Shown here: positions 1 to 64,000 of the stretch, piece by piece
Layout of the letters: each line of letters starts with the position of its first letter
Numbering within the stretch: the first letter of the stretch is position 1
From: Croceivirga sp.
Lineage (GTDB): Bacteria; Bacteroidota; Bacteroidia; Flavobacteriales; Flavobacteriaceae
Direction: 5' to 3'
Assembly (NCBI GenBank): GCA_028284935.1
Contig: JANQQQ010000012.1
Span: 434,001 to 498,000, forward strand
DNA: 64,000 bases
Position numbers and translations under genes: made by a program
Notes under the pieces: model-generated
Told to the model about the DNA's origin: nothing
The model's database searches: none
The model's input: the letters and a program-made list of their open reading frames with translations, nothing else

Positions 1-2
1 TA

Positions 3-515
3 TCCGACTTTCTGTCGATAGAGCGATTGGAAACCGGGCAGGTACGATACAACACTACATCATTCCCCTTGAGCAAATTGATCAATGAAGTGGTTTATAG
101 TGCCAATTCGTTGTTGAAGGAAGGTCAACGGATTGTATACCCACAGAATATTGACGATATCATGGTAACCTTTGACGAAAAGATATTGGCCTTATCCTTG
201 ACCAATCTTTTACATAATGCCATCAAGTATTCTTCAGAAAACAGCACCATTGAGGTTGCTGTGGAATTGCAGGGGGATGCTCTTATCATAAATATATTTG
301 ACGAAGGGATTGGAATACCTAAAGATGAACAGCCTTATGTCTTTGATCGTTATTTCAGGGCAAGCAATGTGCTAACGACCCAGGGCACGGGTATTGGACT
401 CAATATTGCAAAACAGCACCTGATTAATTTAAATGCTGAAATATCCTTTGAAAGCAAAGAGGGAAAAGGTAGTACGTTTGCCTTAAAAATTCCCCACAAA
501 ATCCAATCATCATGA
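3..515 (+). CDS. Sensor histidine kinase, C-terminal part (runs off the left edge)
   Basis: C-terminal part of a sensor histidine kinase. The frame is open to the left edge, so the sensor region and most of the dimerisation domain lie outside the window. The visible part begins at the end of HisKA (FLSIERLETGQV) and has a complete HATPase_c domain: N box LTNLLHNAIKYSS, G1 box DEGIGIP, F box FDRYFRAS and G2 box GTGIGLNIAK. Family knowledge: it autophosphorylates a His and hands the phosphate to a response regulator. The next gene starts inside this stop codon (ATGA overlap), so the two are almost certainly partners. The signal sensed cannot be told from here. Confidence 0.93.
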   Translation, partial: SDFLSIERLETGQVRYNTTSFPLSKLINEVVYSANSLLKEGQRIVYPQNIDDIMVTFDEKILALSLTNLLHNAIKYSSENSTIEVAVELQGDALIINIFDEGIGIPKDEQPYVFDRYFRASNVLTTQGTGIGLNIAKQHLINLNAEISFESKEGKGSTFALKIPHKIQSS

Positions 516-1561
516 AAAAAATATTATTGGTTGAAGATGATGCCTCGCTAAGGGAAAACATGGAGGAGCTACTGGATCTTTCCGGTTTTTTGGTGTCTTC
601 CGCTTCCAATGGGCGGAAAGCCATTGAATTGGCAAAAAAAGAAATTCCCGATTTGGTATTATGTGATATTATGATGCCTGAAATGGATGGCTATACCGTG
701 CTGGAAAACCTTTCTTCCCATAAGGAAACCTGCCATATCCCTTTTGTGTTTGTATCCGCCAAAACCGAACATCATGACGTAAGAAAGGGGATGAATCTTG
801 GTGCCGACGATTATTTGACCAAGCCTTTTGAAGAAGAGGAATTATTGGATACCATCAACTCAAGGCTTAACAAGGCAGCTACGTTAAACAAAACCCTGTT
901 GGAATGGCATTCCAACAAAGGAAAAGAAGAAAAAATCCGTACGTTGGAACAGTTGAAAAACTTTTTTGACGATTACGGCAAACCCTATTCCTTCAAGAAA
1001 GAAGAAGGTATTTACAATGAGGGTGATCACTCCAATATGGTCTATCTAATTACCAAGGGGGCCGTTAAATGTTATCGTCTTGATGAACAAGGCAAAGAAC
1101 TGATAACTTCCGTTTATGCCACCGATGAATTTCTAGGTTTTACCTCATTGATGGACCATATACCCCATCAAGAATTTGCAGTGGCCCTGGAGGACACGGA
1201 ACTTGCCGGAATTTCAAAATCGAAGTTGAAGAATATTTTGGAAGAAAACCAACATGTTTCCTTGGAGATATTGGAAGTAATGGCAGAAAGCCTTTCCGAA
1301 ATAAAGGAACAATTACTGCAGATGGCTTATAGTTCCGTGAGAAAACGTACAGCACATACCTTGTTGCAATTTTCACGGGCCATGGGAAACAAAAAGGGAC
1401 AACCTCTAAAAATTGCTAGAAGCGATTTGGCAGGGGCCGCAGGCGTGGCAACTGAAAGCCTTATCAGAACCCTGTCGGACTTTAAAAATGAAGGTCTGAT
1501 TTCCATTGAGAACAGGGATATTCATATTCTTGATTCAGAAACATTACAACAAATTGTTTAA
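512..1561 (+). CDS. Response regulator fused to a CRP/FNR-type transcription factor
   Basis: A 349-aa two-part regulator. Residues 1-120 are a REC receiver domain with acidic pocket E8-D9-D10, phospho-acceptor D52 (LCDIMMPEMDG) and K104 (TKPF). Residues 150-260 are a cNMP-binding-type beta-roll (EGIYNEGDHSNMVYLITKG). The C-terminus is a Crp winged helix whose recognition helix (ATESLIRTLSDF) keeps E315 and R319, the spacing of the FNR/CRP residues that read TGA. There is no FNR-type N-terminal cysteine cluster. I infer that phosphorylation by the upstream kinase, perhaps with a small ligand, controls DNA binding. FNR-like boxes lie right after this gene and before the other Usp genes, so this is the likely local regulator. 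Confidence 0.93.
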   Translation: MKKILLVEDDASLRENMEELLDLSGFLVSSASNGRKAIELAKKEIPDLVLCDIMMPEMDGYTVLENLSSHKETCHIPFVFVSAKTEHHDVRKGMNLGADDYLTKPFEEEELLDTINSRLNKAATLNKTLLEWHSNKGKEEKIRTLEQLKNFFDDYGKPYSFKKEEGIYNEGDHSNMVYLITKGAVKCYRLDEQGKELITSVYATDEFLGFTSLMDHIPHQEFAVALEDTELAGISKSKLKNILEENQHVSLEILEVMAESLSEIKEQLLQMAYSSVRKRTAHTLLQFSRAMGNKKGQPLKIARSDLAGAAGVATESLIRTLSDFKNEGLISIENRDIHILDSETLQQIV

Positions 1562-1563
1562 AA

Positions 1564-1607
1564 TTGATATTTATCATTACAGGAGAAATTGGGACACCAT
1601 AATTTAG
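1564..1607 (+). promoter_or_regulatory. FNR-like box plus -7-like element before the first Usp gene
   Basis: TTGATATTTATCAT at 1564-1577 matches the FNR/DNR-type consensus TTGAT-N4-ATCAA at nine of ten defined bases and begins three bases after the regulator stop codon. TAATTTAG, a near match to the Bacteroidota -7 element TAnnTTTG, begins at 1600, exactly 36 nt after the box starts. If transcription starts about 4-5 nt after that element, the box centre is near -41, the class II activator position. Confidence 0.7.
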
Positions 1608-1627
1608 TGAGGTCATAGCTTTTTTTG

Positions 1628-2470
1628 ATGAAGAATATTTTAGTTCCTACAGACTTTTCGCAGAATTCCGAAAGAGCCTTGGAATATGCCCAATTTTTAT
1701 TTGCCTCTTTTGAGTGCAATTTTTACTTGTTACACGTTGATAGTTTTTTAAACGTTCAGGGCGAATCCTTTATCCCCATAAAAAAATCAAAAAGACCCAA
1801 CTACACCAAACCCACCAAGGAACTTTTACAAGATCTATTGAACCGTACCAAGGAAAATTCGGCTATCAAACAGCATTCGTTTTATGCCATTCATGAGTAC
1901 GGCTTTTTTATTGAATCCGTAAAAAAGCAATTGGAAGATCGAAAAATAGACCTTATTGCTATGGGTACCAAAGGAGTTTCCGGTCTTAGGGAAAAGGTGG
2001 TGGGTAGCTGTGCGGGAGATGTCATTACCAAAGTGCAGCACAATACATTGGTGATACCCAATGAGGTGGTCGTTTCCATGCCCAAGGAAATAGCTTTCCC
2101 TACGGATTTCAATATTTTTTACTCCCATAACATCTTAAATGCAATTACAGAGCTATTGCAACTATGCGAAGCCAAGTTGAGAATCATGCACGTAGCTTCA
2201 AATGGTTTTGGCCTTAGTCCAGAGCAAGAAAGCAATAGAGCTTATTTACAGGATTTTATGGAGGAGCTGCATTCCAAAAATCATAGCTTTCATACGGTGA
2301 CCAACAAAAAGGTTAAATCAGCCATACAATGTTTTGTGGAAAGTAGGGATGCCGATATGATCGTCATGGTCGCCAAGAACCTTAACTTTATTCAGCAGAT
2401 ACTTTTTGATTCCATTATTGAAAAAATAAGTTTCCACACAAAAATCCCTTTCTACGTCATCCATGATTGA
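1628..2470 (+). CDS. Universal stress protein, tandem UspA domains
   Basis: A 280-aa protein with two UspA domains in a row. The first (1-145) begins MKNILVPTDFS and has the complete nucleotide-binding motif G113-x2-G116-x9-G126-S127 (MGTKGVSG...GSC), so it should bind ATP. The second (about 150-280) keeps the fold pattern (IAFPTDF, DMIVMVAK) but has lost the glycine motif. The ATG at 1628 is chosen because it matches the family start; an in-frame TTG just before it gives only one extra residue. It is the first gene after the REC-CRP regulator and has its own FNR-like box. Family role: cytoplasmic stress or energy-status protein; the exact role is unknown. Confidence 0.92.
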   Translation: MKNILVPTDFSQNSERALEYAQFLFASFECNFYLLHVDSFLNVQGESFIPIKKSKRPNYTKPTKELLQDLLNRTKENSAIKQHSFYAIHEYGFFIESVKKQLEDRKIDLIAMGTKGVSGLREKVVGSCAGDVITKVQHNTLVIPNEVVVSMPKEIAFPTDFNIFYSHNILNAITELLQLCEAKLRIMHVASNGFGLSPEQESNRAYLQDFMEELHSKNHSFHTVTNKKVKSAIQCFVESRDADMIVMVAKNLNFIQQILFDSIIEKISFHTKIPFYVIHD

Positions 2471-2494
2471 GGCCTAACCCAGTCTTTATTGCTA

Positions 2495-2538
2495 TTGACC
2501 TAAATCATTTTTTAGGGTAAGCCTGCGCCTTACTTTTG
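2495..2538 (+). promoter_or_regulatory. FNR-like box plus perfect -7 element before the second Usp gene
   Basis: TTGACCTAAATCAT at 2495-2508 is an FNR/DNR-like dyad. TACTTTTG at 2531-2538 matches TAnnTTTG perfectly and begins exactly 36 nt after the start of the box. The ATG follows 13 nt later, leaving a short leader. No TTG -33 element is visible at the usual distance, as expected if an activator replaces it. Confidence 0.72.
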
Positions 2539-2551
2539 AAAAAAGGTCTTT

Positions 2552-3397
2552 ATGCGAACCATTTTAATTCCCACGGATTTCTCGGAAAATGCCTTGCACG
2601 CCCTTACCTATGCCCAAGAAGTGTATAAGTGTGTTCGAACGGAATTTTATCTACTTCACGCCTATGCTGACGAGGTATATGGCTCCTTTCAGAACTCAAC
2701 GGTATCGGAAAGGAAAAAAAAGGAAAAGAAGGTTCGAGCGGAGGTGGAGAAGAAATTAAAAAAACTAGTTGACCAAGTTACAGGCATACCTCCAAATCCA
2801 TTGCACAAATTCCATACTGTTGCCGCTTTTGATAGCCTTGTGGATGCTGTAAATGATTTTGCCAACCAGGAGAACGTTGACCTCGTGGTCATGGGCACCA
2901 AGGGCGAGACCAGCAACAACAAGACTATTTTTGGTAGTTACACCGTACAACTGTTCAAATATGTGACCTGCCCAGTCCTCGCTATCCCAGCGGAAACCCA
3001 ATACAAACAACCAAAAAAAATCGTGTTTCCAACGGATTTTATGGTGCCTTACAAAAGACGTGAATTGAAGCTTCTTGGGGATTTGGCGGGTAGCTTCAAA
3101 TCAGAAATCCATTTTTTATACATCTCTGATTTCAATGTGTTAAGTGACCGTCAAGTTGATAATAGGTTGTTTTTAAACGAATCATTGAAAAAGGCCTATC
3201 TCTTTTTTGAAATGACGGAAACCGCAAACAAAGTAGCGGCGATAATGGAGTACATCATAAAAAATGAAATGAATCTATTGACGATGGTGAACTCAAGACA
3301 TTCCTTGTTTGAAGATATGTTATACCGATCATCCATCGATGAACTGGGGATGAAGGTTAAGATTCCCTTTCTAGTAATGCAAAACCTACCCCGATAA
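2552..3397 (+). CDS. Universal stress protein, tandem UspA domains
   Basis: A 281-aa tandem Usp protein. Domain 1 starts MRTILIPTDFSENALHAL and carries the ATP-type motif G-x2-G-x9-G-S in MGTKGETSN...FGSY. An unusually charged insert follows the first strand (RKKKEKKVRAEVEKKLKK). Domain 2 (from about 150, IVFPTDFMVPYKRR) lacks the glycine motif. It heads an apparent operon with the next two Usp genes: the following ATG is one base after this stop. It is one of five full-length paralogues here that differ widely in sequence, so the duplications look old. Transcription is probably from the box promoter just upstream. Confidence 0.92.
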   Translation: MRTILIPTDFSENALHALTYAQEVYKCVRTEFYLLHAYADEVYGSFQNSTVSERKKKEKKVRAEVEKKLKKLVDQVTGIPPNPLHKFHTVAAFDSLVDAVNDFANQENVDLVVMGTKGETSNNKTIFGSYTVQLFKYVTCPVLAIPAETQYKQPKKIVFPTDFMVPYKRRELKLLGDLAGSFKSEIHFLYISDFNVLSDRQVDNRLFLNESLKKAYLFFEMTETANKVAAIMEYIIKNEMNLLTMVNSRHSLFEDMLYRSSIDELGMKVKIPFLVMQNLPR

Positions 3398-3398
3398 T

Positions 3399-4253
3399 AT
3401 GAATGTTATGAAAAAAATTTTGTTACCTACCGATTTTTCCAAAAGTGCGTGGAACGCCATTACTTATGCACTGCAACTCTTAAAAGATGAGGCGTGTACG
3501 TTTTACTTGTTGAACGCCTACACCCCTGTAGTCTACAGAATGGATTATTTGATTGGCGGTCCGGCGGTCAGCGCCATTCCAGATTATGGAATTGATGTTT
3601 CATTGGCCGGTCTGGAACGCACCGTAGAGCAAATTGAAAAGGAATACCCGAACCCCAAACATCATTTTGAAATGATTTCTGAATTCAGCACCTTAACGGA
3701 TGAGGTTGATAACATATGTGGCAATGTTGGGATTGATTTAATTGTTATGGGCACTACAGGGGCTTCAGGGGCTGAGGAAATCTTCTTGGGGTCAAATACC
3801 GTTCACGTAATTAAAAAGGCCAAAGTACCCGTATTGGCAGTTCCCGAAGATTATACCTATGAGCCCTTAAAGGTGATCATGTTCCCTACCGACTACCAAA
3901 GGCGGTTTAAAATAGATGATGTGGAGCCTTTGTTCCACATCGCTTCAAAGTTCAATGCCACTTTACATGTGGTCCATACCGTAGAAAACGGACTCAGCCC
4001 TAAGCAAATCAAGAATAAAAACTTCCTTAAAGGCATGCTCGAAAACATACCCTGCAAATTTCAAGACGTGACCAATGATGCCATGCCAAGCTTGGTACAT
4101 TCTTATGTTTCAAGACACAGTGTTGATTTGGTGGTAATGATGAATAGAAAACACACTTTTCTACAACGCTTGTTTCTTAAACAAAATGTGGACTCGGTAG
4201 GCTATCATTGTGCCGTTCCCTTCTTGGTCTTGCCGGATATATCGGAAACCTAA
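3399..4253 (+). CDS. Universal stress protein, tandem UspA domains
   Basis: A 284-aa tandem Usp protein. The family-like start MKKILLPTDFSKSAWNAI lies at the second ATG (3408); the first ATG (3399) adds MNV and is equally possible. Domain 1 has the complete G-x2-G-x9-G-S motif (MGTTGASGAEEIFLGSN). Domain 2 (VIMFPTDYQRRF onward) ends with a MMNRKHTFLQRLF segment also seen in neighbouring paralogues but has no glycine motif. It is tightly packed downstream of the previous Usp gene, with no room for a promoter. The conserved MDYLIGGP segment in domain 1 resembles VDYVLGSP in the 5780 paralogue, so those two are the closest pair. Confidence 0.92.
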   Translation: MNVMKKILLPTDFSKSAWNAITYALQLLKDEACTFYLLNAYTPVVYRMDYLIGGPAVSAIPDYGIDVSLAGLERTVEQIEKEYPNPKHHFEMISEFSTLTDEVDNICGNVGIDLIVMGTTGASGAEEIFLGSNTVHVIKKAKVPVLAVPEDYTYEPLKVIMFPTDYQRRFKIDDVEPLFHIASKFNATLHVVHTVENGLSPKQIKNKNFLKGMLENIPCKFQDVTNDAMPSLVHSYVSRHSVDLVVMMNRKHTFLQRLFLKQNVDSVGYHCAVPFLVLPDISET

Positions 4254-5112
4254 ATCCAATGCCATAAAAAATATTCTAGTACCCACTGATTTTTCAAAGA
4301 ATGCTTGGAACGCCCTTTTTATGGCGTTAAAACTATATGCCGACTTTGAATGTACCTTCTTTATAATGAACTGTTATGATTTTGATTTGAAGTATACGGG
4401 TGGGGCGCAAAGCACCATTCGTTCCGGGATGGTCTACAAAGCACTAAAGAACACTTCCAACAGTGGTCTTGATGAGGTTATTCAATACTTAGGGGAAAAT
4501 CACCATAATGCTAAACATCATTTTGGGAAAATAGCGCATTCCGGAGATATTCTATCTGGAATACGAAGCGCCGTTGTAAAACACGACATAGAAACTGTTA
4601 TCATGGGCACGAAAGGCGCTACTGGCGCAAAAAGTGTTTTTTTAGGAAGCAATACGGTCAAAGTCTTGAAGCACGTCAAAAATTGTATTCTCATAACCAT
4701 ACCCAAAAAATTTGATTTCAAGTCCTTATCTTCTATCGTCTTGCCCACGGAATTTGCCCATTTCTTCCCAAAACATACTTTCAATCCCCTATTGGAATTG
4801 ATAGATAAAAACGTAGAACTAAAAATTTTCCATGTTGCCCAAGAATTCCGGTTGAACGAAAAGCAATTGGCCAACAAGGAAATTCTGAAGAAACGATTGG
4901 AAGGTTATGCTTTTTCATTTTACAACGTTATCATTCATCCAAATGTGGCCAAGGCCATTAGGGGATTCTCACGGGACCAGGGTGCGGATCTTATTGTTCT
5001 CACCAATTACTCACATTCGTTTTTGGAAAAATTGACTCAAGAGCCCATTGTAAAAAAGATGGTGTTTAAAAGCAGCATTCCCTTAATGATACTACCGGAT
5101 TTTGAAGGATGA
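4210..5112 (+). CDS. Universal stress protein, tandem UspA domains; start codon unclear
   Basis: A tandem Usp protein of about 283 residues in its core. Domain 1 (IKNILVPTDFSKNAWNAL) has the full G-x2-G-x9-G-S motif (MGTKGATGAKSVFLGSN). Domain 2 begins SSIVLPTEF and is degenerate. The start is odd: the only standard in-frame start upstream is GTG at 4210, inside the previous gene by 44 bases, which would add 18 residues unlike any Usp protein. The ATG expected at the family position (4259) is out of frame by one base and meets TAA at once. Either a rare start codon (ATA 4264, ATT 4273), a true GTG start or a one-base indel explains this. The body of the frame is intact. Confidence 0.8.
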   Translation: MPFPSWSCRIYRKPKSNAIKNILVPTDFSKNAWNALFMALKLYADFECTFFIMNCYDFDLKYTGGAQSTIRSGMVYKALKNTSNSGLDEVIQYLGENHHNAKHHFGKIAHSGDILSGIRSAVVKHDIETVIMGTKGATGAKSVFLGSNTVKVLKHVKNCILITIPKKFDFKSLSSIVLPTEFAHFFPKHTFNPLLELIDKNVELKIFHVAQEFRLNEKQLANKEILKKRLEGYAFSFYNVIIHPNVAKAIRGFSRDQGADLIVLTNYSHSFLEKLTQEPIVKKMVFKSSIPLMILPDFEG

Positions 5113-5126
5113 TATAATGGAGGTTT

Positions 5127-5278
5127 ATGAATAGGGTTTTACTGCGAACGGATTTTTGGAAAACGTATGGAATGTCATTCTATATGCCCTCAAGATTTTT
5201 AGGAACAATCCATGTGACTTTTTAATCTTTAATGCCTACCATAAAAAATCACTTTTAATTGTCAGATACCGTTTTTGA
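5127..5278 (+). pseudogene. Remnant of a further Usp gene (N-terminal, frameshifted)
   Basis: Starts 15 bases after the previous Usp stop. ATG at 5127 gives MNRVLLRTDF, the Usp start, then the frame must shift by one base around 5155. The new frame reads LENVWNVILYALKIF, then NNPCDFLIFNAYHKK, which lines up with SKSAWNAITYALQLL and EACTFYLLNAY of the paralogues, and stops at 5276-5278. No later Usp sequence is visible. This is a decayed copy, not a functional gene. Confidence 0.8.
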
Positions 5279-5309
5279 TATCCCATTCATTGGAATAATT
5301 TGAAACAGT

Positions 5310-5663
5310 TCATTTTATTTCACCCCTGTTTTGGGTAATTGAGCTCACAGTGAATTTCAGTTCATGGATATCACGAGAAATGGATGCCAGCTCAAATTTA
5401 AGGTTGGCGTCACTCTTTTCTTCAGATTTTTCGCTGGACCGGTCCCGGAGAACATTCAATCGCCGTTCCAACAGATTTTGCGTATTCAACACATCTTTAA
5501 TGGCATCCAAATATATCAGGGGAGTCGTTGATTCCACATGTTGATGTATGCGTTCTTTTATGTCCAGTAAAGATTCTTGAAAAGTTTGTATGGTTTTAAA
5601 GCATGATTCTTTTGGCACTGTTGAGTATTTAGAAGTAGTAGTGTAATTGAGTTCGTTTTTCAT
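5310..5663 (-). CDS. Hypothetical helical protein, 117 aa
   Basis: Family not recognised. The start is set at ATG 5663 (MKNELNY); an in-frame start 21 bases further out is less likely, because a -7-like TACTTTGC on this strand (5688-5681) puts transcription start near 5677. The protein has no signal peptide or membrane segment and is mostly predicted helix, with charged heptad-like stretches (LLDIKERIHQHV, NLLERRLNVLRD, ISRDIHELKFTV), so a coiled coil is likely. It is transcribed away from the 5780 Usp gene and shares its FNR-like box, which suggests it belongs to the same response. Confidence 0.7.
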   Translation of the reverse strand: MKNELNYTTTSKYSTVPKESCFKTIQTFQESLLDIKERIHQHVESTTPLIYLDAIKDVLNTQNLLERRLNVLRDRSSEKSEEKSDANLKFELASISRDIHELKFTVSSITQNRGEIK

Positions 5664-5680
5664 TTTTCTCGGTTTTACGG

Positions 5681-5754
5681 GCAAAGTAGAACAATGTCAT
5701 AGTTATCCAAATGACCCAAATCATGGCATAAGCGTTACCGTCGCACTACCTTCA
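5681..5754. promoter_or_regulatory. Divergent promoter region with one shared FNR-like box
   Basis: ATGACCCAAATCAT at 5711-5724 is an FNR-like dyad with one half-site change. On the plus strand TACCTTCA (5747-5754) begins exactly 36 nt from the box start, facing the 5780 Usp gene. On the minus strand TACTTTGC (5688 down to 5681) begins exactly 36 nt from the other end of the box, facing the 5663 gene. Both -7 elements are imperfect. The symmetry suggests that one bound regulator drives both genes. Confidence 0.62.
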
Positions 5755-5779
5755 TTGGTCAATTTAAACCGTTCAGGTC

Positions 5780-6673
5780 ATGAAAAGAGTACTATTGCCC
5801 ACCGATTTTTCAGAAAACTCGTTCAACGCTGCATGCTATGCATTGGAGTTGTTCCAAAATGAAACCTGTGTTTTCTATCTAATGAATACATACACTCCTC
5901 CCATTTATAGAGTCGATTATGTATTGGGTAGCCCTGGACAGTTGGGATTGCCCGATGACTTTCAATACTTTGCTATGAACAACCTTAAATGGTTTGAGTC
6001 GGAATTAAAAAAAAGGGTGAACAATCCAAGACATTCTTTGGTATTGCATTGCGCCTTCAACACCCTTGAAGATGAAATCAAAAAAGTAGTAAAAAATGAG
6101 CATATTGATTTGATCATTATGGGCACGCAAGGTGCCACCGGTGCTAAGGAACTTTTTTTTGGGTCGAACACGCTTCGCGCCATAAAAACAGCACAAGCCC
6201 CTATTTTGGTACTGCCGCCAAAGTATACGTTCAAAACCCCAAAAAACCTATTATTTCCAACCGATTTGGAAATCGACTTTCTCAAGACACCATTAGAACT
6301 TATAGTCGGGCTTTCAGAGCTATGGAAACCAACAATTCACGTGCTACATATTACAGCACCACATGGCCTAAACAATGAACAACAGAAAAACAAAAAGACG
6401 TTGAAAAAACGTATCTCAGAGACTAAAATGGTATACCATGATTACCCTGATCAAGAGCTGGTCAACGCCATCAATGGTTTTTGCCATGAACAACCCATTG
6501 AGTTACTTATTATGGTCCAGAACAAACATACGTTCTTGGAACGTTTATTTGTGGAGCCCATTATTAAGAACATTGGTCTTCAAAGCCTCATTCCCTTTTT
6601 GGTCTTGCCCTATTACGAACGGTACAAGATTACTCCCTTAAAAAGTCAAATTGACTTAAATCATAGCAGATAA
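5780..6673 (+). CDS. Universal stress protein, tandem UspA domains
   Basis: A 297-aa tandem Usp protein beginning MKRVLLPTDFSENSFNAA. Domain 1 contains G-x2-G-x9-G-S (MGTQGATGAKELFFGSN), so ATP binding is expected. Domain 2 (LLFPTDLEIDFL onward) lacks it but keeps the family tail (NKHTFLERLF). An extra tail of about 15 residues (after FLVLPYYERYK) extends beyond the usual C-terminus. The gene stands alone on the plus strand with its own box promoter. The last 23 bases of its coding sequence overlap the FNR-like box of the next gene. Confidence 0.92.
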   Translation: MKRVLLPTDFSENSFNAACYALELFQNETCVFYLMNTYTPPIYRVDYVLGSPGQLGLPDDFQYFAMNNLKWFESELKKRVNNPRHSLVLHCAFNTLEDEIKKVVKNEHIDLIIMGTQGATGAKELFFGSNTLRAIKTAQAPILVLPPKYTFKTPKNLLFPTDLEIDFLKTPLELIVGLSELWKPTIHVLHITAPHGLNNEQQKNKKTLKKRISETKMVYHDYPDQELVNAINGFCHEQPIELLIMVQNKHTFLERLFVEPIIKNIGLQSLIPFLVLPYYERYKITPLKSQIDLNHSR

Positions 6674-6694
6674 ATCTGCCTTATTCTAGTTTTA
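6651..6694 (+). promoter_or_regulatory. FNR-like box plus -7-like element before the truncated Usp gene
   Basis: TTGACTTAAATCAT at 6651-6664 differs from the 2495 box by one base. It is followed exactly 36 nt later (6687) by TAGTTTTA, a one-mismatch -7 element. The box lies partly inside the 3' end of the upstream Usp gene. The intact promoter before a shortened gene suggests that the gene, though truncated, is still transcribed. Confidence 0.68.
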
Positions 6695-6710
6695 AAGAAA
6701 ATAGAATGCT

Positions 6711-6992
6711 ATGAAAAAAAGAGTGTTATTGCCTACGGATTACCCTAAAAATGCATTGAACACCATACGTTATGCCAAGAAGCTATTTGAGGATATTGCA
6801 TGTGAATTTTATTTATTAAATGCCTGTAATGCATCTGGGTATGATTCGGAAAGTATGATGGTCCCGGAGCCCAGGGAGCATTTTTATAAGACTACAAAAA
6901 GGCATTCTGAAGATGGTATTCTAGGTTTAAAGCTCCTTAAAAGGGAAGAAGAAGAAAAGGAAAAGCGTAAAAAAGTGATTGAAGTTGTTTGA
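6711..6992 (+). CDS. Truncated universal stress protein (N-terminal half-domain only)
   Basis: A 93-aa product. Residues 1-45 (MKKRVLLPTDYPKNALNTI, then CEFYLLNACN) are clearly the start of a Usp domain. From about residue 60 the similarity fades, and the protein ends in a highly charged helix (KREEEEKEKRKK) with no ATP motif and no second domain, against about 280 residues in the paralogues. It has an FNR-like promoter and its own terminator, so it may be expressed as a mini-protein. Alternatively it is a decaying gene. No in-frame continuation of the Usp fold is seen downstream. Confidence 0.75.
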   Translation: MKKRVLLPTDYPKNALNTIRYAKKLFEDIACEFYLLNACNASGYDSESMMVPEPREHFYKTTKRHSEDGILGLKLLKREEEEKEKRKKVIEVV

Positions 6993-7002
6993 ACGTCAAT
7001 TG

Positions 7003-7033
7003 GCGGCAAATGAAAAATCATTTGTCGCTTTTA
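7003..7033 (+). terminator. Rho-independent terminator after the truncated Usp gene
   Basis: Stem GCGGCAAATGA (7003-7013), loop AAAA, stem TCATTTGTCGC (7018-7028) with a single mismatch, followed by TTTTA. It lies 10 bases after the stop codon. Confidence 0.75.
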
Positions 7034-7043
7034 TGTCAGTACT

Positions 7044-7490
7044 ATGAAATCAAAAAACGGAACAAAAAGATATGTTGAATGGTTAAGCGCGGAAGAACTC
7101 CACGGCCAATCCCAAAATTGGATATCCATTTTAAACTTTTCAAAAGACGAACAAAAGTTTTTGGATAACCTTATCACCAACTTTACCCTTGATTTATTGG
7201 ATTCCAAGGTTTTTAATAAGGTGCAAAAAGCGATTATCGAATTAAGGGATGTAGAAAATGAATTTACCCAACTTTTTAAAAAAGTTAAGCTTCACGGGAG
7301 TCAACTTCAAATTATGGTGGACGATGTTGATCAATTGAAAATGGAAGAAGCCTATTTGGTGACTCATAAGAACTTAACCATCGAAATCCATAAGTACTTG
7401 GCAAAATATCAATCCGTAAAAACCAAAATATTTAATATTGTTTCTTCGGTCATTAGAAAAAAAAAGAAGAAAAGGTTACTTAAACCCTAA
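7044..7490 (+). CDS. Hypothetical cytoplasmic helical protein, 148 aa
   Basis: Family not recognised. Starts MKSKNGTKRYVEWL; no signal peptide and no membrane segment. The sequence is largely amphipathic helix (FLDNLITNFTLDLL, EFTQLFKKVKLHGSQL, MEEAYLVTHKNLTIEIHKYL), suggesting a helical bundle or coiled coil, and ends in a poly-lysine tail (RKKKKKRLLKP). It follows the terminator of the truncated Usp gene by about 10 bases and lies 7 bases before the next lipoprotein gene, so those two are probably cotranscribed. Its place in the Usp island hints at a stress role, but nothing in the sequence proves it. Confidence 0.8.
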   Translation: MKSKNGTKRYVEWLSAEELHGQSQNWISILNFSKDEQKFLDNLITNFTLDLLDSKVFNKVQKAIIELRDVENEFTQLFKKVKLHGSQLQIMVDDVDQLKMEEAYLVTHKNLTIEIHKYLAKYQSVKTKIFNIVSSVIRKKKKKRLLKP

Positions 7491-7497
7491 TTTGAAA

Positions 7498-8169
7498 ATG
7501 AAAAACACATTCATCCACAAAATCGCGCTTGTATTTCTTTTACTGCTAACGGGTTGTTCCTCCACCAACCTAGTAAACCATTGGAAAAATCCGGACATTG
7601 TAATTTTTGACGCCAGTAGGGTACTCATTGTTGGTATGACCAACAATGAAAATGCGAGAATCAAATTTGAAACCAGACTACAGGAAGAGTTTACCCAGCG
7701 AGGTGTGGAATCCTTTAGAAGTATTGACTTATTTGATATTGCGTTTACCTCTTCAGAGCGTTCAGAGGAAGAACTTTCGGAAGTTGAGCAACAACTGTTG
7801 GACAAGGATTTTGATGCCATCCTATTCACCAAGGTAATTGGCTCTGAAAGCCGGAAAACCTTCCGAAGAAAAATAAATGAACTTGATGATTTTATCACTT
7901 CCTTTCGGGACGATTATTTGAGTAATCAACCCATATATTATGATGAAACGTACTATGACCAATTTACCGTTTATAATGCTGAAACCTCATTATACTGTAT
8001 TTGTGTTGGCAAAGATCGCGAGCTAATTTGGCGGGGGAACATTGATGTTCTGAACCCCAATAACGTTGAAAAAAGTATAGACGACTATGTAAAGCTGGTG
8101 GTTTTTGCCCTTACAGAACAAGATCTTATTTTCAGAAAAACCCCGGAAGATGAAAGTACTGATTTATAG
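7498..8169 (+). CDS. Hypothetical lipoprotein, 223 aa
   Basis: Starts at ATG 7498 (MKNTFIHKIALVFLLLLTGC), a signal peptide with lipobox LTGC, so the mature protein should be lipid-anchored in the envelope. The following SSTNLVNHWKNPDI and the alpha/beta pattern around VLIVGMTNN and FDAILFTKVIG resemble small periplasmic DUF4136-like lipoproteins, but I cannot place it firmly. An ORF with an upstream start (7438) exists but would hide the signal peptide. It lies directly behind the 7044 gene, and its last 20 bases overlap the D-lactate dehydrogenase fragment. Confidence 0.85.
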   Translation: MKNTFIHKIALVFLLLLTGCSSTNLVNHWKNPDIVIFDASRVLIVGMTNNENARIKFETRLQEEFTQRGVESFRSIDLFDIAFTSSERSEEELSEVEQQLLDKDFDAILFTKVIGSESRKTFRRKINELDDFITSFRDDYLSNQPIYYDETYYDQFTVYNAETSLYCICVGKDRELIWRGNIDVLNPNNVEKSIDDYVKLVVFALTEQDLIFRKTPEDESTDL

Positions 8170-8374
8170 TACCAGGGATTTTAAGCTTGAGGTACTTAAG
8201 AAAGTTAACCGAGGAAGACACAAAATCCCTTTTGTTTCAGAAGCTTTGGATTCCACTACAGCCGTATTGGCAGCAATGCTTTCTTTGAACGAACAATTTA
8301 TTTTTTCTCCTATTCCTACCGAACAACAAATAAAGAAGTATTCCCCCAACCAGAATGGTGAAAATGGCCAATAG
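8150..8374 (+). pseudogene. N-terminal stump of D-lactate dehydrogenase
   Basis: The 74-aa frame from ATG 8150 begins MKVLIYSTRDFKLEVLKKVN and continues to ETTAVLA-like SEALDSTTAVLAA, the characteristic N-terminus of the D-isomer 2-hydroxyacid dehydrogenases (usual length about 330 aa). After about residue 45 only FIFSPIPTEQQI loosely fits the family, and the frame stops at 8374, before the NAD-binding domain. The rest is absent because the minus-strand peroxidase gene ends 25 bases on. I read it as a deletion remnant. D-lactate dehydrogenase is a fermentative enzyme, fitting a low-oxygen theme for this island. Confidence 0.65.
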
Positions 8375-8398
8375 CCAGTCCAAGGTTTTTGAAGGACG

Positions 8399-10225
8399 CT
8401 AGTCAGTATGCTCAAATTCCCTATCGGTCAATGATTTCATAAAAGCAATGATTGCTTTGGATTCATGGTCGGACAGATTTAGGGAATCTGGTGGTAAGGT
8501 TTGATAGGGCACGTCAAGACCCATTCCCTGACCCCCTCCAACGTTGTAAAACTGAACCACTTCATCCAAAGTTGTATAAACACCATTATGCATATAGGGT
8601 GCGGTTAAATTGGCATTCCTTACCGTAGAGGTTTTGAAGAAGTGCTTCTTCTCATCCACTTTGTAAGGAAAATATTGTCCTAAATCATCATCAAGAATGG
8701 GATGTTCAAAATTCGCATTTTTGGGCACTCCCAAGTTTTCAAACTCCGTTTCAATATAACGCGGGGGAACCGTTCCATTAAACGTTGGAGGAAAATGACA
8801 GGTCGCGCAGGCGGCCTTGCCCATGAACAAATTGAAACCCAGTACTTCTTGCTCGGTCAAGGAATCTTCCTTGCCCTGCATGTTTCTATCGAATTTAGAA
8901 TCAAAAGGCGCAAGACTTCTAATATAAGTCGCTATTGCATTTCTGACGTTTCGGTTGGTTACTCCATCGGTATATAAAGAGTCGAACTGTACATGATAAT
9001 TGGTATTGGCCTTTACCCGTTCTTCCATGGTGTTTAAGTCGAGATGGAATTCATTTTCATTATTGGCCACACTTACAATTTGCGTTTCCAGATCATCTCC
9101 CCTTCCGTCGTAGAAAAAGGTGGTTTGATACACCGAATAGGACAAGGTAGGGGAGTTTCGCTGTAAGGGTTGGCCATTATTGCCAATCGCTTTAGCGTTC
9201 CCATCAGTAAAAGCCTTTTCCCTAATATGGCAAGTAGCACAATTCATGACACCATCCTCTGATAGCGAAGGATCATTAAAAAGTGTGCGCCCAAGCGCCA
9301 CCCGTGATAGGCTCATAGGAGGAGAACCTGGTAATGAAAAACGCTTGAGGTTAAAAAAATCCTTCGCAAATAAATTCTCTGCCAATGGGTTCAAAGGTCT
9401 TGAGGTATTCAGTTCAATATGCCAGTCCTGAGCGGTTCTATTGACCAGTTTTAATTGTTTATTGGTATGGTCCTTTATGAAGTGGTATCGGCTGAACGTA
9501 TCAAAGTCACCAGCGTCCAGGGCTTCGATGGATGATTGAATTTCTTTCATCCAATCATTAAATAGGGTTGGGTCCTGAAAAGCCATTTCGTAAGCGTACA
9601 ACACCGATTTTAAGGATCGGTAATTTTCAATGGCCTCCTGTAACGAGTTTGATAGCATTGGGGAATCAAAGCCCGTTATGCCTTTTGTGGCAATATTGAC
9701 AATAGCGTCGCGAATCATTTTTAAATGATGTCTATCGGATTGTCGTATGATAATATGGTTCTTTCTAATGTAGGGAATGCGTGCCTTTAAGTACATAATT
9801 ACGTTGTTTAGATCAATATTAGATATGGCGTCCCCACCAAAGAGCATTTCCTCAAGCACCTGGTAACTTTTGGGCTTACGTAGTTTGACATCGGTATAAT
9901 CATCAATCTCCACCTTTATAAGATTGGGGGCATTCATGGAAAGATAGTTTTCATAGTCGTAGGCCATTAACAAAGGTTCGGCACGCTTGTACCACTTTCT
10001 GCTTTTTCGAAAGAGGTCCTGATTGATTGTAAGGGAATTTGCGGTATCCATTTGTTGGATAAAAAAAGAAGCGCTGTCCAAGGTTTTGAAATATTGCTCA
10101 CGAATGGCTTCATTAAAGGCAGAAGGTTCTTTTTCCGTTAGAACAATTCTTTTTTTCTCTTCTTGACACGAACCCAGTAGAATAAGGCCAAGGAGTACTT
10201 GCAGCAACCATAATTTATTTTTCAT
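8399..10225 (-). CDS. Di-heme cytochrome c peroxidase family lipoprotein
   Basis: A 608-aa protein with a lipoprotein signal (lipobox LLGSC, C20). Residues 35-260 are a helical domain resembling the imelysin-like N-terminal extension found on many Bacteroidota peroxidases. The catalytic part follows, with two c-type heme motifs, CATCH at 329-333 and CATCH at 473-477, as in bacterial CcpA/MauG enzymes. Family role: periplasmic reduction of H2O2 with electrons from cytochromes, or oxidation of another substrate. It lies 71 bases downstream of the PhoX-like gene on the same strand, with a hairpin in between, so cotranscription is possible. Confidence 0.92.
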   Translation of the reverse strand: MKNKLWLLQVLLGLILLGSCQEEKKRIVLTEKEPSAFNEAIREQYFKTLDSASFFIQQMDTANSLTINQDLFRKSRKWYKRAEPLLMAYDYENYLSMNAPNLIKVEIDDYTDVKLRKPKSYQVLEEMLFGGDAISNIDLNNVIMYLKARIPYIRKNHIIIRQSDRHHLKMIRDAIVNIATKGITGFDSPMLSNSLQEAIENYRSLKSVLYAYEMAFQDPTLFNDWMKEIQSSIEALDAGDFDTFSRYHFIKDHTNKQLKLVNRTAQDWHIELNTSRPLNPLAENLFAKDFFNLKRFSLPGSPPMSLSRVALGRTLFNDPSLSEDGVMNCATCHIREKAFTDGNAKAIGNNGQPLQRNSPTLSYSVYQTTFFYDGRGDDLETQIVSVANNENEFHLDLNTMEERVKANTNYHVQFDSLYTDGVTNRNVRNAIATYIRSLAPFDSKFDRNMQGKEDSLTEQEVLGFNLFMGKAACATCHFPPTFNGTVPPRYIETEFENLGVPKNANFEHPILDDDLGQYFPYKVDEKKHFFKTSTVRNANLTAPYMHNGVYTTLDEVVQFYNVGGGQGMGLDVPYQTLPPDSLNLSDHESKAIIAFMKSLTDREFEHTD

Positions 10226-10248
10226 AGCAGGTGGCGTTGAAATGGAAA

Positions 10249-10272
10249 GGTTCCCAAGCTGAATTGGGAACC
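10249..10272 (-). terminator. Hairpin between the PhoX-like and peroxidase genes
   Basis: Perfect 9-bp stem GGTTCCCAA (10249-10257) and TTGGGAACC (10264-10272) with a 6-base loop. On the minus strand it is followed only by TTTCC, a weak U-run, so it may be a leaky terminator that lowers peroxidase expression relative to the PhoX-like gene, or an RNA-processing site. Confidence 0.5.
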
Positions 10273-10296
10273 CTTAAAGCATTTAGTATTATGTAT

Positions 10297-11925
10297 TTAT
10301 CTTGGAAGACCGGTAATTTTAAACAGGAATGAACCTTCCAATCGACTTAGACTTTCATCAATAGCTGTCGGGTCAACAAACTTTAGACCATCTGCACGAA
10401 CTGCAGTTTCTGGAGTGGTGTTGAAATCCCAACCGTGAACTTGTGCTCCACCAAGAAAGGTGGGTTCACTGGCACCAATGATATCGGTTACATCAATAAG
10501 ACCGGTGATTTCCCAATATCTCGTCTCTGTGCCATAGCCCAATTGCGATGCGGCAATTTGATTGCATTCCATTACTTCATTCAAGGTCCCTGCATTGATA
10601 TCATACTGCCAGAGTTTGGCATAACCTTGAATATTCGGGTTGAGGTCTTGGTAACCATTGGGATCTTCTTGAATATACAGGTAATTTTCCGTGACCAAGA
10701 TATTATCCGGAGAGTGCATTCCGTCTCCGATTCCGCCTTCACGGTCACCATCCACTACAACACTCAATTTAGCATCCCCAATCGGGTTGTCTGGGTTAAG
10801 TTCCAATTTGTAAACCCGTCCAAAAGTAGTTCCGCGATTAGCGAGGTCAGGGTTGTCTGAACGATATCGTCCAGTAGCATTAAAATATACATTTCTGTTA
10901 TTGGAGGCTGAACCACGCTGCCAATCAATGTCCTCAATACGCTGGAAACCTATGGCCACTGAATCAATACCTTCTTGGTTTAACTCCTCCCTTGTCCTTT
11001 CCGTAACCCGTACCCATTCCACATCGTATTCCGTTCCTTCTACCATTCCCATTTCAAATTTTAATCCACCCCCACCAATGGGTGTTTCCGTAGTATCCTT
11101 TCCTCGCAACATATAAAGTTCTCCACCACTTAGGTCGCCAAGACCCCCAACGTACATGGCAAAATGTGCCTCTGGATAGCTATTGTTACTATCATCATCA
11201 CCCATAAAGACCACGGTTTGACCTGGGTAGGCGTTCTTACCGATCGCTACAGCATTTTCAGTGGTCCATTCCCCAAGGGCGGGCAACCGTTCTGCCTCTA
11301 CACGGTCGTCCGTGCTTCGAAAAGGATTGATTCGATAAACGCCCCTGGCATTTCCGCCCCACTCTCCACCAGAAAGATAAAGAGGTCCAAAACCATGTTC
11401 TTCTGGAGTGATGGAAGAACCGGAACATTGTGCCGTGAAGGCCGTAGCTGTTGCATTAACAATATAATCACCCTCCATGGGTTGAAGATCACTGTTCATT
11501 CGAATTCTGGCAATGGAGTAATCAGATTCCAAATTATTGATAAAAGCGTAGGTACCATCACCATAAGGATAAAGTGCAGCACCGTCCATAAAAGAACCGT
11601 AAACAAAGGTAGAATCCGTTGGAAGAATATCAGCAGAGGATAATACCATTTGGAGTTCAGCACTGCTCGAAAAACTCCCCTTCAATTCAAAGACATCATC
11701 AGGTACAACAGAACTTTCCAAAGGAACCATTTCAGCAATGGTGAGGTCCTCACCATCTTCACCGTCGACACCGTCAGCACCAGCGGCTCCGTCAGCACCA
11801 TCACGGCCGTCTTGGCCATCGACGCCATTAATGCCATCACGGCCATCTTCGCCTTCGCAACTTGTTGCAACAGCAATAAGGGAAACGGCAGTAAATAATA
11901 GGAATACTAATTTTTTCAATTTCAT
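10297..11925 (-). CDS. PhoX-like lipoprotein with a collagen-like Gly-X-Y stalk
   Basis: A 542-aa lipoprotein (signal MKLKKLVFLLFTAV, lipobox ATSC, C23). Immediately after the anchor, residues 25-58 form unbroken Gly-X-Y triplets rich in Asp (GRDGINGVDGQDG...), a collagen-like stalk. From about 75 on is a beta-propeller-like domain of the PhoX/DUF839 type (YAFINNLESDYSIARI, MHSPDNILVTENYLYIQED). PhoX enzymes are Ca/Fe phosphatases; the ligand set is not complete enough for me to claim phosphatase activity. It probably sits on the cell surface or in the periplasm, held off the membrane by a trimeric stalk (inference). Transcribed together with or ahead of the peroxidase gene. Confidence 0.85.
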   Translation of the reverse strand: MKLKKLVFLLFTAVSLIAVATSCEGEDGRDGINGVDGQDGRDGADGAAGADGVDGEDGEDLTIAEMVPLESSVVPDDVFELKGSFSSSAELQMVLSSADILPTDSTFVYGSFMDGAALYPYGDGTYAFINNLESDYSIARIRMNSDLQPMEGDYIVNATATAFTAQCSGSSITPEEHGFGPLYLSGGEWGGNARGVYRINPFRSTDDRVEAERLPALGEWTTENAVAIGKNAYPGQTVVFMGDDDSNNSYPEAHFAMYVGGLGDLSGGELYMLRGKDTTETPIGGGGLKFEMGMVEGTEYDVEWVRVTERTREELNQEGIDSVAIGFQRIEDIDWQRGSASNNRNVYFNATGRYRSDNPDLANRGTTFGRVYKLELNPDNPIGDAKLSVVVDGDREGGIGDGMHSPDNILVTENYLYIQEDPNGYQDLNPNIQGYAKLWQYDINAGTLNEVMECNQIAASQLGYGTETRYWEITGLIDVTDIIGASEPTFLGGAQVHGWDFNTTPETAVRADGLKFVDPTAIDESLSRLEGSFLFKITGLPR

Positions 11926-11955
11926 GATTTAAAGCTTTTTAGGTTTTCGTTAGCC

Positions 11956-11963
11956 CAAAAATA
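11956..11963 (-). promoter_or_regulatory. -7 element for the PhoX-like gene
   Basis: TATTTTTG on the minus strand is a perfect TAnnTTTG, 31 bases before the ATG at 11925. No TTG is visible at the -33 distance. Confidence 0.45.
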
Positions 11964-12089
11964 CTTTGAACATGATGTTGGCTATGTTAACTTCCCGAGG
12001 TCTTAATATGAACAACCAATAAAAAAAATGTTAAGCTTTTAACTGAAAGTTATTACTTGGAATGAGTCTGAATAAGTTTGTATGATGAC

Positions 12090-12653
12090 CTATTTTGGCA
12101 ATCGATTTTTAATGGTGGCTATTTGGCCCATATGGTTGGCGGAGTGTTCCATTACATGATACCAGACGTACTGGTAGTTGATGCCTTCTTCTAGATTTGA
12201 TTCAAACCAAATATCATCTTTAGTTTTTAGCCCTGAAAGGGACTTTTGACGCACGTCATCCCATAAATCCAAATAATATTGGATTGGTTTTCCTTTGAGA
12301 ATATTCTTGGTTTTTTCGTTCAATTCCCCAGCTATTCCCAAGCGATCGCGTTCTTCCCCTGTCCATGAGCGCCCCTCAAGGGTGGCGATTTGATAATATA
12401 CCTCTGTTGAGACCAAATGCATGATGAGGGACCCTATGCTATTGGCGTCATCATCGTATAGAAAATCGGTTTCCGATTGATCAAGATCTTTGACTTGATC
12501 CGTAATTCGGGATTTTAGGTCTTCCAGCATATAAACCATTAAGCCAATTTGTGGGGAGTACCCTTCAACGGCTTTCATTTCACCTTGTGCATATGCTGGT
12601 GAAAGCATAAGAAATAACGAAAATAAACAAAGACTTTTCTTTAAAGTTGTCAT
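12090..12653 (-). CDS. Secreted DinB-like protein
   Basis: A 187-aa protein starting MTTLKKSLCLFSLFLMLSPAYAQ, a clear Sec signal peptide; I therefore prefer ATG 12653 over the in-frame ATG 93 bases upstream. The mature part has the DinB four-helix pattern with metal-ligand-like histidines in SLIMHLVSTEVYY and in HVMEHSANHMGQI. DinB-fold enzymes include thiol-dependent transferases and hydrolases, mostly cytoplasmic; exported versions are common in Bacteroidota but uncharacterised. Neighbouring genes are on the same strand but not close enough to call an operon. Confidence 0.85.
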   Translation of the reverse strand: MTTLKKSLCLFSLFLMLSPAYAQGEMKAVEGYSPQIGLMVYMLEDLKSRITDQVKDLDQSETDFLYDDDANSIGSLIMHLVSTEVYYQIATLEGRSWTGEERDRLGIAGELNEKTKNILKGKPIQYYLDLWDDVRQKSLSGLKTKDDIWFESNLEEGINYQYVWYHVMEHSANHMGQIATIKNRLPK

Positions 12654-12862
12654 AGTTAAATTTTTAGGATAGCAGTTGACCTCTTGAAGTTGATTTTTAC
12701 TGAAAGTGAAAACAAGGGTGTTACAAAAAACGGATAAAAATTTCATTCGGTAGGTATTATTTTAGGACTTGATTTATTTTGCAATTACCCAAACTACAAT
12801 CCTTTTGTAACATCTAATCTTGCCTCTTTCTTCTTTTGAACATTCAGTCCGTCAAGGACAAA

Positions 12863-15268
12863 TCATTTCAGTTGAATGTACCGCTCTTCGGAAAACAGAT
12901 CGCCTTCGTTGGAAAATCCTTGAATGTTAAGCTTTATACTTTCCAAATCGGTCTTGGGTATCTTAAACTTCAAGGTATTGGCGTCCTTTACGTTAAGGTT
13001 CGGAAACCAACCCAAAACCCCATACTGCAAATAGGAAATATCAGCATAGGAATTGTATAGAGGGATGGCGTATTCATCCGGTCGGTTAAAAGTCAGTGGA
13101 TATTCATAGTCTAGATAACCATAAGGCTTCTTTGCCCCGTCCGAATAATCACTTCTGGTGAAGATTCTTATGGCTCCCCCGGCCCCTCTGGCACCTTCAC
13201 CCAAACCAAAACGATTGACCTCAACATATTCAATATCCGTAGTTCTTAAACCTTCCAACAACGACAAATCATCAGTACCCCCTATGAGTGGGCTTTGAAG
13301 GGGAGCACCATCCAAATAAACCGACGGTAACGGCAAACTTGGCACGGTATTCACAATGACAGGTTGCGCATCAGAAGCAGCATATAAGACCCTAAAACCA
13401 GGTTGCATTCCTATAAAGGTCAATACATTGGGCCACTTTTTTCGTAGTTTTTCGTCAAATACGGTCACCTTACCAAAACTAAAATCTATTAGTTGTTTTA
13501 ACCGTTGGTCCTCTATTTTGTTCTCTGAAACCGTAACTTCTTCAAGAGCAATCCTTTTCGTATCGAAGGGAAGAGCAAAACCAAAGCCCTCACCGGAATT
13601 GGTAGGAGCATCAAATGGATTTTTGTACCCTAATTGTTTACCAACGCCATCAATTCTTGGTATTTCGTGGGGGGAAAATTGAATGGTATTAGATATCAGG
13701 GGCTCCTTCAAATCACCCTTTTTGTTAATTTCACTGATTAATAATCGATCTCCTTGAACGGGGAATAAAGCATTGATAGCATAGGTAGCGTTCTCATTGG
13801 AAGGCCTGAACCTTTTTAATTCAACACCTTGATGGGGATAGGCTATCCAGTTTTTAACCTTGCCCTTTTTGTTGACAATGGTGGCTTTAATGCCCTTCTC
13901 AAATTCATACTCAGGTGTAGGGGAAAAGTACATGATATTGGACCAGTCATAGGCACTCCACCCTTGGGTCAACAGCATGAGGTCAATGTCTTTGGCCGAT
14001 AGGTTTTTTGAGTAAAAATAGTCCGCTGCATTTTCTATTGGATTGCTTAAGTGCGGAGCCAACAAACCAAACGAGGCAAGGCTTTCATGTGGATTGCTGG
14101 CTATCGATTGACCAGGCAGCACTGAAATACTTAAATTGCCCTCATTTACCACTCCATCGTAAGTCAATTCAATGGTCAGGGAATCATTTTCAACGGTTGT
14201 ATTGTGTTCTTTCGCACGTTTAACCTTCGATTTACTGGAATAAAAGTAGAGTCGTTCCAATAACGGCGTATTGCTTTGGTCCAAAACCGTCAAGATGTTG
14301 ATGCCCTCAAACAGGGTGTTCTTGGGAATATTACTGGCAACCGCTACCTGCTCAAACTTGGGGAGCCGTACTATTTTTATCTCACTGCCATTGTGAATGG
14401 CCAATTTATAGTCATTTTCTTTTACTATTGGCAAGGTAGTTACATTGGTATTCAAGTTGAATAGCAGATTGTGTTTTCGATTGGCTAGGATGAGGGCAAA
14501 TCCCCTTTCTTCGGCTTTAGGCAAGTCGAATAGTTGCTCCCTACCCTGATGTAACATGGATAAACGAAACTTCGAACCTTTATTAGGAGTCACCAACACC
14601 TTTGCCAAACCTTTTTCGTTTAATTCAAAGGTCTTTACAACCTCGTTCCACTCATTTATAAGTTGTACCTGAAGGCCTGGAACCCCGAATCCAAAGGAAT
14701 CTCGAACACTAATCCCCAAAGAATTGAGGGTGTTGGCAATGAAATGACCTCCCTCGGGCATAAAAGAGACCGATATCCTTGGTTCTGAAATTTCGTTTGC
14801 TTTTTCCTGTTCAGCCCCAATGTCAACGATACGTATAAGCTGCTCATAGTTATTGGGTTCTTCAAAGTTTCTGGACCAATTGGTGAAGGCCTTAAAAGCA
14901 TAATTTCTGAAATCAAAAAGTTCGTCGATTTTAAAGGTGCCAAATGCTACACCATTTTTTACCTGCACAAGTTGTTCTTTAATCACATGATTTTCTTCAT
15001 CCACCAGTTGCACGTATAGGTTCTTTGTTTTTTCAGCCGGTCTTCGGGAGTGTTTGTCCATGACATAGGCCTTGAAGCCGAGTTGTTCTCCCTTAAGAAA
15101 ATCGGTCTTATTAAGATGTACGTAAATGACCTCACGGGGTAAGGAGGTGTAGTTACCGTAATTTAACATCAATTCCTTATCCGATGTGGATTGTGAATAA
15201 CCTACGGTCATCAGCATTGCAAAGAAAATGCAGGTGATTGCCCTATGTAAATGCCTACCTTTTTTCAT
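12863..15268 (-). CDS. Large exported protein with MG2-like and TonB-plug-like domains
   Basis: An 801-aa protein with a signal peptide (ITCIFFAMLMTVGYSQ). Residues 45-135 look like an alpha-2-macroglobulin MG2 domain (REVIYVHLNKTDFLKGEQLGF). Around 650-705 lies a TonB receptor plug-like segment (VYLDGAPLQSP, DIEYVEV, GARGAGGAIRIFTR), yet no beta-barrel follows, only about 90 residues. Bacteroidota encode many such plug-without-barrel proteins; their role is unknown, perhaps as partners of outer-membrane transporters. Its ATG overlaps the stop of the upstream oxidoreductase gene (ATGA), so the two are translationally coupled. Confidence 0.85.
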   Translation of the reverse strand: MKKGRHLHRAITCIFFAMLMTVGYSQSTSDKELMLNYGNYTSLPREVIYVHLNKTDFLKGEQLGFKAYVMDKHSRRPAEKTKNLYVQLVDEENHVIKEQLVQVKNGVAFGTFKIDELFDFRNYAFKAFTNWSRNFEEPNNYEQLIRIVDIGAEQEKANEISEPRISVSFMPEGGHFIANTLNSLGISVRDSFGFGVPGLQVQLINEWNEVVKTFELNEKGLAKVLVTPNKGSKFRLSMLHQGREQLFDLPKAEERGFALILANRKHNLLFNLNTNVTTLPIVKENDYKLAIHNGSEIKIVRLPKFEQVAVASNIPKNTLFEGINILTVLDQSNTPLLERLYFYSSKSKVKRAKEHNTTVENDSLTIELTYDGVVNEGNLSISVLPGQSIASNPHESLASFGLLAPHLSNPIENAADYFYSKNLSAKDIDLMLLTQGWSAYDWSNIMYFSPTPEYEFEKGIKATIVNKKGKVKNWIAYPHQGVELKRFRPSNENATYAINALFPVQGDRLLISEINKKGDLKEPLISNTIQFSPHEIPRIDGVGKQLGYKNPFDAPTNSGEGFGFALPFDTKRIALEEVTVSENKIEDQRLKQLIDFSFGKVTVFDEKLRKKWPNVLTFIGMQPGFRVLYAASDAQPVIVNTVPSLPLPSVYLDGAPLQSPLIGGTDDLSLLEGLRTTDIEYVEVNRFGLGEGARGAGGAIRIFTRSDYSDGAKKPYGYLDYEYPLTFNRPDEYAIPLYNSYADISYLQYGVLGWFPNLNVKDANTLKFKIPKTDLESIKLNIQGFSNEGDLFSEERYIQLK

Positions 15269-16416
15269 TCGCTTGTAGGTCCATTTGAAAATCCGTAACC
15301 TGCTTTAAACTTCAACGTTTGCTTTTTACCCCCTTCAGCTATGGACTTATAAATGGCTTCAACAATAATCATGTCACGTTTTCCCATTTCCCCAGGAGCT
15401 AAATTTGGTGCATCGAACAATATATGTTTTGCAAAATCGTCCATTTGCAATTTTTGTTGGCTTTCCTGTGCAAAACGCAGCTTCCCCTTAGAGGTTCTTC
15501 CAGCCAATGGAATGTAAGTACTTGCCGGGTCCAGTTCATACCAGCCATTTTCACAATTCACCCGTAATTTATTGGCGTTCTGATTATGGGAAGTCAACAT
15601 CTCGCCTTTTGCACCACTTTCAAAATCAAATTGTGCGGTAATGGTCTCATCCGTGTCCTTAAAATAGGCTGGCCTAGTGCTAAATTCCTGCGCGGTGACA
15701 GCAATAGGGTTTTCCCCACTACCATAGACTAGACCTTGTATGGCATAACAACCCATATTCATCAATGCCCCCCCTCCAGAAAGTTTCTTATCCAACCGCC
15801 ATTGATTTGGATTCCCTCCTGAATAATAGGCGGCTTCCGATACCATATCCTTGACCTTCCCAAAGGTCTTTTCCCTTACAAATCGTTTTACCTCTTGGGT
15901 GTAGGGTTCAGAATGTAAACGATAGCCCATACCTAACTTTACGCCATTGTCTTTGCACGCTTTAATGATTTCATCACATTCCGCCACGTTCATGGCCATG
16001 GGCTTCTCACAAATTACATGCTTGCCGGCCTCAGCCGCGCGTATCGAAAATTCGGAATGCATAGCGTTGGGAAGTACTACATAGACCACATCAATATCCC
16101 CGTTTTCCTTTATGGCATCGAAATTGGAGTAATTGTAGATATTTTTTTGAGGAATATGGTATTTTTTGGCCCATACGTTTTCTTTGGCAGGTGTTCCTGT
16201 TACAATTCCAGCCAAATAACAATGTTCGGTATCTAGTAAGGCAGGAGCCAATTGATAGGTACTATAACCACCGAGCCCTACTAAGGCGATTCCCAGCTTC
16301 TTATTGTTTTGGGGATTGACCATAGTGTGCGCCAATGGTAAATTGCCTATAAGGGCCGTCGCCCCAATCCCTTTTGAAAGTGTTTTTGTAAAACTTCTTC
16401 GATTTACTTTTTCCAT
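15265..16416 (-). CDS. Gfo/Idh/MocA family oxidoreductase with Tat signal
   Basis: A 383-aa protein starting MEKVNRRSFTKTLSKGIGAT, a twin-arginine export signal; ATG 16428 upstream is possible and adds MIAS. After the signal comes a Rossmann NAD(P)-binding domain (LGIALVGLGGYSTYQLAPAL) and the family catalytic motif EKP (VICEKPMAMNV). The C-terminal domain includes the substrate-site stretch GGGALMNMGCYAI. Family role: NADP-linked oxidation or reduction of sugars or cyclitols, as in the exported glucose-fructose oxidoreductase. Cofactor is loaded before Tat export. The substrate is unknown. It is the first gene of the minus-strand pair with the MG2/plug protein. Confidence 0.93.
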   Translation of the reverse strand: MEKVNRRSFTKTLSKGIGATALIGNLPLAHTMVNPQNNKKLGIALVGLGGYSTYQLAPALLDTEHCYLAGIVTGTPAKENVWAKKYHIPQKNIYNYSNFDAIKENGDIDVVYVVLPNAMHSEFSIRAAEAGKHVICEKPMAMNVAECDEIIKACKDNGVKLGMGYRLHSEPYTQEVKRFVREKTFGKVKDMVSEAAYYSGGNPNQWRLDKKLSGGGALMNMGCYAIQGLVYGSGENPIAVTAQEFSTRPAYFKDTDETITAQFDFESGAKGEMLTSHNQNANKLRVNCENGWYELDPASTYIPLAGRTSKGKLRFAQESQQKLQMDDFAKHILFDAPNLAPGEMGKRDMIIVEAIYKSIAEGGKKQTLKFKAGYGFSNGPTSE

Positions 16417-16521
16417 TGAGGCAATCATTTAACCGTAAGTTATGGAAATCCATTTGCTATCTGTATGGACTTTAAAAGAATCTTAACCAAATTCCCTACT
16501 TTTAGGGAGGACTAATTCCAT

Positions 16522-18012
16522 ATGAAAATGAGAAAATATCTTCTTCCAATCTGTGCGCTTTTAAGTATTCATTTAGTTCAAGCACAAAAACGAAAATTGC
16601 CCATTGATACCACGGTAACGACCCAACATAGTGTTACTATTAACGGTACCGCTATTTCATACACGGCAACCACGGGAACGCAACCCGTTTGGGATGAAAT
16701 GGGAAAACCCATTGCATCACTGCATTATACCTATTATACCAGGAACAACGTAAGGAACCGTGCGGAACGGCCCATTCTCTTTTCCTTTAACGGTGGGCCA
16801 GGCTCTGGGTCGGTATGGATGCATTTGGCCTACACCGGACCCAGAATCTTAAAAATAGATGATGAAGGGTACCCCGTTCAACCGTATGGCGTAAAGGAAA
16901 ATCCATATTCCGTGCTTGACGTAACGGATATCGTTTATATCAATCCTGCCAATACAGGATATTCCCGTACCATTCCGGAATCTGGTAAAGAAGTGGACAG
17001 GGATAAGTTCTTTGGAATCAATGCCGATGTAAAATATCTGGCAGAATGGATGAATACCTTTGTTACGAGAAACAATAGGTGGCGATCACCTAAATATATT
17101 GTTGGAGAGAGTTATGGGGGAACCCGGGTTATGGGACTTTCCTTGGCGCTTCAAAACCAGCAGTGGATGTACCTGAACGGGGTCATCATGGTATCCCCAG
17201 CAGATTATAAATTATACAATACCGGAGGTGCGGTAGAAAATGCCATTAGCCTACCCTACTTTACTGCGGCCGCCTGGCACCATAAGGCATTGCCCCCGGC
17301 ATTGCAACAAAAGGACCTCCTCGAAATTCTTCCGGAATCCGAGGCGTATGCCGTCGATGAACTCATTCCCGCTTTGGCCAAGGGCGGATTTCTTGAAGCG
17401 ACCAAAAAGAATGAAGTTGCGGAGAAGATAGCCTATTATTCGGGATTGTCCAAACAGGAAATTCTGGACCAAAACCTAGTAGTCCCTGTTCAGTACTTCT
17501 GGAAAAATCTTTTAAAGGACCGTGGTTTTAACGTAGGCCGATTGGACTCCAGGTATCTAGGAATCGACCGGCAATTGGCAGGTATGCGACCCGATTACAG
17601 TGCTGAACTCACCTCTTGGTTGCACAGTTTTACACCTGCAATCAATTATTATCTGCAAGAGGAACTGAAGTTTAAAACCGATATTAAATACAACATGTTC
17701 GGTCCTGTACGACCATGGGACAATGACGATGATAATGTAAGGGACAATTTAAGACAGGCCATGGCCCAAAACCCCTACCTCAACGTTTTGATACAATCAG
17801 GATACTACGATGGCGCCACTACCTACTTTCAAGCCAAATATACCATGTGGCAAGTGGATCCCAGTGGTAAAATGAAAGACCGTTTTGAATTTAAGGGTTA
17901 TCGTTCCGGACATATGATGTATTTGAGAAGGGAAGATTTGAAGGCTGCAAATGATGATGTAAGGGCCTTTATTCAACGTACTATGACCAAAGGACAACCT
18001 GCAAAATACTAA
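16522..18012 (+). CDS. Secreted serine carboxypeptidase, peptidase family S10
   Basis: A 496-aa exported enzyme (signal MKMRKYLLPICALLSIHLVQAQ). The oxyanion-hole motif NGGPGSGS (90-97) and the nucleophile motif GESYGG (S197) are diagnostic of S10. The later Asp (SGYYDGATTY) and His (GYRSGHMMYL) complete the triad. Family role: removal of C-terminal residues from peptides at acidic pH, here in the periplasm or outside. It leads a plus-strand group with a small secreted protein, an SGNH hydrolase and a membrane protein, spaced 0-6 bases apart. This suggests one operon for extracellular degradation or envelope turnover. Confidence 0.94.
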   Translation: MKMRKYLLPICALLSIHLVQAQKRKLPIDTTVTTQHSVTINGTAISYTATTGTQPVWDEMGKPIASLHYTYYTRNNVRNRAERPILFSFNGGPGSGSVWMHLAYTGPRILKIDDEGYPVQPYGVKENPYSVLDVTDIVYINPANTGYSRTIPESGKEVDRDKFFGINADVKYLAEWMNTFVTRNNRWRSPKYIVGESYGGTRVMGLSLALQNQQWMYLNGVIMVSPADYKLYNTGGAVENAISLPYFTAAAWHHKALPPALQQKDLLEILPESEAYAVDELIPALAKGGFLEATKKNEVAEKIAYYSGLSKQEILDQNLVVPVQYFWKNLLKDRGFNVGRLDSRYLGIDRQLAGMRPDYSAELTSWLHSFTPAINYYLQEELKFKTDIKYNMFGPVRPWDNDDDNVRDNLRQAMAQNPYLNVLIQSGYYDGATTYFQAKYTMWQVDPSGKMKDRFEFKGYRSGHMMYLRREDLKAANDDVRAFIQRTMTKGQPAKY

Positions 18013-18015
18013 GTT

Positions 18016-18591
18016 ATGAAAGCACTTTTTTTAATCGCTGTATTTGTGTTTCCAGTATATTTTGCCCAAGCTCAGGAAATCCCTCCTAAAGATTGGCAAA
18101 TCAAAACTGCGCTAATGGCCGTTCCCAAGGATTATCAGGAGGGGGCAAAAGTATATGGGTATGATTCCGATGGGAACTTCACCACCCTCCGCGAAGGTTC
18201 CAATGACTACATTGCATTGGCGGATGATCCCAAAAAGGATAAATTCTCCACTGCCGCTTATCATAAGGATTTGGATGAATTTATGGCCCGTGGAAGGGAA
18301 TTGAAGGCACAGGGTAAGGAATTTAAGGAAATCTTCGATATCAGGGAGGAAGAGGTGAAGTCGGGGAGGCTAAAGATGCCCGACAAAGCCACCTTATGTG
18401 TTTTTACGGGGGAAGTTAATCCTGAAACCAAGGAAATTGATAACCCTTATGTGCGTTATGTGTTTTATATCCCCTTTGCTACGGGAGAATCCACTGGGCT
18501 GCCCACTACTCCCACCCCCCCCGGACATGCATGGATAATGGATCCGGGAACGCATAGGGCACATATTATGATAACTCCTCCCAAGAATTGA
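18016..18591 (+). CDS. Hypothetical exported protein, 191 aa
   Basis: Starts MKALFLIAVFVFPVYFAQAQ, a typical signal peptide ending at AQA-Q. The mature protein of about 170 residues is soluble, with a mixed alpha/beta pattern and conserved-looking stretches (DNPYVRYVFYIPFAT, PGHAWIMDPGTHRAHIMI). The closing His-rich motif HAWIMDPGTHRAHI could bind metal, but I do not recognise the family. It follows the S10 peptidase by three bases and overlaps the SGNH hydrolase start by one base (TGATG), so it is almost certainly cotranscribed and coupled. Confidence 0.88.
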   Translation: MKALFLIAVFVFPVYFAQAQEIPPKDWQIKTALMAVPKDYQEGAKVYGYDSDGNFTTLREGSNDYIALADDPKKDKFSTAAYHKDLDEFMARGRELKAQGKEFKEIFDIREEEVKSGRLKMPDKATLCVFTGEVNPETKEIDNPYVRYVFYIPFATGESTGLPTTPTPPGHAWIMDPGTHRAHIMITPPKN

Positions 18592-19280
18592 TGATACATA
18601 AGGGATACATACTATTTTTACTATTGCTTTCTTTTCTTTTTATGGATAATGCTGTCGCCCAAGATTGGCCCAATCTTACAAAATACCAAAGTGCCAATAA
18701 GCTGCTGGAAGGGCCAAGATCAAACGAAAATCGAGTCGTTTTTATGGGCAATAGTATCACAGAGGGTTGGTTGCAGGCCAACCCATCATTTTTTGAAGGC
18801 AAACCCTATATAAATCGAGGGATTGGGGGGCAAACAACGCCGCAGATGTTACTCCGTTTTCAGCAGGACGTAGTTGCCCTCAACCCAAAAATTGTAGTGG
18901 TTTTGGCCGGCACCAATGATATTGCGGAAAATACGGGGCCTATATCCTTGGAGCAGATAAGCGCCAATATGCTTTCCATGGTACAACTGGCTAAGGCCAA
19001 TGGGATTGTTCCGATAGTATGTTCCGTTCTTCCCGCCTATGATTATCCTTGGCGCCCGGGCAAAGCGCCAAATGTTAAAATCCCTAAGTTGAATGAAATG
19101 CTCAAAGTGATGTGCGCCGAACAAAAAGTACCTTATTTGGACTACTTTTCTGCCATGGCCGATGACCGAAATGGGCTTCCAAAAGCGTATACCACGGATG
19201 AGGTACATCTGACCAAAGAGGGATATGCGGTAATGGAAAAATTGGTGAAGGAATCCATAAATAACACCTTGGAAAATTAA
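18591..19280 (+). CDS. Secreted SGNH/GDSL hydrolase
   Basis: A 229-aa protein; ATG 18591 shares its A with the previous stop codon. The signal peptide (ILFLLLLSFLFMDNAVAQ) is followed by the four SGNH blocks: FMGNSITEGW (S55), RGIGGQT, AGTNDIA and DEVHL with the catalytic D-x-x-H. It is closest in pattern to platelet-activating-factor acetylhydrolase-like and acetyl-ester hydrolases. Likely reaction: release of acyl or acetyl groups from carbohydrates or lipids in the periplasm. Context with an S10 peptidase suggests breakdown of external material. Confidence 0.93.
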   Translation: MIHKGYILFLLLLSFLFMDNAVAQDWPNLTKYQSANKLLEGPRSNENRVVFMGNSITEGWLQANPSFFEGKPYINRGIGGQTTPQMLLRFQQDVVALNPKIVVVLAGTNDIAENTGPISLEQISANMLSMVQLAKANGIVPIVCSVLPAYDYPWRPGKAPNVKIPKLNEMLKVMCAEQKVPYLDYFSAMADDRNGLPKAYTTDEVHLTKEGYAVMEKLVKESINNTLEN

Positions 19281-19286
19281 GGGGCA

Positions 19287-20246
19287 ATGAAAAAGCTTTT
19301 TAAGCCAGCCTGTCTGCTTTTTAATATTTTAACGCTGATTCTTTTCTTTTTTCTAGGCTTACTCTACGCAGGATGGATGGAGGCTGGAAAAAACCAAGGT
19401 CTTGCTGGAGGTGCCATAGTGTTGGGATATGGTGTCATATTTGCCATGGTCGCTTTGATTATTTCATTTTTTGTGACCTATCGTTCAAAACACATACACA
19501 TCGTCAGGGCCAATGTAGTTTTGGGCATTTTGATTTTGGCCAGCTTTCTTTTGATCAAGAATAATGCTGATGCCCGAAAGAAAAAGCGGAATGAAATAGA
19601 GTCCCAGAAAACAACCGAACCTGTAAATCAAAATAGGCTTTTTGCACTATCCGAGGTACCATCACATCACTCATTTGAAATCAAAAAAGGGATAGGTTTG
19701 GGTTTTTTTAAGCCCAAACTACAAGAACAACAACCGATGTATTTCTATGGGAATCCCAATCTTGAAAAATCACTGCAAGAACATCTTCCAACGGATAGTC
19801 TTGTTTTCAAAAGAAATGAAATCGGTTTCCAGATTGCATCTGCCCCACCTTGGTTGATGCCAGAACACCTTAAAATGGATTATGACCTAATATATTTCAA
19901 AGTGTTATCCATTGGCGAAGAGTTTATTCAAATTGAAGGTAATAGCGTTGACGGATATTCCATATATGCAAATAAATGGTCTGGAGAGCTTATTTTTTGG
20001 CCGGATTTTTTATTGAATGTCCATGCCATTGAACCTATTAATCCATCAGAGCAAAAGGTTAGAATTAAACCTTTGGAAAACGCTTCCTCAGTTAACATTT
20101 CCTATGATCTTATGAAACCTATTCTCATCAATGAAAGCTGGGCCAAAGTGGCGCTCCTTGATTCAAACTACTCCAAAAAAGGTGAAGGCTGGATTCAATG
20201 GAAAAGAGAGGGGCAATTATTAGTTTCATATTCCTTGTTGAGTTAA
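19287..20246 (+). CDS. Hypothetical membrane protein with a C-terminal soluble domain, 319 aa
   Basis: Family not recognised. Three predicted transmembrane helices lie in the first 95 residues (LLFNILTLILFFFLGLLYAG, IVLGYGVIFAMVALIISFFV, VVLGILILASFLLI). A polar linker and a soluble domain of about 200 residues follow, with beta-strand-rich sequence (YDLIYFKVLSIGEEFIQIEG, KVRIKPLENASSVNISY). It starts six bases after the SGNH hydrolase stop and ends seven bases before the glycosyltransferase start, so it is inside the same transcription unit. No catalytic motif is visible. Confidence 0.85.
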   Translation: MKKLFKPACLLFNILTLILFFFLGLLYAGWMEAGKNQGLAGGAIVLGYGVIFAMVALIISFFVTYRSKHIHIVRANVVLGILILASFLLIKNNADARKKKRNEIESQKTTEPVNQNRLFALSEVPSHHSFEIKKGIGLGFFKPKLQEQQPMYFYGNPNLEKSLQEHLPTDSLVFKRNEIGFQIASAPPWLMPEHLKMDYDLIYFKVLSIGEEFIQIEGNSVDGYSIYANKWSGELIFWPDFLLNVHAIEPINPSEQKVRIKPLENASSVNISYDLMKPILINESWAKVALLDSNYSKKGEGWIQWKREGQLLVSYSLLS

Positions 20247-20253
20247 TCCAGTT

Positions 20254-21249
20254 TTGGTTAGTATCATTATCCCTTTCAAGAACACTGCACACTTTTTATC
20301 TGAGTGTCTCAATTCCATTCAAGATCAAACGTATGGGAATTGGGAAGTACTGGCTGTCAACGATTATTCTGAGGACGACAGTTATGAACTGCTGTCCCAA
20401 TACGCTTCCCGTGATGCTAGAATACGTGTTTTTCAAAACAAGGGTTCGGGTATAATTCCCGCGCTTCAAACAGCTTACGTCCATGTCCAAGGCGAATTTA
20501 TCACAAGAATGGATTCTGATGATATCATGAAACCCAATCGATTGGATGTCATGGCAAAGTCATTGAAGAAACATGGTAAAGGGCATATTGCTGTGGGCCA
20601 AGTTAAGTACTTTTCGGAAAGAGGAATCAGTGCCGGTTATGACCGCTATGAAAAGTGGATAAACCATCTTACAGCTACAGGCCGGAACTATTCTGAAATC
20701 TATAAGGAATGCGTTATCCCCTCCCCTTGCTGGATGGTTCATCGTTCGGACTTCGAGTATTGTAATGGGTTTTCGCCCAACAGATATCCGGAGGATTATG
20801 ACCTTACCTTCCGGTTTTATGAAATGGGGTTCAAAATTATTCCTTGTGCCCATGTCTTGCATTTATGGCGTGATTACGATACACGAACATCCAGAACGCA
20901 CGAACACTACGCCCAAAACTATTTTTTGGATATCAAAATCCATTACTTTTTGCGCTTGGACCATAATCCTAGCCGACCCTTGGTTGTTTGGGGCGCTGGA
21001 TTCAAAGGAAAGAAGATTTCCAAAGTTTTGTTGGAGAAAGGGATTGATTTCACTTGGCTATGTGACAATCCCAACAAAATCAACAAAAAAATCTACGGGA
21101 AGGAAATGAAACATTTCAAAACCATGGAACTATTCCGGAACCCGCAAACCATTATTACGGTAGCCAATGAGGATGCCCAAATTGAGATAGAGGCATACCT
21201 GCACCAATTGGGCCACAAACCTATGGACGACTACTTCTTCTTTTGCTGA
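20254..21249 (+). CDS. Family 2 glycosyltransferase with extra C-terminal domain
   Basis: A 331-aa protein beginning at TTG 20254 (LVSIIIPFKNTAHFL), seven bases after the preceding stop; no ATG fits the GT-A start. The GT2 fold is clear: IIIPFKN, VNDYSEDDS, and the DXD-type metal site MDSDD. ERYPEDYDL-like RYPEDYDLTFR marks the acceptor region. The C-terminal 90 residues (LVVWGAGFKGKKISKVLLEKG) form a small Rossmann-like nucleotide-binding domain seen on some sugar-modifying enzymes. Likely role: transfer of a sugar to a glycan or glycoprotein in the cytoplasm. The substrate is unknown. Confidence 0.9.
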   Translation: MVSIIIPFKNTAHFLSECLNSIQDQTYGNWEVLAVNDYSEDDSYELLSQYASRDARIRVFQNKGSGIIPALQTAYVHVQGEFITRMDSDDIMKPNRLDVMAKSLKKHGKGHIAVGQVKYFSERGISAGYDRYEKWINHLTATGRNYSEIYKECVIPSPCWMVHRSDFEYCNGFSPNRYPEDYDLTFRFYEMGFKIIPCAHVLHLWRDYDTRTSRTHEHYAQNYFLDIKIHYFLRLDHNPSRPLVVWGAGFKGKKISKVLLEKGIDFTWLCDNPNKINKKIYGKEMKHFKTMELFRNPQTIITVANEDAQIEIEAYLHQLGHKPMDDYFFFC

Positions 21250-21400
21250 TGGGGCAAGAACAACAACAAAATTCCAAACCACAATTGCCAAAACACTTAA
21301 CAGCTCATCTACTACACCACCAAAATTATAAAACCCTTAACTACTCTCCCATAAGTCATAAATGAAGTAATGCAGTATATTTACCCAATCAAAATGAGTA

Positions 21401-23323
21401 ATGCAGTTTAAACATCCAGAAATTCTTTGGGGCCTTCTACTACTGCTTATCCCAATCTTGGTTCATTTACTTCAATTAAGACGTTTTAAGAAAACGCCCT
21501 TTACCAATGTAGCCATGCTACAAAGAGTGGTCTCAGAATCAAGAAAAAGTCAAAATCTGAAAAAGTGGCTTTTATTGTTTACCCGTTTACTGTTGCTTGC
21601 TTCCTTGGTGGTGGCCTTTGCACAACCTTTTTCCTCCAAGTCGGATGCTTTGGAAAAAAGGGAAACGGTTATTTACCTTGACAATTCCTTTAGCATGGAA
21701 ACCAAGGTAAATGGCCAATCCTTACTGAGAAAATCGATTCAGGATCTTGTTCAGGAAATTCCCGAATCCAAAACCATTTCCCTCTTCACCAATGACCGAA
21801 CGTTTACAAATGTTACCATAAAACAAATTCAGAACGAATTGCTTTCCCTTTCGGCCTCTGCCGTCCAATTGGGTCTGGAACAGACGCTACTTAAAGCTGC
21901 TTCCCTTTTTTCCAAGGAAAATGGTGTTGTCAGGGATATGGTACTCATTTCAGACTTACAACAAAGACAGTCGCCAACCCTTGCATTTAAGGATTCCATT
22001 AGGTTTCATTTGGTTCAGACCATCCCCGATAAAAACAATAATATCTACATAGATTCCCTTTATCTGGGCAATGATGATGGCAATCAAATGTCCCTAAATA
22101 TAGAAGTGGTAGGACTCATGGAAGATGAGACCTTGCCCATTTCACTTTTTAACGGGGATAGGTTAATTGCCAAGACGGCCGTAAAAGGAAATTCTAGTGA
22201 AAAGACCACAAGTGTTCTATCCATTGAAAAAGACATCACTATACAAGGTAGGGTGTTTATTGAGGACCCTGTTTTGAGGTATGACAATTTCTTCTTCTTC
22301 AATATTGACGAAGGACAAAAACCCAAAATCCTGGCAATTTCAGACACCGATTCCTCTTTTTTGGAAAGGATTTTTTCATCCAATGATTTTGAGTTCTTGA
22401 ATTTTGAACTCAGCACGTTGAATTACAGTTTGTTGGAATCCCAAAACACCGTAATACTAAATGGCTTAAAAACCATTCCCTCCAGTCTAACATCAGTACT
22501 TTGGGAGTTTTCCAAAAATGGTGGTACGCTTGTAGTTATTCCATCACAAGAAGAAATTGACGTTGCCGCATATAATCGCTTTCTTCAACCATTGGTTCCC
22601 ATACAGTTCAAAACCAATATTCCCTTAGTTCAAAACATTTCAAGAATTGCCTTTGATCATCCTCTTTTTCAAAATGTATTTCAAAAAGAAGTTACCAATT
22701 TTGACTACCCAGCAGTGTCCTCATTCTATGGAAACACTTTCAATGGTTCGGTTGCCCTTTCATTCGATGATGGCTCCCCTTTTCTGTTGTCCCAAGCCAA
22801 TTGTTATGTCTTTACAGCTTCCTTGGCACAGGGAAATTCTACATTCATTAATTCACCATTGGTGGTACCCACGTTTTATAACATTGGAGAAATGAGTTTA
22901 AAAAATCCTTCTTTATATCAAACCGTCGGGAAAGATCAGCGTATAGATGTCGCCCAACGCATAGGGCGGGATAACATTTTAAAGCTGCGCGGTTCAGAGA
23001 ACGAGTTTATTCCCTTACAACAATCCTTCTCCAATAAAGTCCAATTAAAGTTTGGTGAAAACCCAAAAAGCGATGGCATCTACGCGGTGATGAATGGGAA
23101 CGATACCATTCAAAATCTTAGCTTCAACTACACACGGGATGAGAGCGTACTAAGTTATCTGGATGGTAACGATATAACCGGTTTTTCCAGATATACCAAC
23201 CTACCCAATCTTTTTGAGAAACTAAGGGAAGATACTTCAATAACCGACTATTGGAAATGGTTTGTTATTTTTGTCCTGCTCTTTGCGGTACTGGAACTAC
23301 TGATACAAAAATTACTTCCATGA
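21401..23323 (+). CDS. BatA-like membrane protein with VWA-type domain
   Basis: A 640-aa protein. It starts with the double-transmembrane module of BatA/aerotolerance-type proteins (FKHPEILWGLLLLLIPILVHL, then a second helix near 60). A degenerate von Willebrand A domain follows (TVIYLDNSFSMETK; the MIDAS motif DxSxS is reduced to DNSFS). The middle is a long extracytoplasmic region, and the last residues form a third membrane helix (WFVIFVLLFAVLELLI). Such proteins are conserved in Bacteroidota with unknown exact role, probably envelope integrity. Its stop overlaps the start of the dihydroorotase-like gene (ATGA), a frequent pairing. Confidence 0.9.
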   Translation: MQFKHPEILWGLLLLLIPILVHLLQLRRFKKTPFTNVAMLQRVVSESRKSQNLKKWLLLFTRLLLLASLVVAFAQPFSSKSDALEKRETVIYLDNSFSMETKVNGQSLLRKSIQDLVQEIPESKTISLFTNDRTFTNVTIKQIQNELLSLSASAVQLGLEQTLLKAASLFSKENGVVRDMVLISDLQQRQSPTLAFKDSIRFHLVQTIPDKNNNIYIDSLYLGNDDGNQMSLNIEVVGLMEDETLPISLFNGDRLIAKTAVKGNSSEKTTSVLSIEKDITIQGRVFIEDPVLRYDNFFFFNIDEGQKPKILAISDTDSSFLERIFSSNDFEFLNFELSTLNYSLLESQNTVILNGLKTIPSSLTSVLWEFSKNGGTLVVIPSQEEIDVAAYNRFLQPLVPIQFKTNIPLVQNISRIAFDHPLFQNVFQKEVTNFDYPAVSSFYGNTFNGSVALSFDDGSPFLLSQANCYVFTASLAQGNSTFINSPLVVPTFYNIGEMSLKNPSLYQTVGKDQRIDVAQRIGRDNILKLRGSENEFIPLQQSFSNKVQLKFGENPKSDGIYAVMNGNDTIQNLSFNYTRDESVLSYLDGNDITGFSRYTNLPNLFEKLREDTSITDYWKWFVIFVLLFAVLELLIQKLLP

Positions 23324-24576
23324 ACGTACTCATCAAATCTGCCTCAATAGTAGCCCCTGGTAATCCTTCCCTTCATCTTAAAAAAAGGGACATTCACATA
23401 AAAAATGGAAAAATATTTGCCATCGCTCCCAAGATTTCCATCGAAGAGGGCTTACGGGTCATTGAGCGTGATAACCTTCATGTTTCATTGGGTTGGTTTG
23501 ACAGTGGCGTTGCTTTTGGGGAACCCGGTTACGAGGAACGTGAAACATTGGCAAACGGACTTGATGTAGCTTCAAAAAGCGGATTTACGACGGTGTTGTT
23601 AAATGCCAACACCAATCCTACACCAGATACCAGCTCAGATATTGTTTTTCTCAAGGAGCGCAGTGCAAAAAAGAGCACGGTCCTCCATCCGCTGGGCAAC
23701 GTAACAATCCATGGTAATGGAGAAGCATTGGCCGAAATGTATGATATGTACCAAGCTGGAGCAGTGGCCTTTTATGATTTTAAAGCACCCATGGACAATG
23801 CAAATCTGATGAAAATCGCGCTACAATATGCCCAAAATTTTAATGGACTGGTGTTTTCTTACCCTATGGACAAAAAAGTGAAGGGAAAAGGGGTAGCGAA
23901 TGAAGGAATTGTTTCCACCCAACTTGGACTCAAAGGGATACCATCACTGGCCGAGGAACTACAAATTGCACGTGATCTTTACATCTTGGAATACACCGGG
24001 GGAAAGTTGCATATTCCTACCATCTCTTCGGAAGGTTCGGTCAAGCTAATCGCTGAAGCCAAAAAAAAGGGGTTGGATATCACCTGTAGTGTAGCCATCC
24101 ACAACTTGGCATTGACAGATTCGGCGTTGGAAGAATTTGATTCAAACTACAAACTGATGCCCCCTTTGCGCACACAAAAGGATATCAAGGCATTGCAAAA
24201 AGCTGTTCTCACGGGTACCATTGATTTTGTGACCTCGGACCATATCCCAATGGATATTGAAGAGAAAAGGGTAGAATTTGATAATGCAGGGTATGGGACG
24301 ATAGGTTTGGAAAGTGCTTTTGGGACCTTAAATTCCATCTTTGGTATGGAGAAAACGATAGAACTCCTGACCAAGGGAAGAAATCGTTTTGGGCTGGAAG
24401 TTCCCAAATTGGAAGAGGGGGAATTAGCCAATCTATCCCTATTTAATCCTTCAGGAAACCATAGGTTTGGAAAAGAGGACATTCTTTCCACCTCAAAGAA
24501 CAGCGCCTTTATTGGACATGGGCTTACAGGAAAGGTGTATGGAGTGGTCAATAATGGTAAGGTAAACTTGGCTTGA
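23320..24576 (+). CDS. Dihydroorotase homologue lacking catalytic metal ligands
   Basis: A 418-aa amidohydrolase-fold protein aligning along its length with class I dihydroorotases (KLMPPLRTQKDIKALQKAVL, GTIDFVTSDHIP). The key motif DxHxHxRxPG is DSGVAFGEPG here (61-70), so both metal-binding histidines and the substrate arginine are gone. The HxxH of strand 5 is LHIPTIS (second His replaced by Thr). H261 and D307 remain. It is therefore probably not an active dihydroorotase. It could be a structural partner of aspartate carbamoyltransferase, as the inactive PyrC-like subunits of some bacteria are. ATG 23320 overlaps the BatA-like stop. Confidence 0.88.
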   Translation: MNVLIKSASIVAPGNPSLHLKKRDIHIKNGKIFAIAPKISIEEGLRVIERDNLHVSLGWFDSGVAFGEPGYEERETLANGLDVASKSGFTTVLLNANTNPTPDTSSDIVFLKERSAKKSTVLHPLGNVTIHGNGEALAEMYDMYQAGAVAFYDFKAPMDNANLMKIALQYAQNFNGLVFSYPMDKKVKGKGVANEGIVSTQLGLKGIPSLAEELQIARDLYILEYTGGKLHIPTISSEGSVKLIAEAKKKGLDITCSVAIHNLALTDSALEEFDSNYKLMPPLRTQKDIKALQKAVLTGTIDFVTSDHIPMDIEEKRVEFDNAGYGTIGLESAFGTLNSIFGMEKTIELLTKGRNRFGLEVPKLEEGELANLSLFNPSGNHRFGKEDILSTSKNSAFIGHGLTGKVYGVVNNGKVNLA

Positions 24577-24577
24577 A

Positions 24578-24904
24578 ATGAGTAAAGCGGCGAAGGACGG
24601 AAAAACTGTGGCAATTATTGCCTACTTAACCATTATTGGTTGTTTGATTGCCATTACAATGAACTTGGAACCCAAAAACCCATTTTCACGATTTCACATT
24701 CGGCAGGCGTTTGGTATTCATGTCATGTATCACGCCTTGGCTATTGCCCTAAGCAACCTTGGGTTGGTTTGGGCTTCTTTGGGGCTTTTCTTTTTTTACG
24801 TATTGATTTGGGGGTTTGGATTCATCAATGCCATGAACGAAAAAACCAAGCCGCTCCCTGTTATTGGTGATTACTTTCAAAAGTGGTTTACCTTTATATC
24901 TTGA
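24578..24904 (+). CDS. Small integral membrane protein (DUF4870/Tic20-like)
   Basis: A 108-aa protein starting one base after the dihydroorotase-like stop. It has three hydrophobic segments (VAIIAYLTIIGCLIAITMNL, HVMYHALAIALSNLGLV, SLGLFFFYVLIWGFGFINAM) and the FHIRQAFG signature between the first two, which is typical of small DUF4870/Tic20-like membrane proteins. Function unknown. Its position suggests cotranscription with the BatA-like and dihydroorotase-like genes, and the esterase follows after 28 bases. Confidence 0.85.
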   Translation: MSKAAKDGKTVAIIAYLTIIGCLIAITMNLEPKNPFSRFHIRQAFGIHVMYHALAIALSNLGLVWASLGLFFFYVLIWGFGFINAMNEKTKPLPVIGDYFQKWFTFIS

Positions 24905-24932
24905 GGACCTCAATTTTAACAGTTAACCAAAA

Positions 24933-25592
24933 ATGAACACTGTCCCACTATCTTTAGAACACTTAATTCGACCAAACACCATTCCTTCCGATCACCCACC
25001 CGTGCTTTTTATGCTTCACGGCTATGGAAGTAATGAGGACGATCTATTCTCCTTTGCTGCCGAACTTCCTGCTGAACTGTTCATCATTTCCATTCGGGCC
25101 CCTTACACATTGGAACCTTTTGGTTATGCTTGGTATGCTATAAATTTTGATGCGGCATTTGGAAAATGGAGTGATGACCAACAGGCCATTGAATCAAGGG
25201 AAAAAATTGTTGCCTTTATGGATGAAGCCTGCAAGGCCTATGCCGTTGACAAGACCAATATCACCTTGTTAGGATTTAGTCAGGGGACTGTTCTAAGTTA
25301 TGCCGTAGCACTTTCATATCCCGAAAAAGTCAAGAATGTGGTCGCGCTCAGTGGTTATATCAATGAAGGAATTTTAAAGGAAGACCATGGGAATAAAGGC
25401 TGTTCCCATCTAAATATCTACGCATCGCACGGCCAAGTAGATCAGGTGATTCCTGTGGAATGGGCTCAAAGAGCGCCCGAGTTTTTAAAGAAAAAAGGCG
25501 TTTCCTATCGCTACGAAGAGTTTCCAGTTGGTCACGGGGTAGCTCCTCAAAATTTTTATTCGTTCAAAAGCTGGTTGGAGGAAAGGATCTAA
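24933..25592 (+). CDS. Alpha/beta hydrolase, phospholipase/carboxylesterase type
   Basis: A 219-aa cytoplasmic esterase of the YpfH/acyl-protein-thioesterase family. The oxyanion-side motif is LHGYGSNEDDL (29-39), the nucleophile elbow GFSQG gives S116, and the charge relay is Asp in HGQVDQVIP and His in VGHGVAPQ. No signal peptide. Expected activity: hydrolysis of short acyl esters; natural substrate unknown. It closes a four-gene plus-strand run and ends overlapping the convergent gene by four bases. Confidence 0.92.
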   Translation: MNTVPLSLEHLIRPNTIPSDHPPVLFMLHGYGSNEDDLFSFAAELPAELFIISIRAPYTLEPFGYAWYAINFDAAFGKWSDDQQAIESREKIVAFMDEACKAYAVDKTNITLLGFSQGTVLSYAVALSYPEKVKNVVALSGYINEGILKEDHGNKGCSHLNIYASHGQVDQVIPVEWAQRAPEFLKKKGVSYRYEEFPVGHGVAPQNFYSFKSWLEERI

Positions 25593-26083
25593 TTGCTTCG
25601 TGTATACAATAGATGATCTACCAAAGTAAAATCAATACTTAGGTCATCCTTCAATTCGTATTTAATCACCAAATCGCCCCAATATTTACCATCGGAAAAA
25701 TCGGCCAATACCCATTTATGGTTGAGTACCTTAATCTTATTGATTTTAAAATTGCTCTCCATCCCGGCATAGGGAACTAGGGGGTTATCCCCTTTTTGTT
25801 CATTGGTCTCCAACAGCTTATCCTCAATATATCGAGTAGGGTTCTTCAAATTTAAATGGTCGTAGTAGGCCAAGGCATCATCATTATTTTCCAACGAAAA
25901 ATATTGCATGTCCATCAAACGAAACTGTTGTTTTTCCACGGAATCCTTCAATTGGGTCACCTGGTCTTCAAGTCGCGCTATTTTTTCAGCACCGGTCTTT
26001 GCCGTTTTGCTCCCTTTCATTAATAAGAAAAGGGCAATCAAGGCCGCAAATACAAAAAGGTAAAGAAAAATGTTCTTCTTCAT
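25589..26083 (-). CDS. Hypothetical membrane-anchored protein, 164 aa
   Basis: Family not recognised. An N-terminal membrane anchor (IFLYLFVFAALIALFLLM) is followed by a coiled coil (ARLEDQVTQLKDSVEKQQ) and a soluble domain of about 100 residues with a conserved-looking core (HKWVLADFSDGKYWGDLVIKY). It should face the periplasm. It starts on the last base of the MBL-fold hydrolase gene (overlap of one base), so both are on one transcript, and it converges on the esterase. Confidence 0.85.
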   Translation of the reverse strand: MKKNIFLYLFVFAALIALFLLMKGSKTAKTGAEKIARLEDQVTQLKDSVEKQQFRLMDMQYFSLENNDDALAYYDHLNLKNPTRYIEDKLLETNEQKGDNPLVPYAGMESNFKINKIKVLNHKWVLADFSDGKYWGDLVIKYELKDDLSIDFTLVDHLLYTRSN

Positions 26084-26859
26084 TAAATGGTAATTTTTAA
26101 ATTATCATACGCCAGATGAACCCCATTCGGCAACTGTACTTCTACTTCGTCATGAAATCCCAGTAAATGACTGATATGGGTAAAATAGGTCTGCTCTGCA
26201 CCTATTTCCTTGGCAAAGGCCAAAGCCTCTTCCAAATTAAAGTGCGAATAATGGGGCTCTATGCGCAACGCATTAATGACCAATACTTTAAGGTTCTTCA
26301 ATTTTAGGACCTCGGCATGCTCTACACGCTTGACATCAGTTAAATAGGCAAAATCCTTGATCCTAAAACCTAAAACGGGCAATCGATTATGGAAAACCTC
26401 TATTGGAAGAATCTCCAAATCCCTGAGGTGAAATGGGGTACCCTTATCTATCAAATTTACCTTAACAGCGGGTGCTCCTGGATAACGATCCTCATCTGCA
26501 AAAATATAATCAAACCTTCTTTTTAAGGATTGGACAACCCTTTCATGGGCGTAAATGGGGATATCACCCTGACGAAAGAAGAAAGGACGTATATCGTCAA
26601 TACCGGCCGTGTGATCGGAATGCTCATGGGTAAATAAGATGGCATCCAATCGTTCAATGGGATTGTTGAGCATTTGTTGTCTAAAGTCAGGGCCACAATC
26701 TATAACGTAATTGTATGATTTGTAGGAAACCAAAACGGAAACACGGAGACGTTTGTCTTTAGGATTGGAGCTTAGGCAAACAGGATGTTTACTACCAATG
26801 ATGGGAATTCCCTGCGATGTTCCAGTACCCAAAAAAGTAACCTGTAATTGCTCCTTCAT
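26083..26859 (-). CDS. MBL-fold metallohydrolase (PhnP-like)
   Basis: A 258-aa metallo-beta-lactamase-fold enzyme. It begins with the family signature FLGTGTSQGIPIIGS and carries the metal motif H78-x-H80-x-D82-H83 (THEHSDHTAG). Later ligands are His in FHNRLPV-like sequence and the acidic LTDVKRVEH. The pattern is that of PhnP-type cyclic phosphodiesterases, not beta-lactamases. Likely reaction: hydrolysis of a phosphodiester in the cytoplasm. A -7-like TAATTTTG (26874-26867, minus strand) lies only eight bases before the ATG, suggesting a nearly leaderless transcript. Confidence 0.92.
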   Translation of the reverse strand: MKEQLQVTFLGTGTSQGIPIIGSKHPVCLSSNPKDKRLRVSVLVSYKSYNYVIDCGPDFRQQMLNNPIERLDAILFTHEHSDHTAGIDDIRPFFFRQGDIPIYAHERVVQSLKRRFDYIFADEDRYPGAPAVKVNLIDKGTPFHLRDLEILPIEVFHNRLPVLGFRIKDFAYLTDVKRVEHAEVLKLKNLKVLVINALRIEPHYSHFNLEEALAFAKEIGAEQTYFTHISHLLGFHDEVEVQLPNGVHLAYDNLKITI

Positions 26860-26882
26860 CTATGCTCAAAATTATAACATAA

Positions 26883-26916
26883 TTGTTTAATAGATTGGGG
26901 TATCTTATTAACTTTG
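26883..26916 (+). promoter_or_regulatory. Consensus Bacteroidota promoter
   Basis: TTG at 26883-26885, a 23-nt spacer and TAACTTTG at 26909-26916 match the Flavobacterium consensus TTG-N17..23-TAnnTTTG in full. It lies before the 26937 gene and excludes the possible upstream TTG start at 26883, which would fall within the promoter. Confidence 0.65.
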
Positions 26917-26936
26917 TTACTGTTAAACATCTGGAT

Positions 26937-28403
26937 ATGCCCAACACAAAAGCTAGGGACAATGGCTTTGAAAATATCCCTTCCATCAAGGCCAAAACCT
27001 TAAGAATCAATTTGAATCCCGATATCTATGGTACCTTTGCAGAAATTGGTGCAGGCCAAGAGACCGCAAGACATTTTTTTAGGGCTGGTGGTGCCTCCGG
27101 AACCATAGCCAAAGCCATGAGTGCTTACGACAAGGCATTTAGTGATGCCATTTATGGGGTTGAAGATGATGGTAGGTATGTAACCCAGGCCAGGCTCCAT
27201 AGAATGCTACGGCATGAAATGAAGTTGGTCGAAGAACGTATCGACCGAAGTCAAAATCCGGAGTATCGCTTCTTTTCCTATGCCAATACAGTGGCGACTA
27301 TTGATTTTTCAAAACGTTACAAAGGACATGGTTGGGTCGGCTTACGCTTTCAGTTGGAGCCCAATCAAAAAGAGCCCAACGAAATCATTCTTCATGTTCG
27401 CTTTAAACAAAATGAGGCGCGCTTACAACAAGAAACCTTGGGCATTTTGGGGGTCAACTTGATCTATGGTGCTTATTTTAAATATGATAAGCCAAAAAAA
27501 TTGCTGAAATATCTCTACGATCATATTGATAAGGACATCTTGGAAATCGATATGATCAATTTTCATGGACCGAGCTTCAAAGGGGTTGACAACCGATTGA
27601 TGAGTCTTCAATTGATTCGTAATGACATGACGGATGCTGTGATGTTTGGCCCTGACGGACACAACTTATTGCCCGCAGCAGTACTTTATAAAAAGAATAT
27701 TTTGGCCTTAAGGGGGAGCTTTAGACCGGTGACCAAGGTCAATATGGATATGTTCCAAAAATCCTATGATATTTTCATTCGGGAGCAGACGGTCGATTAC
27801 GATAATACCATCGTCATTTTTGAAATTACGCTCTCCAATTTAAAAGCTTCTGGGGAAATTGATGAGCAAGACTTTATGGATCGAGCGGAATTATTAAGCT
27901 CCTTAGGCCATATGGTGATGATTTCCAAATTCCAGGAGTATTATAAGTTGGTGGAATACTTCAACAACTATACGAAATCCAAGATTGGCCTTACCATGGG
28001 CATCAACAATTTGGTGGATGTATTCGATGAAAAATACTACCGCCACCTAAGTGGGGGAATACTGGAAGCCTTTGGTAAATTGTTCTTTAAGGATTTAAAG
28101 GTCTACCTATACCCTATGAAGGACCCAGAGACAGGGCAAATTATGACCAGTAACAATGTTAAGGTGCATCCACGTATGAAGGAACTGTATAAGTTTTTTA
28201 AGTACAATGGGAAAGTAATGGACATCATCGACTACGATCCTGATATCATGCATATATTCTCTAGAGAGGTTTTAAAGCGAATTACTACTGGAGAAGGAGG
28301 TTGGCAAGAAATGCTGCCGGAAGGTATTGCTGAAATCATTGAAAACAAGAACCTTTTTGTAAGGAAGGAAGTCCCGGAAAAGGAGGAAGTGGAAGAAGAT
28401 TAA
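26937..28403 (+). CDS. Conserved hypothetical cytoplasmic protein, 488 aa
   Basis: A 488-aa soluble protein starting MPNTKARDNGFENIPSIKAK; the start is set by the promoter, 21 bases upstream. No signal peptide, membrane segment or known catalytic motif. Recognisable blocks such as YGTFAEIGAGQETARHFFRA, FFSYANTVATIDFSKRYKGH and NLVDVFDEKYYRHLSGGI are, to my recollection, found in large bacterial proteins of unknown function; I do not assign one. The acidic C-terminus (EKEEVEED) ends just before a strong terminator. Alone on its strand, so probably monocistronic. Confidence 0.85.
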   Translation: MPNTKARDNGFENIPSIKAKTLRINLNPDIYGTFAEIGAGQETARHFFRAGGASGTIAKAMSAYDKAFSDAIYGVEDDGRYVTQARLHRMLRHEMKLVEERIDRSQNPEYRFFSYANTVATIDFSKRYKGHGWVGLRFQLEPNQKEPNEIILHVRFKQNEARLQQETLGILGVNLIYGAYFKYDKPKKLLKYLYDHIDKDILEIDMINFHGPSFKGVDNRLMSLQLIRNDMTDAVMFGPDGHNLLPAAVLYKKNILALRGSFRPVTKVNMDMFQKSYDIFIREQTVDYDNTIVIFEITLSNLKASGEIDEQDFMDRAELLSSLGHMVMISKFQEYYKLVEYFNNYTKSKIGLTMGINNLVDVFDEKYYRHLSGGILEAFGKLFFKDLKVYLYPMKDPETGQIMTSNNVKVHPRMKELYKFFKYNGKVMDIIDYDPDIMHIFSREVLKRITTGEGGWQEMLPEGIAEIIENKNLFVRKEVPEKEEVEED

Positions 28404-28432
28404 AAAAAGCCCTGATCATCAGGGCTTTTTTT
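28402..28432. terminator. Bidirectional terminator
   Basis: A-run 28402-28408, stem GCCCTGAT (28409-28416) and ATCAGGGC (28418-28425), T-run 28426-28432. It ends the 26937 gene on the plus strand and bcp on the minus strand, whose stop codon lies within the T-run. Confidence 0.9.
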
Positions 28433-28883
28433 AACTCAAAATTTGGGCGGCATGATCTTTCGTCTTTACTTTTTCGATGACCCGATCAATGATACCTTCT
28501 TCATTAATTAAAAAAGTCATACGGTGCAGACCGTCATATTCTTTACCCATAAACTTTTTGGGACCCCAAACCCCAAAAGTCTCAATGACCATGTGGTCTT
28601 CATCGGCCAAAAGAGGAAATGGAAACTCATATTTATTCCTAAAGTTGGCCTGCTTTTTTTCAGAGTCTTCACTTACACCCAAAAGTTCATAGCCCTGCGC
28701 CTGCAATTCAGCGTAATTATCCCTAAGGTTGCAAGCTTCGGCAGTGCATCCGGGAGTATTGGCCCTAGGGTAAAAGAAAACAATCAGTTTTTTGCCCTTG
28801 TAATCGGATAACGAAACTTGGTTCCCGTCTTGGTCTTTTGAGGTAAATTCAGGTACTTTATCACCAGCTTTTAGTGTATTCAT
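28431..28883 (-). CDS. bcp: Thioredoxin-dependent peroxiredoxin, BCP/PrxQ type
   Basis: A 150-aa peroxiredoxin. Start at ATG 28883 (MNTLKAGDKVPEF); the longer frame upstream has no family similarity and a -7 element lies at 28916. Catalytic motif FYPRANTPGCTAEAC gives peroxidatic C46 and resolving C51, the PrxQ arrangement. Role: reduction of H2O2 and organic peroxides using thioredoxin in the cytoplasm. The position beside nth, the sigma factor and uvrA forms a DNA-damage and oxidative-stress neighbourhood common in Flavobacteriaceae. Confidence 0.95.
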   Translation of the reverse strand: MNTLKAGDKVPEFTSKDQDGNQVSLSDYKGKKLIVFFYPRANTPGCTAEACNLRDNYAELQAQGYELLGVSEDSEKKQANFRNKYEFPFPLLADEDHMVIETFGVWGPKKFMGKEYDGLHRMTFLINEEGIIDRVIEKVKTKDHAAQILS

Positions 28884-28915
28884 TGAATGGATTTTTTTGT
28901 TTAATATTATTTTTT

Positions 28916-28923
28916 CAAAGTTA
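28916..28923 (-). promoter_or_regulatory. -7 element for bcp
   Basis: TAACTTTG on the minus strand, 32 bases before the bcp ATG. It lies within 8 bases of the nth start on the other strand. No -33 TTG at the usual spacing. Confidence 0.5.
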
Positions 28924-28930
28924 AACAATA

Positions 28931-29593
28931 ATGACGAAATTAGAGAAAGTAAATTTTGCGATTTCCACCTTGGCGGAATTATATCCCACAATACCTGTTC
29001 CATTAGACCACAAGGATCCCTATACCTTATTAATTGCCGTTTTGCTATCTGCACAAAGTACCGATGTTCGTGTAAACCAGATTACGCCACTCCTTTTTGC
29101 CAAAGCGGATAATCCCTATGATATGGTAAAACTGTCCGTCGAGGAAATACGGGAAATCATCAAACCAGTTGGTCTGTCGCCAATGAAATCAAAAGGGATT
29201 TATGGCCTTTCCCAAATATTGATTGATAAATATAAAGGTGAAGTCCCCAAGGACATCGAATTGTTGGAAGAACTACCGGCAGTAGGTCATAAAACGGCCA
29301 GTGTTGTGGTATCCCAGGCCTTTGGTATTCCAGCTTTTCCAGTGGATACCCACATCCATCGACTCATGTACCGTTGGGGATTTTCCAATGGAAAGAATGT
29401 AGTGCAGACGGAAAGAGACGCCAAAAGGTTGTTTCCAGAATCCCTATGGAATCGATTGCACCTTCAAATCATTTGGTATGGGCGGGAATATTCCCCGGCA
29501 CGCGGTTGGAACCTTGAAAAAGATGTAATTACCAGAACCATTGGTAGAAAATCAGTGCTCCATGCCTATCATAACAATAAAAAAACCGCCTAA
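28931..29593 (+). CDS. nth: Endonuclease III-type DNA glycosylase without the iron-sulfur cluster
   Basis: A 220-aa HhH-GPD glycosylase/AP lyase. The helix-hairpin-helix LEELPAVGHKTASVVVSQAFG holds catalytic K121, and D139 lies in VDTHIHR. Substrate-side LLSAQSTD (39-45) is intact. The region that in E. coli Nth binds a 4Fe-4S cluster (C-x6-C-x2-C-x5-C) reads WYGREYSPARGWNLEKDV; the whole protein contains no cysteine. Role: removal of oxidised pyrimidines in base excision repair. The cluster is not needed for catalysis in all family members, so activity is still expected. The stop codon lies in the loop of its terminator. Confidence 0.93.
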   Translation: MTKLEKVNFAISTLAELYPTIPVPLDHKDPYTLLIAVLLSAQSTDVRVNQITPLLFAKADNPYDMVKLSVEEIREIIKPVGLSPMKSKGIYGLSQILIDKYKGEVPKDIELLEELPAVGHKTASVVVSQAFGIPAFPVDTHIHRLMYRWGFSNGKNVVQTERDAKRLFPESLWNRLHLQIIWYGREYSPARGWNLEKDVITRTIGRKSVLHAYHNNKKTA

Positions 29594-29607
29594 TTGGCGG
29601 TTTTTTT
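29579..29607 (+). terminator. Terminator of nth
   Basis: A7CCGCC (29579-29590), loop TAATT, GGCGG (29596-29600) and T7 (29601-29607). The TAA stop of nth (29591-29593) is the loop itself. The A-run makes it usable in both directions. Confidence 0.9.
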
Positions 29608-29625
29608 ATCTTCATTGTGCGGTTT

Positions 29626-29769
29626 TTAGTTCAAAAAGCGCTCAAAAGTTACATTTTCGTAATTGGCTACCTGGTACGACCTTGAAAACGCCATCAAAAA
29701 GGAAACGGTTTCGGGCCTAGCCTTTATTAATCCACAGGTTTTTGGTGTCTCAGAGTAAATTTCTTCCAT
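29626..29769 (-). CDS. Small conserved-looking protein, 47 aa
   Basis: A short minus-strand frame from ATG 29769: MEEIYSETPKTCGLIKARPE, then TVSFLMAFSRSYQVANYEN and a VTFERFLN end. It has codon usage like the neighbours, a sensible start and no overlap with other genes. It fills the gap between nth and the sigma-factor gene, on the same strand as the latter and 71 bases downstream. I recall similar short ETP/RPETV..LL.FS peptides downstream of this sigma factor in other flavobacteria, but that needs a search. No function can be given. Confidence 0.6.
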   Translation of the reverse strand: MEEIYSETPKTCGLIKARPETVSFLMAFSRSYQVANYENVTFERFLN

Positions 29770-29840
29770 ATTCTAGCGTTTAAATTCAATATAAAAACGC
29801 CAGTATTTTGGAATTATTGCTCCGTTCGACGGAATGCCAA

Positions 29841-30422
29841 TTAATTCGTTAAAACGATATTGTTACGTTCAACAATCTTTCTGAGATTGATCAAGGCATA
29901 TCGCATGCGTCCCAAAGCCGTATTGATGCTAACATCTGTGTTTTCAGCAATTTCCTTGAAGCTCATATCCTTATAAATACGCATGATCAGCACTTCCCTT
30001 TGATCATCGGGAAGTTCATCAATCAAATACGTCAAATCGCTGTCAATCTGATTTTTGATCATTTGCTTTTCCACATTTAACTTATCGTCTTTGATAACGG
30101 AGAAGATATTAAAGTCCTCACTACCCTCAAATTTGGGCATGCGCTTGTTCTTTCTAAAGTGGTCAATGATAAGGTTGTGTGCAATTCGCATTACCCAAGG
30201 CAAGAACTTACCTTCTTCGCTGTAAGAACCACGCTTTAAGGTTTTGATGACTTTTATAAAGGTATCTTGAAATATATCTTCTGCGACATCCCGATCAAGA
30301 ACCTTTGAATAAATAAAACTTATGATTTTCTGATTGTGGCGGTTGATTAAAGTTTCAAGAGCCTTTTCCTTGCCGCCGATATATTGTTTGACCAATACAG
30401 AATCTTCGATTTGCAGTTCCAT
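29841..30422 (-). CDS. ECF-type RNA polymerase sigma-70 factor
   Basis: A 193-aa sigma factor with region 2 (ISFIYSKVLDRDVAEDIFQD, FLPWVMRIAHNLIIDHFRK) and region 4 (LIDELPDDQREVLIMRIYKD, FKEIAENTDVSINTALGRM), and no regions 1 or 3. This is the ECF layout. No anti-sigma gene is adjacent, as is usual for this constitutive-looking flavobacterial member located next to uvrA. It probably directs a large but unknown set of promoters. Its 5' region (30423-30640) is shared with the divergently transcribed uvrA. Confidence 0.94.
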   Translation of the reverse strand: MELQIEDSVLVKQYIGGKEKALETLINRHNQKIISFIYSKVLDRDVAEDIFQDTFIKVIKTLKRGSYSEEGKFLPWVMRIAHNLIIDHFRKNKRMPKFEGSEDFNIFSVIKDDKLNVEKQMIKNQIDSDLTYLIDELPDDQREVLIMRIYKDMSFKEIAENTDVSINTALGRMRYALINLRKIVERNNIVLTN

Positions 30423-30642
30423 ACAAATTACTTTTTTGGTTTAAACGCCACCAGACCAACGGATTGGACCGGATTAGAGTTATTAGTTTAATGGTAAAAA
30501 AGTAATTATTGCTGTATAGGCCTATCAGTTTTAATTACAAATCAAAGATAGATAATACCGTAAGTTACTAAAAAAGTATGTTGTGATCTACGGTTTTTTA
30601 GATGTCAACCGTCGCAATATAGACATTAAGACCCCTGAATTG

Positions 30643-30650
30643 TATCTTTG
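30643..30650 (+). promoter_or_regulatory. -7 element for uvrA
   Basis: TATCTTTG, a perfect TAnnTTTG, 18 bases before ATG 30669. It overlaps the TTG at 30648 that could otherwise extend the frame, so it decides the uvrA start. No matching -33 TTG. Confidence 0.55.
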
Positions 30651-30668
30651 CCCAAATTTTTTCGACGA

Positions 30669-33449
30669 ATGACATCATTACAAGATGTAGACCCCAAGAA
30701 AAATATCATCATAAAAGGTGCCAAACTTCACAATCTTAAGGATATAGATGTTATTATCCCAAGAAATAAGCTTGTGGTGGTTACTGGTCTTTCAGGTTCT
30801 GGAAAGTCCTCCTTGGCCTTTGATACCTTATATGCGGAGGGCCAAAGGCGCTATGTGGAAAGTCTTTCTTCCTATGCTAGGCAGTTTTTAGGAAAATTGG
30901 ATAAGCCCAAAGTCGACTATATAAAAGGTATAGCTCCGGCCATCGCCATTGAGCAAAAAGTAAATTCTACAAATCCAAGGTCTACGGTAGGTACAACCAC
31001 CGAAGTGTATGATTATCTAAAATTGTTATTCGCCCGAATTGGAAAAACCATTTCACCAATTTCAGGCGAAGAAGTCAAAAAACACAAGGTCGCTGATGTG
31101 GTGGACTATGTGAAAACCTTTGAAGACGGTACCAAATTACTGCTATTGGCCCCTATTACCATCCAAGCAGATAGGGATTCCATAAAATCCTTGGGGTTGT
31201 TTTCAAAACAAGGCTATGCAAGAATAAAATATCAGGGGGAGGTAATGCGCATTGACCAAGCCCCGGAGGATATTGGAAAGGAATTCGACTTGGTGGTTGA
31301 CCGTATTGTGGTCAAAAAAGATGACGAAGACTTTTTAAACCGCTTGGGAAATGCAGTGGATAACGCCTTTTTTGAAGGAAAGGGAAGCTGTGTCATTGAA
31401 GCTTTAAACTCAGGAAAGCAACAGGAATTCAGTAACCTGTTTGAGTTGGATGGCATGAAGTTCCTTGAACCCAACGTACACCTGTTCAGTTTTAACAATC
31501 CTTACGGGGCCTGTCCCAAGTGTGAAGGCTATGGTGATGTTATTGGAATTGACTCTGATTTGGTGGTACCCAACACGGCCCTGTCCATTTACGAAGAAGC
31601 GGTGTTCCCATGGCGAGGGGAAAGCATGAGTTGGTATAGGGACCAATTGGTGAATTCCGCTTACAAATTTGATTTTCCCATTCACAAACCCTGGTTTGAA
31701 CTTTCGGAGGAACAAAAACAATTGGTTTGGGATGGGAATGATTACTTTATTGGGATTCATAAGTTCTTTGAACAGCTGGAGGAGAAAAGCTATAAAATTC
31801 AGAATAGGGTCATGCTTTCCCGCTACCGAGGAAAAACAAAGTGTCCCGTTTGTAACGGAAAACGTTTACGCAAAGAGGCCAACTACGTAAAGATTCAGGG
31901 CAAATCCATTTCCGATTTGATCGATCTGCCCATCAAAAACCTGATTCCCTTTTTTGAGGGACTGGAACTTTCCCAGCATGATCAGACCATTGCCAAACGA
32001 CTATTAAAGGAAATCACCACCCGATTGGACTTTTTGGATAAGGTGGGCCTCAACTATTTGACCTTAAACCGAAAATCGAATACGCTATCAGGCGGAGAGA
32101 GCCAACGTATCAACCTCGCCACCAGTCTGGGCAGTAGTTTGGTGGGTTCCATGTATATTTTGGATGAGCCCAGTATTGGCCTGCACCCTAAGGACACGGA
32201 AAACCTAATTGATGTTTTACGATCCCTTAGGGATTTGGGCAATACCGTCGTAGTGGTAGAACACGATGAAGATATCATGAAGGCTGCCGATGAAATCATC
32301 GATATAGGCCCCGAAGCGGGAACACTGGGGGGGAAAGTGGTAGCCACCGGAACTTTTGAAGAAATTTTATTAAAAGATACGCTTACTTCCAACTACCTTA
32401 ATGGGAATATGGAAATTGAGGTGCCAAGAGAGCGCCGTACCTCTAAAAATTATATTCAAGTTAAGGGAGCCCGTGAGAATAACCTGAAAAATATTGATGT
32501 GACCTTTCCCTTAAATATGTTGACCGTGGTCACTGGGGTCTCGGGGAGTGGAAAAAGCACCCTGGTAAAGAAGTTACTGTATCCTGCAATTTTGAAAGAA
32601 GTTGGCGGATATGGGGAAAAGGCGGGACAATTCACCAGACTTGAAGGGAAGTATGCACAACTCAAACATGTGGAGTTTGTGGACCAAAACCCCATTGGAC
32701 GTTCCTCCCGTTCCAATCCAGTGACCTATATCAAAGCCTATGACGATATTCGGGCCTTGTTTGCTGCGCAGAAATTGAGTAAGCTCCGAGGATATCAAGC
32801 CAAGCATTTCTCCTTTAATGTGGATGGGGGCCGCTGTGAGAAATGCAAGGGGGAAGGGGTCATTACGGTGGAGATGCAGTTTATGGCGGATGTACATTTG
32901 GTCTGTGATGTATGCGATGGGAAACGTTTTAAAAAGGAAGTGCTGGAGGTACAGTTTGAAGGGAAAAACATCAATGACATCCTTAATCTGACCATTGATG
33001 AAGCCATCATCCATTTTGAAACCTACAAGCAGCCCAAGATTGTACAGAAGCTAAAGCCCTTACAGGATGTGGGCTTGGGCTACGTGACTTTGGGACAGAG
33101 CTCCTCTACCCTATCGGGCGGGGAAGCGCAACGTATTAAACTGGCCTCTTTTTTGGTTAAGGGAAACACTAAGGAAAAGGCCTTGTTTATTTTTGATGAG
33201 CCTACCACGGGACTTCATTTTCACGATATCAAAAAACTATTGAAATCCTTTGATGAACTCATTTCCAAAGGGCATTCCATTGTAGTCATAGAACACAATA
33301 TTGAATTGATCAAGTGTGCCGACTATTTGATTGACCTTGGGCCTGAAGGGGGAGAAAATGGAGGGAATCTGTTGGTGGAAGGGACACCGGAAGAAGTGGT
33401 GCTGAGCACAGAATCGTTTACGGCGAGGTATTTGAGAGAAAAGATTTGA
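30669..33449 (+). CDS. uvrA: Excinuclease ABC subunit A
   Basis: A 926-aa protein, normal for UvrA. Two ABC ATPase modules are present: the first Walker [10 protein letters not shown] at 40-48 and a second GVSGSGKST near residue 625, with [12 protein letters not shown] and [12 protein letters not shown] signatures. Zinc-binding CxxC pairs are seen ([25 protein letters not shown] with CDVCDGKR). Role: damage recognition in nucleotide excision repair with UvrB, in the cytoplasm. Start ATG 30669 ([12 protein letters not shown]) is chosen from the promoter position. Divergent from the ECF sigma gene. Confidence 0.97.
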
Positions 33450-33476
33450 AAACAAATTACTGGATAGATTGTTTTC
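33448..33476 (+). terminator. Weak AT-rich hairpin after uvrA
   Basis: GAAAACAA (33448-33455) and TTGTTTTC (33469-33476), 8-bp stem with a 13-base loop, at the uvrA stop. Low GC content makes termination uncertain. Confidence 0.35.
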
Positions 33477-33524
33477 TTTATAGAAAATCACTCCTAAAAA
33501 ATAATTAGAACGCAAATCAGATAA

Positions 33525-33770
33525 ATGAAGTATTTAACGTGTACCATACTAATTGTGCTTGGAATTTGCTTGGTCTGGTTATCCCAAAATGAACCTAAAA
33601 GTCAGAACAGGATAAAAACAGATTTGGATAGGAAGCTATCAGGACCGTTAAAACTTCATAACCATGTGAATAAATTTGAAATGATGATTCTGGGCATAGT
33701 CTCAGTTGCCGTTGGGATGTTGTTCTTATTGTCTGAACTAGGTTTGATTAGTATTATTATAAAGGAGTAA
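33525..33770 (+). CDS. Small membrane protein, 81 aa
   Basis: Family not recognised. Two hydrophobic helices (YLTCTILIVLGICLVWLS and MMILGIVSVAVGMLFLLSEL) flank a polar loop of about 30 residues with many basic residues (KSQNRIKTDLDRKLSG). The hairpin topology is that of small inner-membrane proteins. It lies 75 bases after uvrA without a clear promoter, and before a non-coding repeat region. Confidence 0.7.
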   Translation: MKYLTCTILIVLGICLVWLSQNEPKSQNRIKTDLDRKLSGPLKLHNHVNKFEMMILGIVSVAVGMLFLLSELGLISIIIKE

Positions 33771-33797
33771 TTTTATAGTACTCCCTCCTACCCTCTA

Positions 33798-33988
33798 CTA
33801 CCGCAGGAATCCTTTCGTGTGGTGTTCCAGGATTTCTATCCACCAAAGGCGGATTCCAAAGGACAAAAACGAAACTAATTGTCATTCCGCGCTTGATGCG
33901 GAATCCAAAAGTTTGGATTTGGATTCCTGCTTTCGCAGGAATGACAAAGACCCCCCTGCCGCAGGAATCCTTTCATGTGGTATTCCAA
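33798..33988. repeat. Two copies of a 33-bp direct repeat
   Basis: Copies at 33798-33830 and 33956-33988, CTRCCGCAGGAATCCTTTC followed by RTGTGGTRTTCCA, differ at four positions. They flank the 69-bp inverted-repeat element. Confidence 0.8.
33879..33947. repeat. MITE/REP-like element with 10-bp terminal inverted repeats
   Basis: TTGTCATTCC (33879-33888) and GGAATGACAA (33938-33947) are perfect inverted repeats. Inside, GCGGAATCC and GGATTCC form further dyads, and CCTGCTTTCGCAGG (33927-33940) is a small hairpin. The GTCATTCC/GGAATGAC ends are a type seen dispersed in many Bacteroidota genomes. No coding capacity. Confidence 0.75.
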
Positions 33989-34206
33989 TCATTCCAACAG
34001 AGTCGTCACATTGAACGTGTTAAATCACGCAACTTGTGCTGAGCGTGTCGAAGCAAGTCGAGATGCGGTCGAAGTGGAAGCTACAAGCCCGCCTGCCGCA
34101 AGCAGGGAATTTCAACTGAGCATCGATTCCTTCCCATATTGCCACGCTGCTGCTATGGAGCAACACACCAGTTTTGGCACCCCTGATCAATAGCGCCTTG
34201 GTAGAC

Positions 34207-34989
34207 CTAAACCTCGGTCTTATAGGGTATCACCTCCAACACATGGGAAATGGCCGTTAAACGGGCAGTGCTTTTCTTATTGGCGTCAATGATCAACCAG
34301 GGGGCAAACTCGGTATCCGTAACTTCAAACATTTTCTCCTTGTATCGGGTATATTCATCCCAAAGTTCTTGGGCTTTTTCATCAACGGGGGTCATCTTCC
34401 ACCTTTTTAAAGGGTCCTCTTTAATTTCAGCGAAGCGTTTTGCCTGTTCCTCCTTGGAAATGGAAAAATATAATTTAATCAAATAGGTATCGGATTGCAC
34501 CAGCATCCTTTCGAAATCGTTCACCTGCGACATGAATCTTTTGTACTCGTCTTCTGTACAAAAGCCGTTCACTGGTTCAACAACCGCTCTGTTGTACCAA
34601 CTCCTATCAAAAAAAACAATCTCCCCCGGTTTAGGCAAATGATTGATGTACCGTTGAAAAAACCACTGTTGTTTTTCATCGGAAGTAGGGATGTTCAGCG
34701 CTATGGTCCTAAAATGTCTTGGGTTGATATATTCCGTAATTCGCCTAATGGCTCCACCTTTTCCGGCGGCATCACGCCCTTCAAATAGGATGACCACCTT
34801 TTTACCGTTTTTGATCACCCAATTCTGGAGCTTTATGAGTTCTTCCTGTTGCTTTTTTAGTTCTGCTCCATACCTGACCTCTTGCATTACCTTATCCAAA
34901 TTGACCTTTTTATTTTGCAAAAGTGTGTAGAGTCCCAATTTGGAATTAAGAAGTTCCATGTCCCTATCGGTGTATTTTTCTTTCTCCAT
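34207..34989 (-). CDS. ppk2: Polyphosphate kinase 2
   Basis: A 260-aa PPK2-family kinase: Walker A GRDAAGKGG (71-79), Walker B/lid region FFDRSWYNRA, and the family blocks RRITEYINPRHFRTIAL and PLKRWKMTPVDEKAQELW. Family role: polyphosphate-driven phosphorylation of ADP or GDP (or AMP), and the reverse, in the cytoplasm. The fold is a single-domain class I/III type; which nucleotide is used cannot be read with certainty. It follows a paralogue by 13 bases on the same strand. Confidence 0.94.
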   Translation of the reverse strand: MEKEKYTDRDMELLNSKLGLYTLLQNKKVNLDKVMQEVRYGAELKKQQEELIKLQNWVIKNGKKVVILFEGRDAAGKGGAIRRITEYINPRHFRTIALNIPTSDEKQQWFFQRYINHLPKPGEIVFFDRSWYNRAVVEPVNGFCTEDEYKRFMSQVNDFERMLVQSDTYLIKLYFSISKEEQAKRFAEIKEDPLKRWKMTPVDEKAQELWDEYTRYKEKMFEVTDTEFAPWLIIDANKKSTARLTAISHVLEVIPYKTEV

Positions 34990-35002
34990 CTTCTTGGTCG
35001 TT

Positions 35003-35851
35003 TTAAATGTCTATTTGAACCGCACTTCTATGGTACCTAAAAATAATATTGGGGTCTGGGGCAAGTGGAATGTTGGATTCGCCCTTGCCCTCATAATCGA
35101 ACTGGGAGAGCACATAGCGCATACTTTCCAACCTTGCCGTCTTTTTGCTGTTGGTCTTTACAATGATCCACGGGCTAAAATTGGTATGGGTCTTGCTGAA
35201 CATCTCCTCTTTGTAATGGGTATAATCGTCCCATAAATCCTGTCCCTTCATATCGACAGGGCTAAATTTCCACCGTTTCAATGGATTGTTCAGACGATCA
35301 TTGAACCGTTTCTTTTGTTCTTGCTTGGAGATGGAAAACCAAAATTTGATAATCTTTAAGTTGTCCTCATAAAGCAAATGTTCAAATTCTGGGACTTGTA
35401 CCATGAACTTATCATACTGGTTTTTACTGCAAAACCCCATCACCGGTTCCACTACGGCACGATTGTACCAACTGCGGTCAAAAAATACGAGCTCTCCCGG
35501 ATTGGGCAACACTTTTATGTATCGTCTAAAATACCATTGCCCTTTTTCAACATCCGTGGGTTTGGTAAGGGCCACTACCCGAGATGTCCTAGGATTTAGA
35601 TGTTCCTTGAATCGTTTAATGGAACCCCCTTTACCAGCCGCATCCCTTCCTTCAAAAATAACGGCTACCCTCATCTTCTTTTCAGCTATCCATTTTTGGA
35701 GATTCACCAATTCGGACTGTAATTTCCGAAGCTCCGCTTCATAGGCCAGCTTTTCAAGGGTCTTACCCACGGGAATGGCATGTTCCCGGGCAATATTGAG
35801 TAATTCCTTTCTTGTTTCCACGCCATCAAAATGACCTTGCTCAAATCTCAT
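35003..35851 (-). CDS. ppk2: Polyphosphate kinase 2, second copy
   Basis: A 282-aa PPK2-family kinase with Walker A GRDAAGKGG (68-76), FFDRSWYNRAVVEPV and the block PLKRWKFSPVDMKGQDLWDD. It is a clear paralogue of the downstream gene, with an extra N-terminal helix (about 20 residues) and a longer C-terminus ending in PNIIFRYHRSAVQIDI. The tandem arrangement with 13-base spacing points to one transcript and perhaps to a hetero-oligomer or to two nucleotide preferences (inference). The upstream region is AT-rich with no clear -7 element. Confidence 0.94.
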   Translation of the reverse strand: MRFEQGHFDGVETRKELLNIAREHAIPVGKTLEKLAYEAELRKLQSELVNLQKWIAEKKMRVAVIFEGRDAAGKGGSIKRFKEHLNPRTSRVVALTKPTDVEKGQWYFRRYIKVLPNPGELVFFDRSWYNRAVVEPVMGFCSKNQYDKFMVQVPEFEHLLYEDNLKIIKFWFSISKQEQKKRFNDRLNNPLKRWKFSPVDMKGQDLWDDYTHYKEEMFSKTHTNFSPWIIVKTNSKKTARLESMRYVLSQFDYEGKGESNIPLAPDPNIIFRYHRSAVQIDI

Positions 35852-36255
35852 CCGCTTACTGACTTATATATTTATAAAGTACTGTAAACCATATATTTAA
35901 ATAAATATCGATTTACTAAAAAACCACGGTCCCAAGATAGTAAAACAGCTTGGTTCCGCGTTGGAAAACTCGCCGAAATGTAACTAGGATAATAGAAATA
36001 GGCATTCCAATATTTCCAACTGGTGACAGGTTATTTTTTCTTCCAATGTCACACTGATGTAAGTGGTCCCTTCTTCATTTATTTAGGACAAATTCATTGC
36101 AGAAATTTTAATCAAATTAGTATCACCTCTCCCTTGGTTGTATTTAAATATTTGAAAATCAATATCTTAAATATAAATCTTGTTTTTTGGCACGCTGTTT
36201 GATTCAAACTGAGTGGGATGTAAATAGTTGCTCCTAGAACTTAAATCAAACAGTT
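35852..36255. other. AT-rich intergenic region, 404 bp
   Basis: Lies between the divergent ppk2 pair and the basic-tail gene. No reading frame or RNA gene is supported. The only clear signals are a sigma-54-like promoter at 36188-36203 and a short dyad GTTTGATTCAAAC overlapping its -12 element. Confidence 0.6.
36188..36203 (+). promoter_or_regulatory. Sigma-54-like -24/-12 promoter
   Basis: TGGCACG-CTGT-TTGAT matches the sigma-54 consensus TGGCACr-N4-TTGCw at all bases except the C of GC (A here). The -24/-12 spacing is exact. Predicted transcription start near 36214 leaves a leader of about 40 bases before ATG 36256. No TAnnTTTG is present at the right place. Confidence 0.5.
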
Positions 36256-37440
36256 ATGAAAAAGTTTGTACTCTTATTGGCAGCGTTGGTATTTGGAGCT
36301 ACGGGTACACAAGCTGCAACGATGAGCGGTGAAATGGCTGTGAATTCATTTCGCCATGGCAACTCGTTTATTTTTAATGAAAACGGTATTACGTTTTCGG
36401 TATATCCCGATGGTGAATTTGATTTCTTTATTGACAATCGAGTGAATGTCGGGGTGGGCGCACAAGTCGGTAATGTCGGAATCACCTTTAACTCAGGTTT
36501 TAATTATAACCCCTTTGTACAGTACGATGATTTTGGTGCCGTGATCCAAGTGGAAAACGTACCTATCTTTTATGATTACTATGGTCGCGTTTCACAAATA
36601 GGAGGCATTGATATCTGGTATAGAAACGGATTTGTGCGACGTGTAGGTGGATTGAACGTGTTCTGGAACGGTGGTGTATTTAGTCACACCACAGGATTCA
36701 TCAATATCTACAACCGTGGGTTTGTGTTCCGACCATGGCACAGATGGTTTGTACGCCCCGCCGTAGGATTCTGTAATGTATGGAGAACTCCCTATAGAAG
36801 ATGGTATAACCCCGTTCGTTACACCTGGCACAGGCCTTACAGAAATAACATACGTAGAGCCTATGCCCAGATCGGTAGGGAATACCGATTCAATAGAAGC
36901 CGAAGGGCGAACATTTATAGAAATGATCGACGTGTAGCGGTTCGTGACAACAACCGGATCCGAAGGGAAAATTCGGGTAGAAGTAACAGGGCCGTTACGG
37001 AAAGAAGGTCGGTAACCCGTTCCAACAATGCGGTAGCCCCGCGAGGGAACAGAAGTTCCGTGGGAAGAAGCAACAACACCAGACAGGGGGAAGTGCGCAG
37101 AAGTACCACCACTAGACGGACTACGGATGTAGGCAGGTCCAGTAGAGGGAACTCCGTAACGCAAAGGCAAAGATCGGTGACCCGTACGCCCAGAAGCACA
37201 TCGGTAACCAAAAGGGAGGTGACCCGTACACCGAATAACAGAACGGTGACCAAGCGAAGCACTACCTATACAAAACCGAAGCGTAGCGTGGCCCAGAACC
37301 GAAGTAGGAGTACCACTGTTAAGCGAAGTACTGCTCCTTCAAAACGGACCGTATCAAGAAGTACTACTACAAAACGGAGTACTTCTGCAACAAAAAGAAG
37401 CTCTCGAAGCACGTCAGCAAGAAGTGCTAGAAGAAGATAA
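36256..37440 (+). CDS. Exported protein with long Arg/Ser/Thr-rich basic tail
   Basis: A 394-aa protein with a signal peptide (MKKFVLLLAALVFGATGTQA). Residues 30-165 form a Gly/Tyr/Phe-rich repeat-like beta domain (FDFFIDNRVNVGVGAQVGNV, WYRNGFVRRVGGLNVFWNGG). From about 165 the sequence becomes extremely basic, and from about 205 it is low-complexity Arg/Ser/Thr/Asn with recurring units VTRTP, VTKRS, RSTTTKRS and SARSARRR. Such a tail could bind polyanions (DNA, LPS, polyphosphate). I do not recognise the family. The sigma-54-like promoter and strong terminator suggest a separately controlled, single-gene transcript. Confidence 0.85.
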   Translation: MKKFVLLLAALVFGATGTQAATMSGEMAVNSFRHGNSFIFNENGITFSVYPDGEFDFFIDNRVNVGVGAQVGNVGITFNSGFNYNPFVQYDDFGAVIQVENVPIFYDYYGRVSQIGGIDIWYRNGFVRRVGGLNVFWNGGVFSHTTGFINIYNRGFVFRPWHRWFVRPAVGFCNVWRTPYRRWYNPVRYTWHRPYRNNIRRAYAQIGREYRFNRSRRANIYRNDRRVAVRDNNRIRRENSGRSNRAVTERRSVTRSNNAVAPRGNRSSVGRSNNTRQGEVRRSTTTRRTTDVGRSSRGNSVTQRQRSVTRTPRSTSVTKREVTRTPNNRTVTKRSTTYTKPKRSVAQNRSRSTTVKRSTAPSKRTVSRSTTTKRSTSATKRSSRSTSARSARRR

Positions 37441-37470
37441 AGATAGTTTTTAGGTTGGTTAGTTGTTTGA

Positions 37471-37506
37471 CCCCGTGGTAAGCGTCCTGCTTACTGCGGG
37501 GTTTTT
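37471..37506 (+). terminator. Strong terminator after the basic-tail gene
   Basis: CCCCG-TG-GTAAGC, loop GTCCT, GCTTAC-TG-CGGGG, then TTTTT at 37502-37506. The stem has an internal 2x2 mismatch. Confidence 0.9.
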
Positions 37507-37560
37507 CGTGAAACTAGGTTTTGAAAAATAGAATGAATTCAAAACCTATAGTTGAACCAA

Positions 37561-37579
37561 CCCTGAGCTTGTCGAAGGG
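37561..37579. repeat. Dispersed palindromic repeat unit
   Basis: CCCTGAGCTTGTCGAAGGG, an imperfect palindrome of the GAGCTTGTCGAAG type, within the otherwise gene-free stretch 37507-37740. Nearby GCCTGCCGAAGTGCAG (37624-37639) and TCCGGAATGACAAACG (37720-37735) look like degenerate parts of the same repeat families as at 33771-34206. Confidence 0.6.
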
Positions 37580-37740
37580 TCTCTAACCTAAGAACTCCAA
37601 ATACTAAATTGAGCGGACCCACAGCCTGCCGAAGTGCAGTCCCAAGGGTTATGCCCTGCCAGAAGATTCGCTTGCTTCGCAAGATACTTTCAATCAAAAT
37701 ACATTTTGATTTCAGTAGTGTCCGGAATGACAAACGACAA

Positions 37741-39198
37741 CTATCCCCTGCGTTTCAAAAACTTTGAAATCAATCCTGAAACATCCTCAGAAATATCAAA
37801 GCGATATAAAATCCCCAAATACATCACCATCATGATTGCTGATTTTAAGATGATGTTGGGAATGGGGTGAAATGGAAAGTTCAATTGCCAAAACAAAAAG
37901 CCCATGAGCAGTAAGGTGGCAAATATTTTAAAGGTGCCCTTTCCAAAAGGGAGCAGTCCAAATTTGACCTTTACAAAAACCATTTTGATGCAGTTGAACA
38001 AAAAAATGGCAATAAAACTCGCCAAAGCAGCTCCTTCAATCCCCAATAATGGAATTAACCACAGGTTGAGCAGGACGGTGGTCAATGCCAGAAGAACCCC
38101 CAAAAGCAAAATGGTCCTGTAGTATTTGGAATTATACAATATGGAATTAATATTCCCCAACAAGGAATCAAAGACTTTGGTAAGGCCTATCAAAAAAACG
38201 ATGGTAAAACCGTTGCGGTATTCCGAAGGAAGCAACTGATACAAATCGTTCAAATTCAACACGATCAATAAAAACAAAATTCCGGAGGCGATAAAAAGGG
38301 TAAGGGAGCTTTTTTTATATAGGTTTTCCAATTCAAAGGAATTTCCCTCGCCAAGGAGTTTGGCCGTCAAGGGATACGTAATCTGGTGCATGGCCCTTGA
38401 GGGAACAATGATTACAGTGGCAATATAAACGGCAACCCCATAAAAAGCCACATTCTCCAGTGCAATAAATTGATTGATCATAAACTTATCAATCTCCAAA
38501 AGTAAAACCGCCGCAGAACCCCCTAGGATAATCAAAAAGCCGTAGATTAAGATTTCTTTCGTTTGTTTTGGGAAATTGAAATCCAACCTTCGTTTTCTTA
38601 TCCTATACGCATAAAACTGCATGATAATGGTCCGTAAAAGATATAAACCGACCAACGCCTTTAGGAAAAAATCCAGGGAAATCCACCCCATATAAAGTGT
38701 CAATAAAAGAAATAGTACCCCAAGCCTTGAAAATACTTCTTTCATCAGGTTACCGAAAACCGATTTCAACTGCACCTTTGTCCATGCGTAATACACTTCA
38801 AAATAGGCCAAGGCGAACCCAACGAGAAAGACATACCAAACATAATCCTTGACCAACCCATTTTCTTTAGCAAAGAATTCCCCAATGGTATCCTTAAAAA
38901 CCCACGTTAAAATAGCCATTGGGATTAAGGCAAGGAGTGGACTCAAAAGCATTAGGGTTAAAAAACCGTTTTTATCTTCCTCAGATTGTGTGCTATAGAA
39001 CCTCACTAACGTATTGTGTGTGCCAAAAGCCATCAAGGGCATTAAGATCGTAGCTGTGGCCAATATAAAAGTGACGAGTCCGTAATACTCCGGTTCCAAA
39101 ATGTAGGTATATAGAAACAAAGTATTCACAGCGCCAATTACAAAACCAACGTATGTTATTACCGTATTTCGTAGCGCTTGTTTTAAGACGATTCCCAT
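37741..39198 (-). CDS. Polysaccharide flippase (Wzx/MATE-like)
   Basis: A 485-aa integral membrane protein with about 12-14 hydrophobic helices, starting MGIVLKQALRNTVITYVGFV. The pattern, with helix pairs such as GLVTFILATATILMPLMAFG and the mid-protein EIDKFMINQFIALENVAFYG, is that of oligosaccharide flippases of the polysaccharide-biosynthesis family. Role: moving lipid-linked glycan units across the inner membrane. Its start overlaps the end of the glycosyltransferase gene by 16 bases, so both are probably made from one transcript for surface glycan assembly. Confidence 0.9.
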   Translation of the reverse strand: MGIVLKQALRNTVITYVGFVIGAVNTLFLYTYILEPEYYGLVTFILATATILMPLMAFGTHNTLVRFYSTQSEEDKNGFLTLMLLSPLLALIPMAILTWVFKDTIGEFFAKENGLVKDYVWYVFLVGFALAYFEVYYAWTKVQLKSVFGNLMKEVFSRLGVLFLLLTLYMGWISLDFFLKALVGLYLLRTIIMQFYAYRIRKRRLDFNFPKQTKEILIYGFLIILGGSAAVLLLEIDKFMINQFIALENVAFYGVAVYIATVIIVPSRAMHQITYPLTAKLLGEGNSFELENLYKKSSLTLFIASGILFLLIVLNLNDLYQLLPSEYRNGFTIVFLIGLTKVFDSLLGNINSILYNSKYYRTILLLGVLLALTTVLLNLWLIPLLGIEGAALASFIAIFLFNCIKMVFVKVKFGLLPFGKGTFKIFATLLLMGFLFWQLNFPFHPIPNIILKSAIMMVMYLGILYRFDISEDVSGLISKFLKRRG

Positions 39199-40469
39199 GT
39201 AAGGAGTTTGGTCAATTTTTTGGTCAGCTCCCTGCGGTGGTATTGTTCAATTCCAGTGGAACTACAATATAATTTGCCATTTTGGAACTGCTGAAATCTA
39301 TCCAAAAGTAGCTTTTTTACGGTTTCAGTATTGCCATGCAGTATATAATCCCCTGCATTGTGCTTCTCTAGCATTTGACCAGCCTCCCAATCTTCGGGAC
39401 CAATGGCCAAAATGGGACGTTTGGCGTTGAAATATTCAAAAAGCTTACCGGGAATAATTCCCTTTGTCTCCACCAAATCTATTTCCAACAACAGCAATAG
39501 TTGTGACTTGGCTTGATATTCCAACACATCGGAATGGGATATGTACCCCATGATTTCCACATGATCTTCAATACCCAGTTCCTTGATATTTTTCATCACG
39601 GCATCTCCCACTACACCAATCAGACGAATAGTCAACGCTTTTCGGAACGCTTCATTTTCTTCAATCAGTCCACCAATAGCCATCCAAAGGTTCTTGGGGT
39701 TTCTTGCGGTAAGTAAGGACCCGATATGAGAGATGGTAAATCTTTTATCCAATTCCGTTGGTACGGGTTCCCCATCATATCCATTGGTTATGACGGATAT
39801 AGGGGTTGAGGTCAATGATTCGAACTCAGATTTTGTAGTTTCACTGGTGACAACGAGCGCACTGGCAGTTGTTAGAACCTCGTTCTCCAAACGCTTGTGC
39901 TTTTGCTGGGAAGCTTTAGTCAACTTTAGCTTTTTGTGATATCCTATGGACGTCCAAGGGTCTCGAAAATCCGCTATCCACTGAACACCTAGCTTTTCTT
40001 TTAGGCCCTTTCCTATGAGATGAACGCTGTGTGGCGGCCCTGTAGTAATTATGGTTTTAATCCGGTGCTGTTCAATTATGGGCATTAGCTTTTTTATGGA
40101 CGGTTTTACCCAATATTTCCTTGCATCCGGGATAAAACAGTTGCCGCGAATCCAAAGAAACAATCGCTCCAATACCGACTGTTTTTCGAAATCCTGAATA
40201 ATGCCCGAGCTAATGCGTTTTGTCTTTTTTCGTGAAAAAAAAGATGCTAAGCCATAAGGTTCTACTATGGGATGTTTTATGATATGAACATTTTCAGAAA
40301 TTTCGGTTAGCAGCGATTCATCTTGCAGTGGATAATGTGGATTTTCTGGAGCATAAACGAAGGGTTCTACCTCAAATTCAGGAAGATATTTCACAAATTT
40401 TAGCCATCGTTGGACTCCTGGACCTCCCGCAGGAGGCCAATAGTAGGTGATAATGAGCACCTTCTGCAT
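39183..40469 (-). CDS. GT-B glycosyltransferase
   Basis: A 428-aa glycosyltransferase of the GT4-like group. The N-terminal Rossmann domain starts MQKVLIITYYWPPAGGPGVQ, the glycine-rich UDP/acceptor loop of this type. The C-terminal domain has a nucleotide-binding region with ISHIGSLLTARNPKNLW and KGIIPGKLFEYFNAKRPILA (the EX7E-like acidic site). No membrane segment. Likely role: adding a sugar to a surface glycan. It starts on the last base of the YfhO-type gene (TAATG) and overlaps the flippase gene. Confidence 0.92.
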   Translation of the reverse strand: MQKVLIITYYWPPAGGPGVQRWLKFVKYLPEFEVEPFVYAPENPHYPLQDESLLTEISENVHIIKHPIVEPYGLASFFSRKKTKRISSGIIQDFEKQSVLERLFLWIRGNCFIPDARKYWVKPSIKKLMPIIEQHRIKTIITTGPPHSVHLIGKGLKEKLGVQWIADFRDPWTSIGYHKKLKLTKASQQKHKRLENEVLTTASALVVTSETTKSEFESLTSTPISVITNGYDGEPVPTELDKRFTISHIGSLLTARNPKNLWMAIGGLIEENEAFRKALTIRLIGVVGDAVMKNIKELGIEDHVEIMGYISHSDVLEYQAKSQLLLLLEIDLVETKGIIPGKLFEYFNAKRPILAIGPEDWEAGQMLEKHNAGDYILHGNTETVKKLLLDRFQQFQNGKLYCSSTGIEQYHRRELTKKLTKLLTWESS

Positions 40470-42904
40470 TACGCCTTATCTTTTATCTTTGGCTTTTTAA
40501 AAAACCACGCCAATCCTCCAAGCATCACAAGACCCAAAATAATATTGCTTGCAAGGGCAATAGTGCTTCCCGTCTTAACTACTTCAGGATCAAAACGAAA
40601 GGTAATTTCGTGTTGTCCCGCAGGTACCTCTATACCACGTAATGCGTAATTCACCCTATAGTGTGGTACTTTGTTACCATCTATGGTGGCCACCCAACCG
40701 TGGGGATAGTGCATTTCAGAAAAGACCGCAAACCCACGATTTGAATTCTGGGTCGCATAGGTAATGACGTCTGGACGATGGTCTTTTACCACAATACTCG
40801 ACAAGGAATCTCTTTCAAATCGTTGTGCCGTTAAGGCAGAATTTGTTGCAGTATCAAAAACGGCCGAAATCTTGGTATTCAAGCTATCCAGCGCTTTGAT
40901 CTCCGCATCCGCATTATCCACGGCAATCAAATTCTCCACAAACCAAGCTGGACCATTGGCGTTTGGATTAACCGTTGGTACCCGCCGTCCTTCTTCATCT
41001 TCCTGAAAGATATACTTCACATTAAGCATGTTCAAGACATCCAGATTGTTGTTATACAAATGAAACTCGAATAGATCTTGAAGCTTCGCTGGCTTAGCGG
41101 CATGATATCCACTCAAGGTTTTATGAAAATACGCGGTACGCGACCCAACCAATCCTTCCGAAGGGTCAAAAACCCGAAAAACAGATGGGTCCGCTTGAAT
41201 TTGGCGGTCAGCCTCGGTAGCTTGATAAGGCTGATCGATCAACCGCTGTCTAATGAAGTCCCCTTCGTTGACATAACGTTGGTTCACCCCTATCAAATCA
41301 AAAACGATTAAAACACCAATGGCAATAAGGCCAAGATTCCTTTTCAACGTTCCCCTTGCTACCAAGAATAGCACTGCGCCGGTAAGGAGCATATAAATTA
41401 ACGAACGAAAAGAATCACTGGTGTAGACCGCTTCCCGATCAAGCACAATCATCTGCATCAATTCCTCTCCAAAATATTGTTGTAATGTACTATCATTCGC
41501 ACCCTCAAAACTGAACACCCCCTTTATCAAAAAGAGTCCAATCACCAGAGCCACGGCAATAATGGCGCTCCATTTTATGGCACGTAGTTTTTCCGTCTGT
41601 TTAACTTTTTCTGAAAACAAACGTTTTAAACCCAGGATAGCCAAGATGGGAACGCACAATTCCAAAATGACTTGAATGGAGGAAACGGCGCGAAACTTGT
41701 TGTAAAGCGGAAAATAATCAATCATAAAATTCGTCAGCAACGGAAAGTTTTTTCCCCATGATAACACAAGTGATAGTAGTATTCCACCCAAAAGCCACCA
41801 TTTCCTTTTGCCTTTTACTAAAAACAAACTCAATAGAAATAAGAAAAATATAACGGCGCCTATATAAGCCGGGCCGGCAACGATAGGTTGTTGACCCCAG
41901 TAAAGTCTCATATTCCCCGTAAATTCCAACGCCCGTGAAGGTGGTAGCCCCTGCCCTGTTAAAAACTCATATGCCTTGGAATCCTTTCCCAAGTCTTCTG
42001 AACCGGAACCCCCGAAGATTCTCGGTACAATGGTGACCAAGGTTTCGGATATCCCAAAACTGTATTGCGTAATGTATTCCCGGTCCAGGCCATTTTTAAT
42101 TTCCTTTTCACTACCATCAGGATTAATCCTTAAAGCCGATGTACCCCGCGTACTCCAGTCGGCAAACTCTTTGGTGGCCATGAGTCCCGTGGCGTTGGTT
42201 GCAATACCAAGAAGTACCGCGCCTACCAAAATTCCAACGGACAAAAGAAAGTGTTTCAACCTCTTCCTTCTTATCGCATCCACCAGATAAACCAGTCCCA
42301 AAAGGAGTACCAGTAACATAAAATAATACGTCATCTGATAGTGGTTGGCACTGACTTCCAAGGCCATGGCTATGGCCGTTATAACAAAACCCAGTACATA
42401 TTTCTTTCGAAACACCAGAAGAATACCTCCAAGTAGCATTGGCAAATACCCAATGGCATGGGCCTTGGCATTGTGCCCTACTCCAAGGATAATGATGTAG
42501 TAGGTTGAAAAACCAAAGGCCAAGCTACCAAGAATGGCCAACCTCCAATCCACTTTCATGCACAGCATTAATATGTAAAAGCCTATAAAATAAAGAAAGA
42601 GATAATCCGCTGGCCTTGGTAAAAATCGGATCAAACGATCCAATTTCTTCACATAGTCGTGGGGATAATTTGCTCCCAATTGATAGGTGGGCATCCCTCC
42701 AAAGGGGTGATTTGTCCAATAGCTTTCAACACCTGTACTTTCTTTGTAATCATTACGTTCTTTAGCCATTCCTTGATAGAGGGCAATATCCGATTGGTAA
42801 ATGCCCTTGCCTTGGATGACGGGGTAGAAATACGCCAGTGAGGCTACAATAAAGAAAATAATGACGGCTAAATGGGTAAAAATGGCTTTTGCGGAAAGCT
42901 TCAT
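40469..42904 (-). CDS. YfhO-family integral membrane protein
   Basis: An 811-aa membrane protein; start MKLSAKAIFTHLAVIIFFIV at ATG 42904 is preferred over one seven codons upstream. About 12-14 helices are followed by a periplasmic C-terminal domain with beta sequence (EITFRFDPEVVKTG) and a last helix. The early DIALYQGMAKERNDY and TNHPFGGMPTYQLGA blocks are typical of YfhO/Bacterial membrane protein family members, which resemble GT-C glycosyltransferases. Possible role: lipid-linked sugar transfer to envelope polymers (inference). It belongs to the glycan cluster on the minus strand. Confidence 0.9.
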   Translation of the reverse strand: MKLSAKAIFTHLAVIIFFIVASLAYFYPVIQGKGIYQSDIALYQGMAKERNDYKESTGVESYWTNHPFGGMPTYQLGANYPHDYVKKLDRLIRFLPRPADYLFLYFIGFYILMLCMKVDWRLAILGSLAFGFSTYYIIILGVGHNAKAHAIGYLPMLLGGILLVFRKKYVLGFVITAIAMALEVSANHYQMTYYFMLLVLLLGLVYLVDAIRRKRLKHFLLSVGILVGAVLLGIATNATGLMATKEFADWSTRGTSALRINPDGSEKEIKNGLDREYITQYSFGISETLVTIVPRIFGGSGSEDLGKDSKAYEFLTGQGLPPSRALEFTGNMRLYWGQQPIVAGPAYIGAVIFFLFLLSLFLVKGKRKWWLLGGILLSLVLSWGKNFPLLTNFMIDYFPLYNKFRAVSSIQVILELCVPILAILGLKRLFSEKVKQTEKLRAIKWSAIIAVALVIGLFLIKGVFSFEGANDSTLQQYFGEELMQMIVLDREAVYTSDSFRSLIYMLLTGAVLFLVARGTLKRNLGLIAIGVLIVFDLIGVNQRYVNEGDFIRQRLIDQPYQATEADRQIQADPSVFRVFDPSEGLVGSRTAYFHKTLSGYHAAKPAKLQDLFEFHLYNNNLDVLNMLNVKYIFQEDEEGRRVPTVNPNANGPAWFVENLIAVDNADAEIKALDSLNTKISAVFDTATNSALTAQRFERDSLSSIVVKDHRPDVITYATQNSNRGFAVFSEMHYPHGWVATIDGNKVPHYRVNYALRGIEVPAGQHEITFRFDPEVVKTGSTIALASNIILGLVMLGGLAWFFKKPKIKDKA

Positions 42905-42928
42905 AATCTGGCTTTGAATGCCCAAAGA

Positions 42929-43189
42929 TTAATCAATTTCTTCAAAATCTATGTATTCTCCAACTTTTTTTGAGGGATTGGATTTTGGATTACGGGTTTT
43001 ATCTACAATAGTTTCACCTTCTTCTTCCTTAGGGTTTTGACCTTCATAAAACTGCCCAAATTGTTGTCCAAAGCGTTCCTCGGTCTTTTGCATGGCATAA
43101 TTAAGAAGTTTCGGTGCCAACCATTTCCAAAGGATTTTGGCAATGTAGTATACGATTATCAGAAATAAAATCGTTTGTAGTACAACCAT
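42929..43189 (-). CDS. DUF4834-family small membrane protein
   Basis: An 86-aa protein: an N-terminal membrane helix (VVLQTILFLIIVYYIAKILW), a basic amphipathic stretch (KLLNYAMQKTEERFGQQF) and an acidic tail ending GEYIDFEEID. This layout is characteristic of the DUF4834 family of Bacteroidota; function unknown. It lies 24 bases before the YfhO-type gene, so the two may be cotranscribed. Confidence 0.88.
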   Translation of the reverse strand: MVVLQTILFLIIVYYIAKILWKWLAPKLLNYAMQKTEERFGQQFGQFYEGQNPKEEEGETIVDKTRNPKSNPSKKVGEYIDFEEID

Positions 43190-43272
43190 AGTGTATTGCT
43201 ATTGATTCAAAGTTACCCAACTAGTCTATTAAATTTAATATTCGTTTCATAAAATAGTATTAAAGTCCTACT

Positions 43273-44256
43273 ATGGTCAATTCTAAGTATTTTTTGTTCC
43301 TGTTTTTGCTTCCGCTTTTTTCGTTGGGGCAGTATACCGATGTCATCAATTCCAATCGCCCGGGCATTGGTGTTAGTGCGTATGCAGTCGGTAAGAACGT
43401 GGTGCAAGCCGAAACCGGATTTCTCTACGAAATGCGGGACCATAACCTTTTGAACAGGTCATCTTCAATTTTTGGGGGAGAATTGGCCCTTCGATATGGA
43501 TTCCTTTTTGAGCAATTGGAAATCAAATATGAGGGTACCTATATCAGTGAAAGTATTACATTTGACAATTTTGGAACGGAAGAGACGCGGACGGATTTTT
43601 CAAGAAACCGTATTGGGTTAAAATATCTGATATACGACAAATATAAAAATCCAGAAGCCAATAAGCCCAACCTTTACAGTTGGAGGGCCAACAATGTATT
43701 TCAGCTCAAAAATTTAATTCCCTCAGCGGTTTCAGTCTATGGCGGTGCTACCTTTAATTTAGGGGACAATCCGTTTTACCCGGAAGATGGCACCATTTCC
43801 TATCGGGCAATGATAGCCACCCAAAGTCGATTGACCCCAAAGTCCGTATTGATCACCAACATTGCCTATGACCGAATTACCACGGATTTCCCTGAATTGA
43901 GCTATGCCATTTCCGTTACCCGAGCATTTCGCAATCCAAAATGGAGCGTCTTTGTGGAACATCAAGGTATTCAAAGCGACCGCTTTTCTGACTTATTATT
44001 TCGAGGGGGTATCGCCCATTTGTTCAGTCCGAATTTTCAGGCTGATTTTAGTCTGGGCGCCAGCGTAAAGAATACTCCTTTTCGTGTTTTTGGAAGAACA
44101 GGATTGTCATACCGTTTGGATTTTCACCGTGACGAATTGGTTCCCATTGAAGATCAGAATCCCCAAAGTAAAATCAAGCGAAGCAGTATGAAAAAGAAGG
44201 GCAAAAAGAAGAGGACCAGAAAAGAGCGGAAAAAGAAGCGGGATTTTGATTTCTAG
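43273..44256 (+). CDS. Exported outer-membrane transporter-like protein with poly-lysine tail
   Basis: A 327-aa protein with signal peptide (YFLFLFLLPLFSLGQ). The mature part is beta-rich and resembles the MetA-pathway/phenol-degradation outer-membrane family (INSNRPGIGVSAYAVGKNVVQAETGF, LRYGFLFEQLEIKYE), so a porin-like barrel in the outer membrane is expected. After the last strand (RTGLSYRLDFHRDEL) comes an unusual 35-residue basic tail (KKKGKKKRTRKERKKKR) ending DFDF. Function unknown. It stands alone between divergent and convergent neighbours. Confidence 0.85.
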   Translation: MVNSKYFLFLFLLPLFSLGQYTDVINSNRPGIGVSAYAVGKNVVQAETGFLYEMRDHNLLNRSSSIFGGELALRYGFLFEQLEIKYEGTYISESITFDNFGTEETRTDFSRNRIGLKYLIYDKYKNPEANKPNLYSWRANNVFQLKNLIPSAVSVYGGATFNLGDNPFYPEDGTISYRAMIATQSRLTPKSVLITNIAYDRITTDFPELSYAISVTRAFRNPKWSVFVEHQGIQSDRFSDLLFRGGIAHLFSPNFQADFSLGASVKNTPFRVFGRTGLSYRLDFHRDELVPIEDQNPQSKIKRSSMKKKGKKKRTRKERKKKRDFDF

Positions 44257-44319
44257 GTAGCGGTTCCACTTTCCAGACCTTTATAATATTCTTATCATTG
44301 TGTTGCATAAATAAACACG

Positions 44320-45438
44320 ATGATTTCCGTAAAACAGGCCAAGACCCCTAAAGAACTAAAAGATTTTGTCACCTTTCCTTTTACCCTATACAAGAATAAT
44401 CCCTATTGGGTTCCACCGATAATTAAGGATGAACTTGAAACTTTTAATAGTAATAAGAATCCTGCATTTCAATCCGCAAAGGCCCAATTCTTTTTGGCCT
44501 ATCGGGAAAATACCATTGTAGGCCGCGTTGCGGCGATAATCAATCATATTGAAACCAAGGAGCAGGGCTTGAAAAAAATGCGTTTTGGCTGGTTTGATTT
44601 TGTGGATGATTTAGAAGTCTCGAAGGCGCTACTTGATAAAGTCGAAGAAATTGGCAAAGCCAACGAACTTGAATATATGGAAGGGCCCGTGGGATTTTCC
44701 AATCTGGACAAAGTTGGCGTGCTCATCGATGGCTTTGACCACATGGGCACCATGATTACTTGGTACAATCACCCCTACTACCAAAAACACTTTGAAACCC
44801 ATGGTTTTGTGAAGGAAAAAGAATATTTGGAGAACAAGTTCAAATTTGCTGCCGCTGACCCCAAACTATTTACCAAAGCCAACGAGCTGGTTAAAAAGCG
44901 CTATGGCTTAAAGCCCATGAACTTTAACAAAAGCAGTGAGGTTATGCCTTGGGCCGATAAAATGTTCGACCTTTTCAACGAAAGCTATGCCAAGCTTTCC
45001 TCTTTTGTAAAAATAACAGATGTTCAAAAGTCGTATTTTAAAGAAAAATATATCAAGTTCATCAATCCTGAATTTATCAAGTTTGTAGTGGATAAAGAGG
45101 ATACCATTATTGCCTTTGCCATTGTAATGCCCTCATTCTCCAGGGCACTTCAAAAAGCCAACGGGAAACTTTTCCCTTTTGGATTCATTCATCTGCTTAG
45201 GGCAAGAAAGAAAAGTAAGGACGTTATTTTTTATCTCATTGGAATCCATCCAGACTACCAAAATAAGGGTGTTACTGCCATTATCTTCAATGAATTCTAT
45301 CATACGTTCAAGAAACGGGGAGTGGAAAACTGCATTCGTACTCCTGAACTGGAGGAAAACACGGCCATCCGCCAAATGTGGAAGCACTTCAACCCGGTCA
45401 CCCATAAACGGAGAAGAACCTATAGAAAATCCATTTAA
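44320..45438 (+). CDS. GNAT-like acyltransferase, 372 aa
   Basis: A 372-aa soluble protein starting MISVKQAKTPKELKDF. The N-terminal half (PFTLYKNNPYWVPPIIKDEL) is a conserved block in bacterial acyltransferase-like proteins; the C-terminal half contains a GNAT motif A (YLIGIHPDYQNKGVTAIIF) for acyl-CoA binding. It therefore probably transfers an acyl group to an amine. The substrate is unknown. It ends six bases before the fructosamine-kinase-like gene, with which it is probably cotranscribed. Confidence 0.85.
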   Translation: MISVKQAKTPKELKDFVTFPFTLYKNNPYWVPPIIKDELETFNSNKNPAFQSAKAQFFLAYRENTIVGRVAAIINHIETKEQGLKKMRFGWFDFVDDLEVSKALLDKVEEIGKANELEYMEGPVGFSNLDKVGVLIDGFDHMGTMITWYNHPYYQKHFETHGFVKEKEYLENKFKFAAADPKLFTKANELVKKRYGLKPMNFNKSSEVMPWADKMFDLFNESYAKLSSFVKITDVQKSYFKEKYIKFINPEFIKFVVDKEDTIIAFAIVMPSFSRALQKANGKLFPFGFIHLLRARKKSKDVIFYLIGIHPDYQNKGVTAIIFNEFYHTFKKRGVENCIRTPELEENTAIRQMWKHFNPVTHKRRRTYRKSI

Positions 45439-45443
45439 CCCAT

Positions 45444-46298
45444 TTGAAGAAAGAACAGCTTGAGCGCATTTTAGGTGAACCCGTTATTACGGTCCGAACC
45501 CTTTCCGGAGGGGATATTGCCCATACAGAACGGGTAGATACCAAAAACAAGTCCTATCTTGTCAAATCAGGAAACTTTCCCAACGCAAAAGCGCTTTTTG
45601 AAAAAGAAGCAGATGGACTTACTGCAATCAAGAAATCCAAGACCATTGGTATCCCCAATATCATTGGAAACTATTCATTTGAAGGAACTTCCTGTCTCAT
45701 TTTAGCATTTATCAAAACAAAACAGGCAGGACCTAGGGATATGGAACGTTTTGGAAGGGAATTGGCCCGTTTACACCTTGCAACTAGAACAGACTTCTTT
45801 GGTTTTGAGACGGATAACTTTATTGGTAAGCTCCCACAAAGCAATCAAAAGCTTTCCGAGTGGTCCGTCTTTTACGTAAAGGAGCGTTTATTGCCACAAT
45901 TGAACTATGCCCTGAATTTAGGACGCTTAGGGCCCTCAGAGATTCCCAAACCGGAAAGCCTTATGGAAAGATGTCAGGAACTTTTCGGCACGGTATCCCC
46001 AGCTTTACTTCATGGTGACCTTTGGAGCGGTAATTATTTGATAGGTACCAACGGGGACCCCTATCTTATTGACCCTGCCGTATATCATGGCCATAATGAA
46101 GTAGATTTGGCCATGTCCAAACTATTTGGTGGTTTTTCAACCCCATTTTATGAGGCCTACCATGAAATTATTCCGAGGCATGAAAACCAAGCAGCCCTAG
46201 TAGACATCTACCAACTCTATTATCTTTTGGTCCATTTGAACCTATTTGGGAATTCGTACCGGAACGCAGTGGTCCACCTTTTGAAAAAGTACTTTTAA
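45444..46298 (+). CDS. Fructosamine/ketosamine-3-kinase family protein
   Basis: A 284-aa kinase-fold protein starting at TTG 45444 (LKKEQLERILGE); no ATG lies in a suitable position. The catalytic loop HGDLWSGNYLI and the metal motif LIDPAVYHGHNEVDLAM are diagnostic for the fructosamine kinase/aminoglycoside phosphotransferase group. Role: phosphorylation of sugars bound to protein amines at O3, starting the repair of glycation; other small substrates are possible. It forms a two-gene unit with the GNAT-like gene and converges on the oxoamine synthase. Confidence 0.92.
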   Translation: MKKEQLERILGEPVITVRTLSGGDIAHTERVDTKNKSYLVKSGNFPNAKALFEKEADGLTAIKKSKTIGIPNIIGNYSFEGTSCLILAFIKTKQAGPRDMERFGRELARLHLATRTDFFGFETDNFIGKLPQSNQKLSEWSVFYVKERLLPQLNYALNLGRLGPSEIPKPESLMERCQELFGTVSPALLHGDLWSGNYLIGTNGDPYLIDPAVYHGHNEVDLAMSKLFGGFSTPFYEAYHEIIPRHENQAALVDIYQLYYLLVHLNLFGNSYRNAVVHLLKKYF

Positions 46299-47558
46299 CT
46301 ACTCTCCCATAGCTGCCGCTACGGCTGCAGAAAGTCGCTTGTAGGTCCCATTCTGTAAACGTTCTCGAATGGACGAGAAGGCCTCCAAGGTCTCGGCAAT
46401 ATCTTCCATGGTATGGGTAGCTGTTGGAATCAGTCTTAACAGGATCAGTCCCTTGGGGATAACAGGATAAACAACGATAGAGCAGAAAATCCCATGATTC
46501 TCCCTTAAATCCTTTACTAAGGCCATCGCTTCCGGAATACTACCATTCAAATATACGGGGGTGACACAACTTTGCGTTGTACCGATATCAAATCCTCTTT
46601 CCTTGAGGCCATTTTGAAGCGCATTTACATTTTCCCATAGTTTGGCTTTCAGCTCTGGCATATTTTTTAACATATCCAAGCGCTTTAATGCCCCTTTAAC
46701 AAAAACCATGGGCAATGATTTTGCAAACATTTGGGAGCGCATGTTGTATTTCAAGTAGTCAATAATTCCCTGATGTGCTGCAACAAAGGCTCCTATACCG
46801 GCCATGGACTTGGCGAAGGTTGCCAAATACACATCAATATCATCTTGAATACCTTGCTCCTCCCCTGCACCAGCGCCGGTCTTACCCAAGGTTCCAAAAC
46901 CGTGGGCATCATCAACCAATAACCGAAACTTGAATTTCTTTTTGAGTGCTACGATTTCCTTGAGAATCCCTTGCTCACCGCGCATTCCAAAAACCCCCTC
47001 GGAGATGACCAGAATACCACCCCCGGTCTCATTGGCAAGCTTTGTAGCCCGCTCCAAATTCTTCTCCAGACTTTCAACATCATTATGTTTGAACGTAAAT
47101 CGCTTGCCCACATGTAATCGAACGCCATCAATAATACACGCATGGCAATCCACATCGTATACTATAATATCATCTTTAGCTACCAGGGCGTCGACCACCG
47201 ACATGAATCCCTGATATCCAAAATTCAATAAGTAGGAGGCTTCCTTGTTCACAAAAGCCGCCAGTTCCTTCTCCAACTGCTCATGATAATTGGTATGACC
47301 GCTCATCATACGGGCACCCATTGGATATGCCGTGCCGTGCTCCAAGGCGGCATCGGAATCTACTTTTTTTATTTCAGGAAGATTGGCCAGACCCAAATAA
47401 TCATTGATACTCCATGTAATTACCTCCTTACCTCGAAACTTCATTCGGTTAGAGATGGGACCCTCTAATTTTGGAAAGACAAAATACCCTTCGGCCTGGG
47501 AAGCCCACTTGCCCAAAGGACCTTTATTCTCAATTATTCGGTCAAAAATATCGCGCAT
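46299..47558 (-). CDS. PLP-dependent alpha-oxoamine synthase (serine palmitoyltransferase-like)
   Basis: A 419-aa fold-type I PLP enzyme of the group with serine palmitoyltransferase, KBL and BioF. The PLP lysine is K250 (YLATFAKSMAG), D216 and H219 lie in VDDAHGFG, and the N-terminal GPLGKWASQAEGYFVFPKLE block is a conserved feature of the Bacteroidota version. Reaction: decarboxylative condensation of an acyl thioester with an amino acid. The substrate could be serine (sphingolipid), cysteate (sulfonolipid) or glycine. A consensus promoter lies 23 bases upstream. See the neighbouring cysteine-synthase-like gene. Confidence 0.88.
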   Translation of the reverse strand: MRDIFDRIIENKGPLGKWASQAEGYFVFPKLEGPISNRMKFRGKEVITWSINDYLGLANLPEIKKVDSDAALEHGTAYPMGARMMSGHTNYHEQLEKELAAFVNKEASYLLNFGYQGFMSVVDALVAKDDIIVYDVDCHACIIDGVRLHVGKRFTFKHNDVESLEKNLERATKLANETGGGILVISEGVFGMRGEQGILKEIVALKKKFKFRLLVDDAHGFGTLGKTGAGAGEEQGIQDDIDVYLATFAKSMAGIGAFVAAHQGIIDYLKYNMRSQMFAKSLPMVFVKGALKRLDMLKNMPELKAKLWENVNALQNGLKERGFDIGTTQSCVTPVYLNGSIPEAMALVKDLRENHGIFCSIVVYPVIPKGLILLRLIPTATHTMEDIAETLEAFSSIRERLQNGTYKRLSAAVAAAMGE

Positions 47559-47580
47559 CTTGCTAAAATTTATTGAACTG

Positions 47581-47610
47581 CAAAAATAGGTATTTATGCC
47601 AATCTTACAA
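47581..47610 (-). promoter_or_regulatory. Full Bacteroidota promoter of the oxoamine synthase gene
   Basis: On the minus strand TTG (47610-47608), 19-nt spacer and TATTTTTG (47588-47581) match TTG-N17..23-TAnnTTTG in all positions. The ATG lies 23 bases further. Confidence 0.7.
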
Positions 47611-47627
47611 CGTTGACTGGTTAAAAC

Positions 47628-47655
47628 AAAAAAGGCAATACCTTACCGTATTGCC
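47628..47655 (-). terminator. Terminator of the cysteine-synthase-like gene
   Basis: On the minus strand GGCAATAC-GGTAAG-GTATTGCC followed by TTTTTT (47633-47628). It separates this gene from the oxoamine synthase promoter. Confidence 0.82.
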
Positions 47656-47679
47656 CCTATCCTTCGTAAACTTTAGGCT

Positions 47680-48720
47680 TTACTTGATATACTTGATTTC
47701 TTTTGGCTTGGGTAATTTCCCATCTTCGAAAAAACCTTGATTGGTCATCCATTCATCACTATAAACCTTACTCATATAACGGGACCCATGGTCCGGAAAA
47801 ATAATCACGACATTGCTATCCGCTCCAAATTCCCCCTCCATATGGTATTGCTTAACCGCTTGCATCGCTGCACCACTGGTGTACCCAACAAACAGTCCCT
47901 CCGTATGGGCAATCTCCCTCGCCATATGGGCACTTTCGGCGTCAGTGACCTTGATATACCTGTCGATACTGTTGAAATCCGTGGCCGAAGGGATGAGGTT
48001 CTTCCCCAAACCCTCGATACGATAGGGATAGACCTCATTGTGGTCAAACTCCCCCGTTTCGTGGTACTTTTTTAGTACGGAACCGTAGGCATCCACCGCT
48101 AATATCTTGATGTTTGAATTTTGTTCCTTAAGAAACCTAGAAATCCCGGAAATGGTCCCTCCCGTTCCACTACATGCCACTAAATGGGTGATTTGACCAT
48201 CTGTTTGTTCCCATATTTCAGGTCCTGTGGTGGTATAATGGGCATCTATATTCAGCTCATTGAAATACTGATTAATATAGATGGAGCCTAGGGTTTCTTT
48301 ATGCAATCTTTTTGCGACCTCATAATACGACCTAGGATCATCGGCACTTACATGGGCCGGGCAAACATATACTTCAGCACCCATAGCCTTCAACATGTCA
48401 ATCTTATCAGGCGAAGATTTAGAGCTTACCGCCAAAATACAACGGTACCCCTTGACCATACTTGCCATAGCAAGACTGAATCCTGTGTTGCCGGATGTAG
48501 TTTCTATGATAGTACTGCCTTTCTTTAAGATTTCCCTGCGCTCCGCCTCTTCAATAATATGAACCGCAATCCGGTCTTTAGCCGAGTGCCCGGGATTAAA
48601 GGATTCCAATTTTGCGAAATAATTTCCTGAAAGGGATTGGGTGATTTTGTCCAATCGAATTAGAGGGGTGTTTCCTACCAATTCCAGAATGTTGTTGTAG
48701 GCCTTAATCGTACTTTTCAT
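47680..48720 (-). CDS. Cysteine-synthase/cystathionine beta-synthase-like PLP enzyme
   Basis: A 346-aa fold-type II PLP enzyme. K48 in HSAKDRIA is the Schiff-base lysine; TTSGNTG (74-80) binds the substrate carboxylate and SGTGGTIS the PLP phosphate. The block [19 protein letters not shown] is nearer to cystathionine beta-synthase than to CysK, but no CBS regulatory domain is present. Options: cystathionine beta-synthase, O-acetylserine sulfhydrylase or cysteate synthase. Its location beside the oxoamine synthase makes the last worth testing. A -7 element lies 36 bases upstream and a terminator follows the gene. Confidence 0.88.
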
Positions 48721-48755
48721 AGTTAAGCTAGGTCAAGGAAAAACATTTCCAGCGG

Positions 48756-48763
48756 CAAAATTA
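48756..48763 (-). promoter_or_regulatory. -7 element for the cysteine-synthase-like gene
   Basis: TAATTTTG on the minus strand, perfect TAnnTTTG, 35 bases before ATG 48720. No -33 TTG seen. Confidence 0.5.
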
Positions 48764-48776
48764 ACCTTTTTTTATT

Positions 48777-50903
48777 TTATGGGATTTTTCCTTCCAAATC
48801 CAAGAGGAAAGCATACTCCTTTGCCGTTTCCTTCAAGGCCTCAAACCGACCCGAGGCCCCACCATGCCCAGCATCCATGTTGGTATCCAAAAAAAGTAAA
48901 TTCCCATCCGTTTTCATATCCCTTAATTTGGCCACCCATTTCGCAGGTTCCCAATATTGAACTTGGGAATCGTGTAATCCGGTAGAAACATACATATTAG
49001 GGTATTCTTTGACTTGGACCTGATCATAAGGGGAGTAACTCAACATATAATCGTAATAAAGCTTCTCGTTGGGATTGCCCCACTCATCGTACTCGCTCGT
49101 GGTAAGGGGTATGGAATCGTCCAACATCGTAGTGACCACATCAACAAATGGGACTGCAGCAATGACACCATGATATAGCTCCGGAGCCATATTCACTACC
49201 GCACCCATTAAGAGGCCACCGGCGGAGCCCCCCATGGCGTAGAGATGGTCCGCGGAGGTATACTTGTTCTCAATCAAAAACTTCGAACAATCCACAAAAT
49301 CGGTAAACGTGTTCTTCTTGTTGAGTAACCTCCCGTCTTCATACCAAGGTCTTCCCAAATACTCTCCCCCACGAACATGGGCTATGGCATAAATAAATCC
49401 CCTATCCAACAGACTCAAACGGACGGAAGAAAAATAAGGGTCGGTGGTGTTACCATAGGAACCATATGCATATTGCAACAGCGGACTGGAACCATTCAAT
49501 GGTGTGTCTTTATGATAGACCAATGAAATGGGCACTTTTAAGCCATCCCTGGCGTTGGCCCAAACTCGCTTGGAACGGTAATTTGCCTTGTCAAATTTTC
49601 CGCCCAACACTTCCTGTTCCTTTAAAATCCTTTGCCCTTGGGTCTCCATATCAAACTCAATAATAGAGTAAGGGGCTTCCATGGCAATGTAAAAATAGCG
49701 CAGTTTGTTGGTGTCAAAATCAAGATTGGTGGTTGTTCCCGCAACATAAGTTTCACTTTCAAAAGGTAGGTAATAACTATCACCATTGGCCCAATTGACA
49801 ATTTTCATCTTGTTAAGACCTTGATCCCGTTCGGATATCACGTAAAAATTCTTGAATATCTCAATGTCTTCCAAAAGCACCTCATCCTGATGCGGAATAA
49901 ACTCTTGCCAGTTTGTTGATGAAGTCTTGGAAATAGGAGTCTTCATTAATTTGAAGTTCGTAGCACCGTCTTTGTTGGTCAAAATATAAAAATAGTCCCC
50001 AAAATGACTAATTTCATATTCAAGGCCACGCTCCCTTTCAGAAAACATTTTGAAAGTACCATCAGGTTGGTCAGCAGGCAATATTTGATATTCGGAAGTC
50101 ATGGTACTTGTAGAACCAATGACAATAAAGTCCCTTGATTTTGTTTTGTACACGAAAGTGTAAAAGGTTTCATCCTCTTCATGATGAACCAGTTCATCTT
50201 CTCCAGAAGGAGTATTCAATCTGTGCTTGTAAATTTTGTCGGATCGAAGGGTAACGGAATCTTTCTTTGTGTAAAAAAGCGTTTCGCTGTCAGCCGCCCA
50301 AACAGCTCCTCCCGTAGTATTCTCAATTCTATCGGGATATAATTCCCCAGTTTCCAGGTTCTTGATTTGAATGGTGTATTGCCTGCGGGAAACGGTGTCC
50401 ACAGCAAAAGCCGCCAGTTTGTTGTTTGGACTTACCGAAATACCCCTTAAATTAAAAAAATCGTGGCCCTGGGCCAACTCATTGCAATTGAACAAAATTT
50501 CTTCTTCAGCGTCCAAACTTCCCTTTTTACGGGAATAGATAGGATATTCACTACCTTTTTCATATCGTGTGATGTAGAAATACCCATTCAACTTATAGGG
50601 AACTGAAGAATCATCTTCCTTGATTCTGGATTTCATCTCCTGAAACAGTTCCGTTTGAAACGCTTCGGTATGGGCGGTCATTTTTTGGTAATACTCATTT
50701 TCTTCCTCCAAATAGGCAATGACTTCTTGATTTTCCCGATCGTTCAACCAAAAATAATTGTCAACACGCACATCTCCATGTTTTTCAAGTTCTTTGGGCT
50801 TCTTTTTAGCAATTGGAGGTTGAATATCCATGGACTTTTTATCAGTTTTGGTACAAGAGGCTGCAAAAATAAGACACAAAAACAAGAGCGGGCATTTTTT
50901 CAT
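48777..50903 (-). CDS. Prolyl oligopeptidase family S9A lipoprotein (oligopeptidase B-like)
   Basis: A 708-aa protein. The start is ATG 50903 because it yields a lipoprotein signal MKKCPLLFLCLIFAASC; the open frame upstream is antisense to the YbaB gene. Residues 40-440 are a beta-propeller (VDNYFWLNDRENQEVIAYLE is the family hallmark), followed by an alpha/beta hydrolase domain with GGSAGG (Ser near 560), a late Asp (THxDSQV-like GLHDSQVQY) and His (MDAGHGGASG). Role: cleavage of short peptides after basic residues, here in the envelope. Divergent from the YbaB gene with 55 bases between. Confidence 0.93.
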   Translation of the reverse strand: MKKCPLLFLCLIFAASCTKTDKKSMDIQPPIAKKKPKELEKHGDVRVDNYFWLNDRENQEVIAYLEEENEYYQKMTAHTEAFQTELFQEMKSRIKEDDSSVPYKLNGYFYITRYEKGSEYPIYSRKKGSLDAEEEILFNCNELAQGHDFFNLRGISVSPNNKLAAFAVDTVSRRQYTIQIKNLETGELYPDRIENTTGGAVWAADSETLFYTKKDSVTLRSDKIYKHRLNTPSGEDELVHHEEDETFYTFVYKTKSRDFIVIGSTSTMTSEYQILPADQPDGTFKMFSERERGLEYEISHFGDYFYILTNKDGATNFKLMKTPISKTSSTNWQEFIPHQDEVLLEDIEIFKNFYVISERDQGLNKMKIVNWANGDSYYLPFESETYVAGTTTNLDFDTNKLRYFYIAMEAPYSIIEFDMETQGQRILKEQEVLGGKFDKANYRSKRVWANARDGLKVPISLVYHKDTPLNGSSPLLQYAYGSYGNTTDPYFSSVRLSLLDRGFIYAIAHVRGGEYLGRPWYEDGRLLNKKNTFTDFVDCSKFLIENKYTSADHLYAMGGSAGGLLMGAVVNMAPELYHGVIAAVPFVDVVTTMLDDSIPLTTSEYDEWGNPNEKLYYDYMLSYSPYDQVQVKEYPNMYVSTGLHDSQVQYWEPAKWVAKLRDMKTDGNLLFLDTNMDAGHGGASGRFEALKETAKEYAFLLDLEGKIP

Positions 50904-50958
50904 TTTGGAAAATTTGAGAGCCAATTTACTACTTTTGAAAGGATAAAAAGGAGAAACT

Positions 50959-51285
50959 ATGTTTGGAGACCTCATGGGCATGATGGGAAAACTTAAGGAA
51001 GCCCAAAAGAAAGTGGAAGCGACCAAAAAAAGGTTGGATACGGTCATGGTTGAAGAAACATCCAGTGACGGAACCATCAAAATAAGGCTTACAGCCAATC
51101 GCGAAATAAAATCCATTACAATTGATGAATCCCTGCTAACCGATAAAGAACAGTTAGAGGATTATCTCATCCTTACACTAAATAGAGCCATTGGGAAGGC
51201 TTCCAAAATCCAGGAAGTCGAATTAGGTGCTGTTGCTAAGGAGGGCATGCCACAAATTCCTGGGATGGATGGTCTTTTCAAATAA
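50959..51285 (+). CDS. YbaB/EbfC family nucleoid-associated protein
   Basis: A 108-aa protein: [20 protein letters not shown] at the start and the family pattern [21 protein letters not shown] in the middle. It forms a tweezer-like dimer that binds DNA without strict sequence specificity. Usually it is next to dnaX/recR, but not here. Soluble and cytoplasmic. It lies 29 bases before the YegP-like gene. Confidence 0.94.
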
Positions 51286-51314
51286 CCATACCCCTAAAAT
51301 TTGTACATTGGGTT

Positions 51315-51608
51315 ATGGTTGAAATTGTAAAGAACAAAACTGGGGAGTATCAACTTCATTTCAAATCTTCGACTGGCAGTTCATTACTCAAAAGCATCTC
51401 TTTTAAAAGTGAGGAAGATGCAGAGGCCATCCTTCAGCGCATTATTGCAAAACCAATTTTTGAACGAAAGACCAACCATCAAGGTAAGTTCATGGTTTCT
51501 TTAAAAACGGCCTCGGGAGAACAGGTTGGTCAAAGTAATATGTATACCTCGGAGGCCGGAATGGAAAACGGTATTAAAAACCTAATAAAGAGCTTTTCGG
51601 ATTCTTAA
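51315..51608 (+). CDS. YegP-like protein (two DUF1508 repeats)
   Basis: A 97-aa protein built from two similar halves, each with a FK/MVSLKT-SG pattern: EYQLHFKSSTGSSLLKSI and KFMVSLKTASGEQVGQSN. This is the YegP/DUF1508 layout; the fold is known but the function is not. No signal peptide. Together with the YbaB gene it forms a short plus-strand unit and overlaps the end of ltaE by four bases (convergent). Confidence 0.9.
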   Translation: MVEIVKNKTGEYQLHFKSSTGSSLLKSISFKSEEDAEAILQRIIAKPIFERKTNHQGKFMVSLKTASGEQVGQSNMYTSEAGMENGIKNLIKSFSDS

Positions 51609-52630
51609 ATCAGTTGCTTTACTACTTTCAAGAAATGTCTATGCATCTCCGATGTATAGTCCAAGTGTGTTACTATCCTTAACTTTCCTTGCCCCATTCC
51701 AATAATGGAGATGTTATTCCGAGCTAACTTTTGAAGAAAATCCTGTTCCAAAATTTTGGATTGGTCCAACTCAAAAATGATGATGTTGGTCTCTATGGGC
51801 TCCACTTTTTTAATGAAATGGAGTTTCCTGAGAACGTCCCCTATATCCTTTGCTCGTTTGTGGTCTTCAGCCAACCGTTCCCTATGGTGGTCCAAAGCAT
51901 AAATCCCACAGGCGGCCAGATATCCTGCTTGACGCATTCCCCCTCCTAAAATCTTGCGGACGCGAATGGCGTCATAAATCAATTTTTTGCTTCCTGCCAA
52001 AACAGAACCGACAGGACAGCCCAGTCCCTTACTCAAACACACGCTTATGGAATCAAAAAGTTCACCGTATTGTTTTGGAGATTCATTTTTTGCAATCAAT
52101 GCATTCCAAAGGCGTGCCCCATCCAGGTGGTACCGTAACTGATGTTTATCACAGACGTCCCGAATATGCTGGAGTTCCTCAAAATCCCAGCACGCGCCCC
52201 CACCTTTATTGGTGGTGTTTTCAATACAGACCAAACTTGTGAGTGGACTATGGTAAAAGTCTGGTGGATTAATGGCAGCTTCCACCTGTTCTGCTTTCAT
52301 CATTCCCCGATGACCATCCACGAGTTTGCAGGAGACACCACTGTTAAAGCTTGCCCCTCCTCCTTCGTAGTTATAAACATGTGCATATTTGTCACAGATG
52401 ATCTGCTCCCCAGGATTGGTATGGAGTTTAATCGCCGTTTGATTGGTCATACTACCGCTTGGAAAGAAAAGGGCAGCTTCCTTTCCAAACATTTCAGCTA
52501 CTTTTTCTTCAAGAGCATTGACCGATGGGTCGTTCTTAAAAACATCGTCCCCTACCTTAGCCTCCATCATGGCCTTCAGCATCCCTGAAGTAGGCCGGGT
52601 AACGGTGTCACTTATAAGGTTAATTTCCAT
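51605..52630 (-). CDS. ltaE: Low-specificity L-threonine aldolase
   Basis: A 341-aa PLP enzyme of full family length. N-terminal LISDTVTRPTSGMLKAM and GDDVFKNDPSVNALEEKVAE are diagnostic. The PLP lysine is in CLSKGLGCPVGS, and HLDGARLWNA binds the cofactor. Role: cleavage of L-threonine or allo-threonine to glycine and acetaldehyde in the cytoplasm. It lies 12 bases downstream of the metalloprotease gene on the same strand. Confidence 0.95.
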   Translation of the reverse strand: MEINLISDTVTRPTSGMLKAMMEAKVGDDVFKNDPSVNALEEKVAEMFGKEAALFFPSGSMTNQTAIKLHTNPGEQIICDKYAHVYNYEGGGASFNSGVSCKLVDGHRGMMKAEQVEAAINPPDFYHSPLTSLVCIENTTNKGGGACWDFEELQHIRDVCDKHQLRYHLDGARLWNALIAKNESPKQYGELFDSISVCLSKGLGCPVGSVLAGSKKLIYDAIRVRKILGGGMRQAGYLAACGIYALDHHRERLAEDHKRAKDIGDVLRKLHFIKKVEPIETNIIIFELDQSKILEQDFLQKLARNNISIIGMGQGKLRIVTHLDYTSEMHRHFLKVVKQLI

Positions 52631-52642
52631 AACGAAGAAGGA

Positions 52643-55075
52643 TTAGTCGAACGCATTGGACCAATTGTATTCTAAGCAATCCGTGCCAATCGGGGAACCA
52701 TCTGGAATTTTAGGGGCCTTGATTTTGGCTTCATACCCTTTTGGGCTGCCAATGAATTTTTCCACTTCCTTTTTCATCAAAATGTCCGTTGGATTGGTAG
52801 CCCGGGGTCCATCCCCTAAATAGGTTTTTAACCGCATCATTTCAAAGAGCACGGTTTCCGTTACCTGTGGATAGCTTTCCTTATGACTGGCAACCTGCAT
52901 CAGGTGTTGCAATACCTGCCAATTCACCAATTTTTGGATTTCACCCTCATATCCTTTCAGTTCTTTTGATTTTATGGTGTTATCCAAAAGTGTTGTCACC
53001 ACTTCGTCAAAACCCAGCTGATCTTCATTTAAAGCGTTTTGTTGAACAAGCCTATTTGCCCTTTGATGGTGCAACAAAAGTCCTAAAGTGGCCGTTGCGG
53101 CTGTTTCCACGGCTCCATACGGGTCAAAAGCTACCCCGGTTTTACCTTTAAAAGATTCCCGAGTTCTTGAATATCCTATACTCCTTGGAGGAAATAATTC
53201 CAATTTTTCTTTTGGAATTGCCAAGGTTCTAGGTTCCAAAGTTTTGAGCATTGATTTCAACGCATTTTCCTGGGAGGTCCTATTTATGGTAATTACACTT
53301 CTCTGGCCATCATCCTTTACCTTATAATTGTAATCAAGTCCCCCAATGACTTTGGCCGCTGCTTCGATCTGATACCTATGCAGAAAATAAAGGGGGACGA
53401 ATACGTCTTCCAAAACAGAATAAGGTTCTCCGCTTTTGATATTATTTTCCGAAAAATTGGAAATGGCTTGTTTTCTAATACTTAAAACCCTTTCCAATTC
53501 CTGACTGGCACTTTTACCGTTATCCCATAAATGGGCTAAACCATGCGCGCTTCCCATAGGTCGCGCATCTTGATCGGAAAGGTAACGAAGACCATCCTTT
53601 TGGGCCTTTTCCAATATAGCATTTAAAGCCTTCTTTTCATCCGTCCCCTGCGGAAAATCTGAATAGGCGTAGGCTATGGTCACCTTATCCCATTCTCCGA
53701 TACCAGTGTCATAGGCGTCTGAAAAATCGATCGTATTTCCACTTAATTCAAAGTAGGGATGTGGATAATCCATGACTGAAGCCCTATTGTTGGTACTTGC
53801 TGCAAAATTATGTGCAAAACCTAGGGTATGTCCAATTTCATGGGCAGAGAGCTGACGGATTCGCGCCAAGGCCATCTCCAACATCGGTTGATAATTATCA
53901 TCCCTTTCTTCGAAAGGTTGGTTCATTAGGGCTTGGGCTATCAAAAAATCCTGCCGAATGCGCAAACTTCCCAAACTCACATGACCTTTAATAATTTCCC
54001 CGGTCCTTGGATCACGGACGCTGGATCCATAACTCCATCCCCTGGTGGAACGATGTACCCACTGAATTACATTATATCGCACATCCATTGGATCAGCGTC
54101 ATCGGGAAGAATTTTAACCTGATAGGCGTCCTTGTACCCTATTGCCTCAAAAGCCTGATTCCACCATCTCCCACCTTCAAGCAAAGCGGAACGAACGGGT
54201 TCGGGGGTGCCATTATCCAAGTAGTAGATAATAGGTTCTACCGCTTCACTCATTTCGGCATTAGGATTTTTCTTCTCCAAACGATGCCGGGGTATAAAGC
54301 GTTTTAAAATGGGTTCTTGAACTGGCGTAGCGTAATCGTAGTAGGTAAAGGGATATGTACCACATCTAGGATCAAACTCGCGTTTTTTAAATCCTTCTTC
54401 GGGGAGTTCAATAAGCGAGTGGTGTTGGGCAACCGTTACCAATTTGGAGTTTGGTGTTACCGAACGAATCCATGCGCCTTCAGGATTGCCGGAAAAAGTT
54501 AACAGCATATCAAACTCCACATTCTTAGGGAAAGCCTTGGTACGCTCAAAATTCAATGAGCTTTTAGAAGGATCAAGTTTATAAGAGCCTTGCTTGGTGC
54601 GTTTTAATCTATCCGATACCCCATGCGCGTCACGCATTAAAAAATCACTGAAGTCAATCAAATAACTGCCTTTGGATTCCTCTTCAATTTTAAAACCGTG
54701 AAGGATGGACTTCGCAAATGCCTGCTCCACCGATTTTTTTTCCAACGCATTAGCTGTTAATGCACGAAAGGTGAGGTTGGGTTGAACCAGCAATAACTTT
54801 TTTCCGGCTTTTTTGAAGTGTACCACTTGCTCATTCCCCAACTGCCCCCTATCCAGTCCTATATCATTGCTTCCAACACCGCTGCTCAGGGAATAAACGT
54901 AAAGAAAATCCTTTTCTAAATCGTCCACTTGCAAATACATCTTATCAGAGCTGTCGTCATAATAAAAATTAAAATAGCCATTGAATTTTTGAAAGTTCTT
55001 CGTCATTTCGAAAGATTGCCCCATAAGTTGGAGGACACTTAACATCGGCACAAGAAAATAGAGTACTCTTTTCAC
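52643..55075 (-). CDS. Exported zinc metalloprotease (DUF5117/DUF5118 type)
   Basis: An 810-aa protein. GTG 55075 is the best start (VKRVLYFLVPMLSVLQLMGQ, a signal peptide); a longer TTG start adds ten unlikely residues. The N-terminal half has the DUF5118/DUF5117 pattern of large Bacteroidota metalloproteases (FNFYYDDSSDKMYLQVDDLE). The metal site is HEIGHTLGFAHN (near residue 410), the HExxHxxGxxH motif of metzincins. No sorting domain or propeptide is visible. Role: degradation of extracellular or envelope proteins; its natural substrate is unknown. Confidence 0.93.
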   Translation of the reverse strand: MKRVLYFLVPMLSVLQLMGQSFEMTKNFQKFNGYFNFYYDDSSDKMYLQVDDLEKDFLYVYSLSSGVGSNDIGLDRGQLGNEQVVHFKKAGKKLLLVQPNLTFRALTANALEKKSVEQAFAKSILHGFKIEEESKGSYLIDFSDFLMRDAHGVSDRLKRTKQGSYKLDPSKSSLNFERTKAFPKNVEFDMLLTFSGNPEGAWIRSVTPNSKLVTVAQHHSLIELPEEGFKKREFDPRCGTYPFTYYDYATPVQEPILKRFIPRHRLEKKNPNAEMSEAVEPIIYYLDNGTPEPVRSALLEGGRWWNQAFEAIGYKDAYQVKILPDDADPMDVRYNVIQWVHRSTRGWSYGSSVRDPRTGEIIKGHVSLGSLRIRQDFLIAQALMNQPFEERDDNYQPMLEMALARIRQLSAHEIGHTLGFAHNFAASTNNRASVMDYPHPYFELSGNTIDFSDAYDTGIGEWDKVTIAYAYSDFPQGTDEKKALNAILEKAQKDGLRYLSDQDARPMGSAHGLAHLWDNGKSASQELERVLSIRKQAISNFSENNIKSGEPYSVLEDVFVPLYFLHRYQIEAAAKVIGGLDYNYKVKDDGQRSVITINRTSQENALKSMLKTLEPRTLAIPKEKLELFPPRSIGYSRTRESFKGKTGVAFDPYGAVETAATATLGLLLHHQRANRLVQQNALNEDQLGFDEVVTTLLDNTIKSKELKGYEGEIQKLVNWQVLQHLMQVASHKESYPQVTETVLFEMMRLKTYLGDGPRATNPTDILMKKEVEKFIGSPKGYEAKIKAPKIPDGSPIGTDCLEYNWSNAFD

Positions 55076-55261
55076 TGTAATAGGATTTTCCCTAAAAATA
55101 GTCAAAATGACTTTTTGAGGGCAACAAAAGGGTCATTTCATTAAAATTGGTTATTTCTTAAATAATACGGTCCTGTCATTGCCAATCCCCTAATTTTTAG
55201 GGTCCTTTTTTAAAACTTATGCCTTTCCCCTTACCTTCAAAAACAGTATATTTCTACTTCC

Positions 55262-56731
55262 ATGGAAAAGAAAAAGAACCCTATTATTTTTTCCTCATAC
55301 GAACCACGAAAAGGGCTTTTTGACGAAGTTTTTAATGAAAATGGTTCAGCAAAATCCATTTATAAAACCCTTTTTGACCTTTATGGAGGGCATTCCGTAA
55401 ATGATTACGAAATCCTCAATAGTAAGGCCAAAGCTTCTTTTTTCAATCAAGGGATAACCTTTCAGGTGTACAACGATGAACAAGCACAAGAGAAAATATT
55501 TCCCTTTGATCTCTTCCCAAGAATAATACATCCTTTGGAATGGGAGATTATTGAGAAAGGTGCCATACAAAGAAGTCGCGCACTTAATCTTTTTCTTTGG
55601 GATATCTACCACGATAAGAAAGTTATTAAGGACAAGGTGGTACCCTTGGATTTATTGAGTTCTTCGGAGAATTACCTGCATCAAATGATGCATTTGGACC
55701 CTCCCGGTAAAATATACAACCATATTTCTGGTACGGATATTATCAAGCATGCTGACGGGCAGTACTACGTGTTGGAAGATAATATTCGCTGTCCTTCAGG
55801 GGTCAGTTATGTGATATGCAATCGAACCGCCCTAAAAAGAGCTTTGTTTGGGGTTTTCAACCACTATCAGGCGCATACGGTGACCAATTATGCCGAAAAC
55901 TTGTTACAAATATTGGAAACGGTCAAACCCCGCGGTGTAGACAACCCTAACTGCGTGGTTATTACACCCGGCCGGTTTAATTCTGCCTATTACGAGCATT
56001 CGTATTTGGCCAAGGCCATGGGCGTTGAGTTGGTGGAAGGTCAGGATCTATTCGTTGAGAATGATTTTGTGTACATGAAAACCATCAATGGGCCCGAAAG
56101 GGTGGATGTAGTTTATAGAAGAATAGATGATGCATTTATTGACCCCTTGGAGTTTAGACCAGATTCGGCCCTGGGGGTTCCCGGGTTGTTTGCCGCGTAT
56201 CGAAAAGGTAATGTCTGCCTTGCCAATGCCCCGGGCACCGGAGTTGCCGATGACAAGGCCGTTTATACCTACATGCCCGAAATTATTAAGTATTATTTGG
56301 ATGAGGAACCCATATTGAACAACGTCCACACCTATAGATGCAGCCGACCTGACGAATTGAAATACGTTCTGGAAAATATTGATAAACTCGTCATTAAACC
56401 TGTTGACGAAGCTGGAGGATATGGAATCTCAATAGGCAACCAACTGACCAAGTCAGAAATTGAAAAGGTCAAAGTTACCATAAAAGAACATCCAAGAAAG
56501 TATATTGCCCAACCGATATTGTCACTTTCAGTCCATCCTACTTATATAGAAGATATGGGGTCTTTTGAACAGAGACACGTGGATCTTCGGACCTTTACGC
56601 TACTGGGAAAAGATAGGGATTTTGTGCTTAAGGGTGGACTTACCCGTGTGGCGTTGCGCAAAGGAAATCTCATCGTAAATTCTTCGCAAGGAGGGGGCTC
56701 AAAAGACACTTGGGTCCTAAAAACCGAATAA
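55262..56731 (+). CDS. Circularly permuted ATP-grasp protein
   Basis: A 489-aa protein of the circularly permuted ATP-grasp type (DUF404/407). Recognisable blocks are GLFDEVFNENGSAKSIYKTL, IFPFDLFPRIIHPLEWEIIE, YYVLEDNIRCPSGVSYVICN and the C-terminal KPVDEAGGYGISIGNQL with HVDLRTFTLLG. The ATP-grasp fold suggests amide-bond formation on a carboxylate. In sequence-based work on amidoligases, this family is grouped with alpha-E and transglutaminase genes as a predicted peptide-tagging or modifying system; the chemistry is unproven. The alpha-E gene starts five bases after its stop. Confidence 0.94.
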   Translation: MEKKKNPIIFSSYEPRKGLFDEVFNENGSAKSIYKTLFDLYGGHSVNDYEILNSKAKASFFNQGITFQVYNDEQAQEKIFPFDLFPRIIHPLEWEIIEKGAIQRSRALNLFLWDIYHDKKVIKDKVVPLDLLSSSENYLHQMMHLDPPGKIYNHISGTDIIKHADGQYYVLEDNIRCPSGVSYVICNRTALKRALFGVFNHYQAHTVTNYAENLLQILETVKPRGVDNPNCVVITPGRFNSAYYEHSYLAKAMGVELVEGQDLFVENDFVYMKTINGPERVDVVYRRIDDAFIDPLEFRPDSALGVPGLFAAYRKGNVCLANAPGTGVADDKAVYTYMPEIIKYYLDEEPILNNVHTYRCSRPDELKYVLENIDKLVIKPVDEAGGYGISIGNQLTKSEIEKVKVTIKEHPRKYIAQPILSLSVHPTYIEDMGSFEQRHVDLRTFTLLGKDRDFVLKGGLTRVALRKGNLIVNSSQGGGSKDTWVLKTE

Positions 56732-56736
56732 CAATC

Positions 56737-57684
56737 ATGTTAGCAAGAGTTGCAAACAATCTATTTTGGATGGGACGGTATATAGAACGATCGGAACATG
56801 TTGCGCGGTATTTGAATGTCAACTACTTTTCTTCATTGGATGCTCCCCATGAGCTTTCGCAGTCAAGACAATTCATGTTGCGCTCCATGCTGTTCATGAT
56901 TGGGGACCCTATAAACGACCATAACCTAACTTTGGATGAAGAACAAGTGTTGTTCAATACTGCCCTCAACCAAGAAAAGGAGTATTCCATTATAAGCAAT
57001 GTCAAGGCTGCGCGGGAAAATGCCAATTGTGCAAGAGATTTGATATCCACAGGACTTTACGAAGCTATCAATCGTTTTTACCATTATGTACTGAACTACA
57101 ATACCGATTTCTTTGTAAAAAAGGGGTTATACGATTTTACGGTCCATATCATGGAACAAACCGCCGTGCTCAGGGGCAAGATTCGCGGCTCCCTATTGCA
57201 TGATCAAGTATACGCCATTATCATGCTGGGAATTAATATTGAAAGAGCGACCCAAATCATTCGAATCATCAATGCCAAATACCATGATGCCCTTTTGGCC
57301 ATGGGAAGTTACAGCGACGAGGTGGCCCATAGTTTTGAGTGGACGACCCTATTGAAATGCATTGAATCGTACGATATGATGCGAAGGTTTTATCGCAAAA
57401 CACCAACCAGCTCTAGCACATTGGAATTTTTGGTCTTAAATGGAGACTGCCCAAGGTCAGTCATGAATAGTTTGAACCAAATTTGTAAGCATATGAGCGT
57501 ATTGGACAGATCCAAACATCCATTAAAGGATTCCACTTCATTTTTGGTGGGTAAACTCCGTGCCGAAATGGAATTCACAAAAGTAGAGTCCATAGCATGC
57601 GATGTACAAGGATTTATTGAACAAATTCTTCAAAAACTTGTTGAAATCAGTCAAAAAATGGAACAGGAGTTCTTCAATTATTGA
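56737..57684 (+). CDS. Alpha-E domain protein
   Basis: A 315-aa all-helical protein beginning MLARVANNLFWMGRYIERSEH, the hallmark of the alpha-E family. ATG 56737 is used because upstream codons overlap the ATP-grasp gene. The helices carry many acidic and basic residues without a known active site (VHIMEQTAVLRGKIRG, CDVQGFIEQILQKLVEI). The family occurs almost only beside circularly permuted ATP-grasp genes, where it may form a peptide-like scaffold or partner. Function unproven. Confidence 0.93.
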   Translation: MLARVANNLFWMGRYIERSEHVARYLNVNYFSSLDAPHELSQSRQFMLRSMLFMIGDPINDHNLTLDEEQVLFNTALNQEKEYSIISNVKAARENANCARDLISTGLYEAINRFYHYVLNYNTDFFVKKGLYDFTVHIMEQTAVLRGKIRGSLLHDQVYAIIMLGINIERATQIIRIINAKYHDALLAMGSYSDEVAHSFEWTTLLKCIESYDMMRRFYRKTPTSSSTLEFLVLNGDCPRSVMNSLNQICKHMSVLDRSKHPLKDSTSFLVGKLRAEMEFTKVESIACDVQGFIEQILQKLVEISQKMEQEFFNY

Positions 57685-57718
57685 TTAGGTTTACTCCTTT
57701 GAGCACCCAACAACGTAC

Positions 57719-58579
57719 ATGGAGCATCTCTATCAGATTGTTTACAGCGCGAAGAATTGTTATGAAGAAGTTGTCAAAGAGGCCATTTGGCAATTTCAGA
57801 TACTTCCCTTGGAAAATGAATCGCAGCATATAGTTAAATGGAGTTTTCAAAATAGCCTGCACACTCCCTATCATGTTTCCATTAATGGGCTTGGTTTTAT
57901 CACTATTAGATTACACCCAAAACATTGTTTCTCAGAAATTGAATTCAAATTTGAATGCGAATTGGTAAAAAAGGAGTTGAACCCATTTGATTTTTTACCA
58001 AATTTGGAACCTCAGGATGACTATGGTAAAATAGCATCCTTAGCCTTTAAGGCCGATAACGAAATCTATTTACGAAGAACACCTCTAAGTTCATTGCCCT
58101 CCGTACACCAATCTATTTTCATTTTTGATACCTCGCAATCCATATTCCAAAATTTGCGGGACCTTAACCATTGGGTCTACAACCATCTCCATTTTACGGT
58201 TGGTGTTACAGATGTTACGACCCCGCTTAAAGATATCATAGAGCAAAGACAAGGTGTTTGCCAAGACTTTACCCATCTTTTTTGCGCTATTGCAAAAGAG
58301 AATGGTATTCCTTCCAGGTACGTTTCGGGATATATCCATCAGGGCAACAACTATTTTGGAGATCTCCAAATGCACGCCTGGGCTGAGGCTTTGGTACCGA
58401 ATGTAGGATGGGTAGGTTTTGACCCCACAAACGATATTTTAGTCGCCCAAAACCACATAAAAGTATGTCATGGAAAGGACTACAACGATTGCTCTCCCCT
58501 AAGAGGTGTCGTTTATTCCAATGGGGCAAATGAAACTGAATATTTTGTTCAGGTGCAATCCTCGCAACTACAACAATAG
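57719..58579 (+). CDS. Transglutaminase-like cysteine protease family protein
   Basis: A 286-aa protein with a transglutaminase/protease-like core: nucleophile C181 (RQGVCQDFTHLF), H219 (DLQMHAWAEALV) and D235 (VGFDPTND). The N-terminal 110 residues form a beta-rich domain (Bact_transglu_N-like). Such enzymes may form or cut isopeptide bonds. It completes the ATP-grasp/alpha-E/transglutaminase trio (34 bases after alpha-E). No proteasome-type or amidotransferase gene follows in this window. No signal peptide, so probably cytoplasmic. Confidence 0.93.
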   Translation: MEHLYQIVYSAKNCYEEVVKEAIWQFQILPLENESQHIVKWSFQNSLHTPYHVSINGLGFITIRLHPKHCFSEIEFKFECELVKKELNPFDFLPNLEPQDDYGKIASLAFKADNEIYLRRTPLSSLPSVHQSIFIFDTSQSIFQNLRDLNHWVYNHLHFTVGVTDVTTPLKDIIEQRQGVCQDFTHLFCAIAKENGIPSRYVSGYIHQGNNYFGDLQMHAWAEALVPNVGWVGFDPTNDILVAQNHIKVCHGKDYNDCSPLRGVVYSNGANETEYFVQVQSSQLQQ

Positions 58580-58586
58580 AAAGCAT

Positions 58587-58594
58587 TATTTTTG
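58587..58594 (+). promoter_or_regulatory. -7 element for prfB
   Basis: TATTTTTG, a perfect TAnnTTTG, starts eight bases after the transglutaminase stop and 24 bases before the prfB ATG. No -33 TTG in the usual window. Confidence 0.45.
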
Positions 58595-58610
58595 CGCCAA
58601 ATACTACTAA

Positions 58611-59706
58611 ATGGTAAGCACAGATCAGCAAAAGGATCTTATTGAACGCCTTGGTGCGTTAAGGAGGTATCTTTGACATTGATGCCAAACGCATTGAAAT
58701 AGAGAACGAAGAAGAAAAAACCTTGGTTCCCGGTTTTTGGGACAACCCACAAGAGGCCCAAAAGCAAATGCAAGTTCTCAAATCCAAGAAAAAATGGGTG
58801 ACCGATTTTGAGACAGCCAAAACCATGGTAGGTGACCTTGAGGTACTTATGGAGTTTCATGAATTGGGTGAAGTGGAAGATGAGGAGGTTGTTGAGAAGT
58901 TCAATACCACCAAGGAACTCATTGAAAATTTAGAGTTTAAGAATATGCTTTCCGAAGAAGGCGATGAACTGACGGCAGTGCTTCAGATTACAGCAGGTGC
59001 CGGTGGTACCGAAAGTTGTGATTGGGCTTCCATGCTTATGCGCATGTATATGATGTGGGCAGAAAAGAATGGATACAAGGTTAAAGAGCTCAACTATCAG
59101 GAAGGGGATGTGGCAGGGATTAAAACCGTTACCTTGGAAATAGAGGGCGAGTTTGCTTTCGGGTGGCTTAAAGGCGAAAATGGGGTTCATCGTTTGGTAC
59201 GAATTTCACCCTTTGATAGCAATGCCAAGCGTCATACCAGTTTTGCTTCGGTCTATGTGTATCCTTTAGTGGACGATTCCATAGAAATAGAAGTCAACCC
59301 TTCCGATATTGAAATCACTACAGCCCGAAGTAGTGGTGCGGGAGGGCAAAATGTAAACAAGGTAGAGACCAAGGTGCAATTGGTACACAAACCAACAGGA
59401 ATTCAGATTTCCTGTTCCGATTCCCGTTCCCAGCATGACAATCGTGCCACCGCCTTGAAAATGTTGAAATCACAACTCTATGAAATTGAGCTACGAAAGA
59501 AACAAGAGGCTAGGGACGAAATAGAAGCTTCCAAAATGAAAATCGAGTGGGGCTCGCAAATAAGAAATTATGTTATGCATCCCTATAAATTGGTCAAAGA
59601 TGTAAGGACAAGTGAGGAAACCGGGAATGTGGATGCGGTAATGGATGGTGACCTAGATGCTTTTTTAAAGGCATATTTGATGATGATGGGACAACAAGAG
59701 GCTTGA
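58611..59706 (+). CDS. prfB: Peptide chain release factor 2, expressed by programmed +1 frameshift
   Basis: Translation starts at ATG 58611 ([20 protein letters not shown]) and meets an in-frame TGA at 58674-58676. The rest of RF2 continues in the +1 frame from GAC at 58675, so the product is join(58611..58673, 58675..59706), 364 aa, the normal RF2 length. The body contains the release motif GGQ ([15 protein letters not shown]) and [11 protein letters not shown] with the SPF tripeptide that recognises UGA/UAA. Role: translation termination at UGA and UAA. Low RF2 makes the ribosome stall at its own UGA and shift, a classic autoregulation. Confidence 0.97.
58662..58677 (+). promoter_or_regulatory. 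Programmed +1 frameshift site of prfB
   Basis: AGGAGG (58662-58667), three-base spacer TAT, slippery CTT, stop TGA and the following C. This is the same arrangement as in E. coli prfB (AGGGGGTATCTTTGAC). The SD-like hexamer three bases from the P-site codon promotes the slip from CTT to TTT. Confidence 0.95.
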
Positions 59707-59786
59707 TTACGTTAAAACAATCCTAAATTTGTTGAACTTATTTTCCATTTAACAAACAATTAACCAAAGGCCCATCAACCTTCGGT

Positions 59787-59794
59787 TAGTTTTG
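59787..59794 (+). promoter_or_regulatory. -7 element of the small exported-protein gene
   Basis: TAGTTTTG, perfect TAnnTTTG, 15 bases before ATG 59810. It overlaps the TTG at 59792 and so argues against that start. Confidence 0.5.
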
Positions 59795-59809
59795 AAATCC
59801 GAGGCAAAA

Positions 59810-60274
59810 ATGAAAACAAGACTCCCCTTTTTAATAATCTGCATAACGATTTTCTTCACCATTGGGTTAAACGCCCAGTTCATGAATCAAAACAGATTTG
59901 GTCGACAGCGCAGTGCCATCCCCCAAGGACCAACCGCCTCGCAGCAAGAACCGGAAAGTCTTACGGCAGAAGAATATGTTGAAAAAGAAATGCCCAAGTT
60001 TATTGAAACCATGGGTTTGGACCCCTTTGAAGAGGCTGTGGTGCGTTCAATTTTGGTTAAAAGTGTTCAGAAACGAATGGAACTTCAAATCCTGAATTTG
60101 GAAGAGAAGAAGATGAGAGAGGAATTTGATAAAACCATTAAAGAACAAGATGCAGAATTAAAAGCGAGCCTTCCTCCGGAAAAGTATCAGATATACATGG
60201 AAATGCGCGAAAATCCGAGCAAAGCCCAACGAAAACAAAAGAAAAAAAAGAGAAAGGATAAATCAAAGGGGTAA
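59810..60274 (+). CDS. Small exported protein with lysine-rich end, 154 aa
   Basis: Start at ATG 59810 gives the signal peptide MKTRLPFLIICITIFFTIGL(NAQ). The mature part is helical with alternating charge (LTAEEYVEKEMPKFIETMGL, ILNLEEKKMREEFDKTIKEQ) and the LTAEE/LPPEKYQIY pattern of Spy/CpxP-like periplasmic proteins, though similarity is faint. The end is a lysine tail (RKQKKKKRKDKSKG). It is 153 bases upstream of the large barrel-protein gene and might act in the same envelope process. No assigned function. Confidence 0.82.
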   Translation: MKTRLPFLIICITIFFTIGLNAQFMNQNRFGRQRSAIPQGPTASQQEPESLTAEEYVEKEMPKFIETMGLDPFEEAVVRSILVKSVQKRMELQILNLEEKKMREEFDKTIKEQDAELKASLPPEKYQIYMEMRENPSKAQRKQKKKKRKDKSKG

Positions 60275-60427
60275 AACAAAATTAAGAGACCAAAACGCAA
60301 TAAGCCCAAACACCATAACATTGACCGCAAAACCCCTGTTGTTGACCCTTGCCTTAACGTCGTTTACAGCTTTTGGGTTTTTTCTAACACTTTCTTCCTT
60401 GACTTTTGTCTCGATTAAAACGTAGTA

Positions 60428-62863
60428 ATGCGACTATTCTTCCTTATTCTGGCAATCGGAACTTCCTTCTGTGTTTTTAGCCAGCGTCCCAGTAATGCAA
60501 ACACCAGTCCAATCAAAATAACAGGGACCATAGTTGACAAGGATTCCGGTCAACCTCTAGAGTACGCTACCTTAGTACTTCAACGGGTAAGAAACCCAGA
60601 ACAGGTTACTGGTGGAATAACGGACGCCAATGGCAGGTTCGAAGTGGAAACGACCCCAGGGATGTTCAATATTTCCGTTGAATATCTCACCTATACCACG
60701 TATAGGAAAGAGAATCAACTTCTTCGTACCACAACAAATTTAGGGGTCATTGCCATGGCTCCGGATTTGGAGCAATTAGAAGAAGTGGATGTTGTTGCGG
60801 AACGTACTACCGTTGAGCTTCGTCTGGACAAAAAAATATATAACGTCGGAAAGGATTTAACCGTTCAGGGGGCAACTGTCAGCGATGTGCTGGATAATGT
60901 GCCTTCTGTTTCTGTTGATGTGGAGGGTAATGTACAGTTACGGGGAAATAATGATGTTCGAATATTAATCAATGGAAAGCCATCTGCAATAACCGGGTTG
61001 AACAGCACGGAAGCACTACGTCAATTACCAGCGGAATCCATTGAAAAAGTTGAGGTTATCACTTCACCTTCCGCGCGATACGACGCTGAAGGCTCAGGGG
61101 GAATCATCAATATTATTCTGAGAAGAAGTAAGCTGCAAGGCCTAAACGGCGCGCTGACCATCAACGGGGGTTATCCACTGTCCGCAGGAATTAATGGCAA
61201 TCTCAATTACAGAACGGGAGATTTGAATTTTTTCACCAATACCGGCTATAACTATCGAACCCGACCCGGTAACAGTTTGAATGATACCGATTTTTTTGAT
61301 TCTGATGGCAACTTTACCAACGCTTTACGGGAAGAACGTGATTTCGATAGAATACGAAAGGGCTTGAATGCCAATTTTGGTGTGGAATGGTATGTTAATG
61401 AGACCTCTTCCATAACACAATCCATTTTCATTCGAGATTCCAATAATGAAAGCGAAACCACCAATGACTTTTTTCAAAGGGATGTTACAGGCAATACCAG
61501 TTCTGGATTTCGGTTTGATCCCGAAACCGAATTGGATGAGACGTTCCAGTACTCTTTTAACTACGACAAACAATTTAATGGAAGCTCCGATCATACCCTA
61601 ACTTTTGCCTTTCAATATGAGGAAAGTGATGAGGTTGAGGAATCCTTAATTATTCAAAATGGATTTGATAGTGAAAGTGTTAGAACGGCTGAGGACCAAC
61701 GCAGGGTATTCTTTCAAACTGATTATGCCGTGCCATTGGGTAAAGCCGGAAACTTTGAATTGGGATATCGGGGTGATTTCAATAAACTTAATACCGATTA
61801 TGATGTCATCTTTATAGAACCAACAGTGGAGGAACTGGGCATTACCAATCCGAGTAATGTTTTGGACTACAAGGAGACCATAAACGCTTTTTACACCCAA
61901 TATGGAAATAAAATCAAAAAGTTTTCCTTTTTGGCCGGACTTCGATATGAAGCTACACGATTGATTATCAATCAGGTTGAAACCAATGATTTTAACAGGA
62001 ATAATTTCGACGGGCTTTTTCCCACGTTAAATTTGAATTATGAGATTTCTGAAAAGGAAAGTTTCCAACTGGGTTACAATAGAAGGATCCGACGACCTCG
62101 TTCCTTCTTTTTAAATCCCTTTCCTTCCAGGTCCAGTCCAACTAATTTATTTCAAGGGAACCCAAACTTAACTCCCAGTTTTTCCAATCAGATTGATCTG
62201 GGGTATTTAAAACGATGGGAAAAACTGACTTTTAATGGCTCTATTTATTTTCAAAGGGCCACAGATGTTATTTCCTTCATCACAGAGGATACCGGCGAAG
62301 ATACCTTTCTTGATGGAGAGCAGGTAAGTATTTTGCGCCGAACTCCTGTGAACCTTGCACGAAACGACCGCTACGGATTTGATTTTACTACCAATTATCG
62401 ACCTACACGTAAATGGAACTTGAATGCCAATATCAACCTGTTCAATTTAATTACCCGTGGTGACTTTAATGGTCAAAATTTTGATGCGGAAAACCTTAGT
62501 TGGTTTATTCGATTGAACAATAAAATTACCCTCCCTGGAAGTTTGGATTGGCAGACCAGAATCTTTTATCGCGGTCCTACTGAAAATGCGCAAACCCGAA
62601 ACCAAGGTATTTTCTCCCTGGACCTAGCGTTCAGTAAGGACTTTTTTAAAGAGAAAGCTTCTCTGGCTTTGAATGTAAGTGATGTGTTTAACAGCAGACG
62701 CCGTGTGAGCGAAACTGTCACACCATTCTTTCAGAGCGATAGCGAATTTCAATGGAGGGTCCGTAGCTTTAATTTGGCCTTTACCTATCGCTTTAACCAG
62801 AAAAAGAAACGTGGTGGGGACAGACAACGCTATGATGATGGTGGGGAAGAATTTGGGACCTAA
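60428..62863 (+). CDS. Outer-membrane beta-barrel protein, TonB-dependent receptor-like
   Basis: An 811-aa outer-membrane protein with signal peptide (LFFLILAIGTSFCVFSQ). Residues 28-110 are a carboxypeptidase-regulatory-like domain (TIVDKDSGQPLEYATLVL), 120-230 a plug (VSDVLDNVPSVSVDVEGNVQ, VEVITSPSARYDAEGSGGII), and the rest a beta-barrel of the OMP_b-brl_3 type ending AFTYRFNQKKKR plus an acidic tail. No TonB box is clearly visible. Role: possible uptake of a large substrate, or a signalling porin; there is no SusD partner next door, and no sugar or siderophore genes nearby. Substrate unknown. Confidence 0.93.
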   Translation: MRLFFLILAIGTSFCVFSQRPSNANTSPIKITGTIVDKDSGQPLEYATLVLQRVRNPEQVTGGITDANGRFEVETTPGMFNISVEYLTYTTYRKENQLLRTTTNLGVIAMAPDLEQLEEVDVVAERTTVELRLDKKIYNVGKDLTVQGATVSDVLDNVPSVSVDVEGNVQLRGNNDVRILINGKPSAITGLNSTEALRQLPAESIEKVEVITSPSARYDAEGSGGIINIILRRSKLQGLNGALTINGGYPLSAGINGNLNYRTGDLNFFTNTGYNYRTRPGNSLNDTDFFDSDGNFTNALREERDFDRIRKGLNANFGVEWYVNETSSITQSIFIRDSNNESETTNDFFQRDVTGNTSSGFRFDPETELDETFQYSFNYDKQFNGSSDHTLTFAFQYEESDEVEESLIIQNGFDSESVRTAEDQRRVFFQTDYAVPLGKAGNFELGYRGDFNKLNTDYDVIFIEPTVEELGITNPSNVLDYKETINAFYTQYGNKIKKFSFLAGLRYEATRLIINQVETNDFNRNNFDGLFPTLNLNYEISEKESFQLGYNRRIRRPRSFFLNPFPSRSSPTNLFQGNPNLTPSFSNQIDLGYLKRWEKLTFNGSIYFQRATDVISFITEDTGEDTFLDGEQVSILRRTPVNLARNDRYGFDFTTNYRPTRKWNLNANINLFNLITRGDFNGQNFDAENLSWFIRLNNKITLPGSLDWQTRIFYRGPTENAQTRNQGIFSLDLAFSKDFFKEKASLALNVSDVFNSRRRVSETVTPFFQSDSEFQWRVRSFNLAFTYRFNQKKKRGGDRQRYDDGGEEFGT

Positions 62864-62867
62864 AACT

Positions 62868-62896
62868 AAAAAAGGAGCCATTCGGCTCCTTTTTTT
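62868..62896. terminator. Bidirectional terminator
   Basis: A-run 62868-62873, stem GGAGCC (62874-62879), loop ATTC, GGCTCC (62884-62889), T-run 62890-62896. It terminates the barrel-protein gene and the convergent small membrane gene whose stop lies in the T-run. Confidence 0.9.
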
Positions 62897-63068
62897 ATTC
62901 TTCCAGCTCAGCTTTTCTTGCTTCGCGTTTTTCTTTCCACATTTCCATGAGATTTCCTCCCAACCAATAAGGCACTACAAAAGCTATCAAAAAAATCATC
63001 AGCCAAAAGCCTATCGTTAATATGGTTAAAAAGGCTAAAAATCCTAAGTATTGGTCAAATTCTACCAT
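62895..63068 (-). CDS. Small membrane protein, 57 aa
   Basis: A short minus-strand gene: MVEFDQYLGFLAFLTILTIG at the start, a hydrophobic span continuing FWLMIFLIAFVVPYWLGG and a charged C-terminus EMWKEKREARKAELEE. One long or two short membrane helices are predicted, with the charged tail in the cytoplasm. Start ATG 63068, stop within the terminator. The codons are like those of the neighbours. Its gene stands between the barrel-protein gene and fumC. I do not recognise a family, and the coding status rests on composition and layout only. Confidence 0.72.
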   Translation of the reverse strand: MVEFDQYLGFLAFLTILTIGFWLMIFLIAFVVPYWLGGNLMEMWKEKREARKAELEE

Positions 63069-63179
63069 GAATCTCTATTTGTTGCTACAAAGATACTCCC
63101 AAAAGCATCAAAATTGCAACTCCGTTTGAAAAAAGATAATTCCAAACATTTATCAGGAAATCAAAAGGCCTGCATAGTT

Positions 63180-63187
63180 TACCTTTG
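63180..63187 (+). promoter_or_regulatory. -7 element for fumC
   Basis: TACCTTTG, perfect TAnnTTTG, 20 bases before ATG 63208; no -33 TTG in the expected position. Confidence 0.5.
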
Positions 63188-63207
63188 TACTTCAAAATTT
63201 TACATCA

Positions 63208-64000
63208 ATGGATTTTAGGATCGAAAAAGATACCATGGGTGAGGTAAAAGTCCCTGCGGACAAATACTGGGGTGCCCAAACGGAACGTTCAAGAAATAAT
63301 TTTAAAATAGGTTCGCCTGCTTCCATGCCGATAGAAGTAATCCATGGATTTGCCTATTTAAAAAAAGCCGCTGCCCACACCAATCATGAATTAGGGGTAT
63401 TGCCCCAGGACAAAAGGGACTTGATATCCAAAGTGTGCGATGAAATTTTGGAAGGCAAGCACAACGACCAGTTTCCCTTGGTTATCTGGCAGACCGGCTC
63501 AGGTACCCAAAGCAATATGAATGTAAATGAGGTCATTGCCAACAGGGCCCATGAAATGGCAGGAAAGAAAATCGGCGAAGGGGAAAAAACCATTCAGCCC
63601 AATGATGATGTCAACAAATCACAATCCTCCAATGACACCTTCCCTACCGGAATGCATATTGCAGTTTACAAAAAGATTGTGGAAGTAACCTTACCCGGTG
63701 TACAGCAGTTGAGAAATACCCTTCAAAAAAAATCCGAAGATTTTAAGGAAGTAGTGAAGATTGGACGTACCCATTTAATGGATGCTACTCCAATGACCCT
63801 GGGTCAGGAATTCTCAGGGTATGTTTCCCAATTGGATCACGGTTTAAAAGCCTTAAAAAATACATTGCCCCATTTGGCAGAATTGGCGCTTGGTGGCACT
63901 GCTGTTGGAACTGGGTTGAACACGCCTCAAGGATATGATGTGCTGGTTGCCAAATATATTTCCGAATTCACGGGAATGCCTTTCGTAACCGCTGAAAATA
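63208..64000 (+). CDS. fumC: Class II fumarate hydratase, N-terminal part (runs off the right edge)
   Basis: The first 264 codons of a fumarase C (usual length about 465). It begins [20 protein letters not shown] and shows the family blocks [37 protein letters not shown] and [19 protein letters not shown], including the catalytic-region His in GRTHL and the Ser/Asn-rich substrate loop. Role: reversible hydration of fumarate to malate in the TCA cycle, cytoplasmic, no iron-sulfur cluster. The catalytic GSSxMPxKxN loop lies beyond the edge. Confidence 0.96.

Follow-up and report, generated by a model that had tools for sequence, protein, structure and literature searches.

Probable CRP/FNR-family class II boxes at a fixed distance from -7 elements in a usp locus of Croceivirga, and their candidate readers

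Known low-oxygen systems and the Croceivirga locus

FNR and Anr act at class II promoters, in which a palindromic 14-bp box centred at -41.5 precedes low-oxygen-type genes and is read by a CRP/FNR-family HTH; the half-site is TTGAT, the -7 element TATAAT, and the recognition helix of FNR is ETISR. In Pseudomonas, usp genes are under the control of Anr/FNR boxes. In the FixL-FixJ-FixK system of Alphaproteobacteria, a haem-PAS kinase and a receiver are followed by a CRP/FNR protein without Fe-S cysteines, and the targets of FnrN/FixK include cco, hemN and nos, as given in PMC4999443.

The locus described here, part of a 64,000-nucleotide stretch of DNA from Croceivirga sp. (the window), can be compared with both. 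It shares with FNR/Anr promoters the box position, the type of genes and the HTH family, and differs in its half-site (ATGAY), its -7 element (TAnnTTTG) and its recognition helix (ATESxIR). It is like the Fix system in its components and predicted targets, but the receiver and the CRP output form one polypeptide, so there is no separate fixK transcription step and no LuxR-type FixJ output; its own site is ATGAY-N4-RTCAT, its -7 element is that of Bacteroidota, and its local target is a Usp cluster. Among the titles and abstracts of open-licence PMC, none was found on such a site, regulon or FixL/REC-CRP pair in Bacteroidota, which is weak evidence of novelty because the search covered open-licence PMC only; published work on how Flavobacteriaceae regulate genes at low oxygen was scarce in the same search.

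The window opens with the 3' part (1..515, plus strand) of a FixL-like sensor kinase gene of PAS1-PAS2-HisKA-HATPase architecture, the whole of which (G000:C35:433004-434515, 503 aa) lies mostly outside the window; an earlier note on this DNA had missed this haem-PAS kinase. It directly precedes the gene of the REC-CRP protein, which follows a kinase in 80/80 loci. By Pfam and PDB sequence match the kinase gene encodes a haem-type PAS in a HisKA-HATPase kinase, as in FixL: the best PDB matches of PAS1 are FixL and DosP (E 7e-13), the first match outside this group being at 1.8e-3, so that PAS1 looks like a haem oxygen-sensor domain. His65, aligned with the haem (proximal) histidine of FixL, is present in 81/81 kinases. 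The distal arginine, numbered R220 in B. japonicum FixL, is replaced by Leu85 in the window kinase and is found in 43/81. An apparent absence of PAS1 from some kinases in local alignments was overturned, PAS1 being present in 81/81; in the 26 shorter kinases it was seen by eye to be kept.

The REC-CRP gene (512..1561, plus strand, 349 aa) overlaps the kinase gene by four bases. Its product consists of a receiver, a CRP-like cNMP-binding fold and HTH_Crp_2, in agreement with the earlier reading of this neighbour as a CRP/FNR-type protein. Asp52, Lys104, Asp9 and Asp10 are each at least 97% conserved among 81 sequences, as in response regulators, and the output matches cNMP_binding plus HTH_Crp_2 in Pfam, not the LuxR/NarL-type HTH of FixJ.

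Downstream, on the plus strand, lie the Usp-family genes usp1 (1628..2470), usp2 (2552..3397), usp3 (3399..4253), usp4 (4264..5112; ATA in place of ATG, start uncertain) and usp5 (5780..6673), followed by usp6 (6711..6992), a short Usp-like frame of 93 aa slightly under the Pfam cut-off (23.0 vs 24 bits). usp3 starts 1 nt past the end of usp2, and the two probably share one transcript. The 117-aa ORF (5310..5663, minus strand), divergent from usp5, has no match in Pfam or NCBIfam.

Boxes, spacing and promoter register

The earlier note had placed four boxes before Usp genes, each with a TAnnTTTG-like element starting 36 nt after the box start, and all of these were found. Box 1, TTGATATTTATCAT (1564..1577, plus strand), precedes usp1 and is followed at +36 by TAATTTAG (1600..1607, plus strand), with one mismatch to TAnnTTTG. 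Box 2, TTGACCTAAATCAT (2495..2508, plus strand), precedes usp2, and its +36 element TACTTTTG (2531..2538, plus strand) is the only one of the four that is an exact match. Box 3, ATGACCCAAATCAT (5711..5724, strand left open), is common to divergent candidate promoters of usp5 and the 117-aa ORF; TACCTTCA (5747..5754, plus strand) lies at +36 with two mismatches, and the minus-strand element noted earlier, 36 nt from the box and facing the 117-aa ORF, was found as TACTTTGC (5681..5688), in which the gap between TA and TTG is one base shorter than in TAnnTTTG. Box 4, TTGACTTAAATCAT (6651..6664, plus strand), lies inside the usp5 frame, at its 3' end, and precedes usp6, with TAGTTTTA (6687..6694, plus strand; one mismatch) at +36. 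Other boxes in the window, at 12246, 22074 and 53888, are without TAnnTT at +36 on either strand.

Three imperfect -7 elements out of four might suggest that boxes of this kind turn up by chance in AT-rich intergenic DNA and that their spacing is a coincidence picked by eye. The box alone is also only weakly above expectation: TTGAY-N4-ATCAT with at most one mismatch has 22 matches in the window against 15.5 expected, and 22 was reached in 5/100 shuffles; without the +36 element it is weaker evidence than box and spacing together. The pair of elements behaves otherwise. In the organism's own 4.23-Mb genome, WTGAYNNNNRTCAT-N22-TAnnTT has 16 matches vs 2 for the reversed pattern, so that the scan proposed in the earlier note did not return the random rate that would have counted against it, and 5/16 of these sites fall within this 5.1 kb, where 0.0024 would be expected at the control rate. 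When any spacing was allowed, 58/67 TAnnTTTG matches in 80 related loci after ATGAY-N4-RTCAT, and 18/18 after TTGAY-N4-RTCAT, lie exactly at +36; in 12 genomes chosen beforehand for high +36 counts the figure is 84/117. A related 70-locus set includes 8 loci without a downstream ORF by the rule used, and L161 was unrecognised. In a set of 308 distinct sites, for which TAnnTT at +36 was the selection criterion, the two -7 columns that this criterion did not use are conserved as well (T 73%, A42/G44%). The excess is small or missing in 2/11 genomes of the window's genus (G147, 2 vs 3; G155, 4 vs 2). Chance spacing is rejected on the genome-wide excess, the free-spacing peak at +36 and the conserved unselected columns, and the probability left to coincidence is negligible.

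The consensus of the 308 sites, ATGAY-N4-RTCAT, corrects the description of the boxes as FNR-like. The canonical FNR/Anr palindrome, TTGAT-N4-ATCAA, was rejected as the site, since it occurs 11 times in the 80 loci and has an exact TAnnTTTG at +36 in none (0/11). A centre at -41.5 without a strong -33 element is the activator geometry of CRP/FNR class II promoters. In PMC9723704, TAnnTTTG of Flavobacterium psychrophilum is placed at -12 to -5; together with the 36-nt spacing this puts the box centre at -41.5, in a register taken from another species, in accord with the class II position near -41 suggested earlier.

Candidate readers of the boxes

Two types of protein are considered as readers. 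The recognition helix of the window REC-CRP is ATESLIR, and (I/V)ATESLIR is found in 77/81 REC-CRP proteins, while TATES(A/C)IR is found in 18/21 FNR-like proteins; in a second REC-CRP lineage, 2/4 of the examples read carry an FNR-type helix, ETVSR. The FNR-like paralog of this genome (C16:188610-189299) is encoded away from the usp locus. Its best NCBIfam match is Fnr PRK11161 (residues 5-227, E 8e-33), from which it differs by a score of 113.7 bits, below the cut-off of 228, and by its cysteines 6, 9, 55 and 108, which are invariant in 21/21 FNR-like proteins and arranged unlike those of E. coli FNR. A further CRP/FNR paralog (C16:189371-190051) may also be a reader.

The two regulators were compared across 28 family genomes, REC-CRP being counted when full-length and at least 40% identical. 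Twelve genomes with both have 183 sites against 20 in the control, and six of these carry a REC-CRP of the second lineage (40-42% identity). Twelve genomes with FNR-like and without full-length REC-CRP, 11 of them from one genus, have 85 sites against 5. Because these genomes keep the sites, REC-CRP as the sole reader is rejected; of the earlier proposal that it reads the boxes, a reader of the CRP/FNR family stands, and REC-CRP as the only candidate does not, the FNR-like protein having nearly the same helix.

The same 85 sites could mean that the FNR-like protein alone reads all boxes, with the REC-CRP beside the usp cluster regulating something else; its four invariant cysteines and the presence of hemN, nosZ and cbb3, classic targets of FNR, among the predicted targets fit this. 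Four genomes with REC-CRP and no close FNR-like protein, however, have 27 sites against 1. One of them (G057) carries a paralog with the helix GTTEEQVIR that could read the box, and another (G034) one more relative (E 1e-10 or lower), left unplaced, which leaves G076 and G133 as clean REC-CRP-only genomes. These two, from one genus, have 15 sites vs 0, and apart from REC-CRP nothing FNR-like reaches E 1e-10 in them, making the FNR-like protein as sole reader less likely. The near-identity of the REC-CRP helix argues in the same direction, as do the numbers of sites where both proteins occur: six genomes with window-lineage REC-CRP (at least 49% identity) and FNR-like have 122 sites against 12, more per genome than the FNR-like-only genomes (MWU P 8e-4), and the second lineage gives no clear excess (P 0.09), both P values ignoring relatedness. 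A further point against the FNR-like protein alone is the box core, which near REC-CRP is often TGACC and elsewhere more often all A/T, in a comparison of near and far boxes covering 4/11 window-genus genomes (G150 and G152 dropped as close to G149, G154 dropped as incompletely covered, the remainder left out as REC-CRP was not placed in them) and 15/16 of the organism's own sites (all but box 3 as read on the minus strand), with one G149 palindrome counted on both strands. Family f6 has few sites (34 against 9 in 26 genomes) though an FNR-like relative occurs in 18/26. A regulon read by the FNR-like protein alone is considered unlikely, and reading by both proteins is preferred.

Signal, targets and significance

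Predicted targets across genomes comprise cbb3 oxidase, a HemN-like protein, the nosZ operon, OmpW, a ribosome-hibernation factor and Usp (Pfam was run on hand-picked targets, 10/27 of those in the REC-CRP genomes and 10/27 of those in the FNR-like-only genomes). This set is of a low-oxygen type, which favours the regulon suggested by the earlier note, and oxygen limitation raises cbb3 oxidase and haem synthesis genes in Flavobacterium psychrophilum, according to PMC9723704. Nitrogen-oxide genes or similar ones among the targets (the nosZ operon, NorC-like, NirK-like and Ric/ScdA genes) are compatible with another view, in which the protein on the boxes would be a repressor, or an activator whose signal is not oxygen but, for example, NO, nitrate or carbon supply. 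Haem PAS domains can bind NO. A Flavobacteriales CRP/FNR homolog, possibly other than the proteins described here, is tied to MalR and carbon sensing in a meta-regulon study (PMC8510549). The -41.5 centre without a strong -33 element points to an activator, however, and the first PAS has its nearest matches in FixL and DosP, both of them oxygen sensors; a repressor or a different signal is judged improbable.

The reading held to be probable is that the class II boxes are common to the FNR-like protein and to REC-CRP activated by the FixL-like kinase, both proteins answering to low oxygen. Computation shows the sites with their exact and conserved spacing, the genes around them, the match of PAS1 to haem-PAS domains with its invariant histidine, and the near-identical recognition helices, while phosphorylation, binding, direction of control and oxygen as the signal are inferred. 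A CRP/FNR-family dimer would sit on ATGAY-N4-RTCAT (and, in this locus, on TTGAY-N4-ATCAT) with its centre at -41.5, replacing a strong -33 element, and would bring the sigma-A polymerase of Bacteroidota to a -7 element of the form TAnnTTTR. The haem-PAS kinase would phosphorylate REC-CRP, in which a FixJ-like receiver is joined to a CRP output of FixK type, and the cysteine-bearing FNR-like protein would act as a second regulator on the same sites, both being switched on by low oxygen. The output would include Usp, the ribosome-hibernation factor, cbb3 oxidase, HemN, N2O reductase and others. The earlier interpretation is thereby kept in its spacing, class II geometry, CRP/FNR-family reader and low-oxygen targets, and given up in its FNR palindrome and in REC-CRP as the only candidate.

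More tentatively, Flavobacteriaceae may have cut FixL-FixJ-FixK from three proteins to two, the haem-PAS kinase directly phosphorylating a CRP/FNR activator in a collapsed cascade. REC-CRP and an Fe-S FNR would then feed two separate oxygen inputs into the same rigidly spaced class II boxes, and the box core (TGACC vs all A/T) would tune which input dominates.

Flavobacteriaceae are a major marine group. With a site that is conserved and exactly spaced, and with candidate readers that can be named, their regulon becomes predictable from sequence, from cbb3 oxidase and N2O reductase to haem synthesis, ribosome hibernation and Usp. REC-CRP also makes it possible to test directly whether phosphorylation controls a CRP/FNR protein, and whether two oxygen sensors act on one promoter class.

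Spacing between box and promoter element

The boxes at window positions 1564, 2495, 5711 and 6651 were all found, and a TAnnTT element begins exactly 36 nt from the start of each (+36); the earlier note calls all four TAnnTTTG-like, and this fuller form is exact only at 2531, the other three elements having one or two mismatches. Pfam bears out the Usp-family genes downstream of the boxes as well as the adjacent upstream CRP/FNR-type gene, whose product joins a receiver domain to a CRP-type domain carrying HTH_Crp_2 (REC-CRP). In a window scan, the box alone shows a slight excess over expectation. Box and -7 element at the fixed spacing occur 16 times in the 4.23-Mb genome, five of them within 5.1 kb, against two occurrences of the reversed pattern, which serves as control; the random genome-wide rate against which the proposal was to be judged was thus not seen.

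With the spacing left free, 152 TTGAYnnnnRTCA boxes from 80 loci, the regions around REC-CRP relatives, gave 19 exact TAnnTTTG elements at +36 and at most two at any other offset; once duplicates were removed, +36 accounted for 58 of 67 TAnnTTTG hits with ATGAY boxes and for 18 of 18 with TTGAY boxes. A relaxed scan gave 181 sites, of which the window holds three and the loci 178. Nine of the 11 genomes of the window's genus have 6 to 32 sites against 0 to 2 in the control, and the other two have little or no excess (2 vs 3 and 4 vs 2). In 12 genomes picked because they are rich in sites, 84 of 117 sites are at +36, 12 at +37 and four at +35; the +37 shoulder exceeds all spacings except +36.

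The consensus of 308 distinct sites, selected on the box and TAnnTT, is ATGAY-N4-RTCAT, with A (72%) or T (27%) as first base; of the two -7 columns that played no part in the selection, one is T in 73% of sites and the other a purine in 86%, and a strong -33 element was not seen in this set. In Flavobacterium psychrophilum TAnnTTTG is placed at -12 to -5 (PMC9723704), so the box centre would lie at -41.5, the class II position in this borrowed register. The same source describes cbb3 oxidase and haem-synthesis genes of this species as upregulated under oxygen limitation. The canonical FNR palindrome was rejected as the site: the 80 loci contain 11 copies of it, none with an exact TAnnTTTG at +36.

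On the minus strand beside box 3 (5711), TACTTTGC at window 5681-5688 fits motif SM5, TAnnTTGY, which is ascribed in F. psychrophilum to an alternative sigma factor (PMC9723704), so the divergent promoter there may use another sigma factor. Several other features of the region were observed: usp4 has ATA (4264-4266) in place of the ATG of related Usp genes, and its translation may begin at an upstream GTG overlapping usp3; frame remnants at 5127-5300 resemble the start of a Usp gene and by eye suggest a usp copy that has decayed; the usp6 frame (6711-6992) is short too; an additional Usp match at C35:432132-432500 contains an internal TAA; and the CxxCH-motif protein at 8399-10225 (minus strand) resembles by eye a di-haem cytochrome c peroxidase.

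Candidate readers and site counts

HTH_Crp_2 has five matches in the genome, four of them above cut-off. REC-CRP (window 512..1561) has the helix (I/V)ATESLIR in 77 of 81 sequences, with the receiver site intact, and FNR-like, a cysteine-bearing paralog (C16:188610-189299), has Cys 6, 9, 55 and 108 in 21/21 and the helix TATES(A/C)IR in 18/21. A histidine kinase stands directly upstream of REC-CRP in 80/80 loci. The copy in the window's genome has two PAS domains, the first matching the oxygen sensors FixL and DosP (E 7e-13 to 5e-9; first match outside this group 1.8e-3); besides these the group includes the sensor kinase 10jx. All 81 kinases have a histidine in line with the FixL haem ligand; 43/81 have the FixL distal arginine, which is absent from the copy in this genome. 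A single-PAS kinase of Aquimarina has a similar match group, FixL first.

A second REC-CRP lineage, 39-43% identical, is found at loci L246 to L249, each copy adjoining a kinase; its helices are FNR-like in L246 (GMASETVSR) and L248 (GTSPETVSR), the others being GTATETAIR (L247) and GTAKESLVR (L249). The L246 kinase carries a FixL-type SRHDGY...GREV segment.

The survey covered 146 genomes of the order, 28 from the window's family, in which REC-CRP was scored present at 40% or more identity. Within this family, 12 genomes with both regulators have 183 sites against 20 in the control, 12 with FNR-like only (11 from one genus) 85 against 5, and four with REC-CRP without a close FNR-like 27 against 1. 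Among the last four, G057 encodes a further protein that may read the box and G034 a second, unplaced relative; G076 and G133, of one genus, together have 15 sites against 0. The genomes with both regulators split evenly: six with window-lineage REC-CRP (49% or more; 122/12) are clearly above the FNR-like-only genomes (P 8e-4), and six with the second lineage (61/8) show no clear excess over them (P 0.09). Elsewhere in the order, family f4 has 128/20 sites in 26 genomes (FNR-like match in 26, full-length REC-CRP in four), f15 has 15/7 in 27, and f6 only 34/9 in 26, despite an FNR-like match in 18; f6 genomes may use another spacing or box. The single f6 FNR-like read (L242) has the helix TATESVIR.

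In four genomes of the genus, C at box position 6 occurs in 23/40 boxes within 40 kb of REC-CRP vs 9/47 elsewhere (Fisher P 3e-4), and an all-A/T core in 6/40 vs 24/47 (P 6e-4), relatedness being ignored in both tests. These flavours fit two readers with different preference, without proving them. A second cluster in G149 (C11:94310-122088), apart from its REC-CRP cluster, has six +36 sites; five cores contain G or C, and the remaining one is of A/T and C type.

Of 20 fnr-like genes, 10 are preceded by a box of their own, 47-64 nt ahead of the first Met, and an eleventh by one at 143 nt (L225, L228, L229, L231-L237 and L242). In three of the 12 site-rich genomes (G066, G114, G144) TAnnTTTG follows the box next to fnr-like by only 22-24 nt, which would suit autorepression.

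Predicted targets and a proposed FixL-like scheme

Five of the 16 own-genome sites precede Usp genes. One site each precedes a TonB gene, an OmpW gene, a cytochrome c gene upstream of nosZ, a HemN-like radical SAM gene with a usp behind it, and a CRP/FNR gene whose divergent neighbours are, by eye, ccoI and cbb3. Two sites lie before S30AE-type ribosome-hibernation proteins, one of which falls just short of the Pfam cut-off (22.2 vs 23.7 bits); the other four of the 16 targets gave no Pfam match (L125, L130, a 135-aa ORF in L134 and the window's 117-aa ORF).

For two genomes that have FNR-like and lack REC-CRP, the 10 of 27 targets scanned with Pfam include cbb3 COX1, two HemN-like radical SAM proteins, Ric/ScdA, cytochromes c (one NorC-like), a NirK-like multicopper protein, DsbD-type, Usp and a sulphate permease. 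Some sites lie within long frames and may be chance matches. In the four REC-CRP genomes, again with 10 of 27 scanned, the targets include FixS/CcoS, COX1 (G057), Ric/ScdA, two Usp, PEPCK, MlaE and two cytochromes c, by eye like the nos-linked one of the window's genome.

REC-CRP is not a FixJ, since its output domain differs, and the box here is not an FNR box. In the proposed scheme the FixL-like kinase would phosphorylate REC-CRP, a fused FixJ/FixK-like activator, which would then act at class II promoters used in common with the FNR-like protein. Such a system would work like FixLJ-FixK plus FNR, its function being inferred at every step.
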